Assembly (NCBI GenBank): GCA_009760855.2
Contig: WPIO01000169.1
Coordinates: forward strand, 237,501-301,500
Length of the DNA stretch: 64,000 nucleotides
Reading direction: 5' to 3'
Source of the DNA: Cristatella mucedo
Taxonomy: Eukaryota; Bryozoa; Phylactolaemata; Cristatellidae
The position numbers and the translations under genes were made by a program. This document shows positions 1 through 64,000 of the stretch, piece after piece. Numbering within the stretch: the stretch's first letter is position 1; each line of letters opens with the position of its first letter. Under the pieces are notes generated by a model. The model had not been told where the DNA came from, made no database searches, and was given only the letters and a program-made list of their open reading frames with translations.

Positions 1-130
1 CCTAACCATGTTATTCATTTTGTTTGTTTTTCAAGCATGATTTTACTTACCATTCAATTGCATTTCCCTTTGCAGCAAATGTAAAGCGCCTAGAAAGAGA
101 TTAAGTTCTCTGAGGGTGCTTTATCAAATA

Positions 131-184
<54 letters not shown>

Positions 185-195
185 GATGCCAGGTA
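1..195 (+). mobile_element. LINE A 3' end with (ATT)n tail
   Basis: 5'-truncated 3' end of a CR1/L2-type non-LTR retrotransposon. The 3' UTR leads into a hairpin at 83-124 (arms near AAAGCGCC and the matching GGTGCTTT, inner arms AGAGA/TCTCT), followed by about 50 bp of (ATT)n. The same 3' end recurs at least fifteen times in the window. The family assignment rests on longer copies (60402-61985, 58284-59548) where the hairpin follows a reverse transcriptase reading frame. Confidence 0.85.
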
Positions 196-1650
196 CCCTC
201 TACTGAAGCTAGGCTCCAAGACCGTGACTCCTTTTACAGCCAAAGTTCACTGTCGTCTGAAGGCAAGCATTACTGAAACCTTCTATTATTGAAACCTTCA
301 TTGGAGCAATGACACAAGTACAGTATACATCTTCAGTTACCCAAAATAGCAAATGTACTCTCATCGCCCCATTCGATTTCGCTCCTACAGTCCTCGTTGG
401 TTGCGTGCTCTCACTGTAGCCCACTCCCAACGAACCACTTTATGCTTGACAGACACAACATGCTTCTTTTTTGCTCCCTGAACACGCACACCTTGTTCAT
501 CTAGTCGACGCCTGATCGTATACTAACCAACTAGCTTCCCAGTAGCAGCCTGCGGGCTTCAAGCAAGAACACTTGCGGTAGTAAAAAAGATGCCTCAGGT
601 GACATGCAGGACCGGGTCACGGGTCACGGGCTCTCCTCAAGGGGCCGGGTCTCCTTGCGTTATCAATGATACCGGCCATAACCATCTTCTTCAGCTTGTA
701 CTGCAGCGAAGTCTCACCAATTCGAGTTAGTAGAGTGATTGCAACGTTACCAAGTTCCATTTGGCGCAAAGCACACATTTGACCCGTCGTAAAGGCAGTC
801 AACTAGACAGCCATAGCCATATGGGTTGGCGAAAGCGTGAGGCTAGGAAACGAGCATAGCTGGTGCACTCCTGTTTTCATACTACTGTGCATATCCAAGT
901 ACTGCCAAAAAACAGACAATTGCAGCCGTTTCAAGACGCTGAAATGGTGAAATCCGTCATTTTTTTAAAGGAATTCTGAGGGCTGAAAATGGCGCCTCTC
1001 GTTATTTTTCTGTCGTATGCACGGATTCATCGAAAAGGTCATGAAAGTCATTGTGTTGATTGGGCACATTCACTCTTCGTGCTTAGTCTACTGTTTCACG
1101 GTAGAACACCTACAATTCTCATTAACTAGCAGACACCAATACTTTTTTGCTCGAGCGTGTGTGTGCGCGCACGTGTGTATACATGTACCGGAAAGAACAG
1201 AAAGCCATGTTGTACACTGCTCGGATGTGCTGGTCGGTGACCACTAGCAACCCTCATCATCGTTTAGCGTGCCATCTGGAAGGATTGGGCTTGAACACAG
1301 CAAGCTGTGCAAGCATGCACGTGTGAACACTCGTGGGCACAAGTGGGTGGGCGAGCGTGAGTGACTCCGTATGTGGCTCCACAAAACCAAGAAGATTAAG
1401 TGATTAGTACAGTACACAAGCTAGAGCAATCTTGAGCCTTTATGGCTGCAATCCATAGCCATTTGTTCTCGGTTTTGGTTAATCCTGCCATGAGGATGCA
1501 GTGATATGTGCTTGAATGAGCACTACTACTCCCTGTCAATGCACGGTCCATTGCACACGAGTTGCATCCTCATTCCTCTCGGTATCACCAACCGTACGGT
1601 ACCTCTCGTTCTGCCGGGCTGGTCTAGCCGAGGTCGTGAGCTCGAGCCCA
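196..1650. other. No recognised gene
   Basis: I see no convincing exon or known repeat here. Short open frames (for example 617-802 on the minus strand) lack splice context or recognisable motifs. A CA/GT-rich stretch lies near 1158-1185. Confidence 0.5.
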
Positions 1651-1659
1651 GTGGCACAT

Positions 1660-2980
1660 GTAATGTAATGTATGTAATGTATGTAATGTATCTCCGTCTG
1701 TAACTCCACAAAGTCATAAAGACCTGTGGGTGTTATGCAGGAGAGTTTTGTACACGCACTCACAGCCTAAGCGGCTTTCGGTAAGCATTCGGTAGCCAAC
1801 AGACTTCGTCTCATGCAACAAAGAGCAAGTGGGAAGCATAGCAGAGTCAGGAGAGCAGTTGAGGTAGTGTGTAGCATGTGTCCAGCTCAGGACCGCTGAA
1901 AAGGATGAGCCATGGTCGGTAGTAAGAGAGTAGTTGTCGTTGCGTCAGAATTGTGGAAGCGAGTTCCACAATCTAGGACCTGCAGAGCTAAAACTTCTGT
2001 CGTCAACGGTCTTTAAGCAGAGGAATGGAACAGCTTGAAATTGAACAAACAAATTGAAAGGAATCTCCACGACTCTTTACACGGATAGAATGAACAGGAG
2101 CACGCTTGTAAAGAGGTCTCCTGAGTGTCATGGTCACTGCATCATTGAGGGTATCGAGGCTGTCTGTAGAGTCAGGGTGCAGGTCAAGAAGACCGGCATC
2201 CAAAACAGATTTCAAAAATGTGTCCATGTCAATGCTTTTCAAGTTACGTCGCTTGAGAAGCTCGACATTGCCCTGTACGTACAAGCGAGAAGGAACAGTA
2301 AATGAGATCGAAAAATGATCCAAGACGGTCAGTGGACACACCACAAGGTCAGTGGGAAAGACATCCTTAGTGATCACGAGATCTAGAATGTGGCCACCGA
2401 CGTGGGTGGTATGATTAACGTGTTGGACCAAACCAAAATTCTCCAGACAGTCAAGAAACGAGCAAACCTGGCTGTTACTAGGGTTGTCAACGTGAATATT
2501 GAAGTCTCCTACAATCAGTAACGGCCTGTCACACACAAATATTTTAGCGAGGAACTCTGAAAACTCCTCTATAAACAAGTTTAGACAGCCAGAATGAGGC
2601 CGGTATATCACAAGAGTGAGAGGCATTGTCTTTGATGAAAACCTGATTGCAACCGATTCAAACGATGGCCATGCGAAAAACTGCACATTTTATAGCCAAA
2701 CAATTCACGAACAACAATTGCAACCCCGCCACCAACCTTGTCAGAACGCATGGACTGATAGAATGAGAACCCAGGTGGAGTGGTCTTAGAAATACAGCTA
2801 CTGGAACAAGGCGTCATCCAAGTTTCGGTAAGCAGAAATGCATCTAGCTTCTCCTGGACCACCTGATAGCGGATAAGTAACCCCTTGGTTTTTAGCGAGC
2901 AGACATTTAGCATGCGGAATTTAAGAGTCTGTCCAACAACTGGGCGACGGTGATGAAGTGGCTTGTATTCACGTCGGCGT
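1660..2980 (-). mobile_element. LINE B copy with reverse transcriptase deleted
   Basis: On the minus strand this holds an APE-type endonuclease: an ETW motif near 2840, GDFNIHVD near 2490 and a DH motif near 2310. It is followed by the start of the EN-RT linker and then, at about 2042, directly by the LINE B 3' end and its (ACATT)n tail at 1660-1690. The reverse transcriptase present in the copy at 55921-58283 is missing, a deletion of roughly 1.8 kb. The frame is also broken between the two endonuclease parts (2608-3099 and 2003-2686), so this is a dead copy. Confidence 0.8.
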
Positions 2981-2981
2981 G

Positions 2982-3052
2982 TATAATAATAATAATAATA
3001 ATAATAATTCACTTGATAAAGCGCCCTCAGAGAACTTAATCTCTCTCTAGTG
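2982..3052 (-). mobile_element. LINE A 3' tail hairpin, solo
   Basis: An (AAT)n run is followed by the inverse of the LINE A terminal hairpin. Only the last ~70 bp of the element are present, abutting the 5' side of the LINE B copy. Confidence 0.75.
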
Positions 3053-3091
3053 TATCCGGTCCGGCGGACTCGGGCCCTTCGAATTTGAATT

Positions 3092-3155
3092 GGACACATG
3101 TGAAGCGCCTGAATAGAGATTGAGTTCTCTTAGGGCGCTATATAAATATTTTTTT
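3092..3155 (+). mobile_element. SINE1 3' end fragment
   Basis: Contains the SINE1 version of the tail hairpin (GAAGCGCCTGAATAGAGATT ... GGGCGCTATATAAAT), followed by a T-rich run. The tRNA-like head is absent. Confidence 0.6.
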
Positions 3156-3159
3156 TTAC

Positions 3160-4100
3160 ATTCCCTTCAATGGTCTGAGTGCCTGACCATCTTTCTTTCG
3201 GTCGCGGGCAGAGGCATAGCTCAGCCCTCCCATCGTCTTCTTTTAAACACGCTTTGGCACTCTGATCCACAGCCTATGCTCGGTCCATCTATCTAGTTGC
3301 TTTCAAACAATTCGTGTTTTATTATTTTATTCAGTTAATTCGCAAATTCTGGCTCTAATTGAGACCGCGGCCTGTCTTATCTGCAGCACCCGTAGGTCGT
3401 AGACTGTTTGTTATTGTGAGCAGCAATGGCGGCCACTTAATTGTGATATATGCCGACCATTGTCAAGACAAAGCTATCGAAAACTGTCATGAGTTACCTC
3501 CCTCAATGCATATGGTCTAATTATCGTTAATTTATGCTCTGTATACTACAAGATTACTACACTCTGTCTCCGAAGTAAACCGGAAGCAACAGACCAACAA
3601 ACGGGAAATTTACCAATCTCTGCACCACATATGACTTATGTCCTAACTTGTTGAACCTTGGTACATAAAGGTACGTGTTTGCAGCTTGATGAGATACCAG
3701 CTTGTGACTTTAAAACAGCTTCATTAGCGTTGTAGTTTTGTCCCTTGTAAATTCCAAAAATTAGCCAATACTGCAAGGATAATGTAAAATTTCAAGTACA
3801 AGCTCAGCTCTGCTTTTACTGCAGGAGTTCATTTCCGATTTCGGCTACATACATTTTGCTATGCATTATACATGATTGCAGATAATACAATGCAAGCACG
3901 TTAAATGACATTTTTAGAAAAACGTCTCCAACCGAAATCCGAAATGAGCTCCGGCAGTAAAAGCAGAACTGAACTAAGATTTCAAATTTTTCGTTCATCT
4001 ATCAACTATTGGCCCAGTTGTTTAATTTGCAAACTGTAAGGATCCACTGATAAAGAAGCTGTTTCAAAGTCACAGGCATGGACCTCAAAAACGGCTAACC
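3160..4100. other. No recognised gene
   Basis: AT-rich sequence without a supported exon. The minus-strand open frame at 3816-3998 has no motif or splice context that I can defend. Related sequence recurs at about 62880-63240 (shared wording around 'acttgttgaaccttggta' and 'cttgtgactttaaaacagct'), so this is probably an old dispersed repeat. Confidence 0.5.
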
Positions 4101-4109
4101 TGCAATGCA

Positions 4110-4750
4110 ACTTAATGTAATATATCTCTATATGTAATAACCCAAATCCAAAAAGACTGGGTGTTAGCGGTTTTTATAGCGTACTCACGGCCTAGGCGGC
4201 CTTCGGTATGCATGCGGTAGCCAACAGACTTCAACTCGCGTAACAAGGAAAAAGTTACATAAATATAAAATGCAATTCATTTATATAGCGCCCCAAGAGA
4301 ACTTAATCTCTATTCAGGCGCTTCACATATGCCTCGGGGCTCGAGCCCACGACCTCAGTCAGACCTTGGTCGGGGCGAGCACCTTAACCGCTAGACCAAA
4401 CCAGCTCGTTAACATTAAAGTGAGAAGCATAGCTGAGCCTGGTGGGCATGTAGAGGTAGTGAGTAATATGGAAGTAGCTGGTCGGGATGGCTGAACAGAT
4501 ACACTCCAATGGACGGTAAAAGAGTATATTTATGTCGCTGCACAAGAATAACCGGCGCGATTTTCATAGTCCAAGACCTGCAGAACAAAAGCTTCCGTCG
4601 CCAACGGTCTTCAAGTACAAGAATGAAAGAGCTAATGAATTGTCTAAAGAGGACCTGAGGGCAGGAGGAGGCTGAAACTAGTGCAGCAGTTGAGCTAGGT
4701 ACGAAGTAGCTCAGTCATGCTGGCAGCTCAATGTGCCAAGGGTCAACAAG
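4110..4750 (-). mobile_element. LINE B 3' end, split by a SINE1
   Basis: LINE B 3' sequence with the degraded tail at 4110. It is interrupted at 4265-4412 by an antisense SINE1 and continues to about 4750. The copy is 5' truncated and carries no intact coding frame. Confidence 0.75.
4265..4412 (-). mobile_element. SINE1 (tRNA-derived, LINE A tail)
   Basis: Read on the minus strand, this has a tRNA-like head with an A-box-like TTTGGTCTAGCGGTTAAGG and a B-box-like GGGCTCGAGCCCC. The tail hairpin AAGCGCC...GGGGCGCT matches the end of LINE A. It sits inside a LINE B copy; a short repeat, AAAGT, occurs on each side and may be the target duplication. Confidence 0.75.
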
Positions 4751-5077
4751 TTGGGACCCAAGTCGTATACGATGCAGAAATGGGTAAACACTTTTATTTG
4801 TAGACATGTTCATTCCAGTTTTTTACAGGTTAGGCTTGGTTTGCGGAATCCTTTTAAATGCTTTCCTTTTATGTAAAAGACTCCAGATCGCATTCTATAG
4901 TGTTTGTCTTTTAAAAGGTACCCTATCAAATTATTCGTTTGTTGAACCAATCTTCTCAGATCTTCTCGACATCGACTCTTAAGTAACACAGCTGCAAGAG
5001 GAGTGGAATGCATTTTGATTCTTAGTATTTATTGATGAGCAAAACATAATAAATCCCACTACTGCAGTAACGGCACA

Positions 5078-5150
5078 TCTAAAGTCCCTAGAAAGAGATT
5101 AAGTTCTCTGACGGTGCGATACAAATGTCTTATTATTTTTTATTATTACA
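5078..5150 (+). mobile_element. LINE A 3' tail hairpin, solo
   Basis: Terminal hairpin of LINE A (CCTAGAAAGAGATTAAGTTC and flanks) with a short TTATT tail. No LINE coding sequence precedes it. Confidence 0.6.
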
Positions 5151-5243
5151 GTCAATAGTATTGCAGGATTGTAAAATCAACCCATAACGCTTGACATATC
5201 ATTCGGTAGCATAACAGAAAAAAAGAAACTGCCTGCTAAGTAC

Positions 5244-5383
5244 CTGCAGCTGAACGGGGTCGAGTGATACGTCCCATTCGTCGCCAGTTGCATCGTCCAG
5301 CGCATGCTCGATCTCCCGGAGCTGTGCTGAGTACTCCTCGAGGAACTTTCCATATTTGCGCAACTGCACTTCTCCGAGGATCT
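5244..5383 (-). CDS. WASHC4: WASHC4 second coding exon
   Basis: 140 bp bounded by TTCTGCTCATAG and the donor GTACTT, encoding 46 full codons after a split lysine codon. Contains YGKFLEEY and LDPVQLQ, the most diagnostic part of the call. Confidence 0.85.
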
Positions 5384-6377
5384 CTATGAGCAGAAATTGT
5401 CATTAATGGAAGAAAAAAAAGAAGATTGCACGAAACGACTCTCTAAGAAAAACGCGAAAAGATGAGCATCCGAAACGTCAGAGCAAAATCGTCAGGAGTC
5501 AGAGCGAATCGTCAGGAGAACATCGTGTATTTTAGCCAGCATTCTGCTCTGCTATGTTCGCATGCAAGCGCTCGCGCTTTCGAATGGGTGACGGTACACG
5601 CACACGTAAGCACGAACACGGGGGGGGTGGTGGTGGTGGTGGTAGCGTCGGCTAGACCCGCGATTTCATTGATCGTCGCCGTATGCAGCGGCAATAGAGC
5701 GGTCGCAAGCTCGTGACGGGCCAACAGTCCATAGCTCGCGCGCTTCCAGAAACACGCCCCTCCCGCTCATGCTAACCGCCAGCATCGGTAGCACTGCCGC
5801 AGGTAAAAGCGAAGGAATATTATTCACAGCACTTCTCGTTTCGTTTTGTTTTGTTTCGTTCCTGACAGTAGAAAGCAGATCTAGGTATGTCTCAGCAAGT
5901 CGAGACTGAGCGAACAAGGTCGATCAAGAATTACGACTCGATCGACGGGGTGCTGCTAAATCGCAGCCACGCAGATAAGTAAAGAAGTCGCTATCTGGCG
6001 AGGAAACTCCATTCCTTCGGCCCGATCACGCATGCTGCCTAGTGAACAGGGGCTTCGGCCCCACTGTCGACGATGTGATAGCGAAGAACCCCACCCCCCC
6101 AGCCGGCACAGCAAAGGTTCTGCTACTAGTCAAGCAACATAAAGTGGAGTCACAATGCCCCCCATATACCACTCGTCCTAACGGTACGGTATTTTAAATT
6201 TGAAACCACGCTACCAATCAACTAACTTGCAGAGCCGTCGTCGAACTTGTCGAACTCCCACTCCGACGGTGGCACGGAGACGGCCATCGTCCGGATGCCA
6301 CCTCCAGCCTCCAAGAGCTTCACCGCAAAAACACAGGATACGTCGTTCGGCCAATCACGGTACCCATAGATATATCC
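5244..6377 (-). CDS. WASHC4: WASH complex subunit 4 (SWIP), 5' exons
   Basis: Two minus-strand exons encode the first 66 residues of a protein closely matching the WASHC4/SWIP N-terminus. WASHC4 is a scaffold of the WASH complex, which activates Arp2/3 actin assembly on endosomes. Seen in sequence: residues 9-18 contain [10 protein letters not shown], then [23 protein letters not shown] and LDPVQLQ, in the order and spacing known for the family. The join is phase-exact: exon 1 ends with one base of a codon at a GTTAGT donor and exon 2 supplies two after a CATAG acceptor. The start ATG is at 6287-6285, giving a first residue that aligns with the known protein start. The remaining ~1,100 residues were not found left of 5244 and probably lie outside the window. 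Confidence 0.85.
6227..6377 (-). CDS. WASHC4: WASHC4 first coding exon (with in-frame 5' extension)
   Basis: Coding from the ATG at 6287 to the GTTAGT donor just below 6227 (20 codons plus one base). The frame stays open upstream of the ATG for 30 more codons to a TTTTAG acceptor-like site at 6378-6380, but that part has no counterpart in the family and no ATG in frame, so I treat it as 5' UTR. Confidence 0.8.
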
Positions 6378-6944
6378 CTAAAAGTCAGCTCCGCCCAGTC
6401 ACGAAATAGAATGAACCAGAAAGCCTGGCGTGAGTCGAATTTTCGTAAGTCGATAAAGGTATGTGATACGTTCTATTATGATACTTTCTGACGAAGACAC
6501 GGAGGGATAATTGAATTGAGAGGGGGTTACAAAAGAATTTTGCGGCGTTCAAGAATTTTAATGAGAATGTACTTGGATTTTCGATTTCTTTTTTCGAGGC
6601 CGTGGCCGAGTTCGTATCTCCAAATTAACCTCAGTCAAAGCGTCGTAATTCGGAGGGTGACTGTATATAAAGTAACCCTGTATTTAGCAGCAATCCCATA
6701 CGTCGGCTGCCGTAAGTCATCGGAAACCAAAATGGATTGAGTCTAGCAAGTGTAGCTGTTCACCTCCAAACAGACCAGCGAAACTAGGTTTAAGATGCAA
6801 TTTGTAATAGATTATGAATCAGCTTACTTAATAATGCAACTTTGGCTTTCGGTCAATTTTTCTAATAAGTGGTTGTGGTGAACTTACCGCGCTTAGAGCT
6901 TGGAGTCTGATGGCAAGCCTGTTCGTCGATGGATGTTAACACGT

Positions 6945-7700
6945 AACGATTATAATAATAATGCACTTGATAAAGCACCCTCAGAGAACCCAATCTCTTT
7001 CTAAGCGCTTTACATATCTGCAAAGGGAAACGCGATATAATGGTGAGTAATATCATGCTTGATAAACAACATGAATAACATGGTTAGGAGTGACATGCAC
7101 AGGGTCAGCATGCAAATGTGGTTAGTGGCAGCATGCACAGTATCAGCACGCATAAGCACGTGAAGGACGAATCACAGGGACCCACTAAATGCTGTCCTAA
7201 ATAGCTGTGTTTTTAAGTTTTTTTTAAATGTGGTCAAGTCAGGGAATGTCGTGACGCAAGTCGGGAGTGAGTTCAAGGCTTTGGGTGCATACGAACTAAA
7301 TGCACGGTCCCCAAAGGATTTGAGGTTTGTACGAGGTATTGGCAAACTATTGGATTCCGAAAAGCGGGTGATACGATGCTTGGCTTGGTGGTAGAGTAGA
7401 TCTGAGAGATAGGCTGGAGCCAAAGAATGAAGGGACCTAAAAGTGAGCGACAAAACCTTGAAGTCGATGCGTTGCTTGACTGGGAGACAGTGCAGGTCGG
7501 CGAGAAGTGGTATGACGTGGCAACTGCGACGCTCACGATAGGTAGTATAGCTGCAGGAGTTGTGCACCAGCTTTAAGCGCCTGATTGCACAGGCCGGTAG
7601 GAGGCACTGCTCTCCACCCCACTCCATTCTCATTCTCCACTGCACTCGGGAGCGAAGCTGGTTCGGCTTTAATACCGCTATAGGCAAATGTTCAATCAGC
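6945..7700 (-). mobile_element. LINE A 3' portion with RT C-terminus
   Basis: The (AAT)n tail and hairpin at 6948-7010 lie on the minus strand. Next comes the 3' UTR, and then a frame (7172-7687) covering the C-terminal part of the ORF2 protein: the LPVKQRIDFKVL, SLAPAYLSDLL and FGDRAFSSYAPKA motifs shared with the other copies. The copy is 5' truncated and the frame is partly degraded upstream. Confidence 0.85.
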
Positions 7701-7821
7701 TAAATGGTCGAGGGCCTCTAGGCTACTCCCGTCGCGTAGCAACTTTTCATTTTTCATTGTATTATTATTCAAACACTAGTTAAATATTTATTTAAACACT
7801 GGAAAATGTAACAAGATTCTT

Positions 7822-7936
7822 GATCCGCCCGCGCCGCGAGAGGAAGCCTCTGCCATGACCAGGAGTCGAACCTGGGTTATCGCGGCCACAATGCGAAGTA
7901 CTGACCACTATACTATCACGGCCACAACTGCTGATC
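7822..7936 (-). mobile_element. 115-bp tRNA-His element, copy 1
   Basis: Unit bounded by GATCCGC on the left and GCTGATC (one change from GCGGATC) on the right in plus coordinates, so its ends are inverted repeats. It is exactly the same length as the copies at 12557, 15700 and 21686. Confidence 0.8.
7851..7922 (-). tRNA. tRNA-His(GTG)-like, slightly decayed
   Basis: A 72-nt cloverleaf on the minus strand with loop TTGTGGC (anticodon GTG), T arm CCAGG-TTCGACT-CCTGG and discriminator A. It has one mismatch in the anticodon stem (TCGCA/CGCGA) and a G-U pair in the acceptor stem, so it is less intact than the other three copies. Confidence 0.55.
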
Positions 7937-8155
7937 GACATTGAGTACTCTACAACGCATTCTATACAGTACTTCCTACCTACTAGAGTCTTGCCGTTAT
8001 CGTTATTATCTACCAAGCATGCTGCACGGACTTGCAAAATTCACGATCCACACAATGCGGTCAGATTAGGATCTCTCCCCTCTCTCTCTCATCTCTTTCT
8101 TCTCCTCTCTCTCTCTTCTGCAGGCCATGCGCACGGCCGGATATCCGATTGATAC

Positions 8156-8230
8156 CGCCTAGAAAGAGATTGAGTTCTCTGAGGGCGCTTTATCAAGTGT
8201 ATAATAATAATAATAATACTTATTATTATT
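8156..8230 (+). mobile_element. LINE A 3' tail hairpin, solo
   Basis: Hairpin (CCTAGAAAGAGATTGAGTTC ... GGGCGCTTTATCAAGTG) followed by an (ATA)n/(ATT)n run, immediately after a CT-rich stretch at 8078-8122. Confidence 0.75.
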
Positions 8231-8345
8231 AGCTGATTCCACAACCTCTATTTTATGGCGGCAGACGAGCCTTGCGGCTATCACTCCTGCTTGCAGTGGG
8301 CGATAAGGCCCGCTGCCCGCTGCAAATGCAAAACTACAACCCACG
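8228..8345 (-). mobile_element. SINE2-like fragment, diverged
   Basis: Minus-strand match to the SINE2 3' half (AGCTGATT ... GGCGGCAGACGAGCCTTGCGG ... TTGCAGTGGGCGATAAGG). The tRNA head is poorly preserved. Confidence 0.5.
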
Positions 8346-8419
8346 ACCCAGACGCAATTGAAGCGTGAGCACCTAAAGGTTAAAGGTTAAGACCCCGAGC
8401 GATTAAAGTGAACGGGAGA

Positions 8420-8765
8420 CTGCTAGTTCTCACGCTGACCCACAAGGCCGGCCCCGGCTAGGCTACTTCATGCCTAGCTGAACTGCTGCACCAGTTTCAG
8501 CCTCCTCGTGCCCTCTATAGAGATCAATTAGCTGAACTGCTACTCCCATGCTGCTTACTCACTACCGCTGCAGCCGTCTCCTGACTCAGCTTTTTTTCTC
8601 ACTTTCTCGTCGTTGCGTGAGATGGAGTCTCTTGGCTAACCGAATGCGCACGGAAAGCCTCAATGGCTGAGAGTGCGCTATACAAAACTGTCCTGCGTAA
8701 CACGCACATCGTTTTCGATGTTTTGCGGAGTTGCAGACGGAGACGCGTTACATTGAATTACCCTG
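8420..8765 (+). mobile_element. LINE B 3' end
   Basis: Plus-strand LINE B 3' sequence, including TAGCTGAACTGCTGCACCAG and the terminal part GTTGCAGACGGAGACGCGTT with a weak ACATT tail. No open frame. Confidence 0.7.
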
Positions 8766-8884
8766 CGCGTGCTTTGCCGATCGCTGATACAAGATATATG
8801 AAAACCGACGGCAAGCCGCGGGAAAAACCGGCGGACGGCAAAGCAACATTCGTATTCGCGAGGACAGTCTCCGCTCGGGTCTTA

Positions 8885-9035
8885 GCCCATGGCCTAAGGC
8901 GCTCGCACTGAAGCACCCAGGTCATGGGTTCGATTCCTGCCGAGGGCAGTCCTGTATCGCCTACTGCAAGCTGGGGCGATAGCCGTTAGCCCTTACGTCG
9001 CTATATCGACGAGGCTGCTATATCAGTCTGCCTTC
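8885..9035 (+). mobile_element. SINE2-like element, diverged
   Basis: B-box-like GGGTTCGATTCCTG at 8927-8940, followed by a degraded SINE2 body (TACTGCAAGC, GATAGCCGTTAG, CGAGGCTGCTATATCAG). Confidence 0.55.
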
Positions 9036-9838
9036 ATCTGTTCAGGAGTCGGATATCCGGCAGCTGGCCATGCGATTGGCCAGCAGAATGAAGGTGCGCC
9101 GCCCACTCGGATGGCACCCCCCTCTCCAGTACCGCTTTATACAGCCCATGCCTTCGTTTCCCGACGGCCAGTTCACGGACGGCGGTGCCCCACTCATGAC
9201 GCAAGCGGCGCGGGATTGACTTTAAGAATTACGGAGGATAAATGCCTGAAATGTCAGCCAGGGGCAGATTTTTTCGAGACGCTGGGGTGCTAATCAGCCG
9301 GATTACGGCAGTCGCTAGAGATTATTAGTGGTTCGTGAGCGGTAGTACGACAAGGTAAACAGTACGGAGCGGGTGGGAGGGAGGAGAGGAGGCCCGATGC
9401 TTTTTTATTTCTGATGTAGCGTCAAGTTACAGGGATCGGCTGCCACGCTTTAGGGTCACCGAGTTATTTAAGCACTGGCTTACCATTGGCGATGGCGGTC
9501 ACGTGACTGTGGGCACGCAACCCGTTCGGTGTTTGTCGTATGTGCGGCCGCTAGCGTCGTCTTCGCCTGGAGGTGCCTGCGCGACCGTCGAACCTGCTCG
9601 CTGCGTACATGCGAGCCACGTGAGTTCTGGCCGCCACCTCACAGCGCATTAGCTCGGGTTTTCTTTTTGTCCTTTGAAATACACTCCTAGGCAAAGACCC
9701 AAAATGGCTTGTCCACTCACGCTACCTGTGAACGCGAGGTCGTACTCGGTAGTCAGCTGAGCGAACGCCGTCGCGACGCACTCATCCCCCGACTTCCGAG
9801 TCGGACCGCTCCCACATTGGGCGAATCTTAATCTTTGG
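9036..9838. other. No recognised gene
   Basis: Mixed composition with no supported exon. The minus-strand frame at 9649-9849 with a GTGAGT donor at 9720 was considered and rejected as a WASHC4 exon. Confidence 0.45.
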
Positions 9839-9839
9839 C

Positions 9840-10480
9840 TAAGCTGCATTCGACTTTCCTCGTTGCCGATGCCGACTTTCCTCCTAGGGCGTTTTCACTA
9901 CCGATTCGGGAAACGCTGATGGCCGACTTGGTCTCGCCCATAGCGCCCTGCTCTAATGCGGGAGGCTGGTATGAAAGAGGGTTTCCCGGAAAGCCGCCGA
10001 GCCATCGCCAGCAGAAGTTGTTCGGCGCTGCAGTCATCATTTTAGAGTAGTATGCGAAGAATAAAAATAAGAGAAAGATAAGCATACAAAAACTATTTTG
10101 AGAAAGTAGAAAGTGCTTAGCAATATGCCACGTACGGGTACGTGGGTTGATCTCATAAGCGGACTCACGGCGTCGCCTGTTTAGAAAGTGGTATTTCCAC
10201 ATAAGCGTCCCATGTTCAGGGACTTGCTCTTAATGCATCAATTTAACTCGAGCCGACGAACTTTCAGATATTTTATTTTAACTGTGGGGTGTAAATGCCA
10301 CGAATCACGGGGATTTGATTGGTCGGCTGGTCCAACCGGGAGCCAAAAAGTAGAAACAGCTACCCCTTAATGGCAGCCGGCCGATTAGGTTCCTACCCCA
10401 TTATGTGATTCCATACGATGACGCGGTAGCCCAAACCAGAGGGAAATCGGACCAAAAGCGGCACCGATTTAGCATGAAAA
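9840..10480 (+). mobile_element. Inverted-repeat DNA element M1, diverged copy
   Basis: Matches both arms of the better-preserved copy at 38267-39074: GGTATGAAAGAGGGTTTCCC and AGAGTAGTATGCGAAGAATA on the left, and GATTGGTCGGCTGGTCCAAC and GATGACGCGGTAGCCCAAA on the right. The terminal repeats are decayed. No transposase frame. Confidence 0.55.
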
Positions 10481-10484
10481 ACGA

Positions 10485-11240
10485 TAAATGTTAACGCAGC
10501 TTTAGAGCTCATTGAAAGGGCATTTGAATAGGAATTTGAATTCGGTGGTCGGTTATCCTGCCGCCTCCCAGCACAGCGCTTAGGAAATATGCGGACAGGA
10601 AGCACTTCGACTTATCAGAAATTGAGCCAGAAGAGCGACGTTGATAGGATCTCGGTTGACTATTATAGGGCGAAGGTAACGTTTGTGTTCCCGTACCGCT
10701 TGCATGGAAGCTGCTGTCGTGTTTCGTTAGCCCTCCTGCTTCCGAGGCGCTAGTTCCACCTTGACATTCGTTCATCGCTGTGAGCTATAGCGCTAGTTAC
10801 GTTAGTTAGGTTTTGTGTGAAACTCTTACGCTCCTAAGCCGCTACAGGCGTTCCTAACTAGCAAGTGCCCGAAAGCGCCCCTAAAAGAGATCGTAGCACG
10901 TGAAAGGAAGGCTGCCGCACACTGCTGTCGGGAGCAGCTGGTACCCACGCTTTGGTACCTCTGAAGGTCAGAGTCGATAGGTGAGCTTGAGCATTGGGAG
11001 CGCGGCTGGCTTACTCGCGGCAGTCCCTCTCTCTTTGACGGATGCCTGAGTGTGCACTAAACGTTCTCCATCAAATCTCTTCCTCGCTCTGCCGTGGCTG
11101 TGGGAGCTCAGCAGATGACGGTGAGAGATGAAGTGTTACCCGTGAGTGTAGACGAGTGTCTAATGTGAAACGTTCGCCTAGAACTTCGGTTCGTCTGGGC
11201 GTTCGTGATCGAGATGTGGAGCTAGCCCATCAGTGGATCA
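10485..11240. other. No recognised gene
   Basis: No exon or repeat identified with confidence. Confidence 0.45.
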
Positions 11241-11244
11241 GAGC

Positions 11245-11690
11245 AAAGTTCTTACGCTGACCCACAAGGCCAGCCGCAGCTAAGCTCCTACATGCATAGC
11301 TGAACTGCTGCACTAGTTTCAGCCTCCTCGGGTGCTCAGGTCCACAATAAGCAATCAAGCAATCAGCTGTCTCACTCCTCCACTAAAAGACCGTTGGCTA
11401 CAGAAGCTTTAGCTCTGCAGGTCCTAGACTGTGGAACTCGCTTTAAAAATTCTTACTCAACGACAACTACTCTCCTGCTGCCGACTATGGCTCGTCCTTT
11501 TCAGCCGTCCTGAGCTGCTACATCCATGTTTTTCTCACTTTCTCTTCCGTTGAGTGAGATGAAGTCTGTTGGCCATCGAATGCGTACCGGAAGCCGCCTA
11601 GGCTGAATGCACTATAGAAAACTCTTCTGCATGACACCCACTTTGTGACCACTTTAGAGTTGCAGCCGGAGATGCAGGTTATAGGTGTAA
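11245..11690 (+). mobile_element. LINE B 3' end
   Basis: Plus-strand LINE B 3' segment running from CTTACGCTGACCCACAAGGC through GCTCTGCAGGTCCTAGACTG to GTTGCAGCCGGAGATGCAGG. Decayed and without a useful reading frame. Confidence 0.7.
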
Positions 11691-11767
11691 GGAGCTCCCA
11701 CTTCACTACCCGTAAGTTCGTAGATTCGAGCTCTGCAGCTGGCGATTGCTTGTTCCCTGCTGTTGCA

Positions 11768-11848
11768 ATCAAATGTAAAGCGCCTAGAAAGAGATTGAAT
11801 TCTCCGAGGGTGCTTTGTCAAGTGCATTATTATTATCATTATTATCGC
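11768..11848 (+). mobile_element. LINE A 3' tail hairpin, solo
   Basis: CAAATGTAAAGCGCCTAGAA, hairpin, then ATTATTATC repeats. Confidence 0.7.
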
Positions 11849-11849
11849 G

Positions 11850-11915
11850 AGAGGTGTAGCTGCTGTTGCTCTTGTGCCATAATATAGAGGAGGCCGTTAA
11901 ATCAGCTAATCTTTA
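11850..11915 (+). mobile_element. SINE2 3' end fragment
   Basis: Weak match to the SINE2 end (GCTCTTGTGCC, AGGAGGCCGTTAAATCAGCT). Confidence 0.35.
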
Positions 11916-12261
11916 GCTTGTGGAGGCAGAGGTCTCTAAGCACTACTGTCGTCACATTGCAACGAGCCACCCCAAACCGGTGAAGCACGGTGAAAGAAAT
12001 GTAGAGGCCGAAGCAGAGGCTAGGCTCATTTCTGTTAATTGTTAACACTCTCATTCTCCAGGTTCCATGTTGTGGCAGTGCGAGCCTGGCCCATGCATCC
12101 CTTTCCAGCAGTCGTCGCGTGTGTCGCTCGGCTGGCAGATGAGCTTCTGAGATTGTGCCGGAGGTGTGCATGAATCTATTCGTATTGTATGGGTATATCA
12201 GACTCAGATGCCAATTCGAGTAGCTCACAATGCTTTGTGAGGATGATCAATTGCGATCGAT

Positions 12262-12475
12262 ATGAATAATAATAATAATAATAATGTACTTGATAAAGCG
12301 CCCTCAGAGAACTTAATCTCTCTCTCTAGGCGCTTTACATTTGCTGCAAAGGGAAATGCAATTGAATGGTGAGTAAAATCGTGCTTGATAAACAAACAAA
12401 ATGTATAACATGGCTAGGGGTGACATGCACAGGGTCAGCATGCAAATGTGGCTAGTGGCAGCATGAATGAACCCA
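12262..12475 (-). mobile_element. LINE A 3' end
   Basis: (AAT)n, hairpin and ~150 bp of the LINE A 3' UTR on the minus strand, truncated before the coding region. Confidence 0.8.
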
Positions 12476-12556
12476 CAGCCGGTAGCTCTTTGCTGGAGCG
12501 CATGCTAATAGCCTTCTAGGTCAAGTATTTCTGTTACTTTTATAAAAAAAAATATT

Positions 12557-12671
12557 GATCCGCCCGCGCCGCCAGAGGAAGCCTCTGCCGTGACCAGGAG
12601 TCGAACCTGGGTTATCGCGGCCACAACGCGAAGTACTAACCACTATACTATCACGGCTACAACTGCGGATC
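12557..12671 (-). mobile_element. 115-bp tRNA-His element, copy 2
   Basis: Terminal inverted GATCCGC/GCGGATC. In the minus orientation a 5' leader, the tRNA, a small hairpin GAGG-CTT-CCTC and a GC-rich trailer are followed by a T run (TATTTTTTTTT just outside) that could end Pol III transcription. Confidence 0.85.
12586..12657 (-). tRNA. tRNA-His(GTG), intact cloverleaf within repeat
   Basis: Acceptor stem GCCGTGA/TCACGGC with discriminator A, anticodon stem TCGCG/CGCGA around TTGTGGC (anticodon GTG), T stem CCAGG/CCTGG. Apart from a few stem changes it follows the known animal tRNA-His. All four copies share flanks, so this is a mobile or amplified tRNA. Whether it is used in translation cannot be told from sequence. 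Confidence 0.7.
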
Positions 12672-13349
12672 GAAAGTAGCCGCTGTAGAACTCAGTATAT
12701 CCATTACTTCCTGCCTACTCTCTAGATCTCCCTCATTGAAGGAGGTTTAGGCGGCATTCTCGCTCGAAGCCTTGCTCCCTAATCGATCCGCCCACTGAGC
12801 GTTCTTGGGAAAATTACTATTGTTAGGGAGGTAGAAAATGGCCCTCAGTGATGCACCTCTCAAAAGCCGAACTTCGCTAACGAAATTACCGGTAGAATGA
12901 AACCGGTACTCTTTAGTCTCCCCAACGTACTATGATTTGTTTACGCCGAGCTCGGAGTATCTTGTAAACAGGGACTCGTGCCGAACTGCGATGATTTGAT
13001 GATTTCGCCAGTCATGAAGTTCGCCACACCTTTCAATGCAGTTAGCGAGGCCTGAACTGTGCCTATGGTTAGTCACTTGCTAAAGCTGGGTTTACACGGC
13101 AGACTTTCTCCGTGTTTTGAACAGACTTCCCACAATTTGGGGTACTACGTCATCAACCGTCACAACATGTAGTGGGAGGGGCCAAGTCTGCAGACTCGTC
13201 AGGAGTTAGTCACGACATTTTTGGCTGCTCGTTGGTCCAGCCGACCAATCAAAACCCCGGTTCGCCCATCACTTACACCCCACTGCCAAAATCAAAATGG
13301 CTGACGTTCGTAGGCTCGAGTAAATCGAGGCGGTCAGAGCTAGTCCTTG

Positions 13350-13497
13350 AATGCTTTTCACGGCCTTGTCACCGAGGTCGTGGGTTCGAATCCTGTGGTG
13401 GGTGATCCTGTATCGTCACTGCCAGCGGTGGTGATAGCCGTAAAGGCTCTTCTGTCACTATACAAAAAGAGGCTGTTTAATCAGCTAGGATTTGTTT
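13350..13497 (+). mobile_element. SINE2
   Basis: B box GGGTTCGAATCC at 13381-13392, then GATAGCCGTAAAGGCTCTTC and the end GAGGCTGTTTAATCAGCTAG. The 5' head is partly lost. Nested in M1. Confidence 0.75.
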
Positions 13498-13664
13498 TTT
13501 AATACGGGATGCTTATACATTGAAATCTGCCAACAAACCTGTAACGGCGCTCTCATTACTTAGTATACTCCCGCACACCCGAAGCCGGCTTATTACTTGG
13601 TACTGCTCTCTTTCCGAAAGTTTATCTTCTTTATATATATATTTCTTTTCCGTTTGTTTATCTT

Positions 13665-13772
<108 letters not shown>

Positions 13773-14164
13773 GTGTCATACTTCTCTACAATGATGATTG
13801 CAGCGGCGAACTCAACTTCTACAGGTGTTGGCTACGCGTCTCGCCGGGGAAACCCTCTTTCTTATCAGCCTCCCGGATTAGAGCACGGCCTGTGGGCCGG
13901 ACTAAGTCGGCCATCAAATCCGCCATTGGGCGGCACTAAATCTGTAGTGTAAACATCCTAACTAGGTGGAAAGTCGGCGTCTGTCAGGAGGAAAGTCTAC
14001 TGTAGCGCCCTGCTGGCCTTGGCTGAACTTTAGCGTGAACAAGAGCTGTTCGGAGGCGAGCTAAAACTCCTTTGTCCTGGAGCAGTGAGCCAGAGAGGAG
14101 CGTCAGTGCGATTAGAGAGGAAGCGCTTAAGAGCAAGCCAGGAAGCTCTCTGACCAGCGGCGGC

Positions 14165-14720
14165 GAGTCGGCCTTTAGAATTGGTCCGATACCCGCCGGA
14201 GCTGCTGATTGATGTTGGCTGGCCTGTCAACCTTCGCCATCACTCTGTCCAAAAAGAATCGTCTGGAACCCATTCGCCATTCAAGCTGGACAGAGGGGAC
14301 ATTCCGGTGGCCTAGTGCCGGTATTAATTCCTTACCGTAATAGGCCCTGGTGTCGGGCCCAATACCACTAAGCTCTTGCCCCATTGTCTCAGCTAAGTAT
14401 TTATGAGTCGAGCGACGCTCGCTCTGGGTCTTTTTATTATCTTCGTGCCTTTGGTCGGGCTCTGCGCTTCGACGCCGTCGGGCACTCGTTTCTCTGAAAG
14501 CGAGGGAGGAGGGCGGGCTGTTCGCCGGCGATTGACGGAACAGGACGAGACAGCGCTAGGAGGATTCGGTGGACCCCACCGAATACGGTCGTATCGCGCC
14601 CGCGCTGACATTTTGTGTTTCGTTTGTGTTTTGTGTGTGCGTGCTAGCACGTGGTCTCGGCATAGGGATTTGCCGGTGCGAGCTAGGCGTAGTTGACGCG
14701 TGGGGAAGCCTAGTTCTCCG
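14165..14720 (+). repeat. Dispersed repeat R3
   Basis: Shares several blocks with the reverse strand of 21125-21515, including TGATGTTGGCTGGCCTGT, CCCCACCGAATACGG, TTTTGTGTTTCGTTTGTGTT and TTTGCCGGTGCGAGCTAGG. A 97-residue open frame at 14403-14696 starts with a signal-peptide-like stretch, but it overlaps the repeat and I do not call it a gene. Class unknown; an LTR or long terminal region is possible. Confidence 0.6.
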
Positions 14721-15110
14721 GGTAGGGTTTAGGCTCCAATTTGAGCTCCGTGTATTTGGGTCGTTTCCCAGTATAGATGTAAGTAGCGTAAGTGTGGAGA
14801 CGTGTTTCCTCCGCAGGAGTGCTTGAGTTGGCGTGTGTGGAGTATTCCTGCCGCACTGGCGGAAATCGAGTTCTAGTTCTCCGGTTAGGGTTTAGACTCC
14901 GGTTCGCGCTTCAGTGTGGAGAGGTATTACCTCTGCAAGAGTGCTTGAGGTGACGTGTGTGGAGTATTCCTGCCGCACTGGTGGAAACCGAGTTCTAGTT
15001 CTTCGGTCAGGGTTTAGACTCGGGTTCTCGCTTCAGTGTGGAGAAGTATTCCCTCCGCAAGAGTGTTGGTGCTGTTGAGAACGTGCGAGGAGTGTGGAGA
15101 TAAAGCTGAA
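14705..15110 (+). repeat. Imperfect ~122-bp tandem repeat
   Basis: Three successive units start with TAGTTCTCCGG(G/T)TAGGGTTTAG or TAGTTCTTCGGTCAGGGTTTAG, near 14709, 14873 and 14996. Each contains a TTCAGTGTGGAGA-like block, and two end in GGAGTATTCCTGCCGCACTGG. The first unit is longer, with an insertion. They directly follow R3. Confidence 0.75.
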
Positions 15111-15699
15111 CTAGACGCGCAGCGACTTTGTGCGCTTGCGAAAAAAGTTCAGTAAAATCCCCAATTTGTGTGTGTCTCGCTTTCCAATTCACGCCACGGA
15201 CTCACGACCCCCTTTAGTACCGGTAAGCAGGTCAGCGCCAGAAACGCCCGTTTCGTGGCGGCCTGCTTATTGCGCTTAGGCGCGCACCGAACGGCATTAG
15301 GCGCTAGGTTACCCCGCTAGGTAAGCGGCAGGTCAAGCCTACCCCGCCGAGCCTTCGGCGTTACACTACTGTGAAAGCGCAGCTTACGTCTTGTCTTGAC
15401 GATGCTCCTAGCTTCTGCTGTGCAAAAAATTTTGTTTAATGGTTTGTATGCATAATTTTACCGACCTTATTAGTAAACAATTTTTTTTATTCCACAGCCG
15501 TTAACGCTGGCCCTAAACGTGTCGCATTTGAAACTATCGAAGTTCTGTTTTCGTCGGCCTTATTCAAGTGCAACCTCGTAACGTCTGTGGCCACAAAGCA
15601 GATTGTACACACTGCTATGGCTTTACACTAATAAAAAGTTCTACGCTGTGTGGGTCGTTCTCACCATTATTCTAACGAACTGACAACAAAAAAAATATT
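15111..15699. other. No recognised gene
   Basis: GC-rich up to about 15360, then AT-richer. No exon identified. Confidence 0.45.
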
Positions 15700-15814
15700 G
15701 ATCCGCCCGCGCCGCCAGAGGAAGCCTCTGCCGTGACCAGGAGTCGAACCTGGGTTATCGCGGCCACAACGCGAAGTACTAACCACTATACTATCACGGC
15801 TACAACTGCGGATC
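15700..15814 (-). mobile_element. 115-bp tRNA-His element, copy 3
   Basis: Same ends and length as copy 2, again preceded in plus coordinates by an A run and ATATT (a T run downstream of the tRNA). Confidence 0.85.
15729..15800 (-). tRNA. tRNA-His(GTG), intact cloverleaf within repeat
   Basis: Identical in all stems to the copy at 12586-12657. The anticodon is GTG. Confidence 0.7.
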
Positions 15815-16498
15815 GAAAGAAATTGCTTTACGAGGCATCCTATAGAGTCTAAGAGCTGAGCCAGAGCGCCAAATCATTGCGCCGCAAAGGCGTGGGAACT
15901 GCCCGCCCGACGCGTTCAGCCAGCCGCGATTCCCCACTGCGGCTCGCCGAGACAGGGGCAGGCGCGCTTGCAGTGTTCTCAAATGAGACCTGGGAATAGG
16001 AGATGCTCATAACTTGCGTTGTGCGAAGAATTTTTTAAATATATATACATTGTTTACGACTTCCTTAGTAGTAAGTGATGTTTTTAGTTGACAGCCATTA
16101 AAGCTGGCCCTAAAGGAGGCGCGTAAGAAACCAGTGAAGTATTGTATACGTCGGACGGATTCAAGTGAAACCTCGGAACGGCTGTCGCCACGCGCATCGG
16201 TGGCTTGCTGCGGGAGCTTCGAGAACAGACGCCGAATGACAGTCAGAATGAGCAGTCAGAATGGGCAGTCGCCGCTGCTGCTGCAGGCGGCGACCGGAGC
16301 GCCGCTGCGCGGCGGTAGCTGCTGCGACCGCATCCCCGCAAGCTGGAGTCAACCGGTCACCCGCAGCCACCGCCGCAGCAGCATCAGCAGACAGCATCAG
16401 CAGTTCGACGGCTTTCGAAAGAAAAGACAGGCGCTGACAATTGACCCAGTGGTCGCGCTTCCCGGGGGCCAAGCTAGTTTGAGGCAGTTTCTATAGAT
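15815..16498. other. No recognised gene
   Basis: GC-rich with a CAG/GCC bias at 16260-16420. The long overlapping frames on both strands are best explained by composition. Confidence 0.4.
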
Positions 16499-16499
16499 T

Positions 16500-16625
16500 A
16501 TTGATACATATAATTCATTTGTATGACTCCACGAGGGAACTTCAGTCTCTTTCGAGGCGTCTTAAATATGCCTCGGGGCTTGAGCCACGAGCGCGTTCGT
16601 TGAAGGCGAGCACCTAGCCATACCT
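16500..16625 (-). mobile_element. SINE1, diverged
   Basis: Antisense SINE1: the tail region AATTCATTTGTATGACTCCA and hairpin, followed by the head remnant TGCCTCGGGGCTTGAGCCAC. Confidence 0.6.
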
Positions 16626-16713
16626 TGGGGCTCGCCATCGGCGGAGATGCGGGCTCACCTCCCCCCCCCCCGACACGTGACAACGCTTTTTCGGTCGAGG
16701 AGGAAAGAATTGG

Positions 16714-16899
16714 TGAGCCGTGATGGCACACTTGGTAAGGCGGTTGCTTTCACGACCTAGGTCCCGAGGTCGTGCGTTTGATTCCTCGGTGGGCGATTCT
16801 TTATCGCCACTGCAAGCGGTGGTGATAGCAATTAATGCTCTTCTGTCGTTATACAAAAAGAGGCTGTTTAATCAGCTAGAATTTATTTATTTATTTAAG
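16714..16899 (+). mobile_element. SINE2, near full length
   Basis: tRNA-like head with A-box-like TGGCACACTTGGTAAGGCGG and a B-box-like GTGCGTTTGATTCCTCGG, then ATCGCCACTGCAAGCGGTGG, the GCTCTTCTGTCGTTATAC body and an ATTTATTTATTT tail. Confidence 0.85.
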
Positions 16900-17039
16900 G
16901 GAGACTGGGCGGTAGTTGCTCAAGTTCTCTTGGTCTAGTGTCGCTTTCTTGAGAAGTAGCCTGACTACAGCTTTTTTGTAAGGATGCAATTGTGCTCACA
17001 AATTTTAGAATCATGCAAGCAATCCTTATTCTCTGCTGC

Positions 17040-17096
17040 GTAAAGGCTCTTCTGTCGCTATACAAAAAGAGGCTGTTTATTCAGCTAGGATTTGTT
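17040..17096 (+). mobile_element. SINE2 3' end only
   Basis: GTAAAGGCTCTTCTGTCGCT through GCTGTTTATTCAGCTAGGAT. No head. Confidence 0.7.
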
Positions 17097-17099
17097 TAA

Positions 17100-17860
17100 G
17101 AAGCCGCGTTAAATATATTGTAGCGCACCAAGTTCAGTTTTTTTTGGCGCCGCCTCATTTATCGCACCGGTAGCCCGGCGCTTCGCCGTCGGCTGAGCGG
17201 CGGCGCGACATCTGCCGCCTCGCTGTTATGCTGCCCGCCCCATGACTATGGAGCTCGCTGCGTCTCAAAGTCACGCGGCTCAAAGTCTACCGGTTTCTCG
17301 TTTGCCAAAACCAGCTCGCAGCAGTTCGTGACCCTGGGCCTCGTGGATGTTCAGGTCAGATTATTTCCCTTTGCTTGAGACAAGCGAACACCTTTAGTGG
17401 CAGCCCGTCTCATAAGATACCGGAGCAAACCATCGCAAAATAGCATAAGATCAGCCAGCGCGCACAACAAAAAGTGGAGCGAACCGCCACGCAGCGTCGC
17501 GCAAGCTATTGCTACTAATCAGGTTCATGTCTCGACAATATATTCTTGTGTGGCTTAAGTTCAATTAGATAGTCCATGAGCTACAATCAAGGAATTCCAG
17601 CAGATGCGTTAGTTCGGTGTGCACCGACAAGCTTGCGAAATGCAGTGAGAGATTAAGATACTGCGAATCTGGACAGGAAGTTGTATGCGTTAGCTTTTTC
17701 TTTCGTTTTGGCCGATTCAGTTAACGTATCGTGGTCGTAACCACACGAAGTTGGTTGATACACAAGGTCGTTTAGATCACGGCTGTGCATTTATTAGGTT
17801 CAAATCTCAGCTGCATAGTCGACGAATTACCCATAAAAGTTACGTGATAACAAAAAGGAA
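17100..17860. other. No recognised gene
   Basis: No exon or known repeat seen. Confidence 0.45.
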
Positions 17861-17861
17861 A

Positions 17862-18110
17862 ATAATAATACATTTGTATAGCAACAAAACCTAATCTATT
17901 TCTTGCTATTTTACATGTGCAGTGAAGGAAGCATAATCAAACGGTTAGTGGTAACATACACAATGTCAAGAAGCAAAACATAGGGTGACATGGTTAGAGA
18001 TGGTATTAACTTGTAAATGTGGTTAGTGGCAGCATGCTAAGTGTCAGCACGCATAAGCACAAAGGACAAATGACAAGGATCCAACTTCAGTAGTCCTCAA
18101 TTGCGTCGAT
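17862..18110 (-). mobile_element. LINE A 3' end, diverged
   Basis: AATAATAATACATTTG, a degraded hairpin and the 3' UTR landmarks GGTTAGTGGCAGCATG and GTCAGCACGCATAAGCAC. Confidence 0.65.
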
Positions 18111-19415
18111 GAAATCGTAACCTCTGGTTTCCGTAGCCGTTGTTGTGGTTTTCCGATTTCACGATACGGAGCTTCAAGCGTGACCCACACTTATGCGAAA
18201 AGTGTTCACTATATCGCACTAAACATTTTCCCCGAGATTTACCCTAGCCGGTTCGTTCCTGATGCCGTCGTTGCACACTAAAGCCACCCCAGAGAATAGC
18301 ATAGGATTAGTCCCGACCCTAGAGAATTGGATTAGAGAATGGCATACGATTACTGTCAATAGACTGCTTCAAAAATTACGCTATTGTCTTACGAACTAAT
18401 GCACTTGAATCCGTCTTAACACAAATTGTTCCAAATTTGACCGCCAACTAGCTGCGGATAATGTGTAGTTTGGTTCGCCCATCAGAGAGCCAGCCGATGA
18501 AAAACGCCAACAGTTTATTGCACAAGGCGCGGAGCAGCAAGACCCACGACTGCCTTCGCCCCCTTCTCACCACCGAGTCTGCCCTCCTCCTCCTCCACTC
18601 CTCCGGTCCACCATCTCACCACCAGCAGGTTACCGGCCTGTGTATATACCACATCGCAGGCGGACCACAGCTGTGCACCGGCAGACCCAGATGGTGAATC
18701 CACCATCTGGCCACCAGTGGGTTACCTGTGTCCATGCCACATCACAGGCCAGTCCGTGCCACACCAGAGGAGCCGGCATACAATACATACATGGATACAA
18801 ACTACATAATGCTCCAGACATAACTAGCTGCGGATAGTGCTGCTCCAGACATAACTTCGACCACAATTGCTTCGCAACTATGGTTTACTTCTTTTGCAAC
18901 TAAGGTCTGCTTCTTTTGCTTCGAGCCTCTTGTGCGCCTCCTGGGCCCCGGTATATATTTTGAACTGTCTAGCCTATCGTCGATAATAAATGGCAAAATT
19001 CAAGCGCATTTTTGTCAGTATAGTCAAAAGATCACCCAAGAAGCTTCAAAGGGCCGGAACGATTGAGAAGCACGGCGCCAATTGCAGGCAAATCCAAGCA
19101 CATTTCTGGCCTCAAATGCTACGATCGCCGTCTAGCGGCTCTGGAAAAATCTTGACAACCAAACGCGGTGCACGCAACTGGTGCTAAACCTTAACTGATG
19201 AGTGGCCGAATAAACGGTGGACATAGCTCGCCGATGCAAACCTACAATTGCAGAGCGCGTGAGCGATGCCAGTGTTGTCCGCATCTCAAGAAATAAATCC
19301 ACGTGTGCTTCACGTGTGACTGTATATGACACATAGCGAGAGAGATACATGTTTGCACAAATAAACTCACGAAGAAATGAAATTGGAATGCTTTATCTAC
19401 AACAGATTATGGCGC
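18111..19415. other. No recognised gene
   Basis: An imperfect duplication of about 95-bp spacing occurs at 18600-18755 (ACCATCT..CCACCAG.GGTTACC followed by CCACATC.CAGGC, twice). Otherwise nothing supported. Confidence 0.45.
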
Positions 19416-19419
19416 ACAT

Positions 19420-19565
19420 TGTCCTTATATTACCCTCAGAGAACATATTCTCTTTCTAGGCACTTTACGTTCGTTGTAAAGAAAGCATGATCGAATGGTC
19501 AATGGTATCATGTTCAATGGCAACAAACCTACATAGTTAGTGGTGATATGCGAAGGCTAAAACTG
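19420..19565 (-). mobile_element. LINE A 3' end, diverged
   Basis: Hairpin remnant CCTCAGAGAACATATTCTCT with TAGGCACTTTACGTT, then 3' UTR-like sequence. Confidence 0.6.
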
Positions 19566-19852
19566 GGCAAAAACAAGAGTCAAAAGCTAGGCAGTCTCCG
19601 AGCGCGACTATGTTGCAGTTAGGCTTTTTAGGATTTTCTGAATGTAAAGCATGTGAACACTTGAAAGAGGCGAGCTCGGCATAGGGGCAGGTGCTGCAGA
19701 GAACGATACTGTTGCTCACAGTTCAGGCGATGGTGCATATAGGACCTAAGTTTACGGGATCTGCTGCTGCGTCCAGCTCGGTCCTTACTCGCTCCGGCCT
19801 CATACTTCATCAGGTACCGTTAAGCGTAGCGGTCACAATCGATGTCTAGATT

Positions 19853-21125
19853 GAAATGTAATGTATCTCCGTCTGTAACTCCACAAAGTCATAAAGACCA
19901 TGTGGGTGTTGCGAAGGAAGTTTTGTATAGTGCACTCACAGCCTAAGCGGCTTTTGGTACGCATTCGGTAGCAAACAGACCTCGTCTCAAGCAACAAAGA
20001 GAAAGTGGGAAGCGTAGCAGAGTCAGGAGAGCAGTTGAGGTAGTGAGTAGCATAGAAGTAGCAGCCCAGGACGGCTGAAAAGGACGAGCCATAGTCGGCA
20101 GCAGGAGAGTAGTTGTCGTGGAGTAAGAATTGTTTAAGCGAGTTCCACAGTCTAAGACCTGCAGAGCTAAAGCTTCTGTCGCCAACGGTCTTTTAGTGGA
20201 GGAATGAGAAGGCTAATTTATTGTCCACACAGGACCTGAGGGCGCGAACAGGCTGAAACTGATGCAGCAGTTCAGCTAGGTACGAAGGAGCCAAGCCGTG
20301 GCGGGCCTTGTGGGTCAGCGTAAGAACTTTGCTCTGTATTCTTTTCTCAACTGGCAACCATCCTAGCTCTTTCAGCGAAGGTGACACGTGCTCAAACCGC
20401 TGGGACTTGAAGATCAGCCTTGCAGCCATATTCATAGTCCGCTGTAGTGGCATAATAGCTTTCTTTGGCAGCCCAGCCCAAAGGGAATTACAATAATCAA
20501 GCCGAGACAGAAATACATAGCTAGTTAAATTTTTTACAAGCCACTGTGGGAGACGGCTCCTAATCTTGGATAGGGATCGGATGTTATAGCTAGCAGTAGA
20601 GGCAGTCTTCTGAATGAAGCTTTTGAAATTGAGGCAGCTGTCGAACACGACACCTAGATTACGAGCACGTGGTGAAGGTCGCACAATAGCATCACCTATT
20701 AGAACAGCAAAGCCTTTTAATCCAGCCACACGCTTAGGGTGTCCTATGAGCAGCAGTTCAGTTTTATCGTCATTTAATTTCAGGAAGTTTTCCGACATCC
20801 AGGATCGAATATCGGCAAGGCAAGCATCCAGTTTCTCAGTTGCTGCAGCAGATTCCGACGGTTTGAATGACAAACGCAACTGAGTTTCGTCAGCATAGAA
20901 GTGATATCCTATTCCATGGGCCTTAATCACGTTTCCCAGAGGTTGTGTATAAATGGAGAACAGCAAGGGACCGAGTACAGACCCTTGAGGGACTCCACAG
21001 GTGACCCTTCTCATGTCTGAGACCTGACCCCCACACGACACGGATTGAACACGATCTGGCAAGTATGATTTAAACCACGCCAGTGCTTCGTCTGCCAAAC
21101 CGATCGTCGTTCTCAATCGTTCAAG
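19853..21125 (-). mobile_element. LINE B with partial reverse transcriptase
   Basis: The minus strand carries a 314-codon frame (20193-21137) covering the RT fingers/palm through the C-terminal domain: GVPQGSVLGPLLF, then FYADE where catalytic RTs have YADD, then LKLNDDKTELLLIG and LSRLDYCNSLWAGLPKKAI. The 3' UTR follows and the end lies near 19853. 5' truncated within RT. The second catalytic aspartate is replaced by glutamate, so it is probably inactive. Confidence 0.85.
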
Positions 21126-21515
21126 CAGAACACACACTACACCGAACTACTTTTAGTTTGCATCGGCAAATCCCTACACCGGAACCACGTGCGCGCACAC
21201 ACACAAAACACAAAGTGCGAGCGGGCGCGCTATAGAACCGTATTCGGTGGGGTTTTCCGAATTCTCCGAACGAATTCTCCTGACGTTGACTCTCCTTTTC
21301 TTCAATCGCTGTCGTGGACGGGCTGCCTCCATCGTTCGAGGTGCCACCGACCACCCAGTCCCACCACTGTCGGCTGGGTACACGCGGCGGCGACATTCCG
21401 CCCGCGGCGTCCCCTACCATCGAAAAACTAGCCTTGACAATAGAATTGACACAGGCCAGCCGACATCAAGCAGCCGCTCCAGCGTGGGGCAAGATGCTAT
21501 AGCTATTCAGCCATG
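21125..21515 (-). repeat. Dispersed repeat R3, second copy
   Basis: Reverse-strand match to 14165-14720, abutting the truncated 5' end of the LINE B copy. The junction at about 21125 is sharp. Confidence 0.6.
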
Positions 21516-21685
21516 CTGGCGCTGTGCTACACTCACTTGTTTCACTGCTACCTACTCTATGCGGTGCGGCCAGCTGGTAAAAGCTCGGCTCAGTAAGACC
21601 ATTCGAATGTCCCGCGGAATCAAGAAAGCAAGAAGACTAGACCATAACTGGCAAGAACTGGTAGGGGAAAAACCAAAAAAATATT

Positions 21686-21800
21686 GATCCGCCCGCGCCG
21701 CCAGAGGAAGCCTCTGCCGTGACCAGGAGTCGAACCTGGGTTATCGCGGCCACAACGCGAAGTACTGACCACTATACTATCACGGCTACAACTGCGGATC
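21686..21800 (-). mobile_element. 115-bp tRNA-His element, copy 4
   Basis: GATCCGC/GCGGATC ends, with an A-rich run then ATATT on the left in plus coordinates. Confidence 0.85.
21715..21786 (-). tRNA. tRNA-His(GTG), intact cloverleaf within repeat
   Basis: All four stems pair. It differs from copies 2 and 3 by TCAGTAC instead of TTAGTAC in the D arm. Confidence 0.7.
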
Positions 21801-22945
21801 GAAAATGTGTTACTTAACGCTGTATAAGTACATATGGCACAACTGCGGCTCAAGTAGTGTCGCTTAACATAGTATGGGTACATTTTGATACGCCATATGG
21901 GCGGTTGGTGTCTAGTATTTCCGCTGTTACCCTCGCATTCAGTTTCTCGTTGCTTGCTTGGGACCGAAGGAGGTTACTGGCCGGACTCCGGTTCAGGATA
22001 TCTGAACGAGCCGTCAATTTTTATTCACTAGTCTTTGGCAAGACGAGCCCTCCGATACCGCCAGCTGGGCACCATTAGCGGCCAGTGGCGTGGGAGCAGT
22101 TCAGCTCCCAAGAAGAATACGCCAAGTCCGCTAAACCAGTTCCCGGACATTAGCCATAGCGGACAATTGCCAAAGATCCCGAAAGTAGGATGTCTTCGTT
22201 CCCGTACAGCTTCATCTGCGCTGTGCATCCCAACAATTCCAGTGTATACAAACTATTTTGCCAAAAGCGCGATGTCGTGCTAATTTATTTGTCATAATTA
22301 TGCAAGCACAAGCACGTTTGGCCAGCTATCGCCCCACGACAAACGCTACCATTACAATAGCTGCTTCGCGCGTCTTTTTTTGGTAATTCGCTAGCAGTTA
22401 GGGCATGCGCTAATATAATCAAAAACGTGGTCTATCTGCTGGGTCTCTCGACTCTGCGTTTCTATTCTATTGATCAGCAAGGCTAGTCTATTGAGTGCAA
22501 GGCACATCGCCTGGGCGTCGCTGGCACCGCACTGCAACGGTTTAGGTCATATCGAAGCCGGATTTCAGAGCGTCGATGTCAGTCGAAGAGCAACAGTCCT
22601 CCGAGGAGCCTTTACAGTACAGGTTACCACAGGGTTCTGTTTGTGCTTGTTCCACTTCTTTTCGCAATGTATGCTTCCTCTTGATGGTGCACTAGCCAAC
22701 TGCCTAGCGCAAGCTTCTATTTTCATACAAGTGACAAAGCTTGCTACCAGGGATCCGATTCCCCAGCCTTTCAACAAGTCGAACTCTTATCAATCTCCGT
22801 TGATGCATCTATCGCTGACGTTCACAAGTAGATGGCAGCAAGTTTCTCAAATTGAATTAAGATAAAAGCCAACTTACTAGTAATGGGCACTCCTAGTATT
22901 ACGATGAAATTGGAACGCCTAACCCTCAAAAAATTAGGATGACTA
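21801..22945. other. No recognised gene
   Basis: No supported exon. The plus-strand frame at 22470-22865 lacks motifs that I recognise. Confidence 0.4.
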
Positions 22946-22949
22946 GACC

Positions 22950-23562
22950 TCAAAATGGACTTGGCCGGCATACCTTTTGTAGCACCTGCAGGCACGTGTG
23001 TGTTCTATTCCAAAGTGACCTTTCACTGGATGACCACATCAAAGTGACCTTTCACTGGATGACCACGTCAAGCCTGCCTACTTTACGCTAGATGCCATTC
23101 ATTGCACGAATTCGGGCCTTCCGAGGGCGAGGATACTACTGCCAAGCTGGCCCATGCATTTGTGCTTCCAGTTGGTGTGAAACTCTGTAGCTAGGCTTGT
23201 CTGTCGTTGGCATCGCAATTGCCACATTACACCCCTTCTCCAGCTTCTTCGTACACCACTTTCACAGGCTGTCCATTCTAGAAGTGTATCGACTAAAGCT
23301 TCATCACTCACTATTAGGTTCCTTGCTCCGACCTAACTATCCAATCTATCTCTTATTCTGGTTCCACCAGCTCTTCTGATGCCAGCTGTGCCCCAAGCCA
23401 ACTTCAAATTCTTTGAGGAACGTCCCTTAGCTCGTAGGGTCCCAAAGCCTGGAACTCACACTGACTGAAGTCATGACATCCTCTGACATGACATTTCAAA
23501 AGAAGCTAAATACCCAGCTCTTCACAGCATTAGCTGGGTCCATGCGAATCGTCCCTTTCATT
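22950..23562 (+). mobile_element. LINE A RT C-terminal region, diverged
   Basis: Frames are broken, but the C-terminal landmarks survive: CGTAGGGTCCCAAAGCCTGG, ATGACATTTCAAAAGAAGCT and AGCTGGGTCCATGCGAATCG. The stretch around TGACCTTTCACTGGATGACC is duplicated in tandem at 23017-23069. Confidence 0.65.
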
Positions 23563-23574
23563 CATGCATGCATG

Positions 23575-24600
<1,026 letters not shown>

Positions 24601-25834
24601 CATGGAGCTAGTTAGCTTCGAGGCTTCACTTCCACAGGGTGCGATTCCTGGGATCTTGAGGATTCCTGGGATCTTGAGAGTTGAACCTGGGTGAACAAAC
24701 TAGTTAATCTTGACTTTATAGCCAATATCCTAAACTATGTCGTGGTGCAGAAGTCGAGTAGCTTTTGCTGTGGCACCAGTTGATCTCCGACAGCTGGCCA
24801 AGCTGTGTTCAACACCAGGTTTGTATTCAGCTTACCACCCATGCATGCATGCACAGGCGTGTGCACACACATCAACATACGCGCATGCACACTCACACGT
24901 GCACACACACACAGGCAGATTCACGATCATATACACATACAAATCCGTGTACACATGCAGGCACACTGCAATATACGTACTGCACACACTCGCATGCATG
25001 CAAAAGCAAACATAGGTGCATGTGCATGCAATCTCTAGTTTAACGGCTACTGTGCCGAGAAACTAGGAAGATGGTCATCAAGGAAAACCAGTTGACGACA
25101 GGGTCCACGACGAGGCGCCAGTGAAACTGCAGATCTCGTCTCAGAATAAGATGCAATGCTACTATGCTCGACGATGACAAGATTGAGAGCAGGTAACAAA
25201 ATCATTCCTCACTCGACAGTTATGACTGGGGTTGGCACTCTGGGCGGCCAGCTCTTTCTCACTACCTGCACCGACATCAGGTGGCACAGCAGAAGGAAAT
25301 GGGGAGGGGGCGAATGACATTCTATTGCTATCATTTCAACTGCGAGCGAATCAAATTGGATTGCCTTGGCGTACGGCACACACCTAAAGGGTGCCGAGGC
25401 TTCTTAGTGTCATGCGGTTTCAGATGCGTTGACGCACAGGGAGGAAAAGTAGGAGGTACGACTGGCGGGGAGGGGGGAGGGGCTCGGCAGCCCTCGTCTG
25501 TAGCAGCATTAGTGGAGCAGCTGGGGTGACAAACGAGCCACCGCCCCATGTCGAGCAATCACAGCAGTGCCCATTTATTTCGTTCAAAAGTCGACTAAAA
25601 AGTAGGCTCTCTACTACGGGGGGGGGGGGGGCTCTCGGCAGTAGAGAGCTACCTCTATCGGAGCTCTCGTACCTCAACGACGGGGCACAGCGGCCGGCTG
25701 AGCACTTGCGCTGAGATCTCTCAGTGCTCGTTCACGTGGATCGCTGTGCGACATGCGCAACAGGCAAATTGATTGTTATAAGAGCTCGGCAAAGCGGCTC
25801 TCTCCATGAGACGTCGTCCCACGCCGCTCTTCAT
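24601..25834. other. No recognised gene; CA-rich and G-rich tracts
   Basis: A CA-rich stretch at 24855-24985 and a run of 13 Gs at 25618-25630. No supported exon. Confidence 0.5.
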
Positions 25835-26909
25835 TTATTTTCGCACTAGGCACGTAGCAGTCGCACGGACAGCCGACTGACACTCACGAACCCACGAACG
25901 CAGTACAAACTTGAGGCAGCGCGACAGTGACAAAGTCCGGCTCCTGCCAACGTGGGCGTCGGCGCATCGCCAACCGCTGCCAACTTGGGCGAAGGCGAGT
26001 GCCAGCTGCTGCGGCAGGCCCCCCCACACGCAAGGGCTCAAGCCGCGATCTGCCCCGTCTGTCGTACGCCACTGCAGCGTAGGTGGCTGCCGTGCATGCG
26101 TGGCATGGCGGCGCACGGCCTTCTGCAGGGGACCATCGATCGATCGCGGCCGTCGCTGAGTCCACCGCAATCGCCGGCGCCCGCGAGCCTCGGCAGTCGT
26201 GCGACTCTCGACTCGACCGCGGCGCAGGTCTCGGCGACAGAGTGGCAGCGACTGCAGCCGGAGCGATCGCAAAAGTAAAGGGCGGCTCGAACGCAAGTGC
26301 AAGCAACCACTGGCATCGAACGCATGCACCCGCCGCCGACCACGGGGGGGGGGAGGGGAGGGGAGGGAGGCACAAAGTCCAGCGAAGAGGTGCCGGCTGG
26401 CCGGCCAGTGTGGCTTCGAGTGCTCTTCTTCTCCGTTGACCGCAGGAGCCCGAGCCGGTTCTGGAGCAGAGCAGCGGCAACGCTTCGACATGCCGAGGTC
26501 GGTGAGGCGACACACCGAAGCGAGGCGCTCGACGCTAACGGCGATTGCGACCAAACGCGCAGTAGTTCCTCGGCGTCGCCTGCGAGCTACGTGCGCCCAC
26601 TCCTTGGCGATGGACGTCCACATACGGCAGCGGCTGGCCGGCAAGGCAGCCCTGCAAAGGCGGTCGAAATGGCGACTTACATACCAGAAGGAATAAATAT
26701 TGAGATGGAAAGATCGCTTTCCTGCCCGACGGCCGGCAAAAGTGCGCCGGTCCACAGCCCTTGGACCGCTAACACCTCTTGCCTTAGCTCAGCTCAGCGG
26801 GCGAGCAAGCAAGGACAGCAGAGGTACCGGTGAGTTTCCTCATCCAAGCGCCTGGATCGGCGTGGAGCCACCAGCAGGCAAACTGCTTTCAACTCAAGCA
26901 GCAGAGTAA
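25835..26909. other. GC-rich block open in many frames
   Basis: Long open frames occur on both strands (minus 25835-26755 of 306 codons, minus 25884-26513, plus 26199-26696, plus 26297-26833). They overlap in nearly every frame, contain CpG-rich Arg/Ala/Pro coding and have no motif that I recognise. It could be a CpG island with a first exon, but I cannot choose a frame. Confidence 0.4.
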
Positions 26910-26937
26910 AAAGCAAATGTCGGCCGATTCGAAAGCC

Positions 26938-27065
26938 TCATTTATCTGACAGCAGAATAGCTTTAGTGGCTGTCACCGACCCCCGTGCAGTCGGCAGTAG
27001 CGGATTGCCAGCTGCAGGACTCGAACTTTCGACCTGCTGCGGTGGTGGGTAGTGTGAGCAGTTCA
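26938..27065 (-). mobile_element. SINE2-like fragment, diverged
   Basis: Minus-strand resemblance to the SINE2 body and B box (GACAGCAGAATAGCTTTAGT, CAGGACTCGAACTTTCGACC). Confidence 0.4.
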
Positions 27066-27685
27066 GCCCCACTCTGAGAACAAGTGGCCAAGAAAAATGG
27101 AGATGCACAGCTGACTTGGGTGCAGATTCAGAGCCAGGATTGCCATCTGGGTGGGGGCGGGGTAAGTCCAGCAAGATTTACCTGTAGGGCAAGACCGAAA
27201 CGTAAATGATAGCACACACTCTTGGTGGTTTTCGACACGAATTCGGCGGTTGGCAGCTCATCGGGTGGAAGTAGGGCACCGATTCGTCGTTGGTAACTGT
27301 CGGGAAGGATGGGAGCCAGAGACACAGGGTGTGGCCCTGATCGCTGCTGCCCCCTCCTCTATAGCCCAGCCCTGCGCTGCCCCCTCTATAGCCCAGCTCT
27401 CTCTGTTCAGGAAGATCGATGAAGTAAGCAAGCAAGGAAGGAGTAGCAGAGAAGGAGGGAAACAAGAGGAGCGCTTTCAAAGCAACAGTCTTTTAGAGGA
27501 CCGGAAATGATCGAGAGGTCAAAGGTGAGAGGAGGAGGCTGCTGCTGCAGCAGCTCAGATGGGCATCTACGTCTGCTGTTCGACTGGGCACCATTTCAGC
27601 TACTCTAAGCTGCTAGCAAATGTGGACACAAAAGAAGACCAATCTGCGGTCTAACCTAATGAGTTCTAGTAGTAATAATAAGACT
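27066..27685. other. No recognised gene
   Basis: A short direct repeat TATAGCCCAGC..TGCGCTGCCCCCTC occurs around 27350-27400. Nothing else supported. Confidence 0.4.
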
Positions 27686-27689
27686 TTTG

Positions 27690-28012
27690 CATAACACACT
27701 AGGAGAACTAAATCTCTTTCTAGGCACTTTACATTTGCTGGAGGGAAAGCATGCCAAATTGGTTAGGGATAACGTGCACTTTAAGTGCATGCAGCTGCAC
27801 ACTTGGGACAAATCACAGGGATAGAGCTAAAGCAGTGAGGATAATGTAAGTTTTTAACTTCTTTTTAAATGTCAAGTCAGGGGATGTCAGTCGTGAGTGA
27901 GTTCTAGGCTTTGGGGATCAAATGGACCAAGGCATGGTCTATAATGGATTTGAGGTTGGCTTGAAGCACATTTGAGTCAAAAGAGCAGGCGGTACGATGC
28001 AAAGCTTGACTT
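27690..28012 (-). mobile_element. LINE A 3' end, left arm of head-to-head pair
   Basis: Minus-strand tail and hairpin near 27695-27735, then 3' UTR and C-terminal ORF2 remnants up to about 28012. Confidence 0.7.
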
Positions 28013-28014
28013 TT

Positions 28015-28352
28015 AGTTTGTATGCTCCCAAAGCCTGAAATCACTTCCGACTTGCGTCACGACATCCCCTGACTTGACCACATTTAAAAAGAACTTAAAA
28101 AACGCACAGTATTTAGTGGGTCCTTGTGATTCGTCCTTTGAGTGCTTATTCGTGCTGACACTGTGCATGCTGCCACTAACCACACTTGCATGCTGACCAT
28201 GAGCATGTCACCCCTAACCATGTTATTCATGTTGTTTATCAAGCACGATACCATTCACTATTCGACCGTTGTTTCCTTTGCAGCAAATGTAAAGCGCCTA
28301 GAAAGAGTTTGTGTTCTCTGAAGGCACTTTATCAAGTGCATTATTGTTATTA
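28015..28352 (+). mobile_element. LINE A 3' end, right arm of head-to-head pair
   Basis: Plus-strand C-terminal ORF2 remnant (GACATCCCCTGACTTGACCA, TTAGTGGGTCCTTGTGATTC), 3' UTR, hairpin and ATT tail at 28283-28352. Both arms end in their own 3' tails. Confidence 0.75.
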
Positions 28353-29311
28353 TTAGTAAGTAGTTTGGATAAGTAGGCTGGAGCAAGGGAGTGAAAGAAC
28401 CTACTGAAAACGAGCAACAGAATCACGATTTAAGTCGGATTTTTCGTAATTCGCAGCCAGTGCAGTTCGGCAAGTAGCAATGCAATGAGGCAATTCACAA
28501 CAGATGAGCCCTGCTGCCGTGCACTGTCAGCTGCAAGCATGGAATTACACAGGCCGGAGGAACTGCAGCAGAATAATGATGGCACTTTTAGGGGAGCTTG
28601 AGCTCGATCAAACCAATCAATCAAACCAATCAATCAATCAGACAGATCCGCGTAAGTAGAAGCTCGGAAGTAGAAGCCCCGAAGCATGCCCCGAGGACCA
28701 AAGGGAGCCGCGAGCACTGCCGCTGCCGAGCGAGCGCTTCTGCCATGCATGGCAGTGCATGCATGGCAGTGAAAAAAGGGCAGCGAAAAAAGGGAAGCAA
28801 AGTTTCACGTGGCAATCGAAGCACGGGACCCGAGGTCGTGAAGACGACCTCGGGTCCAAAGTCGTGAAAAGCAACTGTCTTACCTCGGTGCGCCATCACG
28901 GCTCACCGAGATGATGCCTAGTCTGAGACGCGGGGCACTGCCCCATTCGACCCCAGCAATAGCAAGAGGCACTACGATTATGATTGAATACGAATTGAAT
29001 ACGAATATGATTGCGAATCTCGACTATAGGCCACGTGTCGACTAGCGACTGCTCAGGCTACATCAAAGGTTGTTTGTCGGTGGCCGCACGGCGTAGCCGC
29101 AAAACATACGGAAGTGACGCCAGCTACGGCTAATACTGCGACGATCGAGCAAACGCATCACTTCAACCTAACAAGCCGATGAGCTAATTTTCGCAGATGC
29201 ATCGGCTGCTTCATCACGGCAGCGCCAAGCAGGCGCTGAGCTCAGCTCGGCAGGCAAAAAGACAAAACGGCAGCACACTATGGCTGCCGCCGCCGCTTCG
29301 CTTTTGCTTTT
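28353..29311. other. Downstream of NOL9; no recognised gene
   Basis: Contains a SINE2-head remnant forming a perfect 14-bp hairpin (28826-28839 with 28844-28857, GGACCCGAGGTCGT). I found no further NOL9 coding exon here. Confidence 0.45.
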
Positions 29312-32300
29312 TCATTGACTCGAGAACGCGCACCGGCCACAGCCGGCCAGCTCGACACTGCTGAGGAAGGTCAACAAAAGGGCACCCCGCCAGGTGGCAC
29401 TGCGGGGAGGTGACTGGATCGATGACCGGATGGGCCACCGGCCGCTAGCTCTGGCCAGGATTGCTGCGCACGTGACAGGCAAGAGAGAGCGCACCTGCTT
29501 GGTCAGGATGGCAGCCGGCAGCTCGACCCCTGTGCCCTTTCTCAGACAGTTGACCGTGCGGAGACGCTTTGGACACACCGGCGTGGTAATGTAGAAGAGC
29601 CTCCGGTCGACGTCGATGGCGCGCACGAGACCTGCAGCATCGGGCAGCGATCGACTTGGACTCATCATCGCTGCGAGAAGGCGGCCAACTCGCCATGACG
29701 CGGTCTCCGGCGCCAGCGACAATGGCACTGCCAAGTAGGCCTGCCAGGCAGGCAGGCAGGCAGGCAGGCACGACTCACCGAAGCCAATGTACGATGTCGG
29801 AACTTGCGCATCGATCATCTTGATTGCCGAACGCGTGTCACGCCCCTTAGGATGAACACAGAGGCAGCGCGTCGAAAGTTGGCCAGAGCTAAGCAGCCGG
29901 ACATCGAGCTCTGCGCCGTCCGGCTGTGAGCGCAAAGAGGCAGCAGCCGCGAGGCGCGAGCGCGCATGAGGAGCCAAACGTGCGCCTAAATGGGCAGCCG
30001 TTTACATGTCGGTCATGGCCTTCCAAAAAAACACACAAGAACACTACACACACACACACTGCCGCAAGGCTACACAGACTGGCACAGGCTAGGCAGCCTC
30101 GTGTGTTGAGATGGTGACAGTGAATGCTTACCCCAGCCTATGGCAGTGACGCGCCTAAACGTTGCCCCCAGCCTAGTAGCAGCTGACAGCAACATATAGG
30201 CGTGTCACTGCCACAGCGGGCTGGGGGTGTGCATTCTCTATCACCATCTCAACACACGAGGCTGCCTAGCTGCCGCTAGCTAACACATTAGCTGATCGGA
30301 GCGCAGCGTTCCTGAGCCGGAAGACGACAGGAAGCTCCGGTTAGCATTAGCGTCTGCGGAACTTGAGTTGATGATTAAACGTTGTTGAATTCGGTTGCGT
30401 TCCGAGCGCTCCAAGTCGTCTGCTATTTAGCAATACGAGCACACTCACGCACACAACACCGCATGCAGTCAGCGTGAGGAAAATTTGGATCTACGATTCG
30501 AACTGAGTCCAACAGGCAGCCCAACTGGCCACGAACCTTTGCTACCTCGGAAGGATCGTCTGAAGGCATCACGGCAGGCAGCGGCATGCAAGGCTCTGGC
30601 CGAGTCTTTTACAGTATGTCAGCAGGTGAGACAAAGTTCTGCAGAGCTGATTACAAGGTCAAGGTCTATCAGAGAGCCTCGATCGCCTGCAGTCGTCGCA
30701 CACGCGACACGCACCTCGGCCACACCAACCCACGGCTGTGCAGCCAGCCCCCTTGGGGGAGGGCAACTTTCCCTGCGGCCACTGTGCAGTTCTTAACCTA
30801 TAACCTCTGACGGCTGCTACGATATGATTGGCAGGGTACGGCAGGATGCGCTGGCCAGGGCGGCAAAGTTTGGAGCTCGGGCTACAGCACGAGCACGAGC
30901 ACCGACCTCGGACTGCTCGACGGAAGCCAGCACGACCACGGACGCGTTGAGCGCTCCGAGCACGAGGTGGGCAGGCACGCTCGCGCCGCCGCACAGCTGC
31001 ACCGCCACGGCGTCCCATGGCACAGCGTACGGCGGGGCAGCGTTGATGAACGACTGTGGGTCGCTGGCCCTCGGCTCGAACGAGGACGACGTCCAGAGAG
31101 GGCCAAAGTAGGCAAACGTCATGAGGTCGCGACACTGCGGTGCGCCGAGGGCGCCAGTGTTCTTAGCTGGCCAGCATTCGCTGGCAAAGCTCCTGAAACA
31201 GAAAACAGGGGAGTGTAAGTTCGACTGCACTAGTACCACGGGAAGTGGGTAACAGAGCACGGCACGACCATTGCCAGCTTTCGGCCTTCACACTCGTAGC
31301 CGGGCGCAGCAGCAGCAGAAGCAGCAACAACAGACAGCAGCGACCTGCTGCAGAATGCAGCTGGTCGCTGCAGTGGCAGCGCCCGCCGAGCGAACGCTCG
31401 GCGAGCTTGTGTCCCTCCACATGGTGCACGGTTTGTTGCTGCAGGATAGAAGCAACTGTAAACTCACTCGTCGACTGCTGTGGCTGCCGTGCTAGCAGCG
31501 CCGGGGTCGTGCGACCAGAGGTGACAGCATATGAAGTTCAGCTTTTCGTCTTTTGCCTCGGCCTGCTGATCACCAAGAACAAAATAAAACTCATTTACAC
31601 AGAGTCCCGGTAGCACTTAATCTCTATTCAGGTGCTTCATATATATGCATGCTACGAGGCTCGAGCCAATAACCTCAAGTCATAAAATGCATTCACCTTG
31701 ACCTTGGTTCAATACCTCACCGCCGCAGCACTGCTTGCCATACTAGCGCAGAAGCAACCCAGCAAGCAAGCTTTCGGTAAGCACAAGCAAGTCTGACATC
31801 CTGCGAAACTCGTGAGAATGTACGGTAATGTCACGGAGTCATAAGCGTTGTCTCCAACGTCAACAGCAAGTGTCACGGTCATAACGGTTGTCACGGTCAC
31901 AGAGTCCTAATCGTTGAGAAGGAAACAAGCAGAGGTGGAGACACACCTGCATAGACAGGCAAGTCCCACCTGGACGGACAGCAAACATCTCCACCACAGA
32001 GCCAGGTAACAGATCACATGCAATAAGATGACAGGCTGCAAAAGCATGCTGGCATCGGTGAGTCACCGTGCTACTGGCTAAATGGGAGACTCCTACTAGC
32101 TACGGCACCATGAAGAAGTGACTAGGGGTGATAGCTTTAAGGCATGACCAAGTCACCAATAAAATTAGACGATCACGCTTGTACTCAACTCTGTCGAGTC
32201 CACTAATAATAAGTGCGGCCAACTTTATCACGGAAATTCCCTGCAAAGTTAAAGGCTAGATTAAATCAATATAATATTCTAATCGTGTTTGCCTACTGCA

Positions 32301-33595
32301 ATCCTTTTACTTTCCCATATAGGAAAGAGCATTGAAAACACGTTTTCGGAAGAAATTAGTATAATAATAATATAAATAAATTCATACTGCGACAAGGCTA
32401 GCTGAAGTCAATGCCAAGTTACATTCGCCCCATTCTGGAAAGAGACCCCTTGGCGAGGTGAGGGTTTGCTTACGGCTGAAGCTAGTGCTGCTACTCGGCC
32501 CGAGGACCATGCAAACTACTGTTCAGGGTCACCTTACCAACCAAGTCTTAAAGGGGGGAGGGCCTACCGATGGAATACAATGTGGAGACGTGTCCTGGAC
32601 TATGAGTACCTCCCAGGTGCTGACAAGGACGGCTCCCACAGTATTAGTGGGTGGTGGCCCGGCGTGACCTTGGCACGGCACTATTCGAGTGGGCAGCCTC
32701 AAAAAAAGGTGGGGCTATAGGTGGGTTACCACCACAGGGCCTGTGGGCCATCGACCACGCTGGATGTACCACGATGGATCCGTGCAGAGAGCATTGCATT
32801 TCAAACAATAGCGCATCAACTACACAATATCTGTGCCACCCAGGCCAGGTGGCCTTTTGTCTGCACGGCACGAGAATCTGTCGTCGTAGTCAGCGAGAAC
32901 ATCAGCGATCGAAGAGTTCGCAGGTTAAATAATAATTCAATGCTCAGTAAATCGGCAGCGCCAAACTGGCTGCAAGCCGAGTTCCGAAAGCTAGAGGTGG
33001 CTGTAGCCACTCACGCCCAGCTGCACGCTCCACTCGTTGCACGCCAGCAGATCGGGTACAAGCGGTGGCAGGTTCTTGTTGGCTGAGCTGGCTGACGAAA
33101 TTTGCACGACCAGAGACGGCTTGACCAGTCGCAGCGTGTCGACGAGCAGGCTGAGTCCCAAGTCTGCGTGCAAAGGAAATGCTGGCAACTGAGAAACAAC
33201 ATCTCACCGAGTGCGGTGCACTGCTCGACAAGGCCGCGACTCCAAAGAAGGCAAGCCATCTATCTATCTATCTATCTCTACACAGCTAGGCACCGACGAA
33301 CGCTTGCACAACGCGCCTGCTGGCAACAAAGGGATTGGCGTCCTTGACATTGCCAAGTAGCCATCGGCGATAGCACAGCAATGACTCGAGGTCGCATGAT
33401 CGACTTCCGAAGCTGACGACACTTCGGCTTAGACGCCATTCTAGCGTACGCCTCTCTTTGCTGTCCAGCAGCTCGATATATTAAATTCGGGCTTTAAAAT
33501 TCTCGTCTCCTGACATAGAGCGCTCTAACGTGTGTTCGTGTTCGTTGCAGAATTCTTCCGAAAATCGAAGTTCTTGAGAACATCGTATATCAAGC

Positions 33596-33633
<38 letters not shown>

Positions 33634-35783
33634 TCACTTGATAAAGTGCCCTCAGAGAACCTAATCTCTTTCTAGGCGCTTTACATTTGCTGTAAAGTGA
33701 AATGCAATTGAATGGTAAGTAAAATCATGCTTGAAAAACAAACGAAATGAATAATATGGTTAGGGGTGACATGCACAGGGTCAGCATGCAAATGTGGTTA
33801 GTGGCAGCATGCACAGTGTCAGCACGAATAAGCACATCAAGGACGAATCACAGGGACCCACTAAATGCTGTCCTAAATAGGTGTGTTTTTAGGTCCCTTT
33901 TAAATGTGGTCAGGTCAGGGGATGTTCTGATGCAGGTCGGGAGGGAGTTCCAGGCTTTGGGAGCATACGAACTAAATGCACGGTCTCCAAAGGATTTAAG
34001 GTTTGTACGAGGTATTTCTAGACTGTCGGATTCCGAAAAGCGGGTGGTACGATGCTTGGCCTGATGGGGTAGTATATCTGAGAGAAAGGCTGGAGCCATA
34101 GAATGAAGGGACCTAAAAGTGAGCAACAAAACCTTGAAGTCAATAGCATGATGTTACTCACCATTCAATTGCATTTCCCTTTGCAGCAAATGTAAAACGC
34201 CCAGAGAGAGAGAGAGAGAGAGTGGGAGATTGAGTTCTCTGAGGGCGCTTTATCAAGTGCATTATTATTATTATTATTATTATTAACATCCGCTCGTCGA
34301 CTGAGCCGAATACACATGCTGGCACACATGCGAAAACCCCGACTTAGAAGGAGGAGCAAGCAGCAGCAGCAGCGTGAGGCGCCACGTGGAGAGGACACGC
34401 AGGCACACGCAGACTGCACGCAATGGCCGCCAGCCCATCACCGCTGCCGAGACTTGTCTCAAAAAAGTCTTGCGCCAGTGCTAAGCGCTCGATGGCTATC
34501 TCTTGGATGCTTTTTGAATTGTGCAGCTGCAGTGGCAGGCCGGAGCCTGGTTGCTGCATGTTACACCGCCCTAGAAGCCTCGCCGACGAGTCAGCTGCGT
34601 TGCCACGGCACAGCGGATGTGCCAGCTGTGAGTGCCTGACAAGTCGACAGAACGTCGTCAGCACAAGCGGTGTCAAACAGCGTGCCAACCGAGTCTCCCA
34701 CAACATGCCCAAACGCCATAGTAGAACGGCAGAGCTGAGTTTAGCCGGCTTTGCCCACAGCCCACCACAAAGCAGCCTACAGCGCTAAGCAAAAGCAGCT
34801 CCCCAGAGGAAGCAGCTTCCGGCGGTCGGTGCTTACTCTGAAAACGAGGCTGCATAGGCTGCCCCTAAGCTTGAAACTACAAAGCTCAGCTTCTAAGCAA
34901 ATGAGTGAATAGATAAATAAACAGCAGCAGATTCAATGGGCCCACAATGTGGCAGCAAAAGAGTCGTTGCGGCTGTCACCCCACTGCGCAGCTGCTAGCT
35001 GCTGTCCTCGAACCCGCCGCGGTCTGGTTAGTGAGGTGCGAGTGCCTGGTTGCTAGGCTAGGCTGGGACCAGTGTGCGACGAAAGTAGGCTTGCTCAGGA
35101 GGCTCAGTGCACACACTTTGCAGTGGCCACTGCCGAGCGCAACACTCGAAGGCTCCAAGAAAAATTCAACACAGATTTGAAAAAAAGAGAAGGAAAAACC
35201 TGACCGAATCGGCCAGTATTTTTTGGATTATTTTAATTTACTAATTTATTTCATTTAGTATTTTTTGGATTATTTTTGGATATTTGGAATATTTTATCTC
35301 ATGTGGATCACTGCCGCGCCACACAACAAAGGTGCGTCGAAGGCAAACTCACCCGACTTCTGGAAAACCGGTGGCAGAAGTTACAGCGGATCACGCATGC
35401 CGAACCTGCCCGTGGGAACACGGCAAGGTGTGGAGCGCAATCGCTCTGCAGCACGATCGCACTAGCCACGCTACAGGATGCAGGCGGGGGAGGGTGGGCC
35501 AGCTCACTTTGAACCCAGCCCATCGTGTTGACCACGAGCGGAGCTCCTCGCTGGCGATGCGTCTCGTATTCCTCAACCAGCGAGAGCACGCACTGCAGGT
35601 AGTGGTCCGGGTCGGCGTGCGGGCTCGTGCAGCCAAGGAACCTGACGCTGCAATTTCGAAAAAATTGCCTCATGTGAGGCGCAGCGCAAAAACGCTTGCA
35701 TAACTGAAAGTATAACTGAAAAGGTGCCGGCAGGTGGAGGGGAGGCATGCGCCTGCTGCTCGAAGGTGCAGCTAAACGGAGCA

Positions 35784-35824
<41 letters not shown>

Positions 35825-38800
35825 GCGGAGCTACAAAAGCAACTGCTATTCGCCAGCTGCAGGTGCCCGGCAGTCAGCTGACCTGATGTCGACGTCGCCG
35901 ACGTGAGTCCAGGGCGGGCCTTCGAAGGAAAGAGAGGAAGCTCTCAACGGTCGGCAGCAATCGGTGCAGTTAGCAATCCACCACCGGCGCAGCCACGGCG
36001 GCGACCGTGCGGCTAATTGAGCACCAGCAGCCTCAGCTGCTCAAAGGCAAGGAGCAGACAGCCTGCGGGGCACATGAAAGGGAGGCATGCATTCCGGCAA
36101 GCGCTACTACTCCTGCCGCCGCCGCCGCGGCTGAAAGATGGACGAGGGCTGTGTGCAGCCGGCTGACCTTGTTCAAACCGTCTCACACCCTGCTGAACCG
36201 AGCACGATATGGGTTTGCGAGGGCAGATAACTCGATCGAAAGTGACTGGAAACATCGCACGCTAAACAGAACAACGCGCCTCGCCGCTAAACCTTGTTGT
36301 TTTCCAAGAGGGCTCAACAAAGCGCCATCATTGGCGGCGAACATCACGAGAGCAGCTTGTCAACAGGCCAGAGCCGCCGTGGCGTCGGCTGCGTCGTCAC
36401 GAGAAATCGACAAGCAGCCCCCAGCATGCCTGCATCCAGAGCACAGCATTCGGACGACCGAGGCATACCGCCACCGACAAGGTCACTAAATGTCGAGAGC
36501 AATGCTGCTGCCTTCCGTTGCATCGCATTCTTTCCGCCCACGAAGCAGCCCAACAGGCAGCACAGCAAAAACTTGCCCGGGCACGAACACACAGCTCAGG
36601 CTCAGCCGACGTGGCTAAGCCGCCAAGCGCTTTTGCGCCGGGCACAAGAGCAGCCAGCATCATCAGCTCTCCTTGCCATCCAGGCCAGCCATCACTTAAC
36701 TCGTAAGCCGATGGCTAGGTGGCGATGAGAAAGCTCTATGCCACCGTGGCATGCAGCAGAGTGGAGATTTACAAATGCACAGACCAGGAGACCAGCAGCT
36801 GCAGTACGAGATACGCAATGACAAGTAATGCACCGAAGGTCAATCAGCAGGTTAACGCAGCCAGCCACAACATGCGGACGGGCTACCGCTTAAAGGCGCG
36901 AGGCCCGTAAAGGAGAAGCAAGCCACTCATCCACTCACCAAACAGAGGCGTCGTCACTTTCTTCAGCGCGACGCATCCCGGAAGAGTGAACTCGGTCTGT
37001 CCGGGGTCGACGTCGAGGTAGAACACGCTGTCATACCTAGTTCATCGACGGAAAACCGAAAGCTGCTGACTGGCTGGCGAGCCATGGCCAGGAACGTGAA
37101 CACACGAGCATCAACCCACAGGGCAGCTAGTGAGTATCACACGGCTGCCGTGGGACAACACGATTGGCGGTGCTCACCAGCGAGCGCGACCGCCTCCCTC
37201 AAATGAGCCAATCCTCGAGGCCCCGAGGCTGAGCCAGAAAAAAGCTTAGCCGATTTAGCAGCCCCACTTAGCCAGTGGCAGAAGAGCCTTTACGGCAACC
37301 ACCACTGCTTACCCCCTGGGCAAAGATTCAGGGGGTAAGCCGTAAGAGCGCCGACCTAATGGTAGTACATGGTCGGCAGCTCGTGGGATCACGCCATCTC
37401 CTGTTTTGAACGGTCAGCTGCTCGTGGGATCACGCCATCTCCTGTTTTGAACGGTCAGCTGCTCGTGGGATCACGCCATCTCCTGTTTTGAACGGTCAGC
37501 TGCTCGTGGGATCACGCCATCTCCTGTTTTGAACGGTCAGCTGCTCGTGGGATCATGCCTTCTCCTGTTTTGGAGGCATCCAAAGAGAAGCTGAAAACCC
37601 AGCCTCTAATACAGCGTCGTTAGTGCATAGAGCAAGCTCACTTCCTGCTATGGGCACAGTGCCCATAGCAGGCTTGTAAAGACGGTCACCAGTGGCTGTT
37701 TGTATTTTAAGTTACACACACACACACACACATTTGGATATGTCTTCTTAGCTTAGGGTTTAGGATTTTTGGTGTAGTGCTTACAGATTGTAGTTCTTTT
37801 TGGGTTTATGGCTTAAGGTATTGGAATTGTATTTCTTGGCTTCGAGGTTTAGAGTTTGGGTTTTAGTGTTTATATTTTCAAGGACAATTTTTAGCAGAAA
37901 ATTCATCTCAAAAACATGTTAATTTATCGTCAACATAAAGAGACGCTGGCGATCACGTTTGACAGTGGGCTGGCTCTATTCACAAACAACGCCGTATTAG
38001 CTGGAGAACCTACCTACCTGTTCCACGAAGCCTTTGCTCTATCCGAAAGAAGGTGTCCTTTTGCATGGTCAAGCACTATGAAATTGCACGTCAAGACTGA
38101 GCTGGCAAGAGCGACCGTGTGCTTTCGTACAGCACCCCCAGTTGACTAGTCTTTTTTCCAGTCTGCCCTGCTTACTTGCGCACGATAGAATGAGTGCCGC
38201 TAACCGGGTGTCCTACTAACCATCGGCAGGAGTCATGCGAGTTCTTTGGCACACGCTCGTCTAAAACTGCGTTTACACGGCAGACTTTCCTCCTGAAAGA
38301 TGCTAACTTTCCTACTAGTTAGGACGTTTGCACGACAGATTTGATGGCCCACTTAGCCCGGCCACAGCCCGTGCTCTTATGCGGTAGGCTGATATGAAAG
38401 AGGGTTTCTCCGGAAAGACACCAAGCCAACTCCGGCAGAAGTCGAGTTTGTCACTGCAGTCATCATTGTAGAGTATTATGAGAAGAATATAAATAAAAGA
38501 AAGATAATCACTTTAAAAATATTTTTTCGGCAAAGGGAGCGATACCAAGTACGCCGTTACGGGCGTGCAGGTGGATGCTTTTCCCGACCTCGGTCCCGAG
38601 GTCGTGGGTTCGAATCCTGCGGTGGGCGAATCTTTATCGCCACTGCAAGCGGTGGTGATAGCCGTAAAGGCTCTTCTGTTGCTTCACAAAAAGAGGCTGT
38701 TAAATCAGCTAGGATTTATTTATTTTATTTTGTAGTGCTAAGTAATGTACACTGTTACTGGTTTGTTGGCGGATTTGATAAACAGACCCACGGGATGTTC

Positions 38801-41800
38801 TATGTAGAAGAGCCTGATGCATTGGTTACAACGCACAAGCATCCCATAATCAAAGACTTGCTGTGACCGCATCAATACATTCGAGCCTACGAACGTCAGC
38901 CTAAACCGGTTTTGATTGATCGGTTGGACCAACAATGAGCCAACAGATTCTCCTTCCGATGAGTCTGCAGACCTGGCTCCTCCGCCAAAATTTTGTGACG
39001 GATGATGACATAGTAGCCCAAATCTGTGGGAAATCTGTCCAAAATCTGTGGGTAAGTCTGCCGAGTAAACGCAGACTTTCAACAACTACGGGTTATTGCT
39101 TCTTTGGCAAGCAGTTGTTAAGTGAGAGAATAGAGATTAGGTTCTCTTACGGAGCTGTGCAAAAAACTTATACGAGGTGCCAAGCCTACACACTCCTGAC
39201 CAAGCCTGTTAGAGCGGCAGTGCTAAGCACCCAAGCGTCTGCGCTAACGTAGGATTGCTGCTCACTCGATTACGGGATGCAATGCTGGACTTAACGAATC
39301 CGAAGTGAGACCGACACAGGCACAGACACTCTCGTGGCCATGCCAGCGCAGACCTACCGGTTTAGGAGGGAGTTGGCGATGTGACGAGTCAACGTCGACT
39401 TTCCGGCATTCTTTCCGCCGCACACAAGAACAATCGGAAGCGTGGCAGTGGCTACAAAAGGAAGTCGGGAAGATCACGAAGAGCGCCGCTCGCAAAGGAG
39501 CATGAAAGCGTGCAAGCAATATTCAATAGCAGGAAGGTGTGCAGAATTCTGTCCGTCTCTCTCTCTCTCTCACGCCCACACGATCGTAGTCCTCCTGCTT
39601 CTGCACTGACCAATCGCTGAGGACGACAAAGTTGCACTGGTTTGTTGTCCTGCATGGAATGACTGTAGCGGTTGATATTCAATTTAGAAGTTTGGCGCTA
39701 GCAGGAATCTCGAGCGATCCGCTTTGGGCAGCAGGGCTTCAGTGACTGGCCAGCCGGACGAGGCAGTGCTATGCCCTATGCTAGACACAAGAAGGCGAGC
39801 AACGTCTTAAAATAATAGGCACCAGGCACCGTCCTTGCTGGTATCGATAAAGTACACCCCTTCCACTCGCTCGACAAACTAGGCTACCTGCAACGAGGCT
39901 CAGTCGTTTCTTTAGCAAGCGCAAGATTAGCCAAGCCACTGTCATTTTTCGATAGCCGGTCAATAACATAAGGGATGCATTGGACACAGGGATCATTGCG
40001 CAATGCCTGAACACCTGCACCAGGACGTGACTGCCGCTAGTGCAAGCATGGAAAGTTCTAACGTCACTCAGACCTGTCAAAGTGGCACGACCCACGAGAC
40101 AGCAAACCAAAGTGGCTTGTGGGGACAGATGGCCTAATAAATGAAGTTTAATGGGCGAGTTTAATTTTAATTTAATTTTAATTAAGCGAGTGAATGGACC
40201 AAACGAAAGCAGCTCTTACGAACAGGTGACGATGCTAGCTGATTCAACAGCCTCTATTACATAGCGACAGAAGAGCCTTTACGGCTATTGCCACCTCTCG
40301 AAGCGGCCATACAGGATCGCCCACCGCAGGATTCGAACCTCGGGACCATCGTGAGAACGATCGGTCTGAAAAGCAACCACCTTACCTAGTGTGCCATCAA
40401 GTCTGATCGTGCAAAGGCGATGCTTGAGTCGAGTACGACTGCACTATAAATGCACTCACATGCGATCGACTAAAGCGATAGCATGCTGATACTGCCGTTT
40501 CGGCAAACCTGCGCTCTAACGGCTATGCATCACCATTTACTAATCGAGATTCTAAAAACAACAACATTGCCCACGGCAGTTCATGTGCTTCGTGCAGCAA
40601 GCACTGCACAATCTCAATGTGAGAGGCTTGGTGGGCTGCCTCACTAAAGAATCCGCCGACACTGCTGCTCTGTCGTTGCATTCTAGACAGATCGAGGATA
40701 GACCTGGATAGGGCACAATGTGCACATTGGCGATGCAGCACAGCCAGAAATGCCCAAAGTGGCTGACCACATGCAGTCTGAATGTATAGCAGCCCAACAC
40801 GATTCAACCTGCTGCACGTCGGGGAGAAGGGGGCCCGAGGAAGAAGATATACGAATCGGGAGCCTAGCGAATGGACACTCGGGCTCGCCACGCCGAAGAC
40901 AGCCGCCGCTCAACCCAGGGCGGAAGTGCTCGACAGCGAGCAGCGGCAGAGTCCAAAGCTGAGCGCCAGGTTCACAAGGGTCAGCCACGGCTCACGCATC
41001 CCGAAGCAGCCAATCATCGGCACCGATCGATAGTCCTCTCACCTTCCAGCTGGTCGAGCGACTCCTGCAGGCCGACGGCTGGCTCGAGCAGGCCGTTGCT
41101 TTCTGGAGTGGCGGCTGCCAGCAGGCGCATGCCGCCACCGCTAGCCAGCAGCCCGGGGCAATCGGCCCGCAGCGCTGGCAGATCCAGGAGGCGCCGATAC
41201 GCGCCGCCGCTGCCGACACGCAGTAGCGCTTCGGCGCTCTGCAGCTGCCTCAGCGCCAGCGTGACCCAGCGCCTCGGCGTCGCTGCTGCCGGCGGCGGCG
41301 CCTCCTCCGCGCGGGCAGCTGTGGCCGCGCTGCCGTCTAAGCAGTGGTCAGCGGCGGCGGCCTCCGCCTCGTCGAGGCTCAGAGCCAGGTGAGGATAGAG
41401 GCTGGGCGAGTAGACGTCGAAAAAGGCCGAGCCCGGTCGAAGCTTGAAGCCGTGCACTCGAAGAGCTCGGCCGCCGACGAGCCGCAGTCGGCAGCAGCCC
41501 TGCAGCACGAGCGGGAAGGCCGTCTCGCAGATCGACAGGAGGGCTTCGCTGCCGCCGCCGCGCGACTGGAAGCCATCGCCGATGGAATCGATCCTGGAAA
41601 ATTCAAGCAAGCCCCGTTGTTGCGATCGGCAAAACTGCAGCACCATGGCTAGAGGTGACATGGCTAGAGGTGATATGCCGAGGCCAAAACAGGGCGTGAC
41701 ATGTTACGGGTCACATGCAGAGGGTCAGCAGCATCCAAGACACCAACATGCAACCGATCGATCAAAGGGTGGCACGTTAGGCCAGCCTTAGCAGTCGCCT

Positions 41801-43771
41801 ATCTCCCGTGTTGCTTGCCCTATCGGCCAGCACACACATTTGCATCTTCAAGCACTTGCTACGATGTTGCAGTCCATAATAATAATGATAATAATAATAC
41901 ATTAGTACAGCGCTTTCAGAGAACCGATTCTCTTTCTAGGCACTTTACATTAGGTGTATAAAAAGCATTACCAAATGATTGGTGGTAACATCAGCAAGCA
42001 GCAGGCCTAGTGTAAGCAGGTACATGAACACGAAGAACAGATCGCTAAGACCCACCAAATGCTGTAATAAACAGGTGCATTTTAAGCCATGCTGGCCGAG
42101 TGCCGCCGCAGACAAAGCCCTTTGAAGCTGCTTCACGGTTCGTAGCTTTCTTTCGAAACTGAGCTTGAAGTCAACATTACAAACTGCCTGACTCAATAGC
42201 AGCTTCCGTTATGTAACGGCAGAAAAGCGTTAACTCTTTATCACTGCCACTTGCAGTGGTCACTATAGGATAGTCTACTGCAGGACTAAAAAACTGATGA
42301 CGTTTCGGTACGTGCCGAGCAAGCAGCACCTTACCCCTGGCGTGAGGCCACAACCAGGCGGGGCTGAGCAAAGCCAGCAGGGTATGCAAAAATAAAACAA
42401 AGCACAGGGTAGCAGTTGACATGCGCTGGGTCTCCCTGCCTACCTACCTGGGTAAACCTCCCCCACGGCAGCCAGCCGCCCGCGAATTGCCACCTGCGAC
42501 ATGCTGCACTCACACAGCTGCGAGCGGAAGCAACAGCTGCCAGCCAAGGACGGACTGTGCCGCGGCTACAGAAGCTCTTCACTTTACTTCACCCCCTACT
42601 CCAACTTCCCGACTGCACTGGCGGAGGCAGCTCGGGCGAAGGCCAAGGCTCGTCGCACTCGAGGGTCGGAGGAGGCGGCGCCACACGAACGGCGCACGGA
42701 GTGCGCCGAAGGAAGCGCAAAGGGAAGGAAGGAAGAAAGGAAGGAAGGATAAAAGGAAGGAAGGAAGGAAGGAAAAAAGGAAGGAAGGGAGCGCACAAGG
42801 AAGCTCGCCGCACGGCGCCAGCGACGAAGCGCACCTGATCGTGGCACCGTCGCGAACCCAGAGGCCAGAGCGCAAAGCGTCGGCGAGCTGGGCGACAGCG
42901 GGCGAGGCCGCCGAGGTCGATTCATAGTGCCGCTGATCGGCCGCGCCGAGGTCGTCCTCGCCATCGTCGTCGTCCATGCCACCGTGCTCGCCGCCTTCGC
43001 TCGCGACCCCGCCCATAGCTGTCGCAAGCATTGCACGAGCGCTGAGCGCGACGAGGTCAGGCAGATGGCGGCGGGCGCGCAGGGCACTCACACCCACACA
43101 GGCGCTCGGTCAACCATCGCTTTGACCGAGGTGGCACTAGAAGTGCTTTCGCGCTGCTGCTAGATTTGCTGCTGCCGCACGTGCTCACCGCTTGCTGCAT
43201 CGGCTGCTGTCTCGTCAAAGGGAGCGCGGCTCGACCCTGCCGAAGCTGCTGTCGCTGCATCGTCGATCGAGGCCGAGCGCCAATCGTCGCCTCGCTCGGG
43301 CAAACCCAGCTTTCCATCCTTGACCTTGTTCTTCAACTTCTTCCTGGCCTTTTTCTTTTTCTTCCTCTCGCGACCGGCAGCAGCAGCAGCAGCCGCCTCC
43401 GCCGAGCTGACCACGCGAGCCAAAGCCGCCGGCGAAGCTGCCGAGTCGGCCGCAACGCGCTCCCGACCGCCCGGTTCGGCTTCACGGCGGACCGATTCGC
43501 CGCCGTGGTCCGCGAGCAGCGGTGCACTCTGGGCCGGCGGCGGCAGCTTGGCTACATCGCCGTCGCACTGGCGCGAAGCCGGCAGCTTGAGGGCGAAGGC
43601 GGAAGCCGGAGTCGAGCGTGCACCGCCGTTGAGCAGACAGCGGGCGAGCGCCTTCAGGTCACCCGCAGCGGCGGCGCCCGCCTGGCGTCGTGTCGGACGC
43701 CTGGAGGCGGCGGCTTTCGCGATTCGCGGAACGTCCGCGGGCGCATTCTCGCGCTGCTTCTTTTTCACCAT
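29312..43771 (-). CDS. NOL9: NOL9/Grc3-like polynucleotide 5'-hydroxyl-kinase
   Basis: Nucleolar RNA 5'-kinase of the Clp1/Grc3 family, known to act in processing pre-rRNA spacers. Exons (minus): 43189-43771, about 42835-43018, 41043-41593, 39358-39451, 36939-37036, 35883-35919, 35508-35647, 33015-33163, about 31345-31438, 30907-31192, 29779-29845, 29495-29631 (possibly read through to a stop at 29312). Motifs in order: basic nuclear-type N-terminus, VHGFKL..FDVYSP domain, P-loop GGKNAGKST, YLDVDPGQTEF, FLGCTSP, NTMGWVQ, GHKL, YAVPWDAVAV, GLVRAIDVDRRL, RTVNCLRKG. Phases close at all joins except the exon 9/10 join, and the exon 2 acceptor was chosen to fit phase. The predicted length of about 870 residues exceeds the human protein of about 700, mainly from an Ala/Arg-rich N-terminus. 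The true C-terminal end is unsure. Confidence 0.9.
29495..29631 (-). CDS. NOL9: NOL9 exon 12
   Basis: ATGCTGCAG acceptor. Encodes LVRAIDVDRRLFYITTPV and RLRTVNCLRKG. A GTGCGC donor lies at the end, but the frame also stays open to a stop at 29312, so this may be the last coding exon. Confidence 0.88.
29779..29845 (-). CDS. NOL9: NOL9 exon 11
   Basis: 67 bp, CCTAAG acceptor in phase 0 with exon 10, GTGAGT donor. Encodes ..IDAQVPTSYIGF, just before GLVRAID. Confidence 0.78.
30088..30270. mobile_element. 183-bp foldback element in a NOL9 intron
   Basis: Long inverted repeat: the outer 30 bp (GCTAGGCAGCCTCGTGTGTT...) are identical on the two arms, and pairing continues imperfectly for about 80 bp to GACGCGCCTAAACGTTGC. 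Small central spacer, no coding capacity. Probably a MITE between exons 10 and 11. Confidence 0.85.
30907..31192 (-). CDS. NOL9: NOL9 exon 10
   Basis: TGTTTCAG acceptor, GTCGGT donor. Encodes CRDLMTFAYFGPL, then PPYAVPWDAVAVQL and LVLGALNASVVVLASV, corresponding to the C-terminal domain. Confidence 0.82.
31345..31438 (-). CDS. NOL9: NOL9 exon 9 (boundaries uncertain)
   Basis: TATCCTGCAG acceptor in phase with exon 8. Encodes VEGHKLAERSL, matching the family's GHKL region. The donor GCAG|GTCGCT leaves one base, which does not match the best acceptor of the next exon, so one edge is wrong or a small exon is missing. Confidence 0.6.
31597..31712 (-). mobile_element. SINE1, diverged, in a NOL9 intron
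   Basis: AGCACTTAATCTCTATTCAG tail remnant and GAGGCTCGAGCC head remnant. Confidence 0.55.
33015..33163 (-). CDS. NOL9: NOL9 exon 8
   Basis: CACGCAG acceptor, GTGAGT donor. Encodes LGLSLLVDTLRLVKPSLVVQ, continuing the kinase domain after NTMGW. Confidence 0.88.
33517..33591. repeat. 75-bp repeat shared with 46999-47072
   Basis: AGAGCGCTCT..CGTGT..GTTCGTGTTCGTTGCAGAAT and onward to GCGAACAT/TGAGAACATCGTATAT, with a few changes. In this copy it ends where a LINE A tail begins. Confidence 0.7.
33596..34145 (-). mobile_element. LINE A 3' portion, left arm of head-to-head pair
   Basis: (AAT)n, hairpin, 3' UTR and an intact C-terminal frame of 93 codons (33848-34129) ending FRTAFSGSL. Well preserved. 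In a NOL9 intron. Confidence 0.85.
34146..34288 (+). mobile_element. LINE A 3' end, right arm of head-to-head pair
   Basis: 3' UTR, a hairpin in which the A-rich part is expanded to (AG)n (34203-34221), and an ATT tail. Directly abuts the antisense copy. Confidence 0.8.
35508..35647 (-). CDS. NOL9: NOL9 exon 7
   Basis: Encodes FLGCTSPHADPDHYLQ and ends PLVVNTMGWVQ. ATTGCAG acceptor, GTGAGC donor. NTMGW is strongly conserved in the family. Confidence 0.92.
35788..35822. repeat. (CAG)n, ~11 units
   Basis: Short CAG tract in the NOL9 intron between exons 6 and 7. Confidence 0.95.
35883..35919 (-). CDS. NOL9: NOL9 exon 6 (37-bp microexon)
   Basis: 37 bp encoding PPWTHVGDVDI with split codons on both sides. 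CGAAG acceptor, GTCAGC donor. Its phase fits both neighbours exactly. Confidence 0.8.
36939..37036 (-). CDS. NOL9: NOL9 exon 5 (DPGQTEF)
   Basis: Encodes VFYLDVDPGQTEFTLPGCVA between a GAACTAG acceptor and a GTGAGT donor. DxDPGQTEF is the hallmark of the Grc3/NOL9 kinase core. Confidence 0.92.
37372..37576 (+). repeat. 41-bp minisatellite, five units
   Basis: The unit begins GTCAGCTGCTCGTGGGATCA. Units start at 37372, 37413, 37454, 37495 and 37536. The three middle units are identical, the first differs in two bases and the last is diverged. In a NOL9 intron. Confidence 0.95.
38267..39074 (+). mobile_element. Inverted-repeat DNA element M1, best copy
   Basis: 808 bp with 21-bp terminal inverted repeats: CTGCGTTTACACGGCAGACT(T) at 38267-38287 and its inverse at 39054-39074, one mismatch. 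No transposase frame. A SINE2 is nested inside. Relatives at 13086-14003 and 9840-10480. No clear target duplication. In a NOL9 intron. Confidence 0.85.
38566..38735 (+). mobile_element. SINE2 inside M1
   Basis: CCCGAGGTCGTGGGTTCGAA head, GATAGCCGTAAAGGCTCTTC body, ATTTATTTATTTTATTTT tail. Confidence 0.85.
39358..39451 (-). CDS. NOL9: NOL9 exon 4 (P-loop)
   Basis: TTTTGTAG acceptor, GTAGGT donor, 94 bp. Encodes PIVLVCGGKNAGKSTLTRHI. The glycine-rich GGKNAGKST is the ATP-binding Walker A loop, with the catalytic lysine and serine present. Confidence 0.9.
40228..40414 (-). mobile_element. SINE2
   Basis: Antisense: 3' end AGCTGATTCAACAGCCTCTA, body GAAGAGCCTTTACGGCTATT, B box GGATTCGAACC, head to about 40414. 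In a NOL9 intron. Confidence 0.8.
41043..41593 (-). CDS. NOL9: NOL9 exon 3 (N-terminal domain)
   Basis: TTTTCCAG acceptor and GTGAGA donor, 551 bp. The segment LRLVGGRALRVHGFKL followed by FFDVYSPSLYPHLAL corresponds to the family's N-terminal beta domain. The rest is Ala/Leu-rich and more divergent. Confidence 0.8.
41876..42175 (-). mobile_element. LINE A 3' end, diverged
   Basis: AATAATAATACATTAG, hairpin remnant TTTCAGAGAACCGATTCTCT, and 3' UTR and C-terminal remnants. In the NOL9 intron between exons 2 and 3. Confidence 0.65.
42185..42335 (-). mobile_element. SINE2, diverged
   Basis: GACTCAATAGCAGCTTCCGT.. and TATCACTGCCACTTGCAGTGG recall the SINE2 body. The head is degraded. Confidence 0.45.
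42720..42792. repeat. (GGAA)n microsatellite beside NOL9 exon 2
   Basis: Imperfect GGAA/GGAAAA run ending about 40 bp from the exon 2 donor, within the intron (CT-rich on the transcribed strand). Confidence 0.9.
42835..43018 (-). CDS. NOL9: NOL9 exon 2
   Basis: Acidic stretch MDDDDGEDDLGAAD, then QLADALRSGLWVRDGATI, ending AG|GTGCGC. The acceptor at 43019-43020 (GCGACAG) is the one that satisfies the phase from exon 1, but its pyrimidine tract is weak; GCGAAG slightly downstream is an alternative. Confidence 0.65.
43189..43771 (-). CDS. NOL9: NOL9 exon 1
   Basis: ATG at 43771, starting MVKKKQREN. 194 codons plus one base to a GTGAGC donor. Low-complexity Ala/Arg-rich, with a lysine cluster (RKKKKKARKKLKNK, around residues 134-147) that could be a nucleolar localisation signal. 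Little similarity to other family members is expected here. Confidence 0.8.
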
Positions 43772-44110
43772 AGTCGGCGCGTGACGTCAGAGAAGCGATC
43801 TGAGCGAGCGACACGGGCTGTGCAGGTAACCTGATATACGCGGGCAGACAAGTGGCCTGCGACAAAGAGGCAGCGGCCAAAACCTCGCGCGGCGCGCAGA
43901 CGGCCGCGAGCAGACGTCGGCGCGCGGATTGCGGCGCCCGGGACGAGCGCGCTCGTCCGCGCTCGCGCTCAAACTATCGCAGCGCATACGACGGACGCTG
44001 AGCATTCGCATCGGTACTATTCAACAGTGGCGCCACTCACTCGCTCGCTCGCACGGCGGGTGCGCAGATACACCAATATATAGCCCGCACACTTACGACC
44101 CAAAGCGGCC
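43772..44110 (-). promoter_or_regulatory. NOL9: Likely NOL9 promoter / 5' UTR
   Basis: CpG-dense region directly upstream of the NOL9 start codon, ending near 44110 where composition drops. No reliable TATA box for NOL9; an ATATATAG at 44077-44084 is far upstream. Inference from position and composition only. Confidence 0.4.
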
Positions 44111-44396
44111 ACCACGCGGCCGCTGGCACAATTCCGGAAGTATTCGGTGAAGGTCGCCCCGACACTTTAAAGGTGGCGTCGCACCGCCTGTTTGTTGGAG
44201 TCGTTGGATGCGTTTTGCGTGCGATTGACTGGCTGCGGTTTTCTGCGCTCTGAGAACGTTACTCTCAGGTAGTGGTAGTTCCATCTCACTTTTTAATTGA
44301 GACGTAGCTGACTCGCTGGCCTTACTTAATCCTTTTCTATAACCGTCCGCCAGAGAGATTGGGTATGTTAGGTAGCCACTCTCGCTGAGGTGTGAT

Positions 44397-44705
44397 GTAA
44401 TGTCGCGTATCTCCCGTCTGTAATCCCACAAAGCCACAAAGACTAAGTGGGTGTTACGCAGGAGAGTTTTATATAGCGCGCACACAGCCTAAGCGGCTTT
44501 CGGTACGCATTCGGTAGCCAACGGACTTCATCTCACGCAACAAAGAGAAAGTGAGAAGCATAGCAGAGCCAGGAGTGCAGTTGAGGTAGTGAGTAACACG
44601 GAAGTAGCAGCTCAGGAACACCGGTAAATATGTGCCACAGTCGGAAACTGGAGCGCAGTTGTCGTTGCGTGAGGATCGTGGAATCGAGTTCCGACTTGAG
44701 TAGGT
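44397..44705 (-). mobile_element. LINE B 3' end
   Basis: TAATGTCGCGTATCTCCCGT tail region, then AGCCTAAGCGGCTTTCGGTA. 5' truncated near 44705. Confidence 0.75.
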
Positions 44706-45269
44706 TGCTATTCCATTAAAAGTCGAAGAGATGCGGTCAACCGAACCCTTATTGCTAAGTAGCAAGTGACTGAATAGCCTGAAATAAGAAGATTTTAAGT
44801 TTCTCATTTCTACCGTGTAGCTCAAGAAAAAGTAAATGTGGATATGGAGACACATTTCCCTAGCCGAGACAGGAGCACAATAAAGGAATTCGAGAATCTA
44901 CTGCCAGCAACGTCTATCTACTGTCAGCAATTCCATGAAAGGAACAAGGCTACAAGGCAAAAATTAAGTGCAACGCAGGAAAGTTTTCCATAGCATTTCC
45001 ATTACCCATAATCCAAGCAGCTTTCCAGTACGCCAAAAGATTCCATTTCTTGAGAGAGTGAGAAGCACAAGCGAGTCAGACGGGCATTCGTGGAAGCAAG
45101 TACTGTGGACGTAACTGCCGAGAAATATAACTCTCTGTGGTGTCACTCAGAGCACTCGGTCCGCACATGGTAGACGTTATGATTCCGAGGTTCATTTCTG
45201 CTGAACATTCACGTACGATGAGACCGCTTGCAGGCGATGTCCGCCAAGCGGTGCACCGTGCAGAGGATC

Positions 45270-45860
45270 TGCATCTGATCTGTATCTGTCTCTTCGTCTG
45301 TAACTGCACACAGCCGCACAGTCTGTGTGGCTGTGTTACAAGGGGGAGAGTTTTGTATCTAGCGCACTCACAGCCTAAGCGGCTATCGGTACGCATTCGG
45401 TAGCCAACATACTTCGTCTAACGCAACAATTAGAAAGGTGAGGAGAATAGCACAGTCAGGAGAGAGCAGCGGGGGTAGTGAGTAGCATGGAAGTAGCAGC
45501 TCAGGACGGCTGGAAAAGATGTGCCGCAGTCAGCAGTAGGCTGACAAATGTCTTTGCGTAAGAATTTTAGAAAAGAGTTTCACAGCCTAGGACCTGCAGA
45601 GTAAGAGCATCTGTTGCCAACATACTTTAAGTGAAACAATGGAACAGCTAACTTATTGTCCATACAGGACCCGAGGGCACGAGGCGTCTGAAACCAATGA
45701 AGCAGTTCAGCTAGGTACGAAGAAGCCAAGCCGTGGCTGGCCTTGTAGGTCAGAGTAAGAATTTTGTTCTGCATCGGTTGGTCAGCCCGGAGTCGTTGCA
45801 TAGCAAAGTAAACACGTAGCTGAACCTCTTGGATTTTTCTTTACCACTCTCGCAGGCATA
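45270..45860 (-). mobile_element. LINE B 3' portion
   Basis: From ATCTGTCTCTTCGTCTGTAA through the 3' UTR into a decayed C-terminal ORF2 (KASHGLASSYLAELLHWFQ at 45580-45801). Confidence 0.75.
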
Positions 45861-46189
45861 TTCATCCTCAGCTGCAGAGGCTTACATTTTTTACCTTGCC
45901 CATCCAAAACGAAATAGCAGTGGCCAAAGTGGTTTCGTAGGGATGACGGTACAGCCCCTGATAGTCATGCCAGTGGACTATACCATTCGATGTGGTATGC
46001 ACGTGGGAGGTGCTTTTGGAGATTGATCTGACACGAGGCAGTCAGGGTGTGCTTTTTAGTGATAGATGTGACACGGAAGCAGTCGCGGGAAGAGTGAAAT
46101 TCCGGTGGGGGAGAGGGGCGTTGAGAGAGTCGTGTTTCCCCTCGTGCCTCGTGCCTGGTGAACGGCCTTTGGGGGGACAGGTTCGAGTG

Positions 46190-46296
46190 CCGCAGTAGCG
46201 ATCCTATGCTCTTCACTGCAATCGATGGTGATAGCCGTCAAGGCTCTTCTGCAGTTATAAAAATATTAGGATGTTAAATCAGCCAAAATTTGTATC
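46190..46296 (+). mobile_element. SINE2, 5' degraded
   Basis: GATGGTGATAGCCGTCAAGG and AGGATGTTAAATCAGCCAAA. Confidence 0.65.
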
Positions 46297-46339
46297 CTTT
46301 CTAGCCTCCGTACAATGGAATAGAGTTATAAACGGAATG

Positions 46340-46620
46340 AAACAATAGTTCAAAATTGATGAGCGGACACACAGCCAGGTCACTTTGGTAGAAATCTTTT
46401 GCGATCGTGATATCTAGAACATGACTTCCAATGTGAGTTACGTGAAAATGCGTTCGATCAAGTCGAAATTCTTCAGACAGTCGAGAATTGAGCGAACGCG
46501 ACTGCTGCTAAGGTCATAAAGGTGAATGTTAAGTGTCCAGCAATCAGTAACAGACTGTCGCACAAGACTTACGGCGAGGAACTCCAAAAAATCTTCCATA
46601 AACAAGGTTAAGCAGTTATA
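46340..46620 (-). mobile_element. LINE B endonuclease fragment
   Basis: Antisense match to 2300-2590 (CAATCAGTAACAGACTGTCG, GGCGAGGAACTCC). The frame is broken. Confidence 0.7.
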
Positions 46621-46626
46621 ATAATA

Positions 46627-46806
46627 ATAATAAATCCTAGCTGATTAAACAGCCTCTTTTTGTATAGCGACAGAAGAGCCTTTACGGCTATCACCACCGC
46701 TTGCAGCGGCGATAAAGGATCGCCCACCGCTGGAATCGAACCCACGACCTCGGGACCGAGGCCGTGAAAGCAACCGCCTTACCTAGTGCGTGCCATCACG
46801 GCTTTA
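46627..46806 (-). mobile_element. SINE2, near full length
   Basis: Antisense: CTAGCTGATTAAACAGCCTC, GCGACAGAAGAGCCTTTACG, CCGCTTGCAGCGGCGATAAA, head with CCGCCTTACCTAGTGCGTGC to 46802. Flanked by AATAATAATAAATC. Confidence 0.85.
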
Positions 46807-46998
46807 GAAGGAGTAAGTAGATTAAAACTGTGAGAAGCATGGTCAGCATGGCTGGGGATCCACTTAACAAGTAGATTTGGAAAATCTGACCCAGCAAAGT
46901 CAAGCATCCGGGAGGCCGTTTGAAGGATTGGGTCGGTAGCCAGCATGGGCAAAACGTTTTTGGTGACAGCTATTGCCGGCCAGTTGGCTGTGCAATTT

Positions 46999-47072
46999 AG
47001 AGCGCTCTCGTGTGAGTTCGTGTTCGTTGCAGAATTCTTCTGAAAACGAAGTTCTTGCGAACATTGTATATG
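46999..47072. repeat. 75-bp repeat shared with 33517-33591
   Basis: Second copy of the sequence around GTTCGTGTTCGTTGCAGAAT. No LINE A tail follows here. Confidence 0.7.
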
Positions 47073-47074
47073 GA

Positions 47075-48730
47075 AACGATACAGCTAAGACCTGTTTAAA
47101 GTTATTCCGACTGTTATTCGACCGTAGCGCGTAAGAAATTAAACGCCTATGGATATCTAAACGCTTATCGCTACGGGCTGCTGGGTCTCCCTCGCCTGCG
47201 GCAGCCTTAGCTACGCCGGAGGCTAGTAACCTGCACGTTATTTATGATCGTCAGCTGCTGTTATCGCTTCGTCATCGTAGATCAAATGCATTCCTAAAGC
47301 AGTTAAGGGAAGTAACTGAATGAGGCCAATGAACTGATCTGACGGCTAAACGTTATTTAATTGGGCAGTAGCCTAAGCACAGCAAAACGTTTACAGGACA
47401 TATAGTTAGTTAATCACTAGATTTTTTTTATTCCTTCTCCTTTCGATGCCTTAGTCCAACCAAACACCAGCGGAAGCGTTCCGCGAACATCGATTAGAAT
47501 CTTAAGCCAAAGGTCAATGCAGCGTGATAATGAGGGTGCATTCATATTCAAGTAAACCATGTTCATACTAAATCTAGCTATGCTGGTCGATTTACGGGTG
47601 CCGAGCATCTAGACGTGCTGGAATCCCGCGAGCTCTTGTCATCAGCTACCGCTACCGGCTGTTAGTCGGCGAGGCAGCCGAGGCGGTGTCGCGGCCGCCC
47701 AACCAGCGATGGCCCATCTAGGGTATCTATGTCGTAAGCAGACGAACCTGTCAAGGTCAAGGACGTCGGTAATGGCGCAGCCCGTGGCTATGCATGCGCT
47801 GGACGCCACCCGACGTTCGACCGAGTGGCCAGATAAATGATAAAACAAAGTTAAGAGGAGTATATGCGAGCTTCATGATCTCACACAGATACAGAGTGGA
47901 TTTGATTACTCGCCGTGAGTTTGATTCAAATTAGTTTTTACGTGCAACTTAATAGTTCATCGCAGCATCGTACGTTACGGTCTCGTTTGATTTGCAATGA
48001 CATTAAGAAACCGAAATTGCTACGTCAATTTCCTAAGATTTTCAGCGCTAACGTTGGAATATTGGCAGTATTCCACCACTCTTATCGCTTGTGCAGAACC
48101 AGCCAACAAAGTTTTGCAGGCTGCCGTCTTTGGCTGGTAAATTGCTCCGTACAGCAGCTAACAACCCTTTTGGATATCGAAATGAGAAGATGCTAAATCG
48201 TTTAGCCGCTAATCGCCCTAATAGATTTCTTAAGCTGCGTTGTGGGTTGTGAAGCGAATTTGGGGTTCATTCAACAGATGGTGCTGAATAGGAAGTTTCA
48301 GTAGCAAAGCTAGTTCCTTTTACGGCAACCTGCCGCATCCATTTTGCAAGCCTGCGAACTCGATGAACCGATGTAGAACTGGCTTGGCGCATGCTTTTTT
48401 ACAGAGCGGAAGAGAAACTGTTCGATTGAAGGTGAAATCGCACAAAAAGAACAGACAGATGGAAACATAGATAGAGCGGTAGATAGAGATAGGTAGATAG
48501 ATAGAAAACGTGAAAGAGCGAAGGTCAACTGATTTAGGGGCATCACTTATATAGCAGCAGAATAGTCTTAGTGGCCATCAGTCCCACTTGCAACGGACAA
48601 ATGAGTTTTCCGCTTCAGAACTAAAATCAACGGCCTGAGTCATGTGAAGAGTGATTATCCTTATCCTGAGGCTAAGACCCAAAGAAGTGGAAATTAGAGG
48701 TAGAGGGAAGGGAGTAAAAGAAAGCGTAAG
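47075..48730. other. No recognised gene
   Basis: The minus-strand frame at 47417-47608 (63 codons, ending KGEGIKKI) looks protein-like and is in AT-richer sequence, but I cannot identify it. A TAGA microsatellite lies at 48465-48505, and a degraded SINE2-like piece near 48545-48625. Confidence 0.4.
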
Positions 48731-48734
48731 CGAT

Positions 48735-48812
48735 AGTAATAATAAATATTATTATCATTATTATGCTAAATTAAATAAAGCGCCCTCAGGGAACTTAATC
48801 TCTTCCTAGAGT
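48735..48812 (-). mobile_element. LINE A 3' tail hairpin, solo
   Basis: AATAATAAATATTATTATC followed by AAAGCGCCCTCAGGGAACTT. Confidence 0.65.
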
Positions 48813-48867
48813 GAGAGTAAGATAGCGAGAGGAAGAGGGGAGAGTGAGAGAAAAAGGAAAAGACAGA

Positions 48868-48932
48868 CAGTATGTGTGCGTGTGTGTGCGCGCGTGCGTG
48901 TGTGCGCGCGCGTGCGTGTGCATGTGCGTGTG
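48868..48932. repeat. GT/GC-rich microsatellite
   Basis: Alternating GTGTGCG/GCGCGCG purine-pyrimidine run, about 65 bp, upstream of the Cys-rich gene. Potential Z-DNA-forming sequence (inference). Confidence 0.9.
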
Positions 48933-49047
48933 GTAGCTTGCTAACCCGACGCTGCTCTGAACGAGCCTAAGTATGTGTGCTTTAGGACTTCACATGTCAA
49001 ACACCACGGCTTATTGTAATAGTTGCGACTACTTTTTGCTGCTTTAG

Positions 49048-49190
49048 GGATGAATACGTCTAACACAGCAGTCCATGCTGCAGCTCATAATATTAACGCC
49101 CACTTTCCCGTGGCTGCAATTGTAATAATTGGCACGGCTGTTTATCTACTGGCTCTGGTTGTCGTGTTGTATTGCTGCAGACGTCTCACG
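49048..49190 (+). CDS. Cys-rich membrane protein, exon 1
   Basis: TTTTGCTGCTTTAG precedes; ATG at 49050. 47 codons to CTCACG|GTGAGA. Contains the transmembrane helix. Confidence 0.6.
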
Positions 49191-52100
49191 GTGAGAGTCC
49201 GGTCTCTTCCTCGCGCGGTTCTCTTTGCAGAAACCGAGACATTGTTCGAATTGTTCGCTGAATTCAGGTGTTAGTGAATGCTTGGCTATAACGAAGCCAC
49301 TAAACGCCGCCACCGCTTTAGTGTCTTGAGCAATGCTCGGCAACCGAGTCGCCGTCGACATGCACAGAGACATACTGGACATGGTGGTCCGAGTACTGGC
49401 AGCAAAATTGCAGCTGCCGCGCGCCCGAATTCTCGTCTATGGTGGACTTCCTCTGTCCGAAACGCAGGGTAAGGCACACCGTAATTCACGGTAGCGCATC
49501 AGTCGTGTTCGCAATTCTAGTGCTTTGATGTTTTTATGGCATAAGTAAAAGCCACGTTGTTGAGGATGATGGTGATGATGACGATGAGAATTTTTTTTAT
49601 TGCTCTTTACCTAAGAGAGAATGCAGCTCTTTTTTGGCACTTTAAATTATGTGAAAAAAATAATATCAACTGATTAATATACTCGTTAATTTCATTTAGG
49701 TTCTGTTAGTTTTTTCCTGTTTTGTTTCAAATGTTTTCAATTCAAAGAATTTAGTGATATCAATTGGTATAGAGCTTCAGGATTTAAACTGTCTAAGTAC
49801 TTAAGGTACGCTCTCTAAAGGTGTTGAGATTGGTTAGAGTCGCTGCTAAATGACCAGAGTCAGAAGAGAGGGTGGTATGACTCAACTCAGAGGAAGTTTG
49901 TGGTAGACGGGGAGCGAAAAGAGATTAAAAGTCTACTTATTATACTGCCTCAAGTCCGAGCACTTTTCCCCCCACTCGAGTTAAGGCCGATGGGAACCAG
50001 TGTATTTTGGAGGAAAAATAACAGTTTAGACTTTCCCAAAAACAAGCATAGTTTCCAAGTTTTGCACCATCTAACAGCGGCTCATAGCACATGCAGATAG
50101 TTTTCGAGGAGAGAGTTAAAAGAAAATAGGGACAGTATGTCACAAATGTATGGACCAGTTTGGCTACGATATCTATGCAAGCAGGTTTTTTTTTGAAATA
50201 TTACACCACTGAAAGTAGGCAGACTTGACTGTGAAGTTGATGTTGTCATCTTGCAAATTAATTTTGAAACGAGAGCCCATATTCCATGCAGAAGCTACGT
50301 GGGATAGGCCGGCCAGGTCAATTTTGATAGTCAGACTTCTCAATTTCTGAGTGATGCTTTCTATACAGTATATGTAAAGTGTCTAGAAAGAGATTCAGTT
50401 CTCTGAGGACGTTATACAAATGTGTTATTATTACTCATTTAAAATGACACGCTTCTATTACTCGAATAAAACGCTGCTGCTGAATACAAGCATGGAAATA
50501 TGATAGGCTTGGAATAAGGGTGTATGACTTCGCAGAAGCACATGAATAAAATTATAGCGACAGGTATATTGAAACCTAGTGGATATCAAGGTGGCAATGA
50601 TCACCTAATTTATTATTCTGATGCAAGGTAGTAGCCATGAGATTTCTCTGTATATTTCAACGCTGGCAGTGCCTACGTGCGTATGCCAATACAATTATGG
50701 CCAAGAGCTTGGTTAACTTATTCTATGGCCTTTTAACTCACCCGAACCAGTAAAGAGGCCGCAGTAGAAGTTAGCTGGATTACTGACACTCAGCTCTGAG
50801 GGTTAATCGTGAAGTGACTAGAAGCCTGGAGCACAGGCAACGATCTGAGCGTGCCTTACCAAAAATATTCGAAAGCGGGCATATTTGAGACCAGTTGCAA
50901 TTGTGTGACCGTTTAAACTCTTGGAGCTAAAAGCACAACCTTTACTCTTCAAAATGGAGCTCCAAATATTTTCACTCGTGTAGATTGAGTTACTATCGAG
51001 CTCGTGTATGGCCACAGCTAAGTCACACGAACGGAACGTTGGTCAGCCAAGAGCAGCGACGTGACGTTAGATGGACAGTTTGCTTGGATGACTGATTGTT
51101 TTATCATGGAGGTAGTCTGAACTGTCAAATAGCATCCGTAATCAACAAGTAGCTTTGTGATCTTGCGAAAAACTCTTAGCTTTAGTTAGCCATGCTGACT
51201 AGGTATTCACTCTCCGGATTATATGGTTGCCATGCCGAGCTGGTGCTCATGCCGAGCTGGTTTGGCCTAGCGGTTAAGGTGCTCGCCCCGACCAAGGTCT
51301 GACTGAGGTCGTGGGCTCGAGCCCCGAGGCATATGTGAAGCGCCTGAATAGATATTGAGTTCTCTTGGGGCGCTATATAAATGAATTATATTTATTATTA
51401 CTTTTTGGTTTACTCTCATCGTACGGAGAGGCTAGAATGATTACATATTCAAATCTAAAAGTGGCGCAGAAGGATTGGGAAGAGGTGGCTTTGAATGCAT
51501 GACTTTAGAAACTTAAATTTAGTGCTACAGCACCGTCAATGACCTGCTCGCGTTCAGGACCGATTTCGAAGACGAGCACTTAGTATTAATGGACAAGCGG
51601 CCTCTAAAAGACAGAGCAGCGCGCACTGCTCCGCTAGCCACTACTACTACTACCCAGTCCACGATCAAAAACGTTCTACTCCGTGCGGCTGGTCACCTGC
51701 TGGCAGTGCAGTTAGTGCAGCAAACTTTGAAATTGGGGGCCTTCGGTTCGAATTCGGCCGATGTTAAGATTTGTTGCCATCGCTTGAGATATCACCACAA
51801 ATGCAAGAACTAGCAGTGACTAAAGCCTTAAGAATACAGTGGTTCTGCGAAGCTTGCCGGCGGTCCTTAGACAGCAGCTCTGTGCAAACTCGGCTCGACG
51901 TGCACACATTGCAACGTTGGTTGCTTTTAATTTATCGCTCGTTCAGAGCAAATACGAACTTGCATGATCTATGGACTTGAGAGTGACTATGCACGGGACA
52001 ATGTTCACTCTCTAGACATAAAAAGAACGTGCTAGACAAGGTTCCGGAAGCCACTGCTGTAGGAGCTCTCGCTAACGAAGAACGAAGCGAGTGGTGACGA

Positions 52101-52836
52101 TGACGACGGCTGTATTGTTTCATATGCAGGCACCGCAAGCGGGTGAGCGTAAATACTGATTAAGCCATCTCGGAAGCAGCTCCGAAGCACCGGGTTGAGA
52201 AAAGAGATAGCGAACCTACAGGGCGACGCACAGGCAGAAAGTCGTTTGCTGCATACGACCGAAAACAAATACTAGCTGATTTAACAGCCTCTTTTTGTAT
52301 AGCGACAGAAGAGCCTTTATTGCTATAACCCCGCTTGCAGTGTCGATAAAGGATCGCCCACCACAGGATTCGAACCCACGACCTCGGGGCCGAGGTCGTG
52401 AAAAGCAACCGCCTTAAGCCGACCCGTTGCAATTACATTGAGCTTAGTTAGCTGATACAGCCCGACTGCAGTGCCTAACGAGCTGGCACGCGAGGCACCA
52501 GTTGGCCGGACGGAGTGGGGTGAGTCCGGGTGGGGTAGAACAACCTTGTGGCATGGCGACACCCACACTGCTGTAACTACTGAATTGCAGGTGCTACCTC
52601 GGCGACAGGTGCCTCCCCCAGTAGCTGTCTTTAGTGGCAAGCTTTAGGTAGCTCTAAGTTTAAGACTTTTCTGCTTGTAGAGAATGAACCTGCTAGACGT
52701 TATATGCTGTCAGCCGTGCATTCCTGATTGCTCAGATGGCTGTCATTGTGGTCCATGCAACTGCAACTTCAACTGCGAGTGCGACGACTTCAGCTGTCTC
52801 TGTCTTAAATGCACAGCCCGCCCCGTCGAGATGTGA
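49048..52836 (+). CDS. Predicted Cys-rich single-pass membrane protein
   Basis: Three exons, 49048-49190, 49322-49468 and 52681-52836, all joined in phase 0 with GT-AG introns, give 147 residues and a TGA at 52834. Residues 1-19 form a short polar N-terminus with an NTS sequon (N2). Residues 20-41 form a hydrophobic helix (VAAIVIIGTAVYLLALVVVL), followed at once by YCCRR. Residues 48-96 hold six cysteines and a Trp/Tyr-rich patch (YWTWWSEYW). Residues 97-147 hold 13 cysteines in CC, CxC and CxxC spacing (HCGPCNCNFNCEC, CLCLKC). The total is 21 Cys. I do not recognise the family. The dense CxC spacing suggests metal binding or palmitoylation on a cytosolic tail, or disulfides if extracellular; this is inference. 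The GG before the ATG follows a strong acceptor-like site, so a 5' UTR exon probably lies upstream. Confidence 0.6.
49322..49468 (+). CDS. Cys-rich membrane protein, exon 2
   Basis: CCGCTTTAG acceptor, then CLEQCSATESP. 49 codons to CGCAGG|GTAAGG. Starts and ends in phase 0. Confidence 0.6.
50140..50362 (-). mobile_element. LINE A RT fragment
   Basis: Antisense match to 61110-61320 (TGTATGGACCAGTTTGGCTA, CAGACTTGACTGTGAAGTTG), diverged. In intron 2 of the Cys-rich gene. Confidence 0.6.
50365..50432 (+). mobile_element. LINE A 3' tail hairpin
   Basis: ATGTAAAGTGTCTAGAAAGA, hairpin, TTATTATTAC. Opposite orientation to the adjacent LINE A fragment. Confidence 0.65.
51235..51412 (+). mobile_element. 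SINE1, full length
   Basis: Head GGTTTGGCCTAGCGGTTAAG (A box) and GGGCTCGAGCCCC (B box), then the AAGCGCCTGAATAGATATTG...GGGGCGCT hairpin and a TTATTATTA tail. The words CATGCCGAGCTGG occur twice at its 5' side (51231-51261). Confidence 0.85.
52272..52416 (-). mobile_element. SINE2
   Basis: CTAGCTGATTTAACAGCCTC, AGGATTCGAACCCACGACCT, head truncated near 52416. In intron 2 of the Cys-rich gene. Confidence 0.8.
52681..52836 (+). CDS. Cys-rich membrane protein, exon 3
   Basis: TTTTCTGCTTGTAG acceptor, 51 codons with 13 cysteines, ending ARPVEM and TGA. It also begins with an AGA-ATG, so alone it could be a 50-residue protein. Confidence 0.6.
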   Translation, partial: RMNLLDVICCQPCIPDCSDGCHCGPCNCNFNCECDDFSCLCLKCTARPVEM

Positions 52837-54585
52837 GCTGCAACTCTGTTTCCGCCATTCGCTCCGGTAAATTTTTTTTTCTGGCTTACGCCTTCACTTG
52901 GCATTTAGGTGACGTCGGCCTCTGAATTGCAGCTCTTTAAGCTGTCGGCCTAGGCAGCCACCTGCGGCTGAGGTCTGTCCTTGGCCAGACAGCAATCAAT
53001 AGAGCTTAGTTAGCGGCAGAATGTGTTCTTCACAAGTGCCGCACGTGCGACCTTTAGAACGTGTTCAGTTCGTCACGATTGCCTAGCACGTGCCTTTTTA
53101 TTTAGTGCCGCTGTGAGACGATGCAGTTCCTGATCCATGGACATGGACGGTCTGCTTCACCTTTCTGTTGTTTTTTTCGGATCCGGAGGCGAGGTTATCT
53201 CGTTCTTGGTCCCCACACCCCGAACTCAGCACTTGGCTCGGCTGCACAAGTCGAACGTTGCCTCGCTAGCAACGCTAGAATCGTGGCTTTCTCTAGCGGT
53301 CTCCCCCATTCGACCGGTGAGCTCGACCGGCCACCACAGATCCGTTCCCCTCGGAATAGATTAGCTGACCTAATGAAACGATTTTTGGGTACTCATTTGT
53401 AAAGGGGACGAATTACATCGACATGTAACCTGAGAGATTAGTTCGTTTCTAGGAACATCTCTCAAAGCCTGCCATCACGCTTAAGTGGCGTGCACACACG
53501 TTCGGGTGGCTCGGCTGTGACACTGGGCTGTTCGGCCAATGAATGGCTCGATTGCCCGCGGGATTTGAACTCGGGAGTTCGAACTTCCGGATGTGTGGGT
53601 CGGCGAGAGCTTGGAAACCGAAACAGCTCAGACCAGCTAACGAGGGTAAATCGGCAGGAAGAGGATCTGGCAGCTGCAGTGACTGCTGACGGCAGGTGCA
53701 TTGCTGCTGCGGACGACTTCATGCCGACTGTGGAAACAGGATTCACGCCGACTGTGGAAACAGGATGCGGCGTGCAGGCAGAGGGTGCTTCGCACGATGC
53801 CAGAAACGACCACAATGCAGAGCTTTATTTACGAAGAACAGCAGCGAGAGTTTAGCTTCTAGCACAGGCTTGCAAGGCAAAGGGGATACGGGCTGGGTAA
53901 GAAGGAGACATTGACCTCGGTTGTGGCTTCGTGAGTGTCGGAGCTTGCTAGCGACTGCAAGTCTCGCGACTCTGAGCCGTCGGCGCAGCCTTAGCCTGAG
54001 CCGCCGGCGTCAGCGCTGCCATGCTGCCTGCGTATGGCAGCACCGCCTGGTAGGTCGTGCCTGGCCGTGTGCGTGAGCTAGCTCGAATCGACGGCAGACA
54101 GCCGTACCGTCTGGGCGCTAGCCGTGGCGGCGCTGCCTCTCGCCGCACGCTTACGGCTCGCCGGCCTTCGGCATTGTTCACAGCGAGTCGTCGCGTGCGG
54201 TGGACGCCTATTTTAGCATCTGCTAAGCGAGCGAGAGCGTGGCGCCGCTAGCGGAGGGCTCGTAAGTCGCTCCGGCCCCAGTGAGTCACAACCCAAGCGA
54301 AGAAACCGGAGTGTAACCTGGTTCAAAGTATCTCGAGGAAAGGATACTACTCAGTAGCGAAATGGCAGCGGTCGCCGACATGCCATTACTTCAAATTTTT
54401 CTCTTGCCGAGCAAATCATCGGGACTTTTGGGAAATTGGGACAGTTCGCGAAAAAGCGAAATTGTGTTGCTGCGTTTATTTTGAACCGGAGGCCGAGCTA
54501 TGGCCAAGGTAAGGCCGGCCCTAACCAGTTACCTACAAAGCATTATGCTTATTAATGCTGCTGCTAAGATTCGTGAACTATGCAT
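52837..54585. other. 3' flank of the Cys-rich gene; no recognised gene
   Basis: Open frames at 53121-53402, 53137-53364 and 53490-53855 lack motifs. A 24-bp direct duplication (GCCGACTGTGGAAACAGGAT) sits at 53723-53768. 53950-54260 is GC-rich. Confidence 0.4.
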
Positions 54586-54589
54586 TAAC

Positions 54590-55920
54590 AAAAGAAAAAC
54601 ACCCCACCCAACCGCCGCGGTGGCCGGAACCACCAGCTTAGACGACGCTCGTTGGGCGGGAACTGCGTGCTGAGTACCTGCTCGTTTGGTATTCCTAGCA
54701 TTGTCTCCAACCGCTCAGCACGCTCCCCCACATGCGTCACTGTGAATCTCTCTAACTTAGTGGTCATCAGGCCTGTTATAACTCTATCGGCCCGACTTAA
54801 CGCTTGCCTTTGGAATCCTCGCTCAATGTGCAATAAACTTCTATAATAAGCGACCTTATTTTTAAAAAAGGTCTCGACCTGCTCGCCCTAACTGAAACAT
54901 GGCTAAAATCGATAAGCTTTCTGACTATTAAAGACGCAACCCCAACTGGTTTCTCATTCTTTCACACCCCTAGATCAATCCAAACAAAGGTGGAGTTGCT
55001 GTTATCGTGCTCTTGAAATTCAACTTCAAGCTATTTGCAGTACCCTCCAAGCAGTCTTTTGAGTCGCTGTCTTGGTCTCACCCAAAAACAAGCTACCGAT
55101 GGTGGCAGTAGTTTATCGATCACCAGGTACCAAATCATCCTTTATCTCAGATTTCTCCGATCCCATTTCGATTCTGTGTGCAAGAAATTGATCCTTCCTC
55201 GTTATGGGTGATTTCAGCGTTCACTTTAATAACTTATCTGACGCCTTCAGCACTGAATTTTGTGCATTTACTGACTCATTGTCTCTTGTGGCTCATGTGC
55301 ACGGCCCTACTCGCATCAAGGGTCACACACTCAACCAGATTTTCTCGTACAACTGCACTTTTGTCATCACCAATTATTACCAAATCCTGTTGATCTGTGT
55401 GACTACATGCAGACCTCATTCAATCTACTGTGTGTGTGTGTGCCCACCTCCTCCTTCTCTAAAACCACCTGTGAATCACGAAACCTCAAGACGCTTGACA
55501 TCGATGCTGTCCGTGCGAGAATATCTGCTTCGCCTCTGCTGCTCAGTCCCCTCTCCGATCTGTCATCATTAGTAGATAGCTACAACACGACACTAGCTGA
55601 CACGCTCGACGAGTTTGCACCTCTGACTAAGCGAACTGTTCGTCCTCGCCCAGACGGCCTATGGTTTACCACAGACATTAAACTAGCCAGGTCTACGAAG
55701 CGCAAGCTTGAAAAAGCATACAAAAGATCAGGACTGACTGTCCATCGACAAGCATACGAGGACTACTGTAGGTCGTACCAATCGATCCTAGCAAAGGCCA
55801 AGTCTAGCTTCTATAAAAAAATTGTTGAATCACAGATGCACAATCCAAAAATGCTGATGTCGACGATCAACCATCTCCTCAACCGCTCCCAGATTAGCTC
55901 CTTACCTGATGATCCTTGTG
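54590..55920 (+). mobile_element. LINE A 5' part: endonuclease and linker, broken frames
   Basis: Endonuclease start LNACLWNPRSMCNK near 54800, LLALTETWL near 54880, then GDFSVHF near 55207 in another frame. The linker frame at 55407-55931 contains RPDGLWFTTDIKLARSTKRK. Several frameshifts. Interrupted at 55921 by an antisense LINE B; the rest resumes at 58284. Confidence 0.8.
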
Positions 55921-58283
55921 ATGTAATGTAATGTAATGTATCTCCGTCAGTAACTCCACAAAGTCATAAAGACCATGTGGGTGTTACGCAGGAGAGTTTT
56001 GTATAGCGAACTCACAGCCTAAGCGGCTTTCGGTACGCATTCGGTAGCCAACAGACTTCGTCTCAAGCAACAAAGAGAAAGTTGCAAGCATAGCAGAGTC
56101 AGGAGAGCAGTTGAGGTAGTGAGTAGCATAGAAGTAGCAGTTCAGGACCGCTCAAAAAGATGTGCCATAGTCGGCAGTCGGAGAGTAGATGTCGTTGCGT
56201 AAGAATTGTGGAAGCGAGTTCCACAGTCTAGGACCTGCAGAGCTAAAGCATCTGTCGCCAACTGTCTTTAAGCAGAGGAATGGGACAGCTAACTTATTGT
56301 CCACACAGGACCTGAGGGCGCGAACAGGCTGAAACTGATGCAGCAGTTCAGCTAGGTATCAAGGAGCCAAGCCGTGGCGGGCCCTGTGGGTCAGCCTAAG
56401 AACTTTGCTCTGTATCCTTTGCTCAACCGGCAACCATCCCAGCTCTTCCAGCAAAGGTGACACATGCTCAAACCGCTAGGACTTGAAGACCAGCCTTGCA
56501 GCCATATTCATAGTCCGCTGTAGTGGCATAATGGCTTTCTTTGGTAGCCCAGCCAAAAGGGAATTACAATAATCAAGCCGAGACAGAAATACAGAGCTAG
56601 TTAAATTTTTTACAAGCCACTGTGGGAGACAGCTTCTAATCTTGGATAGGGATCGGATGTGATGGCTAGCTGTAGAGGCAGTCTTCTGAATGAAGCTTTT
56701 GAAACTGAGGCAGCTGTCGAACACGACACCTAGATTACGAGCACGTGGTGAAGGTCACACAATAGCATCACCTATTAGAACAGCAAAGCCTTTTAATCCA
56801 GCCACACGCTTAGGGTGTCCTATGAGCAGCAGTTCGGTTTTATCGTCATTAAATTTCAGGAAGTTTTCCGACATCCAGGATCGAATATCGGCAAGGCAAG
56901 CATTCAGTTTCTCAGTTGATGCAGCAGATTCCGACGGTTTAGATGACAAATACAACTGAGTAACGTCAGCATAGAAGTGATATCCTATTCCATGGGCCTT
57001 AATCACTTTTTCCAGAGGTTGTGTATGAATGGTGAACAGCAAGGGACCGAGTACAGACCCTTGAGGAACTCTACAGGTGACCCTTCTCATGTCTGAGACC
57101 TGACCCCCACACGACACGGATTGATCACGATCAGACAAGTATGATTTAAACCACACCAGTGCTTCGTCTGCCAGACCGATCGTTGTTCTCAATCGTTCAA
57201 GCAGAACTTCGTGATCAATGGTGTCGAAGGCAGCAGACAGATCTAGCAGAGATAGGGCAGTGACATTCCCGTCGTCGTTGCAACGTAGAATGTCATTGTT
57301 AACACGGAGGAGAGCAGTTTCAGTAGAGTGCTACCTCTTGAACCCTGATTGAAAGTTTTCTGACATTCCATTACTTTCAATATGTTCAACCAGCTGCTTA
57401 GCAACAATTTTTTCAAGAATCTTTGATAAGAACGGAAGAAGGGAAACTGGGCGACAGTTTACTAGGACCTCTGTGTCTAATCCAGACTTTTTAAGAATAG
57501 GTCTAACGATTGCCGATTTGAAGGACTTGGGGACGAACCCTCTTACCAAAGAAGCATTAAAAATATTGGTTATGGCAGGGCTAAGATGGTCTGCAAGTGA
57601 AGACCACAGATATGAAGGTATAGGGTCTTCAGGAGACGAGCTCTTTTTGCTAGACCTTATTAAGGCAGCCACATCACAGGCAGAAACATCAGAGAACCTG
57701 TTAAGAAAGGTCACAGGTTGAGGAACGGCGATTGCTTTGGTCGGAGGGGGCTTAACAGAGGCACGAATGTGCACAATTTTTCCAGTAAAGAAGGCTGAAA
57801 ACTTTTCGGCTGAGCCCTTAATATCTGGAGAGTCAGACCTGACAGCATTGGCCAGTAAATGGTTTACTGTCTAATAAATCTGTTTAGTGTCCGACTGGCA
57901 GGAATTCAGTTTTCTAATGAAAAAAGAAGCCCTGGTTTTTTTAAGCTTTCGGGTGTAAACTCGAAGGAAGTCTTCAAAATTGAATAGGTCTGCCTCAGAC
58001 CCCGATTTCTTGAAACGACGTTCCAGCCTTCGCTTAACACGGCGCATCTTAAGGAGTTTTTTTGTAAATTGAAAGCAATCTCGACGACTTTGAACACGGA
58101 TAGAGCGAACGGGAGCATACTTGTCAAGAGCACTACTGAGTGTCATGTTCATCGCATCAGTGAGGGTATCGAGGCTGCCGGTTGAGTCTGAATGCAGATC
58201 AAGAAGACCTGCATCACAAACAGATTTAAAAAACTTGTCCATGTCAATGCTTTGTAAGTTACGTCGTTTGGCAAATTCGACTG
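55921..58283 (-). mobile_element. LINE B nested in LINE A
   Basis: 2.36 kb, antisense to its host. From 58283 down it holds the endonuclease end and linker (RRNLQSIDMDKF), the RT N-terminal part (PEDPIPSYLWSSLADHL, VNCRPVSLLPFLSKILEKIV, 57331-57774) and the RT core with YADV in place of YADD (56755-57192). The C-terminal domain (56476-56724), the 3' UTR and an (ACATT)n end at 55921-55940 follow. Frames are broken at about 57190-57330 and 56725-56755. 5' truncated, inactive. Confidence 0.88.
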
Positions 58284-59548
58284 ATCTAGCCGATCGCTTC
58301 ACTCGATTCTTTGTGCAGAAGATGGACAAGATCAGGGTGTCCATCCCTGCGATGACAGCACCTAGAATGCTGTCCCCCGATTCCTGGCTGCACCTCAATG
58401 TCCACATTTAAGCTCGTCACTAGTGATCTCGTCCTGGAGTTCGTATCCCATTCAAAGATGACAAAATGTCCTCTGGATCCTATTCCCACTGCCCTGCTAC
58501 TACGGTACATTGATCTGCTGCTGCCATGCATAACTAACAACATTATTATGCCATTAGACTCAGGTCATGTCCCAGCACCTTTAAAAAAGGCTGTAGTGAG
58601 GCCACTTCTCAAGAAAGCGACACTAGACTAAGAGAATTTGGGCAACAACCACCCAGTTTCCCTTGTACTATTCCTATCAAAGACACTGGAACGATTCGTG
58701 GCTGACAAGCTGAACTCATGTTGAAACTTCAAACCTTGCTAGGAAGTTCTAGTCTGGCTTTAGAGCTAATCACTCCACAGAGTCAGCATTGCTTCGGGTA
58801 TACAACGACCTACTTTGGAATGCAGACATAATAGAGTGTCTCTGCTTGTTTTGCTCGATCTTTCGGCAGCTTTTGATACTATCGATCGGAAAGTTTTTCT
58901 AGAGCGCCGCTCATCTCGCCTGGGCATCACTCGCACTGCTCTGCAGTGGTTCAGGTCCTATTTCAGTGGGAGACTCCGGAGTATTGACGTGAATGGACAA
59001 AGATCATCTGAGGTACCTCTGAAATATGGGGTACCTCAGGGCTTCGTGCTAGGTCCGGTTCTTTTCACGGTTTATACTCTCCCTCTGGCTGTCGTGATTG
59101 CCAAGCCCAATCTAGGCTTTCATTTCTATTCGGATGACACTCAGTTGTACCTTTGCTTTGATCCCTCCCAGCATTCGAGCACCAAGAATTCTCTCAACTT
59201 CCTTGCTGCATGTATTGATGACATCCTCGCACGGATGGCAGCAAATTTTCGTAAAGTAAACAATGATAAAACTAACTTTCAATTTATGGGCAAACCCAGT
59301 GTGATTCAGAAATTGTAACAGCTGACGCTTAAAATTGGCTCTGCCAGCATATCTCCTGTTGAAGCCGCTCGAAATCTTGGTGTCGTGTTCCAAAGTGGCC
59401 TCTCGTTAGATGACCGCGTCAGCTCCACAATCAAGTCAGCCTACTTTCACGTACATAACATTGCTACAATTCGGGTTTGTTTAGATAAGGATACCACGTC
59501 TAAGATGGTCCATGCATTCACGATATCCCGTCTTGACTTCTGTAAGTC
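58284..59548 (+). mobile_element. LINE A continued: reverse transcriptase
   Basis: Resumes with ADRFTRFFVQKMDKIR, then a frame with CPLDPIPTALLLRYIDLLLP and a 167-codon RT core frame (58815-59318): DLSAAFDTID, GVPQGFVLGPVLF, FYSDDTQLYL. There is a frameshift just before 58815 and a stop at 59318. Truncated at 59548 after SRLDFCKS, so no 3' end. Confidence 0.85.
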
Positions 59549-60400
59549 AGGGGACAGTCGGCAAGGGGCGTGCGAGCGGTGTGTCGCGCTCTCTAGCCTT
59601 CGTGGCGGCGTCGTTCGTGGCGGCGTCGTTCCTGGCAAGAACAAGCCGAGTCTGAGATAATTTGCATGCCGGGCGCAAAGGCGGGAAGAATTTGGGGGGG
59701 GGGGAGTGAGAGAGAAAGAGAGAGTTGGCTGGTGACTAGCAGGCGGATGAGAAGAGACGGCGCGAGCGGTCTCAGCGGCGGTTTTCCAGACCTATGAGCA
59801 ACGGTTTCGTAATGGTCTGAGAGTCGCCGCGGCTGAAAATCAATTCACCTTGACATTCAATAATGTAAAAGCTTACCAGAGGTCCTGCGGTTCGGCCTTA
59901 ATGCAGAATTTATCAGTGACCCGCGGCTGTCGAATTAGTCAAGGTCAGCGAGCAACGTTCAGATCGAGGCGTCTTCGGTGCTGGCGAATCTGACTTTCCT
60001 CTGGACCAGTCTCGGGCGGTTAATTCCGTGCTCGTGCGCTTCGCAGAAGGTTCAAGCTCGCGTGAGTCGACGACGGTGGGTGCGTACCAAAGGTGCGCTA
60101 ACGCTGCAGATTGCAGCCGATAGACGCCGGCGTGCCGACCTCGTGCGCGATGATTGTAAGCATCATTAATGGGCCTGCATGTCAAAAGGCGAAGGTCCGA
60201 TGCAGATAGAATGCAGTCATTTGACTTACAGAAATGGCTTACAGATTTGAGCAAAACTCGATAGCTAGGCTTGTCTGCACTGAACATCCGAAATAGTCAC
60301 ATTCCGCCTCTTTCCTTGTTACATCTTGCAGCTTTCCATGTAACATCTTGCAACATCTTCCCATTGAGCAGTTCACCCACTTCAAGAACTTGTCACTCAC
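59549..60400. other. No recognised gene
   Basis: GC-rich at first, with a G run at 59694-59704 and a 15-bp tandem duplication (GTCGTTCGTGGCGGC) near 59600-59635. No exon supported. Confidence 0.45.
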
Positions 60401-60401
60401 T

Positions 60402-61985
60402 TTTTAATATTAATAATAATAATGCACTTGATAAAGCGCCCTCAGAGAACTTAATCTCTCTCTAGGCGTTTTACATTTGCTGCAAAGCGAAATGCAATTG
60501 AATGGTGAGTAAAATCATGCTTAATAAAAAACAAAATGAATAACATGGTTAGGGGTGACATGCACAGGGTCAGCATGCAAATGTGGTTAGTGGCAGCATG
60601 CACAGTGTCAGCACGCATAAGCACATCAAGGACGAATCACAGGGACCCACTAAATGCTGTCCTAAATAGGTGTTTTTAAGTTCTTTTTAAATGTGGTCAG
60701 GTCAGGGGATGTTCTGACGCAGGTCGGGAGGGAGTTCCAGGCTTTAGGAGCATACGAACTAAATGCACGGTCTCCAAAGGATTTGAGGTTTGTACGAGGT
60801 ATTTGTAGACTTCTGGATTCCGAAAAGCAGGTGGTACGATGCTTGGCCTGATGGGGGAGTATGTCGGAGAGATAGGCTGGAGCCAAAGAATGAAGTGACC
60901 TAAAAGTGAGCGACAAAACCTTGAAGTCAATCCGTTGCTTGACTGGTAGCCAGTGCAGGTCTTCAAGAAGTGGAGTGATGTGGCAACTGCGACGCTCACG
61001 ACAGACAAGCCTAGCTGCAGAGTTTTGCACCAGCTGCAATCGCCTGATCGCATATGCCGGTAGGCCAGTAAGCAGTGAGTTGCAGAAGTCAAGACGAGAT
61101 GTCACGAATGCATGAACCGACTTGGACGTAGTATCTTTATCTATACAAGCCCGAATTTTAGCAACGCTATGAAGCTGAAAAATAGGCAGATTTGACTGTG
61201 GAGCTGATATGGTCGTTTAACGAGAGGTTGCTTTGGAATATGACACCAAGATTTCGAGCGGCTTCAACAGGAGATATGCTGGCAGAGCCAATTTTGAGCG
61301 TCAGCTGTTACAATTTCAGAATCACACTGGGTTTGCCCATAAATTGAAAGTTAGTTTTATCATCGTTTACTTTACGAAAATTTGCTGCCATCCGTGCGAG
61401 GATGTCATCAATGCATGCAGCAAGGAAGTTGAGAGAATTTGAGGTGCTCGAATGCTGGGAGGGATCAAAGCAAAGGTACAACTGAGTGTCATCCGAATAG
61501 AAATGAAAGCCTAGATTGGGCTTGGCAATCACGACAGCCAGAGGGAGAGTATAAACCGTGAAAAGAACCGGACCTAGCACGAAGCCCTGAGGTACCCCAT
61601 ATTTCAGAGGTACCTCAGATGATCTTTGTCCATTCACGTCAATACTCCGGAGTCTCCCACTGAAATAGGACCTGAACCACTGCAGAGCAGTGCGAGTGAT
61701 GCCCAGGCGAGATGAGCGGCGCTCTAGAAAAACTTTCCGATCGATAGTATCAAAAGCTGCCGAAAGATCGAGCAAAACAAGCAGAGACACTCTATTATGT
61801 CTGCATTCCAAAGTAGGTCGTTGTATACCCGAAGCAATGCTGACTCTGTGGAGTGATTAGCTCTAAAGCCAGACTGGAATTTACTAGCAAGATGTGAGGT
61901 TTCGATATATGAGTTTAGCGTGTCCGCCGCGACCCGTTTCAGAGTCTTTGAAAGGAATGGTAGAAGGGAGACTGGGTGGTAGTTT
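60402..61985 (-). mobile_element. LINE A, 3' complete, 1.6 kb
   Basis: (AAT)n and hairpin at 60408-60475, 3' UTR, the C-terminal frame (60662-61105: SRLDFCNSLLTGLPAYAIRR), and the RT core frame (61308-61811) with FYSDDTQLYL. 5' truncated at about 61985. It carries the same frameshift and stop as 58284-59548. Confidence 0.88.
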
Positions 61986-61989
61986 TTTA

Positions 61990-62715
61990 TTGCTTAATTT
62001 TTGGTCGGCTCAATTCATTATTTTGCTACGGCCCTACCAACGTCTACGATACTTATTCATCAAGTTTCTCCTCTAACTACCTTCGCCTCTAATCGTGTAG
62101 CTACACTTCGCCTCTAACCAACCCCAAGCTCGTTGGAGACCATGCATTCAGTTCACGCATGCTCAGTTCACGCAGTCCCTTAGCTCGATTTACTGACTTA
62201 CATCACGAGTCGCTGAATTTTTGAAATTTAAAAGATAGCTACAAGCCTACCCGGTAATCACAGCATTTTATTACTCCTTGCGAATTATTCTTTACCTGTT
62301 CATGCAGTAGGAACTATGTGCATGCGCATCCGGGTATTTCACGACCGGAGCCAAAGAAGAAAATCTAGCGGAGCGTCTGAGGCATGAAGAAGTGACCGGC
62401 GTCACCGAGGCGGCGGCGAAACGGTGGCGGCGAGTTAAATTAGCCAGATTACGACTGAAATTCGTTATTAACGGCTCTGAATTGTAACGGCTAGAAACCG
62501 ACTACGCGATTGTCTATGGCCGAGGCTGCATAAAAGCCGACGCCGTGAGATAGGCAGTCAATTGTGCATCCGGAGTTCGTCAAGGCATTTGAGCTTTAGG
62601 CCGCTGAGCCCTTGGTGTACGTCCTGGTCACCGTTTAACGGGCAATGTCAAGAAAATACTTATACATTTTGTCCGACAATCGAATATGTGTTTAGGGTAC
62701 TTTTCGACAGTCAAA
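61990..62715. other. No recognised gene
   Basis: Short tandem wording (CTTCGCCTCTAA, 62081 and 62106; GTTCACGCA twice near 62150-62178). Nothing coding seen. Confidence 0.45.
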
Positions 62716-62719
62716 TATT

Positions 62720-62812
62720 TCCTTTGTAGCAAATATCAAGTACCTAGAAAGAGATTGAGTTCTCTGGGGGCACTATATCAAATGTATTATTAATATTATT
62801 ATTATTATTACA
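62720..62812 (+). mobile_element. LINE A 3' tail hairpin, solo
   Basis: CAAATATCAAGTACCTAGAA, hairpin with GGGGGCACTATATCAAATG, ATTATTATTATTATTA tail. Confidence 0.7.
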
Positions 62813-62814
62813 TA

Positions 62815-63372
62815 TGTTAGCACTGGGATCGGAAGTTCTGATGACTTCCGCATGAAAGAAAAACGGTTATGCAAACCAGATCTAACCTCGATGTAAGCCC
62901 GAAGCAACGAATCTACAAATAAACAATTTACTGATCTCTGCATGCGACTTTTTACGATGTATGCGACATTTTCCCCAACTTGTAGAACCTTGGTAGATCG
63001 CGATACATGCTTGAAGCTTGTTGAGGTGCATTCTTGTGACTTTCATACAGCTTCATAAAATTTCACAGCTCGGCTATTACTTCGCGTGTCGGAGTGAAAT
63101 CTGAAATGCGAGTTCAGCTCTGCTTGTTTCAAATGAGGCATTTCGGTTGGATACATTTGGCTGTATACGTCACCAAACGTCCTGGAACTTAATTTTCCGT
63201 AATCGTGGGCATATAGAGCAAAATATATCCAGCCGAAATCAGATTTTTTTTATCGTAAGGGGCGAGGGAAAGCCGCAGCGCTCCTAGAAGAAACAGAGAT
63301 CAAGCGGCTGACGATGACTCGTCGCGCTCGCTCAATAATATATATTATAAATAATAAATAGATTATTTATAG
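62815..63372. other. No recognised gene; old repeat shared with 3550-3960
   Basis: Shares wording with 3550-3960 (ACTTGTAGAACCTTGGTA, CAGCTTCAT.A, AATCTGAAATG). No open frame of note. Confidence 0.45.
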
Positions 63373-63486
63373 TATATAATATATGTAATATATAGCAGAT
63401 ATTACTATATCTATATTATAAATAATAAATAGATTGTTTATAATATAGATATAGTAACATCTGCTATATATTACATATATTATATA
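63373..63486. repeat. AT-rich palindrome, 50-bp arms
   Basis: Left arm 63373-63422, right arm 63437-63486, 14-nt loop, a single mismatch. Composed of TATATAATATATG-type sequence. A partial direct repeat of the loop side (TATTATAAATAATAAATAGA) precedes it at 63347. Confidence 0.95.
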
Positions 63487-63499
63487 TTATAGATATAAA

Positions 63500-64000
63500 T
63501 AATCGACGCTTGCGACCCGCGATGAGCAGCTACAGTCGGAAGCTGCTCACCGGTGGCGGTATATTTTACGACGGCAATTTTCGACGCGGACCGCCGAGCT
63601 GCGACCCCTGGCGGCGAAGACTGCCGAGGCCGCGAGTGAAAGCGAGCGACGGGCGCGCGCACGCGGCGACGCGGCTGCCGAGGCGCGCTGCTGACACGAT
63701 GCATTTCCGTCGCTCGAAATAAGCCTCCCGTTCGCGTCCATCCGCTCGCACAGTCTCCGGACGTCACAGCCGCCAGCCGTCCGTCGAGAGAGCACGAAGC
63801 GGGACGGCGTCGCCTCCGGAAGCGCCTTGCGGCCGGAAGCGTAGGCTGGCGCGATCGAGCGAGCGGAGCGAGAGGCGGGTGCGTTTCGTCTCTGCCGCCA
63901 CGCGCAGACGCAGGGGGGGGGAGACCGAGCACGCCTGCAGAGACCGTCGCGCGCGCCCGGCCGGCGAGAAGGCGGCGGCTGCGTCCGGTCGGTTCGGCGC
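63500..64000. promoter_or_regulatory. GC/CpG-rich block, possible promoter and first exon
   Basis: Sharp change from AT-rich to CpG-dense DNA. A plus-strand frame with ATG at 63522 reads MSSYSRKLLTGGGIFYDGNF before becoming Arg/Pro-rich, and could be a first exon of a gene running off the right edge. Minus-strand frames of similar length exist. Unresolved. Confidence 0.35.

What the first reader, a model, noticed from the sequence alone, without database searches (positions are those of the whole stretch)
49048..52836. Unrecognised three-exon gene for a 147-residue Cys-rich membrane protein
Three separate segments, each with clean splice signals, join in the same phase. Together they make a single-pass helix followed by 19 of the 21 cysteines in CC/CxC/CxxC spacing. 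Chance ORFs would not share phase, cysteine enrichment and splice sites. I know of no named family with this exact layout.
Basis: partly seen in the sequence, partly recalled or inferred. Interest (0 to 1): 0.75.

Follow-up and report, generated by a model that had tools for sequence, protein, structure and literature searches.

The report
Real three-exon Cys-rich membrane protein gene

Summary
Exons 49050-49190, 49322-49468 and 52681-52836 join in phase 0 into a 147-residue protein with 21 cysteines and one membrane helix. Chance does not give this: 0 of 19,049 simulated upstream regions hold such a chain, and exon 3's cysteine density exceeds the maximum of 60 simulated windows. Decisive is a paralogue in the window's own 572-Mb genome (G000:C66:6124220-6125536): three exons in the same order, frame and intron phase, 41% identical, silent sites saturated, 17 shared cysteines. 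So this is a real family of at least two genes, conserved as protein. No Pfam, PDB, viral or prokaryotic relative was found. Overstated: the exon 2 acceptor is weak and CxC spacing adds nothing beyond cysteine density. Best reading: an N-out single-pass membrane protein whose cytosolic cysteine-rich tail binds metal and/or is S-acylated. The gene is well supported; the mechanism is inference. Transcripts and other animals' sequences could not be searched.

The parts
49046..49047 (+). strong 3' splice-site-like AG (tactttttgctgctttag) 2 bases before the start codon: end of a 5'-UTR intron or a trans-splice site; the paralogue also has an AG directly before its ATG
   Evidence: score 5.5, top 0.5% of 4914 AGs; paralogue 1.9, top 5% of 1027 AGs
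49050..49190 (+). exon 1 (coding part): MNTSNTAVHAAAHNINAHFPVAAIVIIGTAVYLLALVVVLYCCRRLT, short uncharged N-terminus and membrane helix followed by CCRR
   Evidence: paralogue exon 1 46% identical over 37 residues
49191..49321 (+). intron 1, 131 nt, phase 0 (acg|GTGAGA...TTTAG|tgt); acceptor weak
   Evidence: paralogue intron 82 nt at the homologous place
49322..49468 (+). exon 2: CLEQCSATESPSTCTETYWTWWSEYWQQNCSCRAPEFSSMVDFLCPKRR
   Evidence: paralogue exon 2 matches in this frame only
49469..52680 (+). intron 2, 3212 nt, phase 0 (agg|GTAAGG...TTGTAG|aga); holds interspersed repeats at about 50351-50444, 51253-51399 and 52262-52416
   Evidence: paralogue intron 785 nt
52681..52836 (+). exon 3 with stop: RMNLLDVICCQPCIPDCSDGCHCGPCNCNFNCECDDFSCLCLKCTARPVEM*, 13 Cys
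   Evidence: one match as DNA in the genome; paralogue 53% identical, E 3.2e-7

Best explanation
A real, intact, three-exon protein-coding gene of an invertebrate animal, one of at least two family members in its genome. It encodes a 147-residue single-pass membrane protein: about 20 uncharged residues outside, a helix (residues 21-41), then CCRR and a roughly 100-residue cysteine-rich tail inside the cell (inferred from the positive-inside rule). In the reducing cytosol the closely spaced tail cysteines (12 of the 13 in exon 3 are shared with the paralogue) most likely coordinate Zn(II) or Cu(I) in a membrane-tethered, metallothionein-like way, with the cysteines next to the helix probably S-acylated. 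Shown: gene structure, family, conservation as protein. Inferred: topology, metal binding, acylation. The gene claim alone I put at 0.95; the figure below is for the mechanism.
For: Gene: in-phase model, chance controls, paralogue with the same three exons, phases and frames, 0 of 2000 shuffles for each exon. Selection: 142 aligned codons differ at 61 first, 50 second and 101 third positions; NG86 dN 0.56 with dS saturated (no estimate returned); 37 of 58 identical residues have different codons; 12 of 17 shared cysteines use different TGC/TGT codons. Topology: no K, R, D or E in the 20 residues (window) or 15 residues (paralogue) before the helix, two basic residues within about ten residues after it in both (sequences). 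Metal or acylation: 19 of 103 tail residues are Cys in the window copy and 25 of 105 in the paralogue; most exon 3 Cys spacings are kept between the two.
Against: No transcript. No metallothionein or other family match; two recalled metallothionein patterns absent from both proteins, and the window tail has 10 aromatic residues (4 in the paralogue), unlike classical metallothioneins. Six Cys of paralogue exon 2 stand opposite T, Y, W, W, F and M in the window copy, so about half the possible ligands of that part are not kept. No topology program was run. The CxC count is what density alone gives in the window copy.
Confidence: 0.42

Rival explanations
1. Same gene, opposite topology: the tail is outside or in the secretory lumen and folds by disulfides into a small membrane-tethered extracellular cysteine-rich domain.
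For: Cys-rich small domains are common outside cells (established knowledge); the hydrophobic segment lies near the N-terminus.
Against: Basic residues follow the helix and none precede it, in both paralogues; tail Cys number is odd in both (19 and 25); hydrophobic run long and without an obvious signal-peptide cleavage site (read from sequence, no predictor run).
Confidence: 0.25
2. Same gene and topology, but the tail is an S-acylated, membrane-hugging scaffold or protein-binding tail and does not bind metal physiologically.
For: CC directly at the inner membrane edge in the window copy; W, Y, F in place of exon 2 cysteines would suit membrane contact.
Against: CC at the helix end is not kept in the paralogue (VRQC); the most conserved cysteines are in exon 3, far from the helix.
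Confidence: 0.2
3. The main product skips exon 2: exon 1 spliced to exon 3 (also in phase) gives a 98-residue protein.
For: Both junctions are phase 0; acceptor 2 is weak.
Against: Exon 2 is conserved as protein, in frame, in the paralogue, whose acceptor 2 is also only moderate (top 11% of 1027 AGs).
Confidence: 0.08
4. Chance open frames or a decayed pseudogene.
For: Weak acceptor 2; six paralogue exon 2 cysteines not present in the window copy; no AATAAA or ATTAAA within 1.9 kb after the stop.
Against: No stop or frame shift in any exon, all junction dinucleotides present, silent sites saturated with 41% protein identity; simulations. The paralogue also lacks a near hexamer (first at +1603).
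Confidence: 0.03

Closest known systems
CYSTM (cysteine-rich transmembrane module) proteins, eukaryotes
   Same: Small cysteine-rich membrane proteins; the title of PMC10217909 links two yeast members to manganese stress (listing and abstract start only).
   Different: CYSTM proteins are tail-anchored (abstract start), with the Cys in and beside a C-terminal helix (recalled); here the helix is near the N-terminus and the Cys lie in a 100-residue tail. No Pfam match.
MyoD-family inhibitor (I-mfa, MDFI/MDFIC) domain, PF15316
   Same: Very Cys-rich intracellular domain (recalled).
   Different: No match of either protein in Pfam at E up to 10; none in this genome by the family search, but that search rang in 0 of 14 controls, so it shows little. 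Order of helix and Cys domain differs (recalled).
Metallothioneins
   Same: About a third Cys within the core of exon 3, with C-x-C and C-x2-C.
   Different: Membrane helix, aromatic residues, few lysines; no Pfam match and neither of two recalled metallothionein patterns.

Membership tests
CYSTM | match to the CYSTM sequence profile | tested here: not met
   hmmscan of Pfam-A at E up to 10, both paralogues: not among the matches; HMMER's filters can drop weak ones
CYSTM | tail anchor: helix at the C-terminus | tested here: not met
   helix at residues 21-41 of 147
MDFI / I-mfa domain | match to PF15316 | tested here: not met
   none; genome search none, but its controls rang in 0 of 14, so that call alone is inconclusive
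Metallothionein | match to a metallothionein profile or signature | tested here: not met
   Pfam; two recalled patterns 0 hits in both proteins
Metallothionein | binds Zn/Cu/Cd through thiolate clusters | not testable with these tools
   needs purified protein
the family described here (two members found) | three coding exons, phase-0 introns at homologous places, NAxFPVAAIVII helix, CPKR[RQ] at the exon 2 end, exon 3 Cys pattern | tested here: met

The most novel reading that the evidence does not exclude
The two genes found here belong to an undescribed animal family of membrane-tethered, metallothionein-like proteins in which a conserved N-out helix holds a cytosolic thiolate-cluster tail at a membrane, and the window copy differs by carrying mostly aromatic residues where the paralogue's exon 2 has cysteines.
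Probability: 0.2. Interest if true: 0.55.

Novelty: new member of a known kind. Interest (0 to 1): 0.33.

Why it matters
It shows that a multi-exon gene with a repeat-bearing 3.2-kb intron can be called correctly from raw sequence by composition, phase and splice signals, and then checked within one genome by a paralogue. Biologically it gives a defined, conserved, apparently unnamed Cys-rich membrane protein pair whose tail chemistry (metal or lipid) can be tested directly.

Tried and rejected
Considered another frame of exon 2 (49330-49494) because it has its own ATG, G-rich first codon positions and a faint ubiquitin-like look (impressions by eye and from memory).

Considered exon 1 running on, or other acceptors such as 49230 (score 5.5). 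Not pursued: it leaves a 40-nt intron and an exon that the paralogue does not support.

Cys-rich phase-0 exon-like segments in the window itself: 6 segments passed the splice thresholds and 3 of them reached the cysteine fraction of exon 2. So in this window, unlike in the simulations, that feature alone is not rare; the other two lie on the minus strand at 35353-35445 and 41043-41174 and were not studied.

Weak whole-genome matches: one search gave 8 rows: 3 are the paralogue's own exons, 2 are window exons 3 (E 1.3e-7) and 1 (E 0.08), and the other 3 (L014, L016, L017; E 0.05, 0.29, 2.8) were judged chance or other genes; L014 scores slightly better than window exon 1 but holds a stop and runs across the exon 1/2 border. 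One search gave 4 rows: the window itself and 3 with E 1.6-3.2 (L007-L009), dropped after because no neighbouring exons were found. Distant members may have been missed; the tool calls its counts lower bounds.

Pfam showed only matches far under the cut-offs: DUF2530 (E 0.18, 0.11), MRVI1 (0.45), Glycophorin_A (0.11) and DUF4006 (0.24), all over the helix. PDB: best E 0.69 and 0.37, none for the alternative frame.

Searches of viral contigs and genome contigs had 11, 119, 61 and 593 pattern matches, none confirmed; by their descriptions these collections are of viruses and prokaryotes, so this says little about animals. Paper searches: searches found 0; one search listed 10 of 124, one search listed 8 of 33, one search listed 6 of 6; I saw listings and abstract starts only and opened no paper. 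Nothing listed named this family; that is no proof that it is not in print.

dS could not be estimated (saturated; LWL85 and YN00 failed), so no dN/dS value is claimed.

Full report
What was claimed. I rebuilt the join: exon 1 49050-49190, exon 2 49322-49468, exon 3 52681-52836 including TGA, all junctions phase 0, 147 residues, 21 cysteines. Many other GT/AG choices are open as well (798 combinations in the ranges searched), so an open frame alone proves little, and the splice evidence is uneven: with a recalled human-like matrix the two donors and acceptor 3 are in the top 1% of their kind in the window, acceptor 2 only in the top 16%.

Is it chance. Three controls say no. Exon 3 has 13 cysteines in 36 residues; 60 simulated 64-kb windows never exceeded 10, and the only stretch of 11 or more besides it in the window, with the CAG array masked, is a simple poly-Cys repeat. 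Of 301 ATG-started open stretches of 47 residues or more, only exon 1 has a helix this hydrophobic. In 19,049 simulated 4-kb upstream regions a TM first exon with such a donor appeared in 1, a cysteine-rich phase-0 second exon in 13, the chain in none; thresholds were taken from the observed gene, so these are guides.

The decisive test. The window's own genome is held: G000, 572 Mb in 688 contigs, window at C76:237501-301500. Exon 3 as DNA gives one match, itself, but as protein it has a relative on contig C66 (53% identity, E 3.2e-7). Around it lie matches to all three exons in order on one strand: exon 1 46% over 37 residues, exon 2 33% over 46, exon 3 52% over 46. The paralogue's exons are C66:6124220-6124345, 6124428-6124583 and 6125369-6125536, introns 82 and 785 nt against 131 and 3212 in the window, all phase 0 with GT/AG ends at homologous places. 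It encodes 149 residues with 26 cysteines; the two proteins are 41% identical. Genome-wide, exon 1 alone would not stand out (E 0.08) and exon 2 alone finds no counterpart; it is their position beside exon 3, in order and in phase, that carries them.

Selection. Over 142 aligned codons, first, second and third positions differ at 61, 50 and 101 places; 37 of 58 identical residues use different codons, and 12 of the 17 shared cysteines differ between TGC and TGT. NG86 gives dN 0.56 and cannot estimate dS because it is saturated. Protein sequence, and the cysteines above all, has been kept while silent sites randomised. Six cysteines of paralogue exon 2 stand opposite T, Y, W, W, F and M in the window copy; which state is older is unknown.

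Anatomy. Helix residues 21-41; before it 20 residues without K, R, D or E, after it CCRR. The stretch FPVAAIVII and the NA before it are identical in both copies. By the positive-inside rule (established knowledge) the tail is cytosolic; no topology program was run. In both genes an AG stands directly before the ATG (window 2 bases, score 5.5; paralogue 0 bases, score 1.9), so the coding start may follow a 5'-UTR intron or a trans-splice site. No AATAAA or ATTAAA lies within 1.9 kb (window) or 1.6 kb (paralogue) of the stops. The large intron holds repeats found elsewhere in the window; none of the listed repeats overlaps the exons.

How it may work. A cytosolic tail with 19 cysteines in 103 residues (25 of 105 in the paralogue) most likely binds Zn or Cu, with S-acylation near the helix. 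This is inference; the disulfide-bonded extracellular reading and the acylated-scaffold reading remain open.

Relatives. No Pfam family reached its cut-off for any of 5 plus 3 query sequences, no PDB sequence was significant (best E 0.69 and 0.37), none was confirmed in viral or prokaryotic collections. The genome searches found two members, a lower bound. Membership in CYSTM, MDFI and metallothionein families was tested and not met. No other animal sequences were searchable, so how old or widespread the family is stays unknown.

The organism. Contig C688 (21,008 bases) carries a COX1 that covers the whole family model. Judged against COX1 motifs that I recall, its codons read TGA as Trp, AGR as Ser, ATA as Met and AAA as Lys, which is the invertebrate mitochondrial code, table 5. 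From recalled code usage that fits a protostome or a lancelet and speaks against cnidarians, sponges, echinoderms, flatworms and tunicates. The species was not identified.

Noticed in passing
window 23577-24143: Perfect (CAG)189 array, 100% match over 567 bases.
   Followed up: no
window 7851-7922, 12586-12657, 15729-15800, 21715-21786 (- strand): Four tRNA-His(GTG) genes spaced 3-6 kb apart, Rfam scores 58-65 bits.
   Followed up: no
window 58770-59318 (+) and 61308-61856 (-): Two nearly identical reverse-transcriptase-like open stretches in inverted orientation about 2 kb apart.
   Followed up: no
window 51253-51399 with 4262-4408; 52262-52416 with five further near-full copies: Interspersed repeats, probably SINEs with tRNA-like ends (by eye), 79-95% alike; one copy of each lies in intron 2 of the gene.
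   Followed up: partly
window 35353-35445 and 41043-41174 (- strand): Two further cysteine-rich, phase-0, exon-like open segments between good splice signals.
   Followed up: no
L022 (G000:C688:10000-19500), about 991-2857 and 3106-4972: Mitochondrial contig of 21 kb in which a set of five predicted tRNA-like hits repeats at 2115 bases, suggesting a tandem duplication.
   Followed up: no
G000:C166, C83, C549, C299: Further partial COX1 matches on other contigs, some with TAA or TAG inside as well as TGA, probably nuclear copies of mitochondrial DNA.
   Followed up: no
L017 1507-1599 (G000:C680): A membrane-helix stretch resembling, from memory, that of the BAMBI pseudoreceptor; a weak match to the paralogue's exon 1.
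   Followed up: no
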